Of a DNA stretch of 42,745 nucleotides, positions 1 to 42,745 are shown in pieces. The notes under the pieces were generated by a model. That model was not told where the DNA came from. It worked only from the letters and a program-made list of their open reading frames with translations, and ran no database searches. The stretch's first letter is position 1. Every line of letters starts with the position of its first letter. The position numbers and the translations under genes were made by a program. This DNA comes from a virus, in the IMG/VR virus record IMGVR_UViG_3300043446_004804, positions 1-42,745 of that record, one strand, 5' to 3'.

Positions 1-499
1 TTCCCTGAACAAAAGCATCGGGTGCTGAAGGATCTGCGACAATATCAGCTGCAGTTGCAAGCATAAAGTCTTCACCAACTTCACGATAACCTTTTTGATT
101 TTCTCTCAGTGAACCAACTCCGCGAGAAGAAACTCCAAGACATACTCCATCTTTGAGAAGGGATTCTGCAATCTTACCCATAGGAGTAGAAAGAATTTGC
201 GCTTTACCTATAAAATTATTTCCATCCTGATAAAGTTCTGTAATTTTGTGAGAAACTCTATCTAGATTTACTGTAGGTCCATCTGGATGTCCCAGTTCAC
301 CAAGAGCACGACCTTTTTGTACATAATTTTCACTATAACGCTTTACTTCCCTCTCCATAATAGAAAATGGATAAAGTCTTCCATTACGGTTTACACATTC
401 ACTTTGGAGAAATATCCCCTTAATGAACATAGTCTTTTCACCTTTAACATTTTCCGTAATAACTTCAACTTTTTCGATTTCTTCTCTGATTAGTTTCAT
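1..499 (-). CDS. 21: Prohead core protease gp21, C-terminus cut by window edge
   Basis: The first 166 codons are visible from ATG 499, and the gene runs off the left edge. I translated it by hand. It matches T4 gp21, the serine protease (MEROPS S80, herpes-assemblin fold) that cleaves scaffold and head proteins inside the prohead. Seen: VNRNGRLYP (residues 36-44), GELGHP with the probable catalytic His71, and GVSSRGVGSL with the probable catalytic Ser124 or Ser125, then DPSAPDAFV near residue 160. T4 gp21 has GELNHP and GVSSRGLG in the same order. The start overlaps the TAA stop of the upstream 185-aa gene by one base (TAATG), which suggests translational coupling. The rest of the gene, and presumably gp22 and gp23, lie outside the window. 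Confidence 0.95.
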   Translation of the reverse strand, partial: MKLIREEIEKVEVITENVKGEKTMFIKGIFLQSECVNRNGRLYPFSIMEREVKRYSENYVQKGRALGELGHPDGPTVNLDRVSHKITELYQDGNNFIGKAQILSTPMGKIAESLLKDGVCLGVSSRGVGSLRENQKGYREVGEDFMLATAADIVADPSAPDAFVQG

Positions 500-1056
500 T
501 ACGCTTGTCCTGAAATTTGTACTTGCTGATAATAAAGAGTTCCTGAACCTGCCCCATATGCAGAAATCTTATTTGATATTGACACTGTTGCATCATTTGA
601 ATAAAATGCTGTAGCAATACCAATGGAATTATTTGCAACAGACATTCTTGTTTGATAATAACCATCTACCCCACTGGTAGAATCTACAGATAAAACTTCT
701 TTATGAGTAAAATCATAATAAGGTTGACTACTTGTAGTTAGAGTTACATAGTCACCGACACCAAATGGAACTTGAGTTCCTTCTGGAACAATAATAGTAG
801 TTGTTGTTCCTGTTACTATACCAACAACACGATTGGATGCTTTGGTAAGCGCAAGTGTTGCTGTTCCGCCTGCAGGAATATAATAATCGATGTTTGATGC
901 TGTAGGAGTCCCAACACCAATTTTTACATATGCCCCTGCACTTTCAGCAATAACTCTCAGCACATTTGATTGGACTGTAAAAGAATTAGTAGATGTTGTT
1001 GCAGTACCTGCAGAAAATGTAAATGAGGAGCCAACCCCAACTGGTCTATGAGCCAT
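499..1056 (-). CDS. Small virion-like structural protein, 185 aa
   Basis: The protein begins MAHRPVGVGSSF and is rich in Thr, Ser, Gly and Val with very few charged residues and no membrane segment. This composition is typical of beta-rich virion surface or decoration proteins. I recognise the N-terminus as one recurring in T4-like cyanophage head clusters but cannot name a family. It lies between the 476-aa gene and gp21, within the prohead gene block, so a head-associated role is an inference. A late-promoter match lies 24 bases upstream of the start codon. Its stop overlaps the gp21 start by one base. It could equally be a decoration protein or a fibre-like appendage. Confidence 0.8.
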   Translation of the reverse strand: MAHRPVGVGSSFTFSAGTATTSTNSFTVQSNVLRVIAESAGAYVKIGVGTPTASNIDYYIPAGGTATLALTKASNRVVGIVTGTTTTIIVPEGTQVPFGVGDYVTLTTSSQPYYDFTHKEVLSVDSTSGVDGYYQTRMSVANNSIGIATAFYSNDATVSISNKISAYGAGSGTLYYQQVQISGQA

Positions 1057-1080
1057 TATTTTAAAATATACACTTTTAGT

Positions 1081-1088
1081 TATTTATT
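1081..1088 (-). promoter_or_regulatory. Late promoter core AATAAATA for the 185-aa gene
   Basis: On the minus strand this reads AATAAATA, one base from the T4 late consensus TATAAATA. It ends 24 bases before ATG 1056 and starts 4 bases after the stop of the 476-aa gene. Confidence 0.55.
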
Positions 1089-1091
1089 AAA

Positions 1092-2522
1092 TTAATAAAT
1101 CTCTCTCCACTGAATTGCAGCAGCAACATTAGCAACTGCATTACCGACAGTTGTAATAGTTCTTATAACAATTACGTAAATCTCTGAGTTGGTTGAATTT
1201 ATATTTTGAACAATAATATTTTTCTTTGCCGCGCTTAATGTGCCCGAAGCAACAGGAGAAAGTGAGTTTTGAGATGAACCGGAAGGAACAAAACCAGACG
1301 CAAATTCATCACCATCACTGTAAGATGTTGCATCAACACAAACTTCAACTCCACTATTGGTGGAAGCAGAATTCCAAGTTAAAGTTCCTGCATTACTTAA
1401 ATAATTGGAATTTGGAATCTTGATAACTCTATAGATGATACTATTTGTCTCGCAATATAATGAAAGATTATTTAATCTTACAGATATTCTGTTTGGATAT
1501 GATTGAAAGGTATTTTTTAGACGAATTGCAATTAAAGGAATTTCTGTTCCTGCTGGTGTTGGTGTGGTTCTTGTGGTAGTCATTGTATATGCAAAATCAA
1601 TTCCACTTTCTACATATCCACCTTCAGACATTACAGAAGAGCAAATTTGATCGAAGGATGCGCCAATACCAACTCCAGTGTTTCTAATTTCACAACGAAC
1701 CGGTAGGTTTGGATTTGCAATATAAACCTTATCAAGATAATTGGAGTGATTGAATTCGTGTGCTGTAATGAATTGTCCGTTGTGAGCGAAACCACATCGA
1801 ACTCTACCAACTCCTAACCATTGAAAATCTATAAATGCAAGTTGAGTTTTTGTAATATCTAAATTAAATCCAGAAATTCCTGTTCCATCACATTTATCTT
1901 TGTTCCATTGTGATTGAGGAATTCTATTTTCTGTTGAAATACCACTTGTAAAAGATCTGATTACCCAGTTGTGTGTACAAATACCAGGATTTATTCCATC
2001 TGAAGTATTGAGACCAACCTGTTCAAAATAAATTCCATCCCTATCATCAAAGTATCCTGTTCTTTTAGTTGCATTTTGTTGAGGCGCATAAAAATTAAAA
2101 GAACTTAATATTAATTGTCCTTTTCCGGGTTGGTAGTGGTGGTAAAATTTTGTTTGGTGAATAGAATATGCAGTAGATCCAATACCAGTTTGTATTCTTG
2201 CTGCTGCTTGATTTGGTATAAAAGTTATTGATGATCCTGCACCAGAAACACTATCAATAAAGTTTGGATCAATTGCGTAAAGATGCTTATAATCGCCAAG
2301 AGTAAAAAGTTCAGAAACTCTATTTCTACCAAATGCATCTACCGAATTTGTATCTGGATTGATTGTTACAAGAGTATCTGATGAAATTCCAATCGTCCCT
2401 GTAACTGGAAATGGATTTTGATCACTGATTACTTGTCCATCACTTGATGCAACACCTACAACTTCAAACAGACTCCTTTCTTGATTTAAATAATCTTGAG
2501 TAGTTATATTCCAAATCGCCAT
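1092..2522 (-). CDS. Virion structural protein, 476 aa
   Basis: The protein contains DAFGRNRVSELFTLGDYK around residues 62-79, a signature I remember from structural proteins of T4-like cyanophages and other marine phages. The rest is beta-rich, with many Gly, Ser, Thr and aromatic residues and no enzyme motif, signal peptide or membrane segment. It lies 2 bases after the stop of the 106-aa gene, so it is probably co-transcribed from the promoter upstream of the gp67-like gene. T4 has only gene 68 between genes 67 and 21, so this is an addition relative to T4. A head decoration or fibre role is likely, but which one cannot be told from sequence. Confidence 0.85.
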   Translation of the reverse strand: MAIWNITTQDYLNQERSLFEVVGVASSDGQVISDQNPFPVTGTIGISSDTLVTINPDTNSVDAFGRNRVSELFTLGDYKHLYAIDPNFIDSVSGAGSSITFIPNQAAARIQTGIGSTAYSIHQTKFYHHYQPGKGQLILSSFNFYAPQQNATKRTGYFDDRDGIYFEQVGLNTSDGINPGICTHNWVIRSFTSGISTENRIPQSQWNKDKCDGTGISGFNLDITKTQLAFIDFQWLGVGRVRCGFAHNGQFITAHEFNHSNYLDKVYIANPNLPVRCEIRNTGVGIGASFDQICSSVMSEGGYVESGIDFAYTMTTTRTTPTPAGTEIPLIAIRLKNTFQSYPNRISVRLNNLSLYCETNSIIYRVIKIPNSNYLSNAGTLTWNSASTNSGVEVCVDATSYSDGDEFASGFVPSGSSQNSLSPVASGTLSAAKKNIIVQNINSTNSEIYVIVIRTITTVGNAVANVAAAIQWREIY

Positions 2523-2524
2523 TC

Positions 2525-2845
2525 TTAATCAATCCATTCTAATTTTGATGGATGGTATCTCTGTACGTTTTTGATATTTAAATTTTTTTCAGTTACAGGA
2601 TAGATTTGATGAACAACTGCTCCAGGATAATTGGATTGTAGTTGTTCGCCTAACTGTCTGGTAGATGGGATTCCATTTTCAGTAGAAAGTTCTAAACGAT
2701 ATAAACTACCATTCCACATTACATCTGCAATATATTCTTCACCAACTTGTTGTGGTTGTTCCGCTTGTGCGTTTATATAAAGATTTCCTGTAAAATCTCC
2801 AGCAATATTAACCGATTCTGAGATAAATTGCTTGAAAGATTTCAT
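2525..2845 (-). CDS. Probable internal head protein with capsid-targeting-like N-terminus, 106 aa
   Basis: I chose ATG 2845 because AGAGGA lies just upstream, because the longer frame needs a TTG start, and because the first ten residues MKSFKQFISE then form the N-terminus. This resembles the T4 capsid-targeting sequence of internal proteins (MKTYQEFIAE), which gp21 cuts after an (I/L)-x-E motif; here I8-S9-E10 fits. Residues 42-84 (WNGSLYRLEL, then IPSTRQLGEQL and NYPGAVV) form a small domain that recurs in the 474-aa protein at 9587-11011. The gene follows the gp67-like gene with one base between and precedes the 476-aa gene by 2 bases. Packaging and cleavage are inferences; the N-terminal resemblance is what is seen. 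Confidence 0.85.
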   Translation of the reverse strand: MKSFKQFISESVNIAGDFTGNLYINAQAEQPQQVGEEYIADVMWNGSLYRLELSTENGIPSTRQLGEQLQSNYPGAVVHQIYPVTEKNLNIKNVQRYHPSKLEWID

Positions 2846-2846
2846 A

Positions 2847-2999
2847 TCATTCCTCTGGTTGAGCAAACATTTTTGCCGCTATTTCTGGACGAAACCCATC
2901 AATTTTTTCTGCTGATTTTGTAAAAAGCAATTCTTTAATTTTATCACTAATTTGCGAAGCTGATTCGTCTGATGCAACCATATCTAAAAGATCATCCAT
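2847..2999 (-). CDS. 67: gp67-like prohead core protein, 50 aa
   Basis: This small frame starts at ATG 2999 and encodes MDDLLDMVASDESASQ, then KIKELLFTKSAEKI and FRPEIAAKMF. Position (directly after the portal gene and before gp21) and pattern (a short acidic helix, then a basic helix with xxIAxxxF) match T4 gp67, a scaffold core component whose T4 version is 80 aa with a long acidic tail. That tail is almost absent here; only QPEE remains. An I-K-E triplet could be a gp21 cleavage site. An exact TATAAATA late promoter lies 24 bases upstream. The next gene begins one base after its TGA. The family call rests on synteny and a weak pattern. Confidence 0.75.
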   Translation of the reverse strand: MDDLLDMVASDESASQISDKIKELLFTKSAEKIDGFRPEIAAKMFAQPEE

Positions 3000-3023
3000 T
3001 TTTAATACCTAAGTAATTTTCTA

Positions 3024-3031
3024 TATTTATA
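3024..3031 (-). promoter_or_regulatory. Exact T4-type late promoter TATAAATA for gp67-like operon
   Basis: The minus strand reads TATAAATA exactly, 24 bases before ATG 2999, and overlaps the TAA stop of the portal gene. It is the best consensus match in the window and probably drives the gp67-like, 106-aa and 476-aa genes. Confidence 0.75.
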
Positions 3032-4736
3032 TTTCACCGCCCTTGGGCATTTTTATTGCACCAAGACCAGTTTCGGCTGCTGATGCATCTACAGCAGTCA
3101 TTCCACCATTGCTAGCTCCATCAAGAGTAGGTTCCATAATAGGTTGCCCTAAATCCATTCCCGGTTGCAATGGGAGTCCTGTATTTGGATCTATCGGAGT
3201 ATTTGGATCTGGGATAATACCTTTCTTTATTTCATTTTTTATAATTTTATCTTGTTCAATTATTTCTTCATCAGTCTGGCGAAGAATTTTTCTTCTAACA
3301 TAATCTTGAGAAAAATACTTTCCTACATATGGTTCTGCAATTTGAACCATACCCAATCTTTCATTCAGTAGTTCTGCATCTTTCAGTTCTGAGAAGTGGT
3401 TATCATAGAGGAAATCATACTGAATATGCTCACTCATAATTTGCCAATCTTCGGGAGTAATTATGTTTTTGAGAATTAATTGAGTTTTAAGCATATCATT
3501 GAACATATTTGCAAATCTCTTTCTCAAACGACCTACAAATTTGGTGAATTTTAATTCATCTCTTAAGATTTCTGATGAACGACCTAGATTAAATCCACCT
3601 TCACCATCCATTCTTGATGGTGGGACGTTTAGAGAACGATATAGCTTCTTTTTAAAGTATTCAATATCGGTAATTTCTCCTAGATTTTGTCCGCCTGGAA
3701 GTGTTGAAATTTCAGTTCCTCTTCCACCCTCTCTTCTTGGAAGCCAAAAATCTTCAAGCATAGCCATAAATTTTTTGTCGTCACGAATTTCTCCGGTACT
3801 TGCATCATAGACTAATTTATTTCTATAACGCATCATCACATCTCTTAAATATTGTTCAGCTTTTACTTTTGGCAAATTGCCAACATCAATGTAAAAAATT
3901 CTTCTTTCTGGTGCGCGAGAAAGGCGATAAATTACAAGAGAATCTTCAATCATTCTGAGTTGATTGAGAGATTTTATCGCTTTATGTAAGTATGAAAGTG
4001 TTGATCCCTTATTTCTGTCAACCAATCCCGAAGTGCAATATGTTATTGCGTCTTTTGCAATTTTTATTCCCTGACTAGCTCCTGTTGAAGTTGATGATCC
4101 AGTTGGAGCTCCAACTTTGGGATTGTAAATGAAAAATTCTTCAATTTCCGGAAAATCAAAATCCATAGGATTTTCTATACCACCCATAGAAGGTGGTCTT
4201 CTATAAGAATTTTGATTATCCTTTTTTTTCTCTTTGCGAATATACCTCATTTTCATAGCATCAATATATCTAAGTTCTTGAATGCCTTCGTGAGGGTTTT
4301 TTAAATCAATTACTTTATGGTAATAAATTCTACCATCAATATACCAATTTCTATAAATTTCGTGACATTTTTTATCAAAATCCAATAAATCTAAAATATG
4401 TTTAAATTCTTGTCTTATTTTCTTTTTTATTCCATCACTTGCATTGAGATTATCGAGATCTATTTGAACCGGAGTATCATTACTATCAGAAACTATAGCC
4501 TCATTTACAATATCTTCAATAGCACTATCACATTCAGGGTGTAGTGCCATTTCACGATATCTTTTAATTAATTCATATTCAGTTCTATAAACACCTTCAA
4601 TATCTACATAAGAACCAAAAAATCCACTAGTCATATAGTGGTCTACCCCATCCTCGTCATTTGGAGGAATGGGGGAGACTAGAGTGGATGGATTTGGTTC
4701 ATTATCTTCTATAGAAAATCCAAATAATTTTGTCAT
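3027..4736 (-). CDS. 20: Portal vertex protein gp20
   Basis: The 569-aa product (T4 gp20 is 524 aa) forms the dodecameric portal that nucleates prohead assembly and through which DNA is packaged. Recognisable T4-type portal signatures are YRTEYELIKRYREMALHPE near residue 50, AIEDIVNEAIV, the YIDGRIYYHKVID block near residue 150, LRMIEDSLVIYRLSRAPERRIFYIDVGNLPK in the middle, and NVPPSRMDGEGGFNLGRSSEILRDE with FVGRLRKRF in the C-terminal half. The Pro- and Gly-rich C-terminal tail looks disordered. It lies between gp19 and the gp67-like gene as in T4. A late-promoter-like GATAAATA precedes it. No good ribosome-binding site is visible, which is odd for a head gene. Confidence 0.97.
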   Translation of the reverse strand: MTKLFGFSIEDNEPNPSTLVSPIPPNDEDGVDHYMTSGFFGSYVDIEGVYRTEYELIKRYREMALHPECDSAIEDIVNEAIVSDSNDTPVQIDLDNLNASDGIKKKIRQEFKHILDLLDFDKKCHEIYRNWYIDGRIYYHKVIDLKNPHEGIQELRYIDAMKMRYIRKEKKKDNQNSYRRPPSMGGIENPMDFDFPEIEEFFIYNPKVGAPTGSSTSTGASQGIKIAKDAITYCTSGLVDRNKGSTLSYLHKAIKSLNQLRMIEDSLVIYRLSRAPERRIFYIDVGNLPKVKAEQYLRDVMMRYRNKLVYDASTGEIRDDKKFMAMLEDFWLPRREGGRGTEISTLPGGQNLGEITDIEYFKKKLYRSLNVPPSRMDGEGGFNLGRSSEILRDELKFTKFVGRLRKRFANMFNDMLKTQLILKNIITPEDWQIMSEHIQYDFLYDNHFSELKDAELLNERLGMVQIAEPYVGKYFSQDYVRRKILRQTDEEIIEQDKIIKNEIKKGIIPDPNTPIDPNTGLPLQPGMDLGQPIMEPTLDGASNGGMTAVDASAAETGLGAIKMPKGGEI

Positions 4737-4755
4737 AATTTATTGTATTTTAATC

Positions 4756-4763
4756 TATTTATC
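4756..4763 (-). promoter_or_regulatory. Late promoter core GATAAATA for gp20
   Basis: The minus strand reads GATAAATA, one mismatch to the T4 late consensus, 19 bases before the portal start codon. It overlaps the TGA stop of the tail-tube gene. Confidence 0.5.
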
Positions 4764-5358
4764 AACCGTTTGGACTACCAGCACCAATTAATTTAAGACC
4801 CTGAACTTGGAATTCTACAGTAAATTCCTCAATTGTATCTGAAGAATCATAAGATAAATCAATTGCAGAAACGTTAGTTGGGAAAATGTCAATAAATTCA
4901 TATTCCTTAAGAACGGCATTTGCAGTTCCAGCATTAGTATCACTGGACAAATCAGAACCTCTTCCAAGTTGATAAACTTTTGCACTTGAAACCATATATG
5001 CATTTGGATCTGTGGCACCTATGTTTGTATCGTGTTTTGCAATCAGTTCGGTCCATTGCTCAAATGCATTTCTCAATTTAAAGTCTTCATCATTTATAAC
5101 GGTTATTGTCCAAGGATCAATTGTTCTATCCCCAGCAACTTTAAAAACTCTTCCTCTAAAAGGAATATCGATAGATCCTATATTTTGTGCAGGAAGAGCA
5201 GAAGCTTTACACATAAATCTAAAAACATCTGCATCCCATCCAGTAACTGCTGTAGGAAAACTAGCTATCTCTACTTCAAATAGATTGGGACGAGCACCGC
5301 CTCCAACTAATTTTGATTTAAATTGAGAAATTGATTTGTTGTCTCTTGTTGTTGCCAT
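4762..5358 (-). CDS. 19: Tail tube protein gp19
   Basis: The 198-aa product (T4 gp19 is 163 aa) is the subunit of the inner tail tube. Seen: GGARPNLFEVEI near residue 21, IPFRGRVFKVAGDRTIDPWTI near residues 65-85, and NDEDFKLRNAFEQW, all typical of the T4-type tube fold. The C-terminal FTVEFQVQGLKLIGAG is a conserved strand region. The gene has the strongest Shine-Dalgarno in the window (AAAGGAGGT upstream of ATG 5358), as expected for a protein needed in over a hundred copies. It follows the sheath gene with a 36-base gap holding no clear late-promoter match, so it may be co-transcribed with gp18. Confidence 0.96.
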   Translation of the reverse strand: MATTRDNKSISQFKSKLVGGGARPNLFEVEIASFPTAVTGWDADVFRFMCKASALPAQNIGSIDIPFRGRVFKVAGDRTIDPWTITVINDEDFKLRNAFEQWTELIAKHDTNIGATDPNAYMVSSAKVYQLGRGSDLSSDTNAGTANAVLKEYEFIDIFPTNVSAIDLSYDSSDTIEEFTVEFQVQGLKLIGAGSPNG

Positions 5359-5394
5359 GATTAGTTACCTCCTTTAGTATTTTATAAAATTTAA

Positions 5395-7608
5395 TTAGGA
5401 TCTTCCAGCAACTTCTTCAAAACTTACTCCAGTTCTAGTTGCAACAAAAGTAAGGGTTATATAGTTGATAGATTTGGCTGGTTTTAAGTAAATGTCTGCT
5501 CTAAATTCATTATTATCAATAACATCGGGAGTATTGTTGGTACTATCACAAACAACAAGGAATCCATAAAGTCCCCTCTTTGCTTGTACATCTCGGAGAT
5601 ATGGTTCAACAATGTTTCTAAAGTTTGCTCTAGTTAATTCGTCATTCAGTTCAAATAACTGTGCTTGAGCTGCTCTTTGAAGTGCTTGTTCAATTGTCAA
5701 GAATAGACGACGAACATTAATTCTATCAAAGGCAGATGCATATCCCAATCCAGTTTTGTCTCCAAATAATAGAGTTCCTATTCCGGGTTGAGTTACAATT
5801 GAATTAATTCTTTGTGGATAAAGTTGATCTCTTTGAGATTTATTTGGGTTATATGCAAGTTTAATTACATTATTTAAAATTCCACGCTGTTGGCCAGCTG
5901 GAGAGAACCAAGGATATGCGACTATGTTAGTTCTACACATCAATCCAGCCACATCTGCATTACATGGTATATAAACAAATTTATTATTAAATCTATCATA
6001 AGTATACTTGTATCCACTATCAAATACCGCATAAGAAGATGATGATAGTGAACTGAAATATTTAATCAGGTTTGTAGTTTGTGTTGTTGTATTTGTCACT
6101 CCAATTAAGTTACCTTTATGAGGACCTATTGTTGCAACACAATCTTTTCTTTGTTCTGCAATAGAAATTAAATATTGTGCTTTAGCTTGAGATTCAGCTT
6201 CGCTATCAAATCCAGGACCCATTATTAAATAATCAACCTGAATTTCATCTTTATTTGTGAATAAATTGTAGGAACTAATGATTTTTCCTAGTTCAGGTTT
6301 CATTCCACCTGTACTTGAATAATCAACACCTCCACTTAGAGTATAAGTTTTATTTCCTATTGCACTATAAGTAGTTTGTTGAGCTTCAAGACCCCAGAGA
6401 CCATCTCCAGTATCAATTGCATCAAATGACTCAAGAGGATTTCCGTTGTATTTTGTAAAACCAGTAGCTTTTGGTGATGTTTTCCAATAAGTATCTGTTC
6501 CGCTTGATGGATTTCCTCCTGCATAAATTTGTGAAGAAAAATCTGCAAGATATTGCTCATACCATATTTTTTGTGGAGAATTTACAGCAGAAACAGCATC
6601 TTTTGCTTTTGAAAGATTTAGATGCTTTTCTAAAAGAGTTGCTTGATTTCCACTAATAGTTCCTAAATCATCTACAACTACAAAGTGAATAGCATCATTT
6701 TTACCTTGTCTATCTAAGACATACTTATTTGTAGTTGGTTTTGGTGCTATTGATTTCCAATAGATTGTTGCATTAGTCAAGTCTAAAATTTGATTGTCAT
6801 ACCAATCAGAAACTAAATCTACATTGGAAGGAGCAACTTGTGTGGACTCTCCTCCAGAATTATCCATAATGTATAATCTAGATCCTGCTGTAAAAGCAGC
6901 TCCTACAAATCCTTCGGAATAATCAATTTGAGTTTCTGTTCCTGCATAAGAAACTCTTGATACAATTTTTACATCAATACTGCTATTTGAATTTACTGCA
7001 TCTGTAGTAATGCCAGTAATTATACCCTTCAAATATCCGGTGAACGTGGTTGCAGTACCACTAGAACTTGCAATCTGAGTGTTTAAGTATGCAGTAACTC
7101 CAAATCCAATACTGATACCATCTCCACCGGGATCAGTTGAAGCAATTGAAATTGTTTGGTCGGCTAAATTGTCTATAACACAAACTTTTAGTCCATTTGC
7201 CCAAGAACCAGGATTTTTTGCAGCAAAGGTAAAATCATTGGCTTCTTGATGCTCAGTCATATAATCATCATAATTTAAAATTTTCAGACTGGTATCCTTT
7301 TCCTGATTTACTCCAGCGTTAGCATTATTAAGGGTCGCTCCATCAGTTCTTACAACTTTAAGAACTCCACCATATGAAAGATAGGATGATGCGCTCATCC
7401 AATACTCATATTGGGAATCTGTGGAAATTGGTTTTCCAAATACATTAATAAGATCTTGCTCTGTGGATATATCAATTGGATAATCAACTGGTCCGATTGG
7501 AAAAGGTCCTGCAATCGCACCAATGTTATCTAAAACATTATCAGCTCTTCCTACAGTTAAATCAACCTCCCTGACAAGTACTCCAGGAGATAATTGAGGA
7601 GTCGCCAT
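5395..7608 (-). CDS. 18: Contractile tail sheath protein gp18
   Basis: The 737-aa protein (T4 gp18 is 659 aa) forms the contractile sheath. The N-terminus has SPGVLVREVDLTVG (residues 7-20) and IGAIAGPFPIGPVDYP, both typical of myovirus sheaths. The C-terminal third has NSIVTQPGIGTLLFGDKTG, INVRRLFLTIEQALQRAAQ, and ends in YITLTFVATRTGVSFEEVAG, the conserved domain that locks onto tube and neighbouring subunits. The extra length over T4 is in the variable surface region (roughly residues 140-330). GGAG lies 7-8 bases before the start. A late promoter core lies 33 bases upstream. The order gp17, gp18, gp19 is as in T4, apart from the inserted zinc protein. Confidence 0.97.
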   Translation of the reverse strand: MATPQLSPGVLVREVDLTVGRADNVLDNIGAIAGPFPIGPVDYPIDISTEQDLINVFGKPISTDSQYEYWMSASSYLSYGGVLKVVRTDGATLNNANAGVNQEKDTSLKILNYDDYMTEHQEANDFTFAAKNPGSWANGLKVCVIDNLADQTISIASTDPGGDGISIGFGVTAYLNTQIASSSGTATTFTGYLKGIITGITTDAVNSNSSIDVKIVSRVSYAGTETQIDYSEGFVGAAFTAGSRLYIMDNSGGESTQVAPSNVDLVSDWYDNQILDLTNATIYWKSIAPKPTTNKYVLDRQGKNDAIHFVVVDDLGTISGNQATLLEKHLNLSKAKDAVSAVNSPQKIWYEQYLADFSSQIYAGGNPSSGTDTYWKTSPKATGFTKYNGNPLESFDAIDTGDGLWGLEAQQTTYSAIGNKTYTLSGGVDYSSTGGMKPELGKIISSYNLFTNKDEIQVDYLIMGPGFDSEAESQAKAQYLISIAEQRKDCVATIGPHKGNLIGVTNTTTQTTNLIKYFSSLSSSSYAVFDSGYKYTYDRFNNKFVYIPCNADVAGLMCRTNIVAYPWFSPAGQQRGILNNVIKLAYNPNKSQRDQLYPQRINSIVTQPGIGTLLFGDKTGLGYASAFDRINVRRLFLTIEQALQRAAQAQLFELNDELTRANFRNIVEPYLRDVQAKRGLYGFLVVCDSTNNTPDVIDNNEFRADIYLKPAKSINYITLTFVATRTGVSFEEVAGRS

Positions 7609-7641
7609 GTTTTTCTCCGTAATCTCAGTTTATCTAAAAAA

Positions 7642-7649
7642 TATTTATT
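7642..7649 (-). promoter_or_regulatory. Late promoter core AATAAATA for gp18
   Basis: The minus strand reads AATAAATA, 33 bases before the sheath start codon. Unlike most other late cores here it does not overlap an upstream stop codon. Confidence 0.55.
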
Positions 7650-7661
7650 AAAAAGTTACTT

Positions 7662-7685
7662 TTCACGGGGGAAATGTGACGTGAA
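7662..7685 (-). terminator. Weak hairpin after the zinc-protein gene, possible terminator
   Basis: Directly after the TAG stop at 7686 the minus strand can form TTCACG / CGTGAA around a 12-base loop. A T5 run follows only after 8 more bases. The stem is short and the U-tract is offset, so it may instead be an mRNA end-stabilising hairpin. Confidence 0.3.
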
Positions 7686-7928
7686 CTACCAATCTGGATA
7701 TTCTATCTTATTTAATAAAAGTTTAGGATTCTTACTATTAGTAATTCTTTTAACTGTACATTCTTTGCATTCATAAGAATATGAAGAAGCTACAGGACCT
7801 CTATCCTTTCTTGTTCTATAAAAACCATCTATTAAATTTTTTATTTCTCCACAAACTCTACATTTTCTATCCATGAGAAGAAGATGACCTAGATTTAACT
7901 GTTTATCTAAATCCATATTATTATCCAT
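7686..7928 (-). CDS. Small CxxC zinc-binding protein
   Basis: The protein carries two CxxC pairs, CRVC and CKEC, about 34 residues apart, with a basic stretch FYRTRKDRG between them. This is the layout of small phage zinc-ribbon or HNH-like proteins, but I see no complete His-Asn-His set, so nuclease activity is not supported. The start is uncertain. ATG 7928 (80 aa) overlaps the gp17 stop by 8 bases and is preferred; an ATG at 7961 adds 11 residues with an extra CHIC pair, and ATG 7916 is also possible. It is inserted between gp17 and gp18, which are adjacent in T4. Small zinc proteins of this kind often move among phages. Confidence 0.75.
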   Translation of the reverse strand: MDNNMDLDKQLNLGHLLLMDRKCRVCGEIKNLIDGFYRTRKDRGPVASSYSYECKECTVKRITNSKNPKLLLNKIEYPDW

Positions 7929-9570
7929 AATCCCACATATATGACATATCTCCATACTCATCTAAAAACCACCTATCACCTTCTTGGTCCGTAAAGCTTT
8001 TATCATCCATACCATCAATAATAAATCCAAATGGAGACATATCCTGTTCTATTTGATTTTTTTGTTCTTCATATAATCTTTTTCTAACATCTTGATCTGT
8101 AAGTTCTTTAAAATAATCTTGTGCAACTAACCAAGCATAAATTACTAAACACATTGCTAAGTCATCATTACATCCTTCCTCAGCTTCAAAAGAGTTGTGT
8201 TTTTGAATAAAAGTAGTTAATTCACTCATAACATCATAGTCTTTAAATAGAAGTTTATTTTCTTCTATCATAGTTTTTAAATTGAGGCATCCAACCTTTT
8301 TAACAGTTTTGGACATTTTGACACCAAGTTGAGTTTTTTTACCAGAAAATCCTTGCCCAACTATTTGACCCGCTCTTCCTCTCATTGAGCACATTAACAA
8401 GTTGTTATATTCTAAATCATAATGTATAATAGAAGCTACTTGATCACCAACATCATTAACTTCGCATAAAATATATGAATTATTATAATTTTTTGCTACA
8501 TCTACAATAATACTTGGAAAAAGCATTGGTTTTATTTCATTATTTCTATATTTTGCAACTACTTGATGTGGAAAAGTTGTTATATCAATAACAGTAAAAG
8601 CTGAATAGTCATTACCAACACCTCTAGCAACATCCACAGTAATTAAATAATCATGATCTTCTACGACTTCTTCATATACATCTAGTCCACCGCTACTTGT
8701 TCGTGGGTGATCATAAACTAAAGATCTGAGTTTTGATGGTGCTATAAGAGTATCAACTGATCCCAAAAACTCACATTCAAATTCAACTTTAAATTGATTT
8801 TCTGATGTGTTTGCAATAGTTTGTTTTTTCCACCCTTCATCTCTTCCAGGAACTTCACTCCAGTGAACATCAGTAAACACATATTCATTCTTTCCTTTTT
8901 CCGCATCGTGCCACATCCTATAAAAATGATTCATTCCATGTGGAGTGGAAACTATAATAACTTTTGTTTGTTTTCCTGAAGTAATTGTGGGATAAACTGA
9001 CGCAAAGAAAGAATCTGCAATATGGTTTGGAACGAAAGCAAATTCGTCCAAAAATAGAATATTGAATGACATTCCCCGGACTGCAGATGCGGATGTTGAT
9101 GCTGCTAAAATTTTAGAACCATTCTCAAGTTCAAGAGAACCTTTATTCCAAGAAATAATTCCCTGCTGCATCCATTTTGGTAGATTTTCATATGCCGTTT
9201 GCAACCTATCTAAAAGTTCTCTTGCAGTGGCTGCTTTGTTTGCTAGAATGCCAATATTTACATTGTCATTAAAAACTGCATAGTGCAACAGAAATGCAAC
9301 CACAGTAGTAGACTTACCAGTCTGTCGTGGCATTTTGCAGATATTAAATCTGTGCTTATGAAAATTAGTAATTAATTTTTCTTGGAAATGATATGGTTTG
9401 AATGTTTGAAGACCGTGATCAAGAGTAACAATTTTTACATAATTATTGGCAAAATAAACGGGGTCATTCATGCACTTGACAATCTCAAGAACTTGTTCTT
9501 CTGTAAATTCGTGAGTAGTATTCGCCTTTTTTAAAAGCGGATTACCAAGATATACATCATTATTTGCCAT
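7921..9570 (-). CDS. 17: Large terminase subunit gp17 (ATPase and nuclease)
   Basis: This 549-aa protein (T4 gp17 is 610 aa) is the DNA packaging motor and headful nuclease. Walker A is PRQTGKST at residues 81-88. Walker B is ILFLDEFAF at 171-179 with the catalytic Glu176. The coupling motif STP is at 208-210. The C-terminal RNase H-like nuclease has its acidic residues at D313 (TVDVARG), E370 (LCEVND) and D469 or D470 (CNDDLAMC). All motifs are intact, so the gene should be functional. A weak AGGT lies about 10 bases upstream of ATG 9570. Unlike T4, where genes 16 and 17 overlap, a 474-aa gene separates the two terminase genes. Confidence 0.98.
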   Translation of the reverse strand: MANNDVYLGNPLLKKANTTHEFTEEQVLEIVKCMNDPVYFANNYVKIVTLDHGLQTFKPYHFQEKLITNFHKHRFNICKMPRQTGKSTTVVAFLLHYAVFNDNVNIGILANKAATARELLDRLQTAYENLPKWMQQGIISWNKGSLELENGSKILAASTSASAVRGMSFNILFLDEFAFVPNHIADSFFASVYPTITSGKQTKVIIVSTPHGMNHFYRMWHDAEKGKNEYVFTDVHWSEVPGRDEGWKKQTIANTSENQFKVEFECEFLGSVDTLIAPSKLRSLVYDHPRTSSGGLDVYEEVVEDHDYLITVDVARGVGNDYSAFTVIDITTFPHQVVAKYRNNEIKPMLFPSIIVDVAKNYNNSYILCEVNDVGDQVASIIHYDLEYNNLLMCSMRGRAGQIVGQGFSGKKTQLGVKMSKTVKKVGCLNLKTMIEENKLLFKDYDVMSELTTFIQKHNSFEAEEGCNDDLAMCLVIYAWLVAQDYFKELTDQDVRKRLYEEQKNQIEQDMSPFGFIIDGMDDKSFTDQEGDRWFLDEYGDMSYMWDYG

Positions 9571-9586
9571 AACAAATACCTATAGA

Positions 9587-11011
9587 TTAATTACAATTCC
9601 AACGTTTACGTGCTGCTTTACCTCTTTCTCCAGTCCAACTTCTAGAACGACTGCAGAAATTCTTTCTTCTTTTCCAGTCTGCAGAACCTGGTTTTAGTTC
9701 TGAAGGAGGTGTAGTAACAGCGGTTTTAAGTTTTGAACCTGGATTCTCTCTGCGATATGCCTTTACTGCAGCAGCACTTAATCCATCAGTCTTATCTTGG
9801 CGATTTACTTTCTGCCAATCTTCAACAACTTCAACTTCTTCTCCCATTGCTTTTACATAATTTTTACTGGGTCCTGGTTTTGCGGAACTTCCACCTTGTG
9901 GACCATATACTTGAATTAGCGGTTTTCCTGGTTGTATTTCGGAAACGGAGTGATAAACTACAACACTTCCGGGATAAACTTTTTGAATTTCATCATTAAT
10001 TTCTTTGCGAGTTGGAAGTTTAAGTTGTGGGAAAAACATTTTTAAGGAATAATATTTTGCTCTCCAAGTTAAAGTAACCGCAACAACATTTCCAGTTTGG
10101 GATTGTATTCTCGTTGCTTCACTTACTTGAGATTTAAATCCTTTTATTGGTTCTGGTTTGATAATATCAACTACCTCTGCAAAAGTGTTTCCGTTAGCAT
10201 CTTCTATAGTTACATTTTCAGGAACACAATTTGGAACTTCCTGACCACCTTTCATTTTTGTTGTGGGATTTCCAACCTTTTTACCTTTCCAACATTTTGA
10301 AGCACCTACATTTTTTCTTGCCTGATCTAAGTCTTCACCAATATCTAAAGTTTTTGGATATCCCTTTTCTCCTGGTTTTGCTGGACGTTCTCCACGCTTT
10401 CTTTTTTTATCAATATTGTACCATAAACCTTTTTTCTTACCTTCTCCAATAAGTTCTCCGAGAATTTTATCAACCATTTTTTCTTCTTCCATTTCTCCAC
10501 TTGTAACATAATCTGCTGCAGTATCAATATAATCTGCTGCTTTGGTAATTTTGGATTGTACCCATGCTTCTAAGTTACCCTCTCCCTTACCAACTGTCAT
10601 CTCCAATCTTTTAATTGCATTTGCCATAGTTTTGAGTTCTGAACGAACCATAGAATATTCTTCATCTTTTACAGAAACTTTATCCCACGTTTTCTCACCG
10701 TAACCACATTCAGATCTACCTTCTCTCTTATTACATAAAGGACAATATCTTTGCTCTTCATGAGATTCTTTTACATCTTTAAATTTTTTATGTTCTTTCT
10801 TTGCAGATGCTTCCATTTTTTTTAAACGTGTATAATAATCTGGAATTTCATCTAGATGTTGAAGAGCAATATTCATGGCAAGGTTATGATCTTTAGTATG
10901 TTCATGTTCAATAGGTTCTCCCATATCAAGTTGTTTTTGTATAAAAGAAACATCTAAACGATGCTTCTTGGCAATTTGTTCAACTGTTTTGTGTGATTTA
11001 ATCTTGCCCAT
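9587..11011 (-). CDS. Mosaic multi-domain protein between the terminase genes, 474 aa
   Basis: Seen in order: residues 1-70, a helical domain with EHEHTKDHNLAMNIALQHLDEIPDYYTRL that resembles DUF5661 as I remember it; C90-x2-C93 and C102, a possible zinc knuckle; 145-170, EAWVQSKITKAADYIDTAADYV; 195-222, KGLWYNIDKKRKRGERPAKPGEKGYPK; 240-263, CWKGKKVGNPTTKMKGGQEVPNCVP; 311-352, a domain shared with the 106-aa protein at 2525-2845; 405-474, LSAAAVKAYRRENPGSKL with FCSRSRSW, resembling DUF6321. Each is a small unit I recall from cyanophage proteins. The whole is Lys-rich and soluble. Its position suggests a packaging or head role, but no function can be assigned. A late promoter precedes it. Confidence 0.88.
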   Translation of the reverse strand: MGKIKSHKTVEQIAKKHRLDVSFIQKQLDMGEPIEHEHTKDHNLAMNIALQHLDEIPDYYTRLKKMEASAKKEHKKFKDVKESHEEQRYCPLCNKREGRSECGYGEKTWDKVSVKDEEYSMVRSELKTMANAIKRLEMTVGKGEGNLEAWVQSKITKAADYIDTAADYVTSGEMEEEKMVDKILGELIGEGKKKGLWYNIDKKRKRGERPAKPGEKGYPKTLDIGEDLDQARKNVGASKCWKGKKVGNPTTKMKGGQEVPNCVPENVTIEDANGNTFAEVVDIIKPEPIKGFKSQVSEATRIQSQTGNVVAVTLTWRAKYYSLKMFFPQLKLPTRKEINDEIQKVYPGSVVVYHSVSEIQPGKPLIQVYGPQGGSSAKPGPSKNYVKAMGEEVEVVEDWQKVNRQDKTDGLSAAAVKAYRRENPGSKLKTAVTTPPSELKPGSADWKRRKNFCSRSRSWTGERGKAARKRWNCN

Positions 11012-11028
11012 TTGGATAATTGAACCTT

Positions 11029-11040
11029 TATTTATTTATT
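11029..11040 (-). promoter_or_regulatory. Late promoter core, two overlapping AATAAATA
   Basis: The minus strand reads AATAAATAAATA, giving two registers of the late core 17 and 21 bases before ATG 11011. It overlaps the TAA stop of gp16. Confidence 0.5.
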
Positions 11041-11488
11041 ATTCTGACTGTTCTTGGGATTGCTGTTTAAGAAGCTTTGCTAATTCTGCAGTTGACCCTA
11101 CAAAAAGAGCATTATTAACTGTGGTTGGACCTTTAACTTTTTCTTCTTCAATATCTTTCAATTTTTTTTGCAAATCCATCAATTTATCAGTTGCGTCAGC
11201 GACATTTTTTATAAGTTGTCCGGCAACTTCATATGCTCTAGGCATTTCACTTTCTTGTGCTAATTCTAAAATTCCATTAATAGCTTCCTGACCCTTTTCA
11301 ATAAGAGAATATAAATTTCCTCTAGTATATTCATAATCCTTTTTAATTTCATCAGATTTTACTTCCAATGAAATATTTTCTAGTTTTTCTATAGATTTAT
11401 TTTTTTCTTCTGTTGAAGAAATCACCTCACTTTTTATATTGAAAGTGTCATTTAATTCATCATATTTTTTATTTTTTGTCATTTTCAT
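11039..11488 (-). CDS. 16: Small terminase subunit gp16
   Basis: The 149-aa protein (T4 gp16 is 164 aa) recognises DNA and stimulates gp17. The middle has TRGNLYSLIEKGQEAINGILELAQESEMPRAYEVAGQLIKNVADATDKLMDLQKK, the conserved helical hairpin or coiled-coil oligomerisation region of T4-type small terminases (about residues 55-110). Both ends are charged and variable. The start ATG 11488 overlaps the gp15 stop (ATGA); a second ATG two codons on (11482) is possible. Its TAA overlaps the promoter for the next gene. Confidence 0.93.
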   Translation of the reverse strand: MKMTKNKKYDELNDTFNIKSEVISSTEEKNKSIEKLENISLEVKSDEIKKDYEYTRGNLYSLIEKGQEAINGILELAQESEMPRAYEVAGQLIKNVADATDKLMDLQKKLKDIEEEKVKGPTTVNNALFVGSTAELAKLLKQQSQEQSE

Positions 11489-12486
11489 AAGGTAAATCCA
11501 CTAAAACCAAAATCATCACCTTCCTCAACCAATTGATTATCAGTAGAAGTTATTGATTTAATTTCAGCACCAGACAAATGTGATGTCACTGTAGTATTAT
11601 CTCTTCCCCTATCTACAGTAAGAACATTTCCGGATTTAGATCTAACAAAAATTTCTTCACCTTCTAAGTCCAAATAACTATTAGCAGATATTCCAGATGC
11701 ATCATTTACAGATATTAATGAATCTTCTGTTGAGATATCTGCAGATATATTTGTTAAAACTATTCCGGTATAGTTTTTGATTGCTCTCTTTTCAACAGAA
11801 TATACAACATCTCTAGTTGGAGTAGAAGTAGAACCTCCAGCAATATAACCAATAGAAGCCTTTTTGATGACATCTCTTGTAACGGTAGAGACTGGACCGA
11901 ATAGATATATTTTTGCAGTAAATCTCAGAGTATAAATTAAAGATCTTCTAGTAGTAAAATCACCTTCATAATCATCCTGCATTGTTATATTTTCTAATAC
12001 AACCGGAATATCTTTTTTTTCATCTATAGCATCAACCAATTCAACTGTAATATTGTAAGATGGTTGAAAGTATGGTAGAATTTGTTCAACTATTTGCAAA
12101 GCATCATCATTCAATTTTGACATTATCGACAATTCAAATTGCATATTGTATGGAACTGGCATAAATGCCTTCTTAGTTTCTGTTCCATCATTTGCATCTT
12201 TTGCAGTAAAAAATTGTGTTGTAGTAACTTTTCTTGAAGGATCATATGTAAGTCCGGTAAATTCAAATGACATTCTTGGCAAAGTCATTTGAATTGGTTT
12301 ACTCAAATTTGGCGATTGCTCCAATCTTGCCAAAAACTTTTGAGTTGGACCATATGCTAATGGCACTTTAATAATACTCTTTACATTTCCAGAATTATCA
12401 AAGTGTTTTAATGTAATATCATTAAATAATGAACCAAAAGCAATTACAGTTTTTCTTAAAATTTCGTGATAAAAGTATTCAAACAT
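11485..12486 (-). CDS. 15: Tail sheath stabiliser / tail completion protein gp15
   Basis: The 333-aa protein (T4 gp15 is 272 aa) caps the tail and joins it to the neck. Seen: FEYFYHEILRKTVIAFGSLFNDI at the N-terminus, VPLAYGPTQKFLARLE near residue 41, LPRMSFEF near residue 69, and PYNMQFELSIM with EQILPYFQPSYN, all characteristic of T4-type gp15. The C-terminal 62 residues before the tail (about 251-312) form an extra module with GEEIFVRS, a DRG triplet and SHLSGAEI. The same kind of module occurs in both giant baseplate proteins. A late promoter lies 37 bases upstream; its stop overlaps the gp16 start by 4 bases. Confidence 0.93.
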   Translation of the reverse strand: MFEYFYHEILRKTVIAFGSLFNDITLKHFDNSGNVKSIIKVPLAYGPTQKFLARLEQSPNLSKPIQMTLPRMSFEFTGLTYDPSRKVTTTQFFTAKDANDGTETKKAFMPVPYNMQFELSIMSKLNDDALQIVEQILPYFQPSYNITVELVDAIDEKKDIPVVLENITMQDDYEGDFTTRRSLIYTLRFTAKIYLFGPVSTVTRDVIKKASIGYIAGGSTSTPTRDVVYSVEKRAIKNYTGIVLTNISADISTEDSLISVNDASGISANSYLDLEGEEIFVRSKSGNVLTVDRGRDNTTVTSHLSGAEIKSITSTDNQLVEEGDDFGFSGFTL

Positions 12487-12523
12487 AGTTACTATCTCTA
12501 TTTTTACTTATCATAATAAATAG

Positions 12524-12531
12524 TATTTATG
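12524..12531 (-). promoter_or_regulatory. Late promoter core CATAAATA for gp15
   Basis: The minus strand reads CATAAATA 37 bases before the gp15 start, in the 50-base gap after gp14. A short inverted repeat (ATAAATA and TATTTAT) covers it. Confidence 0.5.
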
Positions 12532-12536
12532 GTATA

Positions 12537-13952
12537 TTATGGCATACCAAAAGGATTTGATTGTGAAAAATCTATTATTTTATCAGCTTCAATTTGGATT
12601 TCATTATTGCTAGCATATCCATCATCTACTACATCATTATTAATAAATCTTAATTGATATGAAGCTGATGACGCAGTTCCGACAATATATTCTCCAGTAG
12701 AAAATTGCCCGTCTATTGTAGAAACTTCAAGTTTGTTAGTAATAGCACTCCAAGATCTAACTCTAGCTGTAGTTCCGCTTTCTGATCCATATACAGTCTC
12801 ATTAAACAAATAAGTACCAACTCCAGAAATTGATGGAGATTGGATTGTAATTGTTGGAGATTCTGTATATCCAAGTCCAGCATTAGTTATATTTATTGCA
12901 ATAATTTTTCCACTATCATCAACCACAGCTGATGCTGCTGCAGATATAGAGGATATTCCACTAAATGTTACATTTGGAGAAGATGTATATCCAGATCCAG
13001 CATTAGTTACTGTAATTATTCCAATAACACCATCACCTATAAACGCAGTTGCAGCCGCTCCACTTCCACCACCACCAATAAATCTAACTCCAGGAGCTTT
13101 TATATATCCATATCCTGGATTTAAAATTTGTACTGACTGAACTGACTTTGCCCTTGGATTTATGTTGTCATTACAAACAACAACACCACCGACCATTATT
13201 GCAGTAGCAATTCCAGTTTTTCCTCCGTTTGGTGCTGAAGATAAACCAACGAAAGGTGTGGTTGTGTATCCACCACCTCTATTTGTTACCGTAATTAATC
13301 TTATTCCACCATTTACTACATTTGTTATTGCCGAGGCTGTTATTCCAATACCAACCATAGAAAGAGTTTGTATTGGTCCTATTGCAACAAATCCTTCATT
13401 TAAATCAGTTCCTATACCAGTTAAAACATCATCAATTTCTTCAATTCCAGTATCAATAACTTCATCTTCATATCTAAACAATTCACATCTTAGTTCATAT
13501 GTATAGTTTCCTTGCAGTTGATAAAATGGTTTTTCATGTTCGACGTATTTAATTTCAAATAATCGATCACCTAAAGGAAAATAAATTAAATCACCCTCCT
13601 TTGGTCTTGAAGCTAACTTGACATTTGATTGCTCTTTAAGTAATGGGTAAATATAAGTTTCAAACCTTTCAACCGATATAGTTAGTACCAATTCATTTAA
13701 AGCTTGTATACCAAATTTCGATAATATTGTTGGATTATCTGAGTACCCTTCATAACTAGTTACGTATGCTTCTATTGGATATGCAATATCAAAAGATGAT
13801 TCTATAACTTCTTTTATTATCTTCTTTTCAGTTAAAAATTTTCTTGGCAAATAGTATACTTCAATACCATACATTCTTATTTGCTCATTAACTAAATCTT
13901 GAATGAGCGATTGTTCTGTTTTTGAACCCTGTAAGAAAAATGGATTTAACAT
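12537..13952 (-). CDS. 14: Neck protein gp14 with repeat insertion
   Basis: The 471-aa protein is far longer than T4 gp14 (256 aa). Residues 1-165 (NPFFLQGSKTEQSLIQDL, EVYYLPRK, KEGDLIYFPLGDRLFEIKYVE, FYQLQGNYTYELRCELFRYE) are the conserved neck domain. The C-terminus NNEIQIEADKIIDFSQSNPFG is also conserved. Between them, about residues 200-380, are four copies of a G-x-G-Y repeat: GGGYTTTP, GYGYIKAP, GSGYTSSP and GLGYTESP, each followed by a Gly/Ala-rich turn. Related repeats occur in three other structural proteins here. AGGATAG lies just before ATG 13952, and the gene follows gp13 with 5 bases between. With gp13 it should form the portal-proximal neck rings. Confidence 0.95.
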   Translation of the reverse strand: MLNPFFLQGSKTEQSLIQDLVNEQIRMYGIEVYYLPRKFLTEKKIIKEVIESSFDIAYPIEAYVTSYEGYSDNPTILSKFGIQALNELVLTISVERFETYIYPLLKEQSNVKLASRPKEGDLIYFPLGDRLFEIKYVEHEKPFYQLQGNYTYELRCELFRYEDEVIDTGIEEIDDVLTGIGTDLNEGFVAIGPIQTLSMVGIGITASAITNVVNGGIRLITVTNRGGGYTTTPFVGLSSAPNGGKTGIATAIMVGGVVVCNDNINPRAKSVQSVQILNPGYGYIKAPGVRFIGGGGSGAAATAFIGDGVIGIITVTNAGSGYTSSPNVTFSGISSISAAASAVVDDSGKIIAINITNAGLGYTESPTITIQSPSISGVGTYLFNETVYGSESGTTARVRSWSAITNKLEVSTIDGQFSTGEYIVGTASSASYQLRFINNDVVDDGYASNNEIQIEADKIIDFSQSNPFGMP

Positions 13953-13957
13953 CTATC

Positions 13958-14803
13958 CTATCCAATCATATCTAAAGGTGGAAGTTCGTAAGTATTTGAC
14001 ATTTTTTCCATTAAAATATCCAACTCTCGTTGAGCATCGTCATATATTTGCCTTCCATTTAGTTCTATTCCTCCAGGAAGTTTTACTCCCTGAAATTTTA
14101 TCAAATTTTGCCCCCATTGGCGCTTTATTAGAGAAGTTAAGTATAATTTTAAAAATGAATCATTCCAAACTCTAGAATAATCATTTGGATCTAGAACTGT
14201 ATAACAATCAACTATTAAATAATCTCCGGAAGAAACAGATCCCCAATCAATATCCAAATACAATCTATCCTGTCTTTTATTAAATCGTATCTGTTTTTGA
14301 GTTGTCAATAAAAAATTAATATCTTCTAGATATGTTTTAACCATAGCATATGATAAAAGTTCAGTAGTTCCCCAATAATAAATATCATTTAAAAATAATT
14401 GATATTTGACACTAAACATATTATGTGTAATTGTATTCGATCCATCATAGTGAAATATTTTATTTACACCAATTACGGATGGTGGAACTTGTAAATAATT
14501 ACTATTTTCTTCAAAAGTAAAGGTTGTGGCAGTGCCAACAATATTAGCAGTTGCTGTAGTTGTAACTATACCAACAGGACTTGAACTACCCCTCGCCCTG
14601 CCTCTATCAATATCATTTTGAGTCAGTCTATATTTAAAAAATGTTGGATATACGCCATCAAAATGTCTTTCCTGAAAAAATTGAATAGCATCATCAACAA
14701 GATCATCAATTTGCTCATCAGCAACATTAATTTCCAAAACAGGAGCTCCCAATTTCCTTTTGCAGTATTCTACTAATTCTTGCCTGGTAGTTGGTTGCGC
14801 CAT
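13958..14803 (-). CDS. 13: Neck (head completion) protein gp13
   Basis: The 281-aa protein (T4 gp13 is 309 aa) binds the portal after packaging and joins head to tail. Conserved T4-type signatures are TRQELVEYCKRKLGAPVLEINVADEQIDDLVDDAIQFFQERHFDG at the N-terminus (residues 6-50), KRQDRLYLDIDW in the middle, and WGQNLIKFQGVKLPGGIELNGRQIYDDA near the C-terminus. GGAGAG lies before the start and a late promoter core lies 19 bases upstream. No anomaly seen. Confidence 0.96.
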   Translation of the reverse strand: MAQPTTRQELVEYCKRKLGAPVLEINVADEQIDDLVDDAIQFFQERHFDGVYPTFFKYRLTQNDIDRGRARGSSSPVGIVTTTATANIVGTATTFTFEENSNYLQVPPSVIGVNKIFHYDGSNTITHNMFSVKYQLFLNDIYYWGTTELLSYAMVKTYLEDINFLLTTQKQIRFNKRQDRLYLDIDWGSVSSGDYLIVDCYTVLDPNDYSRVWNDSFLKLYLTSLIKRQWGQNLIKFQGVKLPGGIELNGRQIYDDAQRELDILMEKMSNTYELPPLDMIG

Positions 14804-14822
14804 TTTTTATAGACTCTCCAAA

Positions 14823-14830
14823 TATTTATT
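14823..14830 (-). promoter_or_regulatory. Late promoter core AATAAATA for gp13-gp14
   Basis: The minus strand reads AATAAATA 19 bases before ATG 14803 and overlaps the TAA stop of the 59-aa gene. Confidence 0.6.
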
Positions 14831-15008
14831 AAAAATTTGATAATGACATACTTGCAACTACTTCCTGTTGCTTCAAATATAGTTTGAAATAGCATTTAGC
14901 AATATCTCTTAATTTTTCTACTTCGGAAATCGAATCAATTTCCGAAGCATATTTAAAATACTCAAAACTCTTACTTAGATTTTCCAATTCTATATTATCA
15001 GGATTCAT
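14829..15008 (-). CDS. Small conserved hypothetical protein, 59 aa
   Basis: The frame starts at ATG 15008 with a strong GGAGG eight bases upstream and encodes MNPDNIELENLSKSFEYFKY, then SEVEKLRDIAKCYFKLYLKQQE. It is helical and charged; I remember similar small proteins beside gp13 in cyanophages but know no function. The start overlaps the end of the 74-aa gene by 11 bases, so the two are probably coupled. Its stop overlaps the gp13 late promoter. Confidence 0.8.
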   Translation of the reverse strand: MNPDNIELENLSKSFEYFKYASEIDSISEVEKLRDIAKCYFKLYLKQQEVVASMSLSNF

Positions 15009-15222
15009 TTAGTAACCTCCTTAAAAGAAATTTAATTTCATCAATATTTTCCTTTATATTAGCAACATCCGTCTCTAAATTTTGTATTTTTTGAGACTCT
15101 TCCTCCTTTACTTTTTTTCTTGAAAGATAGTCATTGTATTCCATATCATTAGTATTAATAATAGAATTATTTCGGGGATCTCTAATTAACTTATCATATC
15201 CCTTTACTCTTAAAAAGTCCAT
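14998..15222 (-). CDS. Small coiled-coil protein, 74 aa
   Basis: I chose ATG 15222, which lies one base after the TGA of the 2480-aa gene; the longer reading would need a TTG. The protein begins MDFLRVKGYDKLIRDPRNNSIINTND and continues into a charged heptad-like stretch, KVKEEESQKIQNLETDV, then IDEIKFLLRRLL, a likely coiled coil over residues 38-70. The N-terminal pattern (xLIRDPxxNSIIN) recurs in small cyanophage tail-region proteins as I remember them. Function unknown; a structural or assembly role is suggested only by the position between baseplate and neck genes. Confidence 0.8.
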   Translation of the reverse strand: MDFLRVKGYDKLIRDPRNNSIINTNDMEYNDYLSRKKVKEEESQKIQNLETDVANIKENIDEIKFLLRRLLNES

Positions 15223-15223
15223 A

Positions 15224-18200
15224 TCAAGCCAAAGCAATAACTCTTAGATCTTTTATTCTTGGAACATAAACTTGATTTGTGGATGTTCCAATTAATTTTA
15301 TTCTATATGATCTAAATGGCGATAAATTATCAATAGTAAATGTGTATTCTTTATAATCTAATTCTGGCGAATTAAATTGGAGAGATGTTGATGGTGTAAC
15401 AAAAGAATCCGGTTTTCCATTATTATCTTCTATTGCTATTATTTGTGATCTATAATCAAGATTGTCATAACCTGGGAAAGGAGTGAATATTGGACTAAAT
15501 CCAGGAGTTTCGCCTATACTGTAAAATGCTCTTAAATCGGAATAAGAATTGATATAAGCATTTAATAAAATTTTAATAGAAGATGCAGGATTCTCTAATA
15601 CTATTTCTTTTGAAATGTATTGGAATGCTGTTGGATCATCCGCAATAGAATTAACTCTATTATCAGATGCATAATCTTCTATAATTTTATTAATTCGGTT
15701 TGAAGTTAAAATACAACTTATTCTTTGGGAATCAATAACTGGGGATAAGTAAGAATTTGTAGTTTCAAGTGATAATCTCATATTTAATGATTTATTGCCA
15801 TCTACGTCTGTTAGATTGTTAGATTCATTAATCTTTGAACAAATTAATCTTGGTGATGAAAGATAATTTGACTTATTTAATGAAATAGTTTCAAATCCAT
15901 TATCAATAAACGCAATTTCATTTCCACTAATACTACTTCCCGTAATTGTTCTAATTTCTCCCGTAAGAGATGTTCCTTGTACAGTAACATTTTGTACTAA
16001 TGGAGTTAAAATCTCAAATGGAATATTTTGAGTAGCAGTTACATTATATCCTCCAGAAGATTTTGTTGTATTTTGATATAAATCACTATATCCGATTCCA
16101 ATAGATCTATCTACTCCATCAGAGCTCATATCTAATTTTATGTGATAATAATCAAAATCTACTGGATTTTCTACCGTAGCATTATTTAAATCGTGAGTTT
16201 TATTAATTCTTCTCAAAGAAACTCCGTTAGTTTCGTATTTATAAACTGGAGATCCATTTAGATGTGAAGATATTATTGAAGAATCTATTCCTCTAACAAT
16301 ATTTCCGCCTACAACATTTCCCGATATAGAAGTGTATTCAATTATTTCATTATCTATAAGTAAATATCCTGGATTTGATGTTCCAATACCAACACCTTCA
16401 AATATTGAGAAAGATGATGCATCTTCAAGAGATAATGATCCAACAGTATCAGATGAATAATCAACTACAAGGCGAGTTGGTTTAATATCTGATTCTACAC
16501 CAGATATTCTAACATAATTATTTGATGCATACATTCCATGATTTTTATGATTTACTTTTATATGTAATCCATCATTTTCTGTAACTATGTCATCAATTAA
16601 AACATTTCCACCCAACGAAGAATTTAGATATGTTGTTATTCCAGAACTATTAATGTATTTTAGAGAAGTTCCCGCACCAATTTCAAACTGCCCCTGAACA
16701 TTATCAATTATCAATTGATTTATATTTGCAATTGAAGTAATAGAAAATCTTGCATTTGATCCAACGGGAGTAGATCCAATACTACTTATTCCTACTACAT
16801 CACCAACTTGATATCCATTTCCTCCAGAATAAATGGTTGCTGCAATTGCTACTCCATTTGAAATTGTAATATTTGCAGTAGCTCCAGTTCCTTTTCCTGT
16901 AATTGTTGTTAAATTGACATCATTGAAGGTAAAACCACCGGATCCTGGGGTATATCCAATACCAGAATTACTTACGGATAATGAACCAAATGCACTACCT
17001 GCACTTCCAACATAATTACCTCTACCAGAAGTAGATTCTTGAATCATAGTATTTCCAACTACTAATTTGGAATCATTAATAGTTGATGCTAGACTTACTC
17101 TAATTTTTTTGGAATTAAAGTTTAATGAGTTTGGTAATAGATTTGCAATTTGTTTATTTCCTAATGTTAAATCTGGATTGTAGAATTCAACATTTCCACT
17201 TTCTATAAAATCTGCTCTGTATAATGTAAATTTGAGATCTTCCCACTGACTTGCTTCCCAAGTCGATGCGTTCTGTGATTTAAATAGAGAACCAAGATAC
17301 GGTTGATTTGAGATATATGTTTGTGATATTAAATCATTTTCTCCTATTCTGGATATGTATACACTATATTTTGTGGATACTGAAGCAAGACATATGCAAT
17401 ATTCATTTCCACCCTCTAGATAAACTGGTGCTTTAAATTGAACTCTAGTTGCAACAGATCCATCCACCGAAACATTAACTTCATCTGGATCTAATATTAT
17501 TTCGGAAAATGGAATTACATACTGGGTAGGAAATCCGCCCTGCATAGTTCTCAATTGGAATGTAACTGGAACATTATCATCGTCTTTTGATTTAAAGAAA
17601 ACATCACAACTAGTTAAAAATACTCCAGTATCGTTATCTACTATAAATGATTGTGCTAAAGGATCGTACCATCCAAAGAATTGGCTTGTTGTCCTACTGC
17701 TTATAGTTCTAGTAGAAACTACTTGACTTGAGGCAACTCTAGAAACTGATCTTTGTTCAAATTCTTGCTTGTTTTCTATTCTAGCATTTCTTACTGAAAT
17801 AATATTTTCTTGTACAGTTTCAAGTGTTCCACTTGAAGTAAATCCCTCTTCTGCTATTGTTGTTGCGGAGTTTTGGTCATTTGAAGTATTGTTTACTAAA
17901 GTAAATGTTTTTGTTCCTACTTCAAATCTTGGATGTATATTTAAATTTGGATTTGGAACATATAGAGATCCCAGTAATGTTGCTGCCAGATCAGAAACCA
18001 ATCTCACATTAGAAATAGTTGCTTGTGCTTTACTTGATTGTCCAATTAAAACCATTCCACTATCCACCCAACCATTAAATTCTCCTTGAGGAGAATTTGC
18101 TAAAGAAAATGTATCTATGTTTAATATTGTAGAAGTTGAAGAATAAGATCCAGATAAGTTTTGGTAATTATATGGATTTTGTGGATACGTTGAGGTTGGT

Positions 18201-21200
18201 GCATCATAAGGACCTTCTCTATGATTACTTTGAGCAACTCTAAAGGTTATTTTGGGAGAAACATCTTGGGGAGATTGTCCCAATCCAGTTTTTTCCATAT
18301 ATCCAACTACAGTTTCTCCAACCTCAAAAGTTCCAGAAACCATAGAAATTTCTAAAAGTTTTGGAATACAATATTGGGTAACATTGACACCATCAAAGAA
18401 AGCATATACTTGCGTTAGTGGTTTGAGTTTTTTGGATACAAATTGAATATTTCTAGACCTCATATAAGGAATAATTTCCCTACTTACAGTTCTATCTCCA
18501 ACTGATGTTCTATCAAATTGTTCTGTAATGACTGTTCTATTGCCGGTTCTACTTTCTACTCCAGTATCTCTAGTAGTCCTTATAGTATCTTCTAGCACAG
18601 AAGTGGTAGTGTTAAGAGTCCATCCAGCCCAGTTTGAAGTTGTAGTTGTTCTATTTGATGTTGAAATTGTAATATCTTGTCCTGTCCAATTTGTAGACCA
18701 AGCATTCCATATTGTTGGAGCAAATCCAGTTTGAGGGTCTACATTTAAAGTTCTTGAAGCATCTGCCATTGTCTGAGCATAATTTCCCTCAGTTTCAATA
18801 ATTTTTGCTTCTAACCTTACCGTATCTACCCAAGTATCAGATGCGGGTGTTAATTCTACAGTTCCTTGCCAAAAACTAATTAAAAATGGAGTAACGCTTT
18901 CTGATCTAGTTGCAAATGTTTGCTTTAACCATTCAACTTCAGCGTAGTCTAATGTTATAATGTCTTCAGTTTTTCTAACATTAATTCCCTCAATTTGAGT
19001 AAATGCTAAATCCGATCTTGGATCAATTCCAACCACCGGACCATTTATTAGATCAATTGAAGTTGTGTAATGGCTAGGTCTCAGCTCCTTATTCTGAGCA
19101 TCAATGCTATTTTTTATTTGAGATTTATCTTCTTGTGCTAAAATAGAAGTAAAATTATCAACGAAGAATCCTGATTTAAATCTATTCAATCCATTAGAGT
19201 CTGGAACAAATAAATTGGTAGTATTGGATTCTAATAAAGATAATGATGTATAATACTCTAGATTTTTAATTCTATTCTCAAGTTGTCTGATGTCAGACAT
19301 TCTATATCTTTTATGCTCTAAAAATTGAATAGATGCTTCGTTTGAATCATAAAGATATGGTGGTAAATAAATTGATGATATCTCTAAAGAATCATCTATA
19401 AAAACTGGTTTTTCTGGTTTTTCTGAAGGAGTTCCATATTGAACTTGAAACTTTCCATCCTTAGATAGGTAAATGGTATCAATTCTGCCTAAGTAGAATG
19501 CAAATGTTGTTATTATAGTCTCATCAGAAGCTAATATATTTGATGATGAATTATTAACAGAATCAAAATTTCTTCCATAAAATTCAAGTGGAGATCTAGT
19601 TTCTTCGGATACTGTATATTGATTTACTCTTGGTCTTATATCAATCAAATCAGTTACTCTTAAATCATTTACCCTCGGTATATCTGTAGTATAATTAAAA
19701 GTATCATAAGAATTTTTAGAAGTAACATCTCCCGTATCAGTAGAATCATAATAACCACTTTCAAAATATACCTTTATTTTTTTTGAAGGCTCTAAAGAAT
19801 TTTCTTTTCTAATAAGATATCCATAATTATAAAATGTTCCATTCTGCCCATTATTATACTTATAATTAGAAGAAATATTAAAACTTAAACTATCTAATGC
19901 AATAATTTGTGCTGAAATTTTACTTTCAGAAAAATTAATTACTTCACCCTCATTAAAACTATATTGATTTTTGTATATTAATGAAATTTGAGAAGAAGTT
20001 AATTTTTCGGCAACAATAGCTATTGCACCACTAGTAGTTCCTATTATTTCTTCTCCAATTATTAATTCAGAAGTTGTAGAAGATGAGCTTGTTATTGAAG
20101 AAAGAACTGCTTTAGGCGCAGATGGATTATTTGTATCCGATGACTCATAAATAGAATGAATTTTTATAATATCTGGAATATTTAAAGATATTATTTCATC
20201 CTGAACTCTTGTTCCATATGGATAAAGACCATAAGATAATCCATCGTCAAAAGTTGTTTCTCCTATTCCAGATCCGGGATATTTTGACTTATCTATAATT
20301 AAACTATTAACTCTATTTTTTCTTTTTACTTTAGATTTTGGTTTTATTTTTTGCAGGGTTGTTATTAAAGTTGCGCCAGTGTCATTTGATCCCAAGTTGT
20401 AAATTTGTAGTTGAGTTCCGCCGGAAGAAAAAGAAAATTTATCAGAAGTTAAATACTCTGTTGATCCATCTGATCTAATTAGAGAATATCTTCTTTCATC
20501 AAAAGGCATAAAAGTTTCGTTCTCACCGGCAACCAGATTTGATGACAACTTATTTGATGAAATATTTACTGTGAATGACTTTCTTACTGTTAATATTGAA
20601 TTTGATATATCTACATTCGCTATGTTATTTTTTGGTAATTTAGTATAAAGTGTATTATCTGCCGAATTTTCAAGTTGTGTATTTAGAACTTTTAAATCAT
20701 ATACTTGTAGAGAAGATGATGTGGGTAATTTACCATCAGATACTCCAGAAACACTGGTTACTCCAACTACTGAAACTGAATTTAAGTTTACATTTACAAC
20801 TTTTGCAACTATAGGATCTGCTGATGAAGTTAAATCTGAATATTGAATTAAATCGTTAATTTTTATATTTGATGTGGAGAAAACCGGATTTGTGCTGCTT
20901 ATAGTGCTTATTCCACTAGAAGATGGTGTAATTGATGCCACTCCAACATTGAATAATGTAGATTGTATAACATCAGCGTTAAAAGTAGATGCTGCACCAA
21001 CAGGACTATATACTGATTTTACATTAGAGATTCCATAAGAAGTTACAGAAATTCCAATATATCCACTATTGATTCCATCGAAAGAAAATGATTCATTTTC
21101 AATAAATTTGCCTTGGACATCATATACAGTAATAGTTTTTCCTACAGAAACCGTGTCTTTTAAAAATCCAGTAGCTCCACTATTATTGCCTTTAATATAT

Positions 21201-22666
21201 GTTGGAACTGAAAGACTTATATCGGCATTTAAAATTATTTTTGTAAATGTTTGAATATCATATAAAGAAATATGCCACTCATTTAAATTTTTATTTGATG
21301 ATTGGTAAGAACCTGATTGTAATTTAAAATCATATACTCTAGCAAGTCCTATTTCATCTCCAGCAGGAGAATATCTTGATACACCTACTCTAGAATCTCT
21401 TAAGCTTAAAACAAAAGTATTTCCTAAACCTACTGTTGGGCATCCATAAACCCTGTTTAATCTCAGAGTTGGTCCAGTATTATATACTAAAGATTGATTT
21501 TCTAAAATTTTAGTTGTTCTTGGCTTATTTACATCTAAAAATGTTGTTGATAAAGTTTCTAATTCATATCCACGAACAAAAGCTTTTCCTGGAGATATTT
21601 GATAAACTGCCAAATTATCATTTGGAGTTTGTCCCCCATAAGTGAGTTGATTGGTATTAAATATTCCCTGATTTCCAATTTTATTATCTAAAGAGTCTCT
21701 TACAGAAATTTCAAATGGCGAAACTATGTAATCTCCGGACTCTGCATATGTTCTCCTAGCTAATTCATCTCTAACAATACTATATTCTCCGGTTACTGTT
21801 TTTGATCTTATTATTCCATCATTAATTGTAGCTAATTCTATAAAATTATTATCATCAAAATCCGTCAAACTTTTTTTATAAAGGAAAGCTGATATTTTTA
21901 GTCTATCTGCTCCTGGAGCTGCATAGTTATTATTCCCCTGAGAATTATCATTCAATTCTTCATCAATGTCAGATGTTATTATTTGCTCATCTACAAACAA
22001 TCCAACTCTATAGTTTGGTCTATTTGAATATTGATCTAATAACAAAGTTTCGGTATTTACATTTACAAACTGCCCACGAATAAAATACACGCCTTCAGAA
22101 ATATTAAAAGAAGCTGCAACTGCCGCAGATTCATTTGCTATTGTTATTGCAAAAGGACTATTTGCTGTTATTATACTATTTCCAAGCAAACCAGATGTGA
22201 TAGAAGTGTTGCAAGTCAATAACTCTCCATCAGAAAACTGCTGTGTTGAATTATTAACTGTACTTGAATTTAAATAATTGATGTATAAAGTTAGGTTGCC
22301 TCTTTCCGAATCTTGTGGAAAAAGTATTTTATCTACTACTGCAGAGACTCCAGAAGTTTGTCCCGTTATCTTTTTCCCAACTAATTGATCTGCATATGCA
22401 GATACAGGAACTCCCAAATAATCATTTTGTAATTGTATACAATAATACAGTGAATTATATCCAGTATTTCCAGGTATTACTTTGGCACCTTCTTTAAAAA
22501 AGTGTTTGCCAAATTTCTCAATCTGATTCTGTAGAATTGATTGTAATGTAGTTAATTCTCTTGCCTGTACTGGATATCCCGGTTTAAAAAGAACTCTATG
22601 GTAGTCATTATCGGGATTAAAGTCATCGAAATATGGAGCTACATTTAGATTGGTTTGCTGGGACAT
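15224..22666 (-). CDS. Giant baseplate/virion protein in gp10 position (DUF4815-like), 2480 aa
   Basis: The N-terminus has NVAPYFDDFNPDNDYHRVLF, then KPGYPVQARELTTLQSILQNQIEKFG and KHFFKEGAKVIPG (residues 7-65), the pattern I associate with DUF4815 structural proteins. The central part has VFFKSKDDDNVPVTFQLRTMQGGFP and VYLEGGNEYCICL. Residues about 1895-1975 hold two G-x-G-Y type repeats (SGIGYTPG, GGNGYQVG), and about 2100-2145 a module with LLIDNEIIEY, VRGIDSS and SHLNGSPVY. The C-terminus has MRLSLETTN, LSPVIDSQR and FRSYRIKLIGTSTNQVYVPRIKDLRV. It occupies the place of T4 genes 9-12 and wac but does not resemble T4 gp9. A baseplate or tail appendage role fits synteny. It follows gp8 by 6 bases with no promoter between. 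Confidence 0.9.
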   Translation of the reverse strand: MSQQTNLNVAPYFDDFNPDNDYHRVLFKPGYPVQARELTTLQSILQNQIEKFGKHFFKEGAKVIPGNTGYNSLYYCIQLQNDYLGVPVSAYADQLVGKKITGQTSGVSAVVDKILFPQDSERGNLTLYINYLNSSTVNNSTQQFSDGELLTCNTSITSGLLGNSIITANSPFAITIANESAAVAASFNISEGVYFIRGQFVNVNTETLLLDQYSNRPNYRVGLFVDEQIITSDIDEELNDNSQGNNNYAAPGADRLKISAFLYKKSLTDFDDNNFIELATINDGIIRSKTVTGEYSIVRDELARRTYAESGDYIVSPFEISVRDSLDNKIGNQGIFNTNQLTYGGQTPNDNLAVYQISPGKAFVRGYELETLSTTFLDVNKPRTTKILENQSLVYNTGPTLRLNRVYGCPTVGLGNTFVLSLRDSRVGVSRYSPAGDEIGLARVYDFKLQSGSYQSSNKNLNEWHISLYDIQTFTKIILNADISLSVPTYIKGNNSGATGFLKDTVSVGKTITVYDVQGKFIENESFSFDGINSGYIGISVTSYGISNVKSVYSPVGAASTFNADVIQSTLFNVGVASITPSSSGISTISSTNPVFSTSNIKINDLIQYSDLTSSADPIVAKVVNVNLNSVSVVGVTSVSGVSDGKLPTSSSLQVYDLKVLNTQLENSADNTLYTKLPKNNIANVDISNSILTVRKSFTVNISSNKLSSNLVAGENETFMPFDERRYSLIRSDGSTEYLTSDKFSFSSGGTQLQIYNLGSNDTGATLITTLQKIKPKSKVKRKNRVNSLIIDKSKYPGSGIGETTFDDGLSYGLYPYGTRVQDEIISLNIPDIIKIHSIYESSDTNNPSAPKAVLSSITSSSSTTSELIIGEEIIGTTSGAIAIVAEKLTSSQISLIYKNQYSFNEGEVINFSESKISAQIIALDSLSFNISSNYKYNNGQNGTFYNYGYLIRKENSLEPSKKIKVYFESGYYDSTDTGDVTSKNSYDTFNYTTDIPRVNDLRVTDLIDIRPRVNQYTVSEETRSPLEFYGRNFDSVNNSSSNILASDETIITTFAFYLGRIDTIYLSKDGKFQVQYGTPSEKPEKPVFIDDSLEISSIYLPPYLYDSNEASIQFLEHKRYRMSDIRQLENRIKNLEYYTSLSLLESNTTNLFVPDSNGLNRFKSGFFVDNFTSILAQEDKSQIKNSIDAQNKELRPSHYTTSIDLINGPVVGIDPRSDLAFTQIEGINVRKTEDIITLDYAEVEWLKQTFATRSESVTPFLISFWQGTVELTPASDTWVDTVRLEAKIIETEGNYAQTMADASRTLNVDPQTGFAPTIWNAWSTNWTGQDITISTSNRTTTTSNWAGWTLNTTTSVLEDTIRTTRDTGVESRTGNRTVITEQFDRTSVGDRTVSREIIPYMRSRNIQFVSKKLKPLTQVYAFFDGVNVTQYCIPKLLEISMVSGTFEVGETVVGYMEKTGLGQSPQDVSPKITFRVAQSNHREGPYDAPTSTYPQNPYNYQNLSGSYSSTSTILNIDTFSLANSPQGEFNGWVDSGMVLIGQSSKAQATISNVRLVSDLAATLLGSLYVPNPNLNIHPRFEVGTKTFTLVNNTSNDQNSATTIAEEGFTSSGTLETVQENIISVRNARIENKQEFEQRSVSRVASSQVVSTRTISSRTTSQFFGWYDPLAQSFIVDNDTGVFLTSCDVFFKSKDDDNVPVTFQLRTMQGGFPTQYVIPFSEIILDPDEVNVSVDGSVATRVQFKAPVYLEGGNEYCICLASVSTKYSVYISRIGENDLISQTYISNQPYLGSLFKSQNASTWEASQWEDLKFTLYRADFIESGNVEFYNPDLTLGNKQIANLLPNSLNFNSKKIRVSLASTINDSKLVVGNTMIQESTSGRGNYVGSAGSAFGSLSVSNSGIGYTPGSGGFTFNDVNLTTITGKGTGATANITISNGVAIAATIYSGGNGYQVGDVVGISSIGSTPVGSNARFSITSIANINQLIIDNVQGQFEIGAGTSLKYINSSGITTYLNSSLGGNVLIDDIVTENDGLHIKVNHKNHGMYASNNYVRISGVESDIKPTRLVVDYSSDTVGSLSLEDASSFSIFEGVGIGTSNPGYLLIDNEIIEYTSISGNVVGGNIVRGIDSSIISSHLNGSPVYKYETNGVSLRRINKTHDLNNATVENPVDFDYYHIKLDMSSDGVDRSIGIGYSDLYQNTTKSSGGYNVTATQNIPFEILTPLVQNVTVQGTSLTGEIRTITGSSISGNEIAFIDNGFETISLNKSNYLSSPRLICSKINESNNLTDVDGNKSLNMRLSLETTNSYLSPVIDSQRISCILTSNRINKIIEDYASDNRVNSIADDPTAFQYISKEIVLENPASSIKILLNAYINSYSDLRAFYSIGETPGFSPIFTPFPGYDNLDYRSQIIAIEDNNGKPDSFVTPSTSLQFNSPELDYKEYTFTIDNLSPFRSYRIKLIGTSTNQVYVPRIKDLRVIALA

Positions 22667-22672
22667 AATTCG

Positions 22673-24229
22673 TTAAAACTGCAAAATGACTTTAATATCT
22701 TCTTTTTGATTTAATGATCTTGTTATTGCTGGTCTATTGTCAACATATATTATATCTCCAGAATGCTTTTTAACTTCTGGATTTGAAATTCCACTTGCAA
22801 ATGTTTGACCAAGATAATATGTTCTATTATTTATTACTGTAGATATACCTGTAAAGGAAGTATCTATTGATAAAGTAACAGATCCTCCAAGAATAGATAG
22901 AGATCCTGTTCCTGCAGGAGAACTTGTAAATTCTACTAGATCTGTTCCGTAATTGACAAAATTAGGATCTAAATTTGCTTGCTGGGTTCCATCGAAACCA
23001 AACCCATATAAAGTTCTATCTTGCCAATATTTAAGAACTCCTGTTGTAGAATTATAACTAATAACTCTTCCAATAGCAGTAGTTCCTGTAGAGACTGTTT
23101 GTGTGATGTATGAGTCTGATGAAAAAACTGCAGAACTATATCCAATTCCAATTAAACGTAATGCACCAACAGCACTAGCTTTATTTGATGTTAAAATAGT
23201 TCCTGAAGTTACTTGTGGATTTTTTACTATCCCTATCCTAGATATTTGATTGCCAGTAATAAAATCTGGGTTCTCATTATCATTTTCTATTCTTGAATAA
23301 AGTAATACATTATAAGCACCTAATTCTCTATAAATATCATATCCGTGTCCTCCTTTAGGTGAAATAATAACATCAAAAGTTGGACTAGTTGTTCCTGTGG
23401 GGACATCGCCAGCAACCAAATCAACAATACCATAAGTATATCCGGATCCTTGATTTGAAACTGTTATTGATTCTATTTCTTCATTATTTACAACAACAGT
23501 ACACTCTGCAGAAGTTCCATCGCCTTTAATTGGAACATTTTTATAAGTTTTTGAAATTCCTAAACCAGATCCTCTGTTTGTTATAGTAACTATTTTAATT
23601 GATCCATCAACAGAATTATTTCTTACTGGTAAATTGTCCGATGAAGAATCCCAATTTTGAGGAACCGGAATGAAATCAGTTGATTCAAATTTTATAAAAT
23701 CAGATGGTTTAATTGTATAAAGATATTTCCAAATATAACCATCTCCACTAGAACCTGCAGATCTAGGTTCCAAATCTACAAATGTTGGTTCATCTAAAGA
23801 GGGTTTACCATTTGGAGTTTCTGGAGATATTCCATTAAATAAACATATATAAACCTTATATTCACTATTCATCACAAAATAAAACGATGAATATAAATTA
23901 GTAGCACCAGATATTTTTGCAACGTTGGTTCTACTATAATCGTGTCTATACATATCATAAGTAGTCCCTGAGGACCAAATTCTCTTAGGAATAACCTGCC
24001 TCACATCAGAAGATGTAATTTTTTTCAAGGCAATCATAGTATCCCAATAAGAATTTTCTTCATCAAAACAATCTTTTGGTGAAGGTGGATCCTCATCCCA
24101 ATTTACTTGATATTCACTTGAATTTGGCAATCCAATAAAAGAGTAATAAGAATCTGTGTTAGAATTAACACCATCAACAAAGTTTTTGGCATTTAATATT
24201 CTAATTTGATCAGTTATAATGGCAGACAT
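22673..24229 (-). CDS. 8: Baseplate wedge protein gp8
   Basis: The 518-aa protein (T4 gp8 is 334 aa) is a wedge component. The N-terminal half is gp8-like: YYSFIGLPNSSEYQVNWDEDPP, YWDTMIALKKITSSDVRQVIP, YKVYICLFNGISPETPNGKPS, and SGDGYIWKYLYTIKPSDFIKFES, up to about residue 185. After this are ITNRGSGLGISKTY and VSNQGSGYTYG, two copies of the G-x-G-Y repeat, which account for part of the extra length. A late promoter lies immediately upstream, overlapping the end of the gp7-position gene. No clear Shine-Dalgarno is visible. Confidence 0.93.
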   Translation of the reverse strand: MSAIITDQIRILNAKNFVDGVNSNTDSYYSFIGLPNSSEYQVNWDEDPPSPKDCFDEENSYWDTMIALKKITSSDVRQVIPKRIWSSGTTYDMYRHDYSRTNVAKISGATNLYSSFYFVMNSEYKVYICLFNGISPETPNGKPSLDEPTFVDLEPRSAGSSGDGYIWKYLYTIKPSDFIKFESTDFIPVPQNWDSSSDNLPVRNNSVDGSIKIVTITNRGSGLGISKTYKNVPIKGDGTSAECTVVVNNEEIESITVSNQGSGYTYGIVDLVAGDVPTGTTSPTFDVIISPKGGHGYDIYRELGAYNVLLYSRIENDNENPDFITGNQISRIGIVKNPQVTSGTILTSNKASAVGALRLIGIGYSSAVFSSDSYITQTVSTGTTAIGRVISYNSTTGVLKYWQDRTLYGFGFDGTQQANLDPNFVNYGTDLVEFTSSPAGTGSLSILGGSVTLSIDTSFTGISTVINNRTYYLGQTFASGISNPEVKKHSGDIIYVDNRPAITRSLNQKEDIKVILQF

Positions 24230-24241
24230 TTTGGAGTTTTT

Positions 24242-24253
24242 TATTTATTTATG
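24242..24253 (-). promoter_or_regulatory. Late promoter core CATAAATAAATA for gp8
   Basis: The minus strand reads CATAAATAAATA, giving CATAAATA and AATAAATA registers 16 and 12 bases before ATG 24229. It overlaps the TAA stop of the 4042-aa gene. Confidence 0.55.
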
Positions 24254-27200
24254 GAACGTAGTTTATATATTTTAATGGTTTTGTTCTTCTAACAATAGTT
24301 CCTGTCGATATTCCAACATAACCCGATTGATTGTAAGAATTGTAAGAAATTTCCTTACTTCTTGAAGATAGATCAATTTTTCCCCAACTATAGTTGCCGT
24401 AAAAAGAACTTGAACCTAGTCCTGTTAAAGAATTATAATTTGCTACGCTTACTGTAACTTTGGCAACATAAGTAACTCCAAGTCCTGGACAAGAAGTTTG
24501 TGCAATAGAAACTGATGCAACTCTATAGATATTATCTAAGAAAGTTGTTCCTATTCCTATAATTGCTCTATTTTCATCCAAAGAAGTTACTGAGTTTCCA
24601 ATATTGGTATTATAAACTGCAAAATAATATCCGGTTTGTATTCCACTGATAGTTGTTACCCCAGTTATTGCACTATTTCTAAGGAATGAATCTCTTTCAA
24701 TCACCAGATCAAACACTATTCCAGTAGAAGCTACTCCTACTGAAGTAGTAGAAACTCCACTAATAATTCCAAAATCTCCACTATAACTTGATACTGTATT
24801 AGTTTCTGCTGATAAAATTTGTGGAGGTTCTATTAATACTTGTGGTGGATTTGTATGTGTATATCCTACTCCAGGATAAACTACGGTTATTGAAGTAACT
24901 ATACCCGAAGAAATATAAGAGGTGGCAGAAGCTCTAAGAGTCGTTCCTAGACCGACTGGAGACTCTACAGTAACCGATGGATTGGAAAGATAACCAAACC
25001 CACCATTAGAAATTTGTATAGAGCTTATAGTTCCAGCAATCGATACTACTGCTGTTGCAGATGCAGCAACTTTTGATTCTTGCGAAATAAAAGTTACTTG
25101 TTTTTGGAAATCCAAACTAATATCACTTTCATTTATTTGATTGAAAAATGGTCTGACATTATCAACAAATATGATTGTAGACCCAATACCAACAGATTTG
25201 ATCAAATATGATACTGGATTAATTATTGGTTCATAAAGCATCCTATCTTTAGAAATTTCCTGTTCATCTATAATTTTATCTTCTGTTTGGCGGCACCAAG
25301 TTAAAGTTCTATATAAAGATTCATCTTCAGTATTTCCTGGACCAAAATAAGGATTTGTTTTTATAGCATCTGAAGACAATAATGATGTGACAGTTCTATC
25401 TTCTTCTTGAAGCGATGATGATTGTCCTAACAGTGAATCATAATTTAAGGTAATTTCATCTCCAATTTTTACAGTTTCCAATATATTTCTATCAACAACA
25501 TCAACAGATCCAGAACCTTTATAGAAAATTATCTTGCATTTGTCATTTGTTTCCGGAATTCCATCAACTATGCCTTTTGGTGCTTCGGTAAATGTAATTG
25601 CACTGCCCCCATCAAAGATATAACCTTCTCCCGGAATTTGTAATATATCGTTCACAAATACTAATAATAAATCTTCAACATTTATATTTGATCCTTTTGC
25701 CGCTTTTATAGAATACAAATTGCCGGAAATAGTTAATGGGAATGTTGTTGTTTCTCCATCAAATAATTCTGATATATCATCAAAAACTTGAAGTTCTCCT
25801 AATGACCATCCACTAAAAGTATCTGATATAACAGACTGGATTGATAATCTAAATTCATTTGATTCATTAAAAGATGATGTTGTAGGAATTCCAATAGATC
25901 CCAAAATAGGAACTGTTAAAATCTCATTCTGGGCATATCCATATCCAGTATTTTTTATTTCAAACTCAATAATACTCGATCCTTGTCCAACAACAACATC
26001 TATTGTTGCTGCAGTTCCAAATCCAGAAACTGAAGAAGAACTGTAAACCAGAGGAATATCTGAATAAGATAATGGATCATCAAATATTACTTTTGGTGGA
26101 TTGGAAGAAGTATAACCAATTCCGGGATTTGTAATAGCAACTCCTACAATATGTCCACCGATAGCACTTGCAATTCCAATATATTCTATATAAAAATCAT
26201 TTGAGTCATAAGTTTGAATACCAACTCTTATATTTTGAATACCCGATCTATATCCAGATCCACTGTTTCCAATACTTATAGAACTTATAGTCCCTGAAAT
26301 TGAAACTACTGCAGTACCTCCAGCACTAACTAAAGGTTGATAACCAAATCCCTCTGAAGATCCAACAGAAACTATTATTCCACCTGTCGGCAAACTTGAA
26401 GAATTAACGTCATATGCAACTGATGTCCCTGCTCCAGTAAAAGTAATTGAAGTTATTCCAGAAGTTTCTGATAGATTATAATTATAACTTACTCCAGGAC
26501 CTTGGAAAACTCCATTCACTAAAATAATAGCATTTTCATTGTATATTCCTGATATATTTGATTTTGAAGAAGTTAATCTAAATGTATTATTTGTACCATT
26601 AAAGTTACTTGAAATATCATCAAAAATATAATTTTTGTAATACGCATCATTTGTTCCGTTTGGTATTCCAGATCTCATAAAAGATCTTCCTTGGAATCTG
26701 GAAGAAACTGTTATACCTTCCCAATCTCTTTCATCTGGTGGATTTGTTGATGCTGATAAAGGAATTTTGCCATAAGGTGCCTCTACAAAATTAAGTATAT
26801 TATCCACTATATTATAATTTCCTGTAACTTTAGTCACAAGACTTCCGGTTGAATATCCGGCAACATTTGTTCCCAACCAAGGCCTTCTGACGTTAACAGA
26901 ATTTGTACTTCCAATACCGACAGATTCTATTTTCATTATTTCGTTGCCTATTTTAATCAAATCTCCACCATAGAAAGATCCTATGCCAGTAAAGTATAAA
27001 ATGTCATCAGTTGTAAAAGCATTTACGGATAATTGTGAAGTTTGTGATGTTGCGACTATAGGAGATTGAATAATGTTATCTATAGATATAATAACTTTTG
27101 CATTTTGGTTTGTTCCAACAAATCTATGATTTGTGCCAATACCCGCCGAAGTTAAATTTAACGTTTTTGGAATTGACTTTAATGCGTCTTCTGCTGTTGC

Positions 27201-30200
27201 AGATAGTTTAATTTTATTGTCATTAACTTTAACAACATACAAATCTGATGGTAATTTATTTGTTAATCCTATTCCAGTGATACTGGTTGAGGCTATTCCA
27301 ATAGACTGAGTTGTTCCTGCACCTGCATAAGTATAATTTATTTTTTCACCAGTGACAAAGAAATGACCGGGAATTTCTATAGTATCATTTTGTAAATCTA
27401 CTATTGAAGTACTAAATCCAGAAAAATATTTTTCAAAGATTGGGAAGTTTTTGTGAGTCAAATAAAATTCCTTTTTAATTTCTCTATCAGTTCCAGTATA
27501 GAGGGCATAGTTAGTTTCGATTGTTCCACTGTTTAAATCCAGGGTATCTTTAAAGTCATCTTGTAGTCTTAATACTGTTGCATAAACTTTTACCTGGCAA
27601 GATATTCCACTTAAAGGCGTAAAAGTTAATTGTGTTGTATCTCCAGACATAGATCCACTGATAGAACCTAAAGAAGTTCCTCCAGTCTCTATATTTGCAA
27701 ATTCTGTCAAATATACTTCGTCTAGAAAATCATCACCGATCATAATAATTTCTGACATTTGATAACGACTATTTGTTAGATCTGATATTTGAACCAGACA
27801 ATGAGCCGCACTATATTCTCCAGAATAATCTAAGATTGTAGTTGGAGAAGGTGAAGTGGTTGATGCAATTGAGGTTGCTCTAGATTCTAATCTAGCGTGT
27901 TTCATCTCAATAATATCCGACGAATTATTAGTTTCATCTGAAATATTAAATACAAATGAATTAAAATAGTTTGTTGTTCCTATTCCTGCATATGAGATAA
28001 AATCTATATTTACATTAGATCCCGAAATATATGGGTAGAAAGTGCCATATCCCACTGAAGATTCTGACAGTGTTGACTTTGTGGATAATTGGCCAAACTC
28101 CAACAATTCTACATCTGTCCCATTGTGAATGATATTTAATTCATTGAATTCATATTCACCATCGCCACCATTTATTTGAACTAAAACTTTTGCAGATCTA
28201 TATGTAGTGGCAAAACTAACAACGGTGTTTGTTGAAGACGGTGAAAAAGTTGCACTATTTACACTCAGTAAAGTTGAAGAATCAAATGATATTGTACCTA
28301 TTCCAGAAAAATTATCTTGTAAATTGTATGAGAGTACGGCAACTTGGTAATCATTTATAGAATATCTGGTTGGATAGAATAATAAAACACCTTCAGACCC
28401 TATAATATTAAAATCAAAACTCCCTTGATCATAAACAGTTTCTACTCTTCCATATTGGTCAATATATCCACTAGATCCATCGTGGATGAGAGAAATTAAC
28501 ATTGACTGTCTTTGTGATGTATATCTTCTATCCTTTATATAAGTAAAATATTTTTGAGACCTTATTTCATCTGAGTTAAAGCGATGTACCTCTACATATT
28601 TTGTTGGTCTAGGATTGCTATTAAATTGATCACTTATATCATCAATTTTAAGAACTCTATTTCCAAAAGATTCAAAATAATCAGTAAGTATTCTATTTTT
28701 AAAATAAATTCTATCCGAAAATACTCTTGAAGAAATTTTTATAGAATTTTCTCTAGCAAAATCAAAATCAGAAACACAATTTAAATCTGCATATCCAATC
28801 ATATTTACAATGGATTCTACATTTGTTACATTTGTAGAAATACCAACTTTCAAAGATCCTTTATTTTCTTCAGATAACAACGATTCCATCTGCAGATCTG
28901 CAAATTTTTTAAATCCAACTGTGTGATTTAAAGCACTGACAGCATCACTCCAAGTATCATAATCTATCTTTGATTTTAAAGAATATGAGAAATTCTGATA
29001 ATAGAAACTATCTTGTATTTTCTGCAAGTTATCATTTAAGAATCCTGCATTTGTTTGCCATCCAGACTCATATTTTGATATTGGATTTAATTTTGCATAG
29101 CAATTAAAATCTGTAATTGATGAAGCAATTCCTTGAGATTTTGACACCAATCCCTTTATTTTTTCTCCAACATAAAAAGTATCTTTTGATGATATTGTCA
29201 AATAATTGGATATGCTATCCCACTTTTCAACAATTCCGGAAGAATTGCCGGATAGAACTTTCTCACCCACAACATATTCATTCGTTTTTAATTTTGGTGA
29301 AAAAATTGGGAAGAATTTTTCTGGTATAATTCTTCCAGAAGAATTAGCAGAATCAAAAGATCCAGGAACTTCAGATTGCATTAAATATTCGCTTAAACTA
29401 TAATATACTGATCCAATTCCACCTATATTTGGTTCAATATCTGTAATGGTAAATAATTGATAATTATAATCTTCAGAATTAAATCCTTTTCCAGTTGATC
29501 CTACACCAACACTAACATTTTCAATTAAAACTTTATCGTTTACTTGGAATGGGAAAGATGTTAATGTACTAAATCCAACTGATAGTGTAACTGCAACTTT
29601 TTGCGTTACACTATTATAGGAAATATTGGAAATTCCAACACCATTAGAATTTTCAAATGGTAGTATTATTGGAGTAGTGTTGCTTATTCCGTAAGTGTTA
29701 TTTTTTATTGTAACAAAACTATCACCTATATTATATTTTAAATCAACTTCTGGTATAAATTCTTTTGTTTTTCCATCAAAAACCAGAAGTTTTGGTGCAG
29801 AAAGATATCCCCTACCAAAAGACGTTATTCCAATATATTCAAAAGAAGACAATCTATCTATTTTTACAATCTTTGATAGAGAAATATTTGGTAATAAAGT
29901 ATGATCGGAAGGAAAATCAAATCCAACATCTTCTATTTTTGTTTTTTTAATTTTTCCAATATTTGAACTAAAACACTCTAAAATAGCACCTTCACCATAT
30001 TCTGTTTTAATATTACTAATTGTTGGTAATGAATAATAATTTAAACCTTTATTTTGTATTTTTATTTTACTTATAGATCCTTTTGCATTCAATGAATTTG
30101 TATAATATTTTAAATTTGAAGATGTTTGAGAATAGATTAAACTTTCTGGGATTTCTTTTATAAAGTATTGGAAGGAATTATCAGTTTTATTGGATATTTT

Positions 30201-33200
30201 GTACGTTCCATTGTAAATACTGTTTAAAACTTGTATTTGATTATAAGATTGAACCAAATCATCGCATATTATCTCAGTTTTTGATTGAGGGATGCCTTGA
30301 TTATAAATCGGAACCAAATTATAATATAAGTTGTTTGGTAAAGTGCTATCTACTGTTAATTCAACTCTAGCATCAGTACTTATTCCAATATTACCTAACT
30401 TTTTAACATTAAATACTCTAGTATTTGATGATGAATTGAATATATTTTTGAAATTTGAATCCGTATAAAGTACAAAATCAAAAGCTGAGTATAATATTGA
30501 TTGATATGAATATGCTAAAGAAGCATCCGATAAATCAAATATTACTTTTGAATCTTTGTAAACTTTTATTGGGGGATTTATAAGAGATATTGATCCATAA
30601 GAAGAACTTACAATATCAATAACTTCAGGAATTAATTTTGTCGAATTAAAATAACTATCAGATAATTTGATATTATCTTTATCCACAAATATTACATAGT
30701 AAATTTGATTATTGTATAATCCTCCACATGGAGAGTCTGATGTGTGAATAATTTTTTGCCCACTTAAAAGTCCATGATCTTCTATGTAAATAGAATTTGT
30801 ATCTATGTCAACATCAGCAGCATCAAATTCTTTTGGATTTATTAATATTCTTCTACTATAATCATTATATTTTAAAATGATCGAACTGGATAGTGTTGGA
30901 TTTACCTCAATATTCACTTCATCTCCATTTAAAAGTTCATGGTCCTTATTTAAAGAAACTGTAACCGTATTTTTTGTCACTCTACCTTTCAATGAATCAT
31001 TATTAGTGATAAAACTATGATAAGTTCCTGTTCCAAATCCAACAAAATATAATAACCCAATATTTTTTGTAGTGGATGATATGCCAGTAAAAAATCCTGT
31101 AGATCCAAGACCAACTTGAACAGTAGATAGTCCTATGAAATTATCATTTAGTCTTGCAATATAGAAATAAGAATTATTTGTTAGTGCAGTAGATCCTATA
31201 CCAGTAGAAGAAACTTGAATTGAAGATCCTCCATTGGTTTCATATGTTACAATATCTCCAGTATTTAAATTGTGATTAGGTAAATATACTGATCTATTTT
31301 GAATAAAAATTTGACTCACACCAACCCCTGGATTGGATATGTTAACTATTGTACCAATTCCAATGGCGGGATTTGTTCCTATTCCCAAAGACTCTGAGGG
31401 ATTGAAATATATTTCTCTATTTTCTTTTATATTTTTATCATAAGAATATGAATCAGAATTAATTCTGAATTTTCTTGGAATTTCGTATAATATAGTTGAT
31501 ACTGTGTGATGAGTTCCTACAGTATCATCAATTTGCCGCAAAATTCTCAATCTGGATGATTTTTCATCAATATTTAAAACTTTTATTTTTTCATCATCGA
31601 GTAATAAAATATCATTTTCTCTAATATTTGGATAATTTAAATTACCTCTCACAGAAACATAGGTAACTATTCCTGTTACTGATACCGAAGATATTCCTAT
31701 AGTTGTGGATCCAACTCCATATAAACTTAATTTATTTTGATTTACCTTTATTTTATAAGATCCCTCTAGTAATGAGGATGTTGTAGTTAAACCACTAATA
31801 TTAATCAAATCTAAATTATCAAGATTATGTGGAGATGTACTATAAACTACATACTCATTTTTAGTTTTTGATGGATAAATTTCAACTTCATAAAGGGAAG
31901 TAGTTGCAACACTTATATTTGCAATTTCTTTTCCTTGTATTTTTGAAATATATGCAGACAAAGAATTTCCTCTAGATTTTCCGTCAGAATCAAAATTATT
32001 AAAAACTAATTGATCATTAACTTTATAATTATCACCAGAAGAAGAAATTCCAATATTATCAATTGTTCCTGGTAGAGTGCTTGCAACTTTTATACTTTGC
32101 TTTAATTTATTTGGTAAACTTACATATTCATAGGTTGATTTGTCATTTGTTAGATTATATGAATAGGTATTTCTAATCCAAGATCCATTATTTAAATCAA
32201 TATCGTCTTGATTTGAGCTTCTTTTAAAATTAAATTCATTTGGTTTTGAATTGTAATAGTTTCCGATAAGATATGGGAACTGTGGTTTTTTATATCCTAA
32301 AAATGACCCAGATGATTCGACAGAAGTATAATTTATTGTTGCAAAATATGCATAAGTGCCGCTTGGAAATTCTGGTGTTATGCAAAATCTTCCATTATTT
32401 TCATCCAAAACTGTATCATCTTCAGAATAAACATACTTATAGTCCTCTACAAAAAATCCTTCAGCAAAATAGTTTAGAGAAGGTCTATTTGCATCCAAGT
32501 TTAAGACATACCCACTCTTCATTTGGGATACTACTCCCCCAGATTTTTTAGAATATCCATATGGACCATATATCGGATTGCCGTCATAAGACCATCCTAT
32601 TATTGGGGAATGATTGCCTGAATTTATCTCAACCCCGTTTGCTTTTTTCAGATCTGGATTTGAAAAAAGAATTTTTCCTGATTGATCCTTTGAATATAAA
32701 AGTTCTCTTAACTTTCTTGGTGCATATAAATGACAGTATTGGAGTCCATATTTTTTATTAACTCCCAAAGATATAAATCCATCGTCTTTTGATATGTAAT
32801 TTGAATATTTTTGAAATAAGTTTACTGTCCAATTTTTTATTTTGGCTTTAAATTTAGCACCTTCTCCTGGTTGTACGGCAACAATTTCGGTTGATTCTTG
32901 AGAATATCCAGATCCTCCCTCAATAACCTTAACAGAAGAAATTGTGTTATTTGTAACTATTGGAACTAAAACAGCTCCAGTTCCGGATCCAGAAATTATT
33001 AAATCTGGTGCAGCAGTATAATTTTGACCAACATTATTGACTAGTACTTCTTTTATTTGACCATTTGAAATAATTGGTTTAAATTCTGAACCATAACCGG
33101 AAATAATATCGAATAAAGGTTGTCTATCCAAGTTAAAAACATTTTCAACTCCATAAGAAGATCCTTTAGAAATCAAATGTACAGAACTTATTTCTCCTCT

Positions 33201-36200
33201 AAAAACTGGATAAATTTGAGCTTTATATGAAGAATCTATCCCAACATTTCCAATTATTTCAACATTTATATCTGGATAATTGAAAACGTGAATATCATTA
33301 TTTTTTGAGGTAATATCTACAAATTGTTTTGTTTTATAATAAAAATCTGGCGAGTAATTACCAGATCCTACCTCAGATAAACGAAAACTATTTTTTGTAT
33401 TAGTGGTAACATAATAGTTGGTATTATTTGTTAATCCACCTAAAACTGTTCCAGATGTTGAATACTTGACAACTTCTCCAGATTTAAACCCATGATTATT
33501 GATAGTAATAGTATCGTCAAATATATCAATTCCATCAAAAGATACTGTTCTCTTTTTATTTTCATAACCAGATCCAGAACTAACTACAGAAACCGATGAA
33601 AGAACAAGTTTTTTATCAACAGAATTAAAGGAATGGGTTCCATTTCCATATCCACTTAGAACTATATTATTAGTACCTGCAATAGAATCTTCAAAAGTTT
33701 TATGTAATTTAATACTAGTTGGTGATATGGTAGAAACAAAATATATTGAATCTGTTGTTAATCCTGAAATATTTTTTTGAGAATATGTTTTGTATATTAC
33801 TTTTTCACCATTTCTAAATTTGTGATTGGATGTGAAATTTATTGTGGACGATGTGGATCCTAATGAAACTAACTTTGAAGTTATTTCTGAATTAAAAGAA
33901 ACTTCATGAGTCACTAGTTTCATATTAGGAAGGGCTTTTGCACCACTTCCATTTCCACCTGTAATATTAATAATAGGAGTCTCTAAGTAATCAAATCCTC
34001 GATCTACTATTCTTATTTCTTGCAAAGACCCCGAAACTCCACAATAACAAGTTGCACCTGATCCAATGTTATCCTCTATAATGAGATTTGGTGGATTTAT
34101 AATATCATAATTAGATCCATTTGCAACAACCTCAACATCTTCTATTGGACCATATATTACTTTATCTTTTGATTTATAATTTAAAATTTCAACTCCATTT
34201 ACTAAAATTCCAGTATATCCTGGAGCAGTATCAGTCTTTTCTGAAACTGTAATTGGAGAAGAAATTTCTCTCATTAGTTTTTGGGATTGTAATTCCTTTC
34301 CCGTAAATTCATATGGTTCTATTTTGTTATCAGTAACAATAGTTTCAGTGTCTAAAGTAATATACTTTTCTTCAAGTATATTCGATATACTCTTGGAAAA
34401 TTTTATGTTATTTGAATCTACTCTTTTTATAAAGTAAACTCCTTCATCAAAAAGAAAACTGGAAATAATCTCTATTGATTCACTATTTCCATCAATATCA
34501 GTTGTAGTTTGAATGGTTGTTTGTGGGTAATAATATACACAATCTCCCGTATAAAATCCGTGGTCATTTATTGTTGTTATTTTAAAAGTATCTCCAACAA
34601 AAGAACCTGAGAAAGTTACCGAGCGATTTGTAACTTCCAAAGATTGGTTTGGATAGCTTGGAATAGATGGTGATGAAACTAAAATTTTATCTTCATTTTT
34701 ATCTTTGTATATATTTTGAATATTGGATGATAAATTATTGCATAAAGAGAAATTATTTGAATTTACTTTTAAAATATATCTTTTTACTTTATAATTATCT
34801 TGCGAAATAAATCCTTGGCCAATTACTACTATAATTTTTTCTGATAAAATATCAATAATAGTTGAATTCTTTATTTCTCCTGAAGAATTTATTAGTTGTA
34901 TAGAATCACCAACTCTAAATAAATGATTATTTTCAAATTCTAAAGAATATGTTTGATCAGAAACATCCAATAGATTAAAGGATTTTACATCATAAGTAAC
35001 AGCAGTATTGAATACCCAATCATTAAGTATTGCATTATCTTCAATTACTCCTAAAGTTTTAATTATTGCAGTATCACCTTTACTGTAATAATGAGAATCT
35101 TCTGGTAATTCAATTTTTTCTAAAATAGAATTAATTCTTACAGTTATGTTTTCTCCATTTTGATCAGTTGCATATGCAAAAGTATTAATGCTTATTTGAG
35201 TGTTATCTAGTATATCTGATGTAATATTTGAACATTCTAAAAATTGTGTTAAATTTTTGGATTTGTATGATACTATTCCGATAGATTGGTCGTCATAAAT
35301 TAGATACAAATCTCCGGAATTTGGAAATCCAACTGTCGAATCTACATCAATATAATCTGCTCCAGATAATACTTTTCCTATATTTCTTGTTTTGGGGTGA
35401 ACTGAAAATTGACCATATGTAGTTCCATCGTATATAAGGTCTCTATTATATCCACCATCTATTTTCAGCTTATAAAAAATATTTCCATCATCAGATAGGA
35501 CAGTTTCGACATCTGTGATCGGTGCATATGCCTTTGGAATATTTAAATATTCATCCTGATATAATGTTAGATTTACTGCATTTTTTATATCACCAGAAAT
35601 TTCTTCTACTACCAAATCATTTGTAACTTTATATTTTGCATCAGAAGGTCTAAAGAGGTAATCCTTGGGTTTAATTACTTCTACTTTTTCTCCATATAAA
35701 GCTTGAAATAAAATTTCAAAGGATCTATCAGTTCCTTTACTTTCATAAAAATCTTTTATTTGCTTTATTAAGATAGATTCGTTTAATTTTTCTACAAAAC
35801 TTCTATTTTCAAATCCAGGAGTTAATTGGGATTTTGTTTTTGTTAAAAATTCTTTTAAGAATAAAGAACTTAAGTTATAAACTTTTGTTCCTGATGTATG
35901 ATATTCTGCCGAAGAATCTTTAAATATTAGTTGGTCCGAAGATTTAATTTTTGAAGTTGATGCTATTCCAACATTTGTGTTTGTATATGATACAATACCA
36001 CTAAATCCTCTGTAACAATTTACAAATTTTCCAAATTCTTTGGACTCATATAGTATTAATTCATTATCAATTAATAGTAGACCATACTTTTCTGGGAATC
36101 CTACAGACCCATTTTCAGAATCTAAAAGGCTTACATTAATTTCAGTATCGATTTCAGACAAATCAGATCCTAAAATTGTATAATCTGAAAGATTTGTTAT

Positions 36201-36377
36201 AGAATCAACTTTAGTATAGTTATCAATATTTTGTATTAGATCAATTGGAGCACCCTGAAATTCCTGGGACAAATAATACTGAGAAAGAAATTCCCCAATT
36301 AAAGGATATTCTTCCTTTACATATTGGGGAAGTTGATTTTTTACAATTGTATTGAGTTGAATTCTTTTTTCTTTCAT
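24249..36377 (-). CDS. 7: Giant baseplate wedge protein in gp7 position, 4042 aa
   Basis: The ORF is four times longer than T4 gp7 (1032 aa) and is uninterrupted. The N-terminus, VKNQLPQYVKEEYPLIGEFLSQYYLSQEFQGAP, and residues 185-245 (FVEKLNESILIKQIKDFYESKGTDRSFEILFQALYG) are the signatures I associate with large cyanophage gp7-type proteins. GWSYDGNPIYGPYGYS near residue 1255 marks a YHYH-type domain. Repeats: about nine units with an NHGF-x-x-GE core (near 486, 604, 849, 963, 1517, 1700, 1809, 1869 and 3005); about a dozen G-x-G-Y-x-x-x-P units; and a tandem beta domain near 2690-2945 (LVQI, then EFNEL or QMSEI). It sits between gp6 and gp8 as gene 7 does in T4; the gene 7 call is by position. 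Confidence 0.88.
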   Translation of the reverse strand: MKEKRIQLNTIVKNQLPQYVKEEYPLIGEFLSQYYLSQEFQGAPIDLIQNIDNYTKVDSITNLSDYTILGSDLSEIDTEINVSLLDSENGSVGFPEKYGLLLIDNELILYESKEFGKFVNCYRGFSGIVSYTNTNVGIASTSKIKSSDQLIFKDSSAEYHTSGTKVYNLSSLFLKEFLTKTKSQLTPGFENRSFVEKLNESILIKQIKDFYESKGTDRSFEILFQALYGEKVEVIKPKDYLFRPSDAKYKVTNDLVVEEISGDIKNAVNLTLYQDEYLNIPKAYAPITDVETVLSDDGNIFYKLKIDGGYNRDLIYDGTTYGQFSVHPKTRNIGKVLSGADYIDVDSTVGFPNSGDLYLIYDDQSIGIVSYKSKNLTQFLECSNITSDILDNTQISINTFAYATDQNGENITVRINSILEKIELPEDSHYYSKGDTAIIKTLGVIEDNAILNDWVFNTAVTYDVKSFNLLDVSDQTYSLEFENNHLFRVGDSIQLINSSGEIKNSTIIDILSEKIIVVIGQGFISQDNYKVKRYILKVNSNNFSLCNNLSSNIQNIYKDKNEDKILVSSPSIPSYPNQSLEVTNRSVTFSGSFVGDTFKITTINDHGFYTGDCVYYYPQTTIQTTTDIDGNSESIEIISSFLFDEGVYFIKRVDSNNIKFSKSISNILEEKYITLDTETIVTDNKIEPYEFTGKELQSQKLMREISSPITVSEKTDTAPGYTGILVNGVEILNYKSKDKVIYGPIEDVEVVANGSNYDIINPPNLIIEDNIGSGATCYCGVSGSLQEIRIVDRGFDYLETPIINITGGNGSGAKALPNMKLVTHEVSFNSEITSKLVSLGSTSSTINFTSNHKFRNGEKVIYKTYSQKNISGLTTDSIYFVSTISPTSIKLHKTFEDSIAGTNNIVLSGYGNGTHSFNSVDKKLVLSSVSVVSSGSGYENKKRTVSFDGIDIFDDTITINNHGFKSGEVVKYSTSGTVLGGLTNNTNYYVTTNTKNSFRLSEVGSGNYSPDFYYKTKQFVDITSKNNDIHVFNYPDINVEIIGNVGIDSSYKAQIYPVFRGEISSVHLISKGSSYGVENVFNLDRQPLFDIISGYGSEFKPIISNGQIKEVLVNNVGQNYTAAPDLIISGSGTGAVLVPIVTNNTISSVKVIEGGSGYSQESTEIVAVQPGEGAKFKAKIKNWTVNLFQKYSNYISKDDGFISLGVNKKYGLQYCHLYAPRKLRELLYSKDQSGKILFSNPDLKKANGVEINSGNHSPIIGWSYDGNPIYGPYGYSKKSGGVVSQMKSGYVLNLDANRPSLNYFAEGFFVEDYKYVYSEDDTVLDENNGRFCITPEFPSGTYAYFATINYTSVESSGSFLGYKKPQFPYLIGNYYNSKPNEFNFKRSSNQDDIDLNNGSWIRNTYSYNLTNDKSTYEYVSLPNKLKQSIKVASTLPGTIDNIGISSSGDNYKVNDQLVFNNFDSDGKSRGNSLSAYISKIQGKEIANISVATTSLYEVEIYPSKTKNEYVVYSTSPHNLDNLDLINISGLTTTSSLLEGSYKIKVNQNKLSLYGVGSTTIGISSVSVTGIVTYVSVRGNLNYPNIRENDILLLDDEKIKVLNIDEKSSRLRILRQIDDTVGTHHTVSTILYEIPRKFRINSDSYSYDKNIKENREIYFNPSESLGIGTNPAIGIGTIVNISNPGVGVSQIFIQNRSVYLPNHNLNTGDIVTYETNGGSSIQVSSTGIGSTALTNNSYFYIARLNDNFIGLSTVQVGLGSTGFFTGISSTTKNIGLLYFVGFGTGTYHSFITNNDSLKGRVTKNTVTVSLNKDHELLNGDEVNIEVNPTLSSSIILKYNDYSRRILINPKEFDAADVDIDTNSIYIEDHGLLSGQKIIHTSDSPCGGLYNNQIYYVIFVDKDNIKLSDSYFNSTKLIPEVIDIVSSSYGSISLINPPIKVYKDSKVIFDLSDASLAYSYQSILYSAFDFVLYTDSNFKNIFNSSSNTRVFNVKKLGNIGISTDARVELTVDSTLPNNLYYNLVPIYNQGIPQSKTEIICDDLVQSYNQIQVLNSIYNGTYKISNKTDNSFQYFIKEIPESLIYSQTSSNLKYYTNSLNAKGSISKIKIQNKGLNYYSLPTISNIKTEYGEGAILECFSSNIGKIKKTKIEDVGFDFPSDHTLLPNISLSKIVKIDRLSSFEYIGITSFGRGYLSAPKLLVFDGKTKEFIPEVDLKYNIGDSFVTIKNNTYGISNTTPIILPFENSNGVGISNISYNSVTQKVAVTLSVGFSTLTSFPFQVNDKVLIENVSVGVGSTGKGFNSEDYNYQLFTITDIEPNIGGIGSVYYSLSEYLMQSEVPGSFDSANSSGRIIPEKFFPIFSPKLKTNEYVVGEKVLSGNSSGIVEKWDSISNYLTISSKDTFYVGEKIKGLVSKSQGIASSITDFNCYAKLNPISKYESGWQTNAGFLNDNLQKIQDSFYYQNFSYSLKSKIDYDTWSDAVSALNHTVGFKKFADLQMESLLSEENKGSLKVGISTNVTNVESIVNMIGYADLNCVSDFDFARENSIKISSRVFSDRIYFKNRILTDYFESFGNRVLKIDDISDQFNSNPRPTKYVEVHRFNSDEIRSQKYFTYIKDRRYTSQRQSMLISLIHDGSSGYIDQYGRVETVYDQGSFDFNIIGSEGVLLFYPTRYSINDYQVAVLSYNLQDNFSGIGTISFDSSTLLSVNSATFSPSSTNTVVSFATTYRSAKVLVQINGGDGEYEFNELNIIHNGTDVELLEFGQLSTKSTLSESSVGYGTFYPYISGSNVNIDFISYAGIGTTNYFNSFVFNISDETNNSSDIIEMKHARLESRATSIASTTSPSPTTILDYSGEYSAAHCLVQISDLTNSRYQMSEIIMIGDDFLDEVYLTEFANIETGGTSLGSISGSMSGDTTQLTFTPLSGISCQVKVYATVLRLQDDFKDTLDLNSGTIETNYALYTGTDREIKKEFYLTHKNFPIFEKYFSGFSTSIVDLQNDTIEIPGHFFVTGEKINYTYAGAGTTQSIGIASTSITGIGLTNKLPSDLYVVKVNDNKIKLSATAEDALKSIPKTLNLTSAGIGTNHRFVGTNQNAKVIISIDNIIQSPIVATSQTSQLSVNAFTTDDILYFTGIGSFYGGDLIKIGNEIMKIESVGIGSTNSVNVRRPWLGTNVAGYSTGSLVTKVTGNYNIVDNILNFVEAPYGKIPLSASTNPPDERDWEGITVSSRFQGRSFMRSGIPNGTNDAYYKNYIFDDISSNFNGTNNTFRLTSSKSNISGIYNENAIILVNGVFQGPGVSYNYNLSETSGITSITFTGAGTSVAYDVNSSSLPTGGIIVSVGSSEGFGYQPLVSAGGTAVVSISGTISSISIGNSGSGYRSGIQNIRVGIQTYDSNDFYIEYIGIASAIGGHIVGVAITNPGIGYTSSNPPKVIFDDPLSYSDIPLVYSSSSVSGFGTAATIDVVVGQGSSIIEFEIKNTGYGYAQNEILTVPILGSIGIPTTSSFNESNEFRLSIQSVISDTFSGWSLGELQVFDDISELFDGETTTFPLTISGNLYSIKAAKGSNINVEDLLLVFVNDILQIPGEGYIFDGGSAITFTEAPKGIVDGIPETNDKCKIIFYKGSGSVDVVDRNILETVKIGDEITLNYDSLLGQSSSLQEEDRTVTSLLSSDAIKTNPYFGPGNTEDESLYRTLTWCRQTEDKIIDEQEISKDRMLYEPIINPVSYLIKSVGIGSTIIFVDNVRPFFNQINESDISLDFQKQVTFISQESKVAASATAVVSIAGTISSIQISNGGFGYLSNPSVTVESPVGLGTTLRASATSYISSGIVTSITVVYPGVGYTHTNPPQVLIEPPQILSAETNTVSSYSGDFGIISGVSTTSVGVASTGIVFDLVIERDSFLRNSAITGVTTISGIQTGYYFAVYNTNIGNSVTSLDENRAIIGIGTTFLDNIYRVASVSIAQTSCPGLGVTYVAKVTVSVANYNSLTGLGSSSFYGNYSWGKIDLSSRSKEISYNSYNQSGYVGISTGTIVRRTKPLKYINYVP

Positions 36378-36381
36378 TTTG

Positions 36382-38307
36382 TTATGATCTTACTAGGTTC
36401 CCGTTATTGTAGCTTGAAGATACTATATATTTTGATGCTGAAGGATCTAATCCGGAAGAAATGTCATCAATAACCATATCGAAAGTACTCTTATTAATAT
36501 CTAGTTGTAAATAAAGATCCTGTTTTCCTACAACGTCATTGGACTTGGGTATAGCAGAAAATTCTATAATTGGTTGACCATCCTTTATCTTTCCAGATAC
36601 AACATTTATTGGATTTATTGTTATTATTCCACTTACATAATCTATTTTTCCAACATTTCTTCTTAAAATTGTTGAAGATGTAGAAGAAACGGAATCTACT
36701 GTAAATAAAAATAAAGATCCTGTTTGTGCATCAGAATTTGGAATATCACTTATATAAACAGTTTGTGATAACCCAGAAATTTTAAATCCAGATGATTTAA
36801 TATTGTATCCATTCATACTTTTAATATGGAACTCATTTCCAAAACCAATAGAATATTCTGAAATAGAGTTTAAAATCACTCTCAAATCCCTTCTCATTTG
36901 CATAACAGTAATGTTTGAAGTTATTGATTCGTGACTGTCATCAATTATCTTTAGAAATTTGCTGTATTTGAACCTAGCACCATAACGATTTAATTCTGTG
37001 GACTCTGAATATTTCCTTGCATTAGATTGCACTAAACTCGATACATATTGTGGACTTGGAGCTAGATTTGTATTATAATAAACATTTGATAAAATCTCAA
37101 TATAAAGATATTTCAAATCTAATATTTCTGGAACAATACCAGCTACAGAATACTTTTTGAGCTTTAATTTTATATTTTCTTTAATTAAATTTGGTAAAAA
37201 GTCTCCAAATCTGGGTTTAATACTTATAAAAACTTTTCCGTATTGAGGTGGGATGACATCTTCTCCACCAAACACAGATATTGATTCTGTTTCTGGATAA
37301 ATTTTTGCTGGTATTAAAGTTTCAAAATCATTAACAGTTAAAGCTCTATTTTGTGATGCATAAATCCTTGGTGCATATTTTTTAATTGATTCAACAGACT
37401 CTATATTTTCTCCTCCAGAAGAAATCAATCCTGTTGTTAAAAGTGATATTCCATTAGTTATTGTGTACTCAATATTGTTTCTAGTATATGAAATTTTTCC
37501 AGAGAAAGTAAATTGATTTACTCCATTTGCACTATCTCCATTAGAAGTAATATAATCTACTGTAATATAGTTTCCTTCTTCTAGTTTTTTACCAAAAAAT
37601 CCATCACCAAAAATAATCTCATATCTTTCGTCTTCAATTTCTTGCAAGAAATAAACTTTAGAATCTGGTTTTACTTCAAATAAACTATCTTGCATACTAT
37701 ATTTTACTCTGGAAGTTGCCTGCTCATTTGCTTTTACAACTACAGATATTAACTCAGTATCAATTCCTACATTTTGCAATATAAATTTTTGATTTGGTAT
37801 TCTAGAACTATAAGTAAAATTATTTGTAAGCAAAATACCTTCATAAATTTCTACATTATTGAAATTTGCTATGTTATCGTATACAGGAACGGTAATATCG
37901 TTTAAAATTGAAAACACAAAGGATTGATTGCCAAAATTTCCTACAGTAGTAGCAACAATTCCTTTATTTAAGGTTAAAGCTGATGGTGCTGGTGTAATAT
38001 TTGAGGTGTCAACAAAAAAAGAAACAGTTGCTCTTGCTGCCTTTCTGGATCTTGGAATATAACCAATGTTTCTTGCTAAAGCAACTACATTTTCTCTTAG
38101 TGTTGCACTATCAATAAAAACTTCATTTGCAACCATATTTGCATTATATGAAGTAATATAGGTATTATATGCCAATACATCTAAAATAGTTGATAAATTA
38201 GATCCCTCAAAGTCATAATCAGTAAAATTTGAATTTGATCTCAAATAATCTTTAAGAGTTGTTTTTATCTGGTCAAAATCCAGATTTGTAAAATTTATTA
38301 ATGGCAT
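36382..38307 (-). CDS. 6: Baseplate wedge protein gp6
   Basis: I chose ATG 38307, giving 641 aa, close to T4 gp6 (660 aa); a longer in-frame start at 38373 would overlap gp25 and adds no conserved sequence. The chosen start has AGGT six bases upstream and one base after the gp25 stop. The N-terminus LINFTNLDFDQIKTTLKDYLRSNSNFTDYDFEGSNLSTILDVLAYNTYITSYNANMVANEVFIDSATLRENVVALARNIGYIPRS pattern (residues 3-90) is classic gp6 (baseplate_J-like). Middle blocks YEIIFGDGFFGKKLEEGNYI and LTVNDFETLIPAKIYPETESISVFGGEDV are also typical. gp6 dimers form the ring that holds the wedges together and interacts with gp25 and gp7. Confidence 0.95.
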   Translation of the reverse strand: MPLINFTNLDFDQIKTTLKDYLRSNSNFTDYDFEGSNLSTILDVLAYNTYITSYNANMVANEVFIDSATLRENVVALARNIGYIPRSRKAARATVSFFVDTSNITPAPSALTLNKGIVATTVGNFGNQSFVFSILNDITVPVYDNIANFNNVEIYEGILLTNNFTYSSRIPNQKFILQNVGIDTELISVVVKANEQATSRVKYSMQDSLFEVKPDSKVYFLQEIEDERYEIIFGDGFFGKKLEEGNYITVDYITSNGDSANGVNQFTFSGKISYTRNNIEYTITNGISLLTTGLISSGGENIESVESIKKYAPRIYASQNRALTVNDFETLIPAKIYPETESISVFGGEDVIPPQYGKVFISIKPRFGDFLPNLIKENIKLKLKKYSVAGIVPEILDLKYLYIEILSNVYYNTNLAPSPQYVSSLVQSNARKYSESTELNRYGARFKYSKFLKIIDDSHESITSNITVMQMRRDLRVILNSISEYSIGFGNEFHIKSMNGYNIKSSGFKISGLSQTVYISDIPNSDAQTGSLFLFTVDSVSSTSSTILRRNVGKIDYVSGIITINPINVVSGKIKDGQPIIEFSAIPKSNDVVGKQDLYLQLDINKSTFDMVIDDISSGLDPSASKYIVSSSYNNGNLVRS

Positions 38308-38308
38308 T

Positions 38309-38710
38309 TTACCTAGTTGTTTGTAAAACAAATTGTAATTGCTGTGCAGAAACATCTGCACCAATAATTTCATATAGTATTGTTACATCAAAAGAATTAT
38401 TATCATAGTTGGGATATGCCGAAACATCAATTAATCTTACTCTTGGTTCATAATTTATAATAGATTGTTTAATTTCATCTGCAATTATAGATGCAGAAAT
38501 ATTATCAACATTTTCAAAGAGAGATCTTGTTATTTTTGACCCAAAGTTCTGATTAAAAAACTTTTCTCCAGGAAGGGTAAATACAATGTTTCTTACGGAT
38601 CTTGCGATTGCAGTTTGATTTTTAATCGCTATTAAATCACTATTCAGGGGGTTAACCTGAAAAGTCATGCTAATATCCTTAAAACCTTGACTTACCCTTT
38701 CTAAAGGCAT
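38309..38710 (-). CDS. 25: Baseplate wedge protein gp25
   Basis: The 133-aa protein (T4 gp25 is 132 aa) belongs to the gp25/lysozyme-like family shared with type VI secretion (TssE). Seen: DLIAIKNQTAIARSVRNIVFTLPGEKFFNQNFGSKI (about residues 25-60), LFENVDNISASIIADEIKQSI, and INYEPRVRLIDVSAYPNYD with the conserved EPR core. It starts sheath assembly at the baseplate. A late promoter lies 21 bases upstream; gp6 follows by one base. Confidence 0.96.
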   Translation of the reverse strand: MPLERVSQGFKDISMTFQVNPLNSDLIAIKNQTAIARSVRNIVFTLPGEKFFNQNFGSKITRSLFENVDNISASIIADEIKQSIINYEPRVRLIDVSAYPNYDNNSFDVTILYEIIGADVSAQQLQFVLQTTR

Positions 38711-38731
38711 TGAATATTATAAAATCTATCT

Positions 38732-38739
38732 TATTTATT
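38732..38739 (-). promoter_or_regulatory. Late promoter core AATAAATA for gp25-gp6-gp7
   Basis: The minus strand reads AATAAATA 21 bases before ATG 38710 and overlaps the TAA of the 84-aa gene. No other late core was seen before the one at gp8, so this may drive about 14 kb of baseplate genes. Confidence 0.6.
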
Positions 38740-38992
38740 AAGATTTTTTTGATTCATAAAGAGGTTCTGTTCCGTATTCCCAATCATCATAATCTTCATC
38801 GTTTCTAATTTTTGAATGAATTTCATTTTGATGAAAGAAATCATGTTTTTTAGGTGTCATATCATCATTTGAGATCTCTCTAAGCATTTTTTTTATTCCA
38901 ATTTGAGATTCCCAACCATATTCGCCCGACAAATATTTGGTTCCCCACTCAGTTTTCATGAAATTTTGATCTTTATCGACTTTTTTAGTCAT
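38738..38992 (-). CDS. Small acidic hypothetical protein, 84 aa
   Basis: The protein is hydrophilic with a short aromatic and glycine patch (WGTKYLSGEYGWESQIGIKKML, residues about 16-37) and an acidic tail (NDEDYDDWEYGTEPLY). No motif, signal or membrane segment is seen and I do not recognise a family. GGAG lies nine bases before ATG 38992, after a small CTGATT/AATCAG hairpin. It precedes gp25 in the same direction, so it may be made with the baseplate genes, but its role is unknown. Confidence 0.7.
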   Translation of the reverse strand: MTKKVDKDQNFMKTEWGTKYLSGEYGWESQIGIKKMLREISNDDMTPKKHDFFHQNEIHSKIRNDEDYDDWEYGTEPLYESKKS

Positions 38993-39024
38993 TTTTTGCT
39001 CCTGATTTTGTGAATCAGAACTTT

Positions 39025-39495
39025 TTACGGGGTTGCTATCCCGTTTTTTATGATATTATAGTCTTCTTGAAGAATTTCTTTTAGATATTTGTCATCCCAT
39101 AAGTCATAATACTTTGTTTTTGAAAGATTTTCTCTAAATTTACGTAATTTTTCTTTTGGTTGGCATAATATTAAGTTATATTTTCCATTGTTAGTTTGAA
39201 TTCCTTTAATATATGTTTTATATCTTCCACAATCTTCAAAAAATTTCCATTTATTATACTTAGAATTGTAATAATCAACCCAGAACTTAACTGCACTATG
39301 ATCAAAGTAGTCCTCTACTATAAAAATGATAACCTGATAACCGTCAATTGGTACAATTTCTTCTGCAGAACACTCTACTATTTTAAATTTTGAATTTGAA
39401 GCAAAAGGACAAATTGCAAATCCATTCAATTCAGGTCTAATCTTGGATACTTCTTGAATCCATTTGAGGATGTATGTTTCTTTTTCTGAAAGCAT
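39025..39495 (-). CDS. Hypothetical protein, 156 aa
   Basis: A mixed alpha/beta soluble protein with NGFAICPFA near residue 25, a hydrophobic strand YQVIIFIVEDYF near residue 53, and a Lys-rich C-terminus. The WIQEV...ICPFA arrangement faintly recalls DUF1415 proteins (which have an LCPFA motif), but the rest cannot be matched by eye and I do not assign it. The start codon lies immediately after the U-tract of a strong terminator and has no Shine-Dalgarno, so its expression is puzzling. It precedes the 84-aa gene. Confidence 0.75.
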   Translation of the reverse strand: MLSEKETYILKWIQEVSKIRPELNGFAICPFASNSKFKIVECSAEEIVPIDGYQVIIFIVEDYFDHSAVKFWVDYYNSKYNKWKFFEDCGRYKTYIKGIQTNNGKYNLILCQPKEKLRKFRENLSKTKYYDLWDDKYLKEILQEDYNIIKNGIATP

Positions 39496-39529
39496 AAAAA
39501 AAGAGTGCTTATTTTTATTTAAGCACTCT
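39496..39529 (-). terminator. Strong intrinsic terminator after the 48-aa gene
   Basis: On the minus strand a perfect 10-bp stem (AGAGTGCTTA / TAAGCACTCT) with an 8-base A-rich loop is followed by T6. It ends the upstream group (methyltransferase, glycosyltransferase, 48-aa gene). The ATG of the next gene follows the T-run directly. Confidence 0.85.
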
Positions 39530-39534
39530 ATAAA

Positions 39535-39681
39535 TTATTTACCTTGACCCCTATATCGTTTTCCTCTTCCATTACGAGAAGTTGCACTTAGTAGTGTGCG
39601 AGAAGAACGTCCTTGACGAGTCTTTTTAGGTGCTCCTGGTTCAAAATTTACTTTATTAACACCACCTTTAGATTTTGCCAT
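39535..39681 (-). CDS. Small basic conserved protein, 48 aa
   Basis: The frame encodes MAKSKGGVNKVNFEPGAP, then KKTRQGRSSRTLLSATSRN and GRGKRYRGQGK, and is strongly basic and probably unstructured. I recognise this as a small protein common in T4-like cyanophages; its function is unknown to me. The charge suggests nucleic-acid binding, as an inference only. GAGGT lies before ATG 39681 and a strong terminator begins 6 bases after the stop. The start is 12 bases after the glycosyltransferase-like gene. Confidence 0.85.
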   Translation of the reverse strand: MAKSKGGVNKVNFEPGAPKKTRQGRSSRTLLSATSRNGRGKRYRGQGK

Positions 39682-39693
39682 AAGTTACCTCAA

Positions 39694-40458
39694 TCAAATA
39701 ATACGAGTTTTTTCATGTCCCACTCTAATACGAGGATCGCACCAAATTTCAAATCCTGCGTCCTTTGCATCCAAGCAGAAACTTACATCTTCTCCGCACA
39801 TATCTTGAACATTTCCAGATTCAAAGACTTGCATCTTGGGAGCAAACCAAGGGTATTCAAGATTCTCAAATACTCCGCGCTTAATCATAACCCATCCAAA
39901 TCCAGTATAGTCAACTGTGAAAGGCTTTGAACGCTTTGAGATGCTATCCACAGATTCGTGATTCATAACACCACCATTCTTTCGGAAATCCTCTTCTTCT
40001 AACCAGTGAGCGACAGAGGTTGTGTGTCCATCTTCAGTTGCGTACCATCCTGCGACAATTTCACGCTCTTCTCCTTCTTCGGAAAGAGCCATATCACAGA
40101 GTTGCCAGAATTTGTTTGAATCAAAAACAATATCCGAGTCAATCCATAGTTGATAATCATATTCAAGTTTTCCGTCCCACGGAATTTGCTTAGGACCTCT
40201 GAGAACATTTGCTCCGAGAACTTTGCATCTTGCAAAGTTTACCATTGAGGAATAATCTTGAGAGATCTGAATACTCATTCCATTTTGTACAAGGTCAAAA
40301 CATAGTTGTACAAATGCTTTTAGAAAAATGAAAGAGCATCCTCTTCCAGGTAAGCAAAATACAATGTTCTTTCCTTTCATTCTTTCTTTAATTGCATCAT
40401 AATCCCAAGTTTCTTTTGGTTTGGGAGAAGATGCTTTGACAGTAAATCCTTTTGCCAT
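39694..40458 (-). CDS. GT-A type glycosyltransferase-like protein, 254 aa
   Basis: The protein has a GT-A layout: NIVFCLPGRGCSFIFLKAFVQL as first strand and helix (residues 31-52), then YQLWIDSDIVFD (102-113) with a DxD pair at D107 and D109 that would bind metal and nucleotide-sugar, FTVDYTGFGWVMIKRG (180-195), and CGEDVSFCLDAKDAGFEIWCDPRIRVGHEK (221-250) with E223-D224 and H248, the typical acceptor-side and metal-binding end. No signal peptide or membrane segment. It follows the methyltransferase-like gene by 27 bases and precedes the 48-aa gene. The substrate (virion glycan, modified base or host surface sugar) cannot be told from sequence. Confidence 0.85.
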   Translation of the reverse strand: MAKGFTVKASSPKPKETWDYDAIKERMKGKNIVFCLPGRGCSFIFLKAFVQLCFDLVQNGMSIQISQDYSSMVNFARCKVLGANVLRGPKQIPWDGKLEYDYQLWIDSDIVFDSNKFWQLCDMALSEEGEEREIVAGWYATEDGHTTSVAHWLEEEDFRKNGGVMNHESVDSISKRSKPFTVDYTGFGWVMIKRGVFENLEYPWFAPKMQVFESGNVQDMCGEDVSFCLDAKDAGFEIWCDPRIRVGHEKTRII

Positions 40459-40485
40459 AAGTTAATAGAACCTTCAATGTCAATT

Positions 40486-41079
40486 TTAACACTCTATATA
40501 TGCCTTTGTCAAATTAAAACATCCATAATATGCTTTTCCATAACAACCATTTTCAGCAAGTTGTATGGTATTTCCTTTTTGACCTATCCAATGATTTAAA
40601 TTTTTTTCAGTTAATTCGTGAGGGTGCCCTTCGTGAGAAGGAATGTCAATCCACTCAAATATTCTTAAAATTTTTGCTGCTTTTTTTGCATTATCAATAA
40701 TTTTTTGTGGGTCGATTGTATGCTGCAAACAATTGTAAATCCAAACTTCGCCCCAGTTAAGTTCCTCTATATTTTCTCCGAAGTCTACGAGAACTTCGAT
40801 ATTTTTAGTATTATATCTTTGAACTGTCCAAGATGGGTAAGGAATTGGATCTACTACTTTTCCTTTCTGCAGATTGAAAGTTTTCAAAAGCATTGAGCAC
40901 GGTCCACCTCCGATATCCAGCACTGTCCTCGATTGTGCATCAAAACTATAGTGAACTCTGGGAATCTGCATTAAGTTTGCATAAACATAATGCTTCTGCT
41001 CTTCATCAAAAGTATTGCAACAATCTCCCCAGTAATTTTTTTCAAACACAAGTTCTTCAATTTGTTTTTGCTCGTTCAT
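40486..41079 (-). CDS. Class I SAM-dependent methyltransferase-like protein, 197 aa
   Basis: Motif I is VLDIGGGPC (residues 53-61), followed by the acidic end of strand 2 at D77 (VVDP), WIYNCLQHTIDPQKIIDNAKKAAK (113-136) as motif IV and its helix, and IFEWIDIPSHEGHPHELT (140-157). This is the classic Rossmann methyltransferase pattern, close to small-molecule or glycan methyltransferases rather than DNA methyltransferases (no NPPY or PC motif seen). It is next to a glycosyltransferase-like gene, so the two may build one methylated glycan; that is an inference. It follows the 65-aa gene by 5 bases. Confidence 0.85.
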   Translation of the reverse strand: MNEQKQIEELVFEKNYWGDCCNTFDEEQKHYVYANLMQIPRVHYSFDAQSRTVLDIGGGPCSMLLKTFNLQKGKVVDPIPYPSWTVQRYNTKNIEVLVDFGENIEELNWGEVWIYNCLQHTIDPQKIIDNAKKAAKILRIFEWIDIPSHEGHPHELTEKNLNHWIGQKGNTIQLAENGCYGKAYYGCFNLTKAYIEC

Positions 41080-41084
41080 TGATT

Positions 41085-41282
41085 TTAATATGAAGAATTT
41101 CTGACAATTTCTTTATTGATTATTAATTCTTCATATTGCAAATCTTCTTTCCTGACATTTGTTTCAAGAACTTCAACCATTCTGTGCATTGTCTCCCATA
41201 CTTCAGTGAATTTTTCCTCTGATAAGCTGTGATAAATGCACTGCCCCTTTGCATATATGTGATAAATTTTGTCCGCTTCCAT
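41085..41282 (-). CDS. Small conserved hypothetical protein, 65 aa
   Basis: I chose ATG 41282, with AAAGGA six bases upstream, over a longer start at 41300. The protein has DKIYHIYAKGQCIYHSLSEEKFTEVWETMHRMVEVL, a pattern I remember in many cyanophage small proteins, then DLQYEELIIN. It is probably a small alpha/beta fold of unknown function. It is the first gene of the methyltransferase/glycosyltransferase group. Confidence 0.8.
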   Translation of the reverse strand: MEADKIYHIYAKGQCIYHSLSEEKFTEVWETMHRMVEVLETNVRKEDLQYEELIINKEIVRNSSY

Positions 41283-41298
41283 ATTATCCTTTCGCTGC

Positions 41299-41304
41299 AT
41301 TATA
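41299..41304 (-). promoter_or_regulatory. Possible -10 box TATAAT before the 65-aa gene
   Basis: The minus strand has TATAAT 16 bases before ATG 41282. No TTGACA-like -35 sits at 16-18 bases, so this is weak; a phage activator site could replace it. Confidence 0.35.
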
Positions 41305-41342
41305 TATTACCACAATAATCACTCCGAGGGGCACTCCAATTA

Positions 41343-41471
41343 TCCGGAAAATTTTTCCAGGATATCGAATTATCCATCCCGCTAGGATTACCTTCCAGAA
41401 ATTCCAATAGGGGCGCCTCTGTGTATATCTCTGAGGGTTTCTGAGACTGATCATACTTCCGGGAAATTTTT
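41343..41471. repeat. Direct repeat TCCGG(A/G)AAATTTTT, two copies
   Basis: Copies at 41343-41356 and 41458-41471 match at 13 of 14 bases, 115 bases apart. The first copy carries a GGAAAA/TTTTCC inverted repeat; the second loses that symmetry at its right end. Confidence 0.6.
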
Positions 41472-41546
41472 ATTAGCTTGATAAAGCTCGGTCGATTTGT
41501 CACCTCTGTAGGTTGGGAAGGACCCTTTTTTTATATACGGGGACAA

Positions 41547-41558
41547 CGCCGCGCGGCG
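41547..41558. repeat. Perfect GC-only palindrome CGCCGCGCGGCG
   Basis: A 12-bp perfect palindrome with no A or T in a genome that is locally 60-75 percent AT. It could be a protein site or a hairpin. Confidence 0.75.
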
Positions 41559-41616
41559 CTATAACAAATCGGCGGCAATTAACTGCCGAATCACTACATC
41601 ACCAATCATAACATAA

Positions 41617-41644
41617 GTGCCCTCCAGAGTCAACCAGAGGGCAC
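41617..41644 (-). terminator. 8-bp GC-rich hairpin after the 46-aa gene, probable terminator
   Basis: GTGCCCTC and GAGGGCAC form a perfect 8-bp stem around a 12-base loop, 10 bases after the stop of the 46-aa gene on the minus strand. There is no U-tract, so it may be a processing or stabilising hairpin rather than an intrinsic terminator. Confidence 0.5.
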
Positions 41645-41654
41645 ACAGTTACTA

Positions 41655-41795
41655 TCAGAAATCAATCACATCTGCAGTGGGTTCGCTATTATAACCCTCC
41701 GAAACATCGTCAGAGGTAAGTGCATTCAGAATCTGCAGAATCTCATCGCCGGTGTTACCTTGCTTGAGCATCGAGATCATCACTTGCTTGGACAT
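41655..41795 (-). CDS. Small hypothetical protein, 46 aa
   Basis: The frame runs from ATG 41795 to TGA 41655 and encodes MSKQVMISMLKQGNTGDEIL, then QILNALTSDD and a tail ending DVIDF. A short amphipathic helix with a Gly-Asn turn, then an acidic tail. I recall similar 40-60 residue proteins with a KQGNTGDEIL-like core in cyanophages, without known function. No good ribosome-binding site. Codons are more GC-rich than those of the late genes. Confidence 0.65.
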   Translation of the reverse strand: MSKQVMISMLKQGNTGDEILQILNALTSDDVSEGYNSEPTADVIDF

Positions 41796-41834
41796 AATGT
41801 AGAAGAAAAGAGTAAAGAACTGTGTGTTGATTGA

Positions 41835-41848
41835 GTGTCTTTATAGGG
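41835..41848 (-). promoter_or_regulatory. Promoter-like motif CCCTATAAAGACAC before the 46-aa gene
   Basis: The minus strand reads CCCTATAAAGACAC, with TATAAA as a possible -10, 39 bases before ATG 41795. The same outline (CCCTATA then GACAC) precedes the 82-aa gene. No clear -35. Confidence 0.4.
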
Positions 41849-41873
41849 CGCATCTCATTCCCTTTGCTATACC

Positions 41874-42089
41874 TTACTGTGCAGTGGATTGCATCATAAA
41901 GTCCTCATACATTGGACCGAACATCTCATCACAGAAGTAACGCATTGATACTTTCAGAGACGCACATTGCTGAAGAAAGTAGATACAGATGTTGGGTTCG
42001 GAGTATACATTAAACCCACAATACTCTTGCAGAACTGCTAACTCTTTGTGACGGGGCAGAAGTGTAAGGACCTTGAGAAGATTAAGCAT
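41874..42089 (-). CDS. Small hypothetical protein, 71 aa
   Basis: The protein has LNLLKVLTLLPRHKELAVLQEYCGFNVYSEPNICIYFLQQ and ends YEDFMMQSTAQ. Helical, no motif. It starts 42 bases after the stop of the 82-aa gene with no ribosome-binding site in view, and is probably transcribed with it. Function unknown. Base composition matches its right-hand neighbours rather than the structural genes. Confidence 0.6.
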   Translation of the reverse strand: MLNLLKVLTLLPRHKELAVLQEYCGFNVYSEPNICIYFLQQCASLKVSMRYFCDEMFGPMYEDFMMQSTAQ

Positions 42090-42131
42090 TTGAGTGTTAG
42101 TTAGTGTGTGTTCAGTGAGTGTTACTTAAGA

Positions 42132-42380
42132 TCAGAAGTCGAACACATCGCTATTCAGTTGGATGACATTTACAGCAGGGTCATCAAACCGAATACCATC
42201 AGGAGTTTGTGTCATGAACTCGCTGATATATTCAACGAAGTCCTGATACGAACCACACTCACGAGCGATATCATAAAGACCCTCATCATTGAGGATCCAG
42301 AGTGCAACATTCCAGGTCTCATAATTCTCCCAACCGTTATAGGAAATGTCGAGAGCATTGCGTTGGAAAGTGGTAGTCAT
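42132..42380 (-). CDS. Small NYETWNV-family protein, 82 aa
   Basis: The core is YNGWENYETWNVALWILNDEGLYDIA (residues about 14-39), then GSYQDFVEYISEFM. This NGWxNYETWNVALWI signature is common in small proteins of phages and their bacterial hosts (I think it is DUF7249, from memory). No function is known to me. A promoter-like inverted repeat lies 24 bases upstream. Confidence 0.8.
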   Translation of the reverse strand: MTTTFQRNALDISYNGWENYETWNVALWILNDEGLYDIARECGSYQDFVEYISEFMTQTPDGIRFDDPAVNVIQLNSDVFDF

Positions 42381-42404
42381 TTGTCGGAGATTTGTGGTTG
42401 GTTG

Positions 42405-42425
42405 GTGTCTATACTATAGGGACAC
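42405..42425 (-). promoter_or_regulatory. Promoter-like inverted repeat before the 82-aa gene
   Basis: The minus strand reads GTGTCCCTATAGTATAGACAC: arms GTGTC/GACAC around TATAGTATA, which could hold a -10. Its GTGTCCC matches the core of the repeat cluster at 42518-42745, so one protein might bind both. Confidence 0.4.
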
Positions 42426-42455
42426 TTTGCACGTCCCCCCTTTCAGTTACTCAAG

Positions 42456-42593
42456 TCATTCAACGTTACTCAAACCATCCTCAATCTTGTCTTGTAACTT
42501 ATAAACGAACTCAACGCTATGTGTCCCACATAAACGTTCATAATGTTGCAACACTTTTTCTATGTGGGACACACAAATCTGTGGTATTCTCAT
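42456..42593 (-). CDS. Possible small protein, 45 aa, overlapping the repeat cluster
   Basis: From ATG 42593 the frame gives MRIPQICVSHIEKVLQHYER, then GTHSVEFVYKLQDKIEDGLSNVE, which reads like a real helical protein; a longer start at 42638 (60 aa) is possible. AGAAAG lies before 42593. Two copies of the TGTGTCCCACAT repeat lie inside it and a third would lie inside the longer form. No family recognised. Confidence 0.45.
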   Translation of the reverse strand: MRIPQICVSHIEKVLQHYERLCGTHSVEFVYKLQDKIEDGLSNVE

Positions 42594-42745
42594 TCTTTCT
42601 GTGTGTCCCATATGAGGATACTTGTTCAAAAAGGGCATAATCTATGTGTCCCACATAACATCCCTTTATTATACCTTATGTGGGACACATAGGTCAAACA
42701 CTATATCTATGTGTCCCACATATGTGTCCCACATATATCTATGTG
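42518..42745. repeat. Cluster of TATGTG-TCC-CACATA inverted repeats (7 copies plus one cut)
   Basis: A 15-bp unit with 6-bp arms and a 3-base centre. Core copies (13 bases) start at 42519, 42562, 42601, 42644, 42678, 42709 and 42722; an eighth begins at 42741 and is cut by the window edge. The copies at 42519, 42644, 42678, 42709 and 42722 are exact; 42562 has one and 42601 two core mismatches. The centre reads TCC in most and GGA (inverted) in those at 42562 and 42678. The last two full copies are adjacent. Confidence 0.9.

Follow-up and report, generated by a model that had tools for sequence, protein, structure and literature searches.

The right end of a 42,745-base virus record (the window), which contains T4-like phage baseplate wedge genes and is probably a fragment of a T4-like cyanophage genome, carries a dense group of short inverted repeats of the form TATGTG-TCC-CACATA, and the question raised by this locus is what these repeats are for. 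The initial annotation proposed cooperative protein binding to an operator array, a replication-origin iteron set, or a partition-like or nucleoid-type site, and overlooked a 60-aa gene, orf60, with three copies in its coding sequence and one in its promoter spacer. Comparison of related loci leads us to consider it likely that the repeats form the operator array of an autorepressor, the orf60 product, acting on a sigma-70-type promoter in T4-like cyanophages.

A recount of the 15-mer matches between 42518 and 42745 agreed with the initial annotation: five exact copies, one with one mismatch, one with three, and an eighth cut by the contig end, separated from start to start by 43, 39, 43, 34, 31, 13, and 19 bp (Table 1). 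The asymmetric TCC centre is present in both orientations across these copies. Three of the copies lie inside orf60, and the other five are spread over its leader, its promoter, and the sequence upstream. When up to three mismatches were allowed, 12 matches to the 15-mer were found in the window, against 1.4 expected (100 shuffles, maximum of 7 matches), and the array is thus not due to chance. All 12 fall inside the array stretch, so that the scattering of the 15-mer, named in the initial annotation as evidence against its reading, was not observed in the window. Similarly, all six sites found in the window with at most one mismatch in the arms lie beyond 42500, and no copy of comparable quality was detected in the window outside 42518-42745. 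At 10.5 bp, the eight copies had a phase coherence of 0.63, which from so few sites is no more than a hint that binding may be cooperative on one face of the helix.

Table 1. Features of the array and of the orf60 region, in window coordinates.
Feature	Coordinates	Strand	Basis or remark
Next gene downstream of orf60, 82 aa, Pfam DUF7249 / phrog_871	42132..42380	-	Similar gene also downstream of orf60 in L055 (GGG lineage)
orf60, 60-aa gene, proposed autorepressor	42456..42638	-	Frame kept, third-position bias, relatives in 15 other loci
Operator copy, intragenic, exact	42518..42532	+	15-mer match
Operator copy, intragenic, 1 mismatch	42561..42575	-	15-mer match
Operator copy, intragenic, 3 mismatches, near orf60 N terminus	42600..42614	+	15-mer match
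O2, putative operator, exact	42643..42657	+	-19 to -5 of orf60 start codon; covers expected transcription start and ribosome-binding region
-10 box TATAAT, predicted orf60 promoter	42668..42673	-	Conserved as TATAAT, TATACT, or (L058 only) TAGACT
O1, putative operator, exact	42677..42691	-	Occupies -35/-10 spacer of orf60 promoter
-35 box TTGACC, predicted orf60 promoter	42692..42697	-	TTGA[CT] at equivalent place in 16/16 loci
Upstream operator copy, exact, immediately upstream of -35 box	42708..42722	+	15-mer match
Upstream operator copy, exact, 2-bp overlap with the 42708 copy	42721..42735	+	15-mer match
Last upstream copy, first 6 bp, then contig end	42740..42745	+	Complete in L021 3620-3634

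The array had been expected to run on past the window. The exact 15-mer, used to scan viral contigs, recovered L021, an independent sister contig containing the same region and the same array, about 90% identical to the window and extending past the array. The expectation was borne out for a few bases only: the eighth copy is complete in L021 and is the last one there, being followed by unique sequence and then by a 57-aa gene (phrog_12516) on the same strand as orf60. The array therefore measures about 240 bp and ends about 9 bp past the window, and its presence in an independent contig shows that it is not an edge artefact.

The stop and the frame of orf60 were preserved in five aligned loci, and close relatives differed mostly at third codon positions, indicating that orf60 is a coding gene. 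An alignment search of viral contigs returned 16 loci, of which 15 were aligned with the window; the sixteenth, L046, has an orf60 sequence and array identical to those of L024. The aligned relatives have identities of 35-97%, all are uncultivated viral contigs, mostly fragments, and the 16 loci represent three lineages and hence not 16 independent events. No significant match to orf60 was obtained in Pfam, PHROGs, or NCBIfam, two different queries of cultured phage records gave no convincing match (one of them chance-level matches only), and no homologue was confirmed in bacterial or archaeal genomes.

The position of the repeats relative to the orf60 promoter, called by consensus match, is a conserved feature of these loci. 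The window promoter reads TTGACC-TATGTGTCCCACATA-AGG-TATAAT, with one copy filling the spacer, and in all 16 orf60 loci, window included, a dyad of the TATGTG-NNN-CACATA type was found between the -35 and -10 boxes of a sigma-70-type promoter. The layout is TTGA[C/T]-(0-1 nt)-site-(2-3 nt)-TATA[A/C]T, in which the site occupies the 17/18-bp spacer; L058 (TTGAT, TTAGACT) has the weakest of these promoters. A second site closely follows the -10 box or overlaps it or the start. Counted downstream from O1, this site lies at 33-34 bp in the lineage of the window and at 23 bp in the two other lineages, one of which (GGG, see below) has a third site at about -18. L048 has a tandem duplication of the promoter-operator unit with a 33-bp period (2.2-2.4 copies). 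The promoter-like sequences of neighbouring genes had no site in their spacers, and when 2.9 million viral contigs were searched for the pattern TTGAC-site-TATA, with any centre, 16 contigs were returned, corresponding to 14 orf60 loci and two chance matches. These results strongly support the operator array among the possibilities first proposed.

Sites of this type were present near the gene at every orf60 locus, and their centre triplet differed between lineages: GGA/TCC in the lineage of the window, GGG/CCC in L052-L058, and TAA/TTA in L050, L051, and L059, the last of which ends before orf60 is complete and shows only two promoter-proximal sites. Site scans with the three centres and the promoter pattern identified 97 loci, of which 75 had a lone site, as expected by chance, and 19 had a cluster (at least two sites within 500 bp). 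At these 19 loci, either orf60 was present or the contig stopped close to the array in the direction of orf60, the gene presumably lying beyond the end. Two loci from an overlapping-pair scan were rejected as chance.

It is conceivable that the operators serve a different protein, encoded by the host or elsewhere by the phage, and that orf60 is simply a gene under its control, all the more so because orf60 has no recognised DNA-binding domain and its role as the binder is one that we infer. We regard this as unlikely, although not negligible. The sites are limited to one locus per genome (in a 115-kb relative contig, 11 of 11 lie inside 0.9 kb), whereas the sites of a host regulator should recur at many genes. 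They also track orf60 and not the neighbouring 57-aa gene, since among 80 loci with the latter, the array was present only where orf60 adjoins. Moreover, the centre shifts by lineage along with orf60. Residue 15 of the protein is R, K, or L where the centre is GGA, GGG, or TAA, respectively (V14-K15 in the GGG lineage), and adjoins the invariant R17 and P19. With three lineages only, a change in step of residue 15 and of the operator centre is suggestive, and the match between protein and centre is not strict, as distal sites in L051 and L056 have mixed centres.

Distal sites were also seen as second dyad clusters several hundred bases downstream of orf60, at +627 to +697 in L050, +755 to +869 in L051, and +615 to +651 in L055, counted from the orf60 start. 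Those of L050 and L051 are immediately upstream of another promoter-like sequence, TTGACA-17/18-TAGACT, and the regulon may thus include a further gene. In L056, TAA-type distal sites (+594 and +617) stand beside a GGG-type orf60 and GGG-type sites, a hybrid arrangement that looks as if it had arisen by recombination.

The repeats could also act as RNA hairpins with a GGA or TCC loop, serving as a translational operator or in mRNA processing, with the copy at -19 to -5 masking the ribosome-binding site. Each copy is able to form a 6-bp hairpin, and the predicted 5' mRNA of orf60 folds well (z = -3.5), as would that of any set of palindromes. However, the arms of the 47 distinct sites contained 58 changed pairs, none of them a compensatory double change, against 32 pair breaks (sense strand) and 26 wobbles, a strong but not absolute result, as the sites were chosen with at most two mismatches, which makes double changes rarer. 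This absence of compensatory changes points to recognition at the DNA level rather than to an RNA hairpin. In addition, copies occur in both orientations, and also in the spacer and upstream of the -35 box, beyond the orf60 transcript. A function as RNA is thus very unlikely. Positions 3, 10, and 13 were invariant in the 47 distinct sites, and positions 5, 6, and 11 nearly so, a pattern that fits two half-sites read by a symmetric protein.

The copies inside the gene are themselves conserved as DNA. In the six orf60 genes of the GGA lineage, synonymous variation was found at 1 of 13 degenerate codons for invariant residues inside the intragenic copies versus 14 of 23 outside them (Fisher p = 0.004), indicating constraint on the silent positions of these copies. 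The GGG-lineage and TAA-lineage orf60 genes gave an ungapped alignment with the window gene, yet have no intragenic copies, and these copies thus arose by substitution and not by insertion. This ungapped alignment with and without copies also bears on the idea that the array stems from a mobile palindrome or from faulty assembly. Several contigs do break at or near the array, as is typical of assemblies at repeats, but the positions of the sites are fixed relative to the promoter, and the array is common to independent contigs, L021 included. Such an origin can practically be discounted.

Two further readings were suggested by the clustering of the repeats. A replication origin with iteron-like sites for a phage initiator would agree with repeats clustered beside a divergent promoter, with the 33-bp tandem repeats, and with two or three DnaA-box-like TTTTCCACA motifs in L021 and L024. 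These motifs, which resemble cyanobacterial DnaA boxes, lie within 45 bp of one another (L021 4093-4136, L024 2579-2599). They are, however, absent from L041, L048/L015, and the other lineages, the GC skew along the window has no lasting sign change, the sites are dyads in both orientations and not direct iterons, and the conserved feature is their position in the promoter. The iteron origin thus received no consistent support, and we consider it highly improbable. Small plasmid partition proteins also autoregulate from repeat arrays, and an operator doubling as a centromere would give a partition-like or nucleoid-type site. Nevertheless, none of the ORFs inspected next to orf60 stood out as ParA-like, and T4-like phages are lytic and release large bursts; we consider a partition function extremely unlikely. 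Like the mobile-element and artefact readings, the origin and partition readings fare worse than the operator array.

The AlphaFold monomer model of the orf60 product has two helices (20-40 and 42-57) forming a helical hairpin after a low-confidence N-terminal arm, which contains the invariant R17-x-P19, with a pLDDT of 70-73 and no strand. Comparison of this model with the PDB and viral structure libraries gave no useful match. The Arc model PF03869 had no match in the window, and the orf60 profile scored an hhalign probability of 4% against a small set of CopG-type sequences. Assignment to the ribbon-helix-helix proteins (Arc/CopG/MetJ) was rejected on account of these negative profile comparisons, the low confidence of the models, and the lack of a useful structure match; the two-helix models are compatible with such a fold without demonstrating one, and membership is not claimed.

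If the locus is autoregulated, the orf60 product, as a symmetric dimer, would most likely bind TATGTG-N3-CACATA and repress its own sigma-70-type promoter. Occupancy of O1 and O2, which cover the -35/-10 spacer and the transcription start with the ribosome-binding region, respectively, would block host RNA polymerase, and the flanking and intragenic copies may raise the local protein concentration or permit cooperative filling. Expression of orf60 would then consist of a short pulse followed by shut-off, and the host-type promoters suggest that it occurs early. The sequence by itself would fit activation as well as repression; an operator in a promoter spacer normally blocks the polymerase.

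The proposed layout works like that of small phage autorepressors whose operator is placed in the -35/-10 spacer, among them the Arc protein of phage P22 (50-60 aa), which acts at an early promoter. Arc shares with orf60 its small size, an operator in the promoter spacer, and self-repression, which is proposed for orf60, but no profile similarity was found between them. The orf60 locus also has many more operators, some of them inside coding sequence, and belongs to a T4-like phage, whereas Arc belongs to a temperate lambdoid phage. By analogy, the role of orf60 may resemble that of T7 Gp5.7, which the cited passages present as a 7 kDa protein that binds DNA and represses promoters of the host polymerase located in the phage genome (PMC5569994). 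Gp5.7 differs in having a winged-helix-like fold, in also contacting RNA polymerase, and in its reported preference for the T7 A1 promoter, and those passages describe no dyad array (PMC5569994). The early-to-middle control of T4 (Alt, ModA, AsiA, and MotA) likewise acts on sigma-70 promoters early in infection, but mainly modifies or co-opts RNA polymerase.

According to published work (PMC5780444), T4-like middle promoters and motA and/or asiA are missing from T4-like cyanophages, and early shut-off in T4 is incompletely understood (PMC2988021); a direct DNA-binding regulator is thus of interest. In agreement with the initial annotation, which knew of no such element in T4-like phages, no account of a comparable system in T4-like cyanophages was found in the open-access literature. 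We tentatively suggest that these T4-like cyanophage loci may represent a class of phage repressor not described before, with an array running through its own promoter and coding sequence and with residue and centre switching together by lineage. Such a repressor could be a direct DNA-binding switch for early shut-off or superinfection exclusion. The locus is a compact candidate, bringing together a 60-aa protein that belongs to no named family, the site to which it probably binds, and the promoter. The three lineages with different operator centres offer a ready-made set on the joint change of repressor and site, and the intragenic copies offer a coding sequence constrained to hold putative operators.

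Finally, other repeated elements were observed in this region. A recurrent leader or promoter-like element, approximately GTGGGCCCTNTAAAGTGTCCTAGTAGTATG, lies on or directly ahead of the start codons of numerous small genes, at 1649, 2547, 3133, 3451, 4257, 4929, 5943, 7994, and 8462 on the minus strand of L015 and also within 547-4212 of L048. A degenerate copy is present at window position 42426 (minus strand), and the stretch around it matches five places in phage S-SM2. L015 also contains, at 445-571, a 33-bp tandem repeat (3.8 copies of GGTCTCAGAGCATTAAAAGGGTATAAGTTACGG) downstream of a TTGACA promoter-like sequence directed away from orf60. This repeat could be an untranslated early RNA, and segments related to it occur repeated in L021, L024, and L041.
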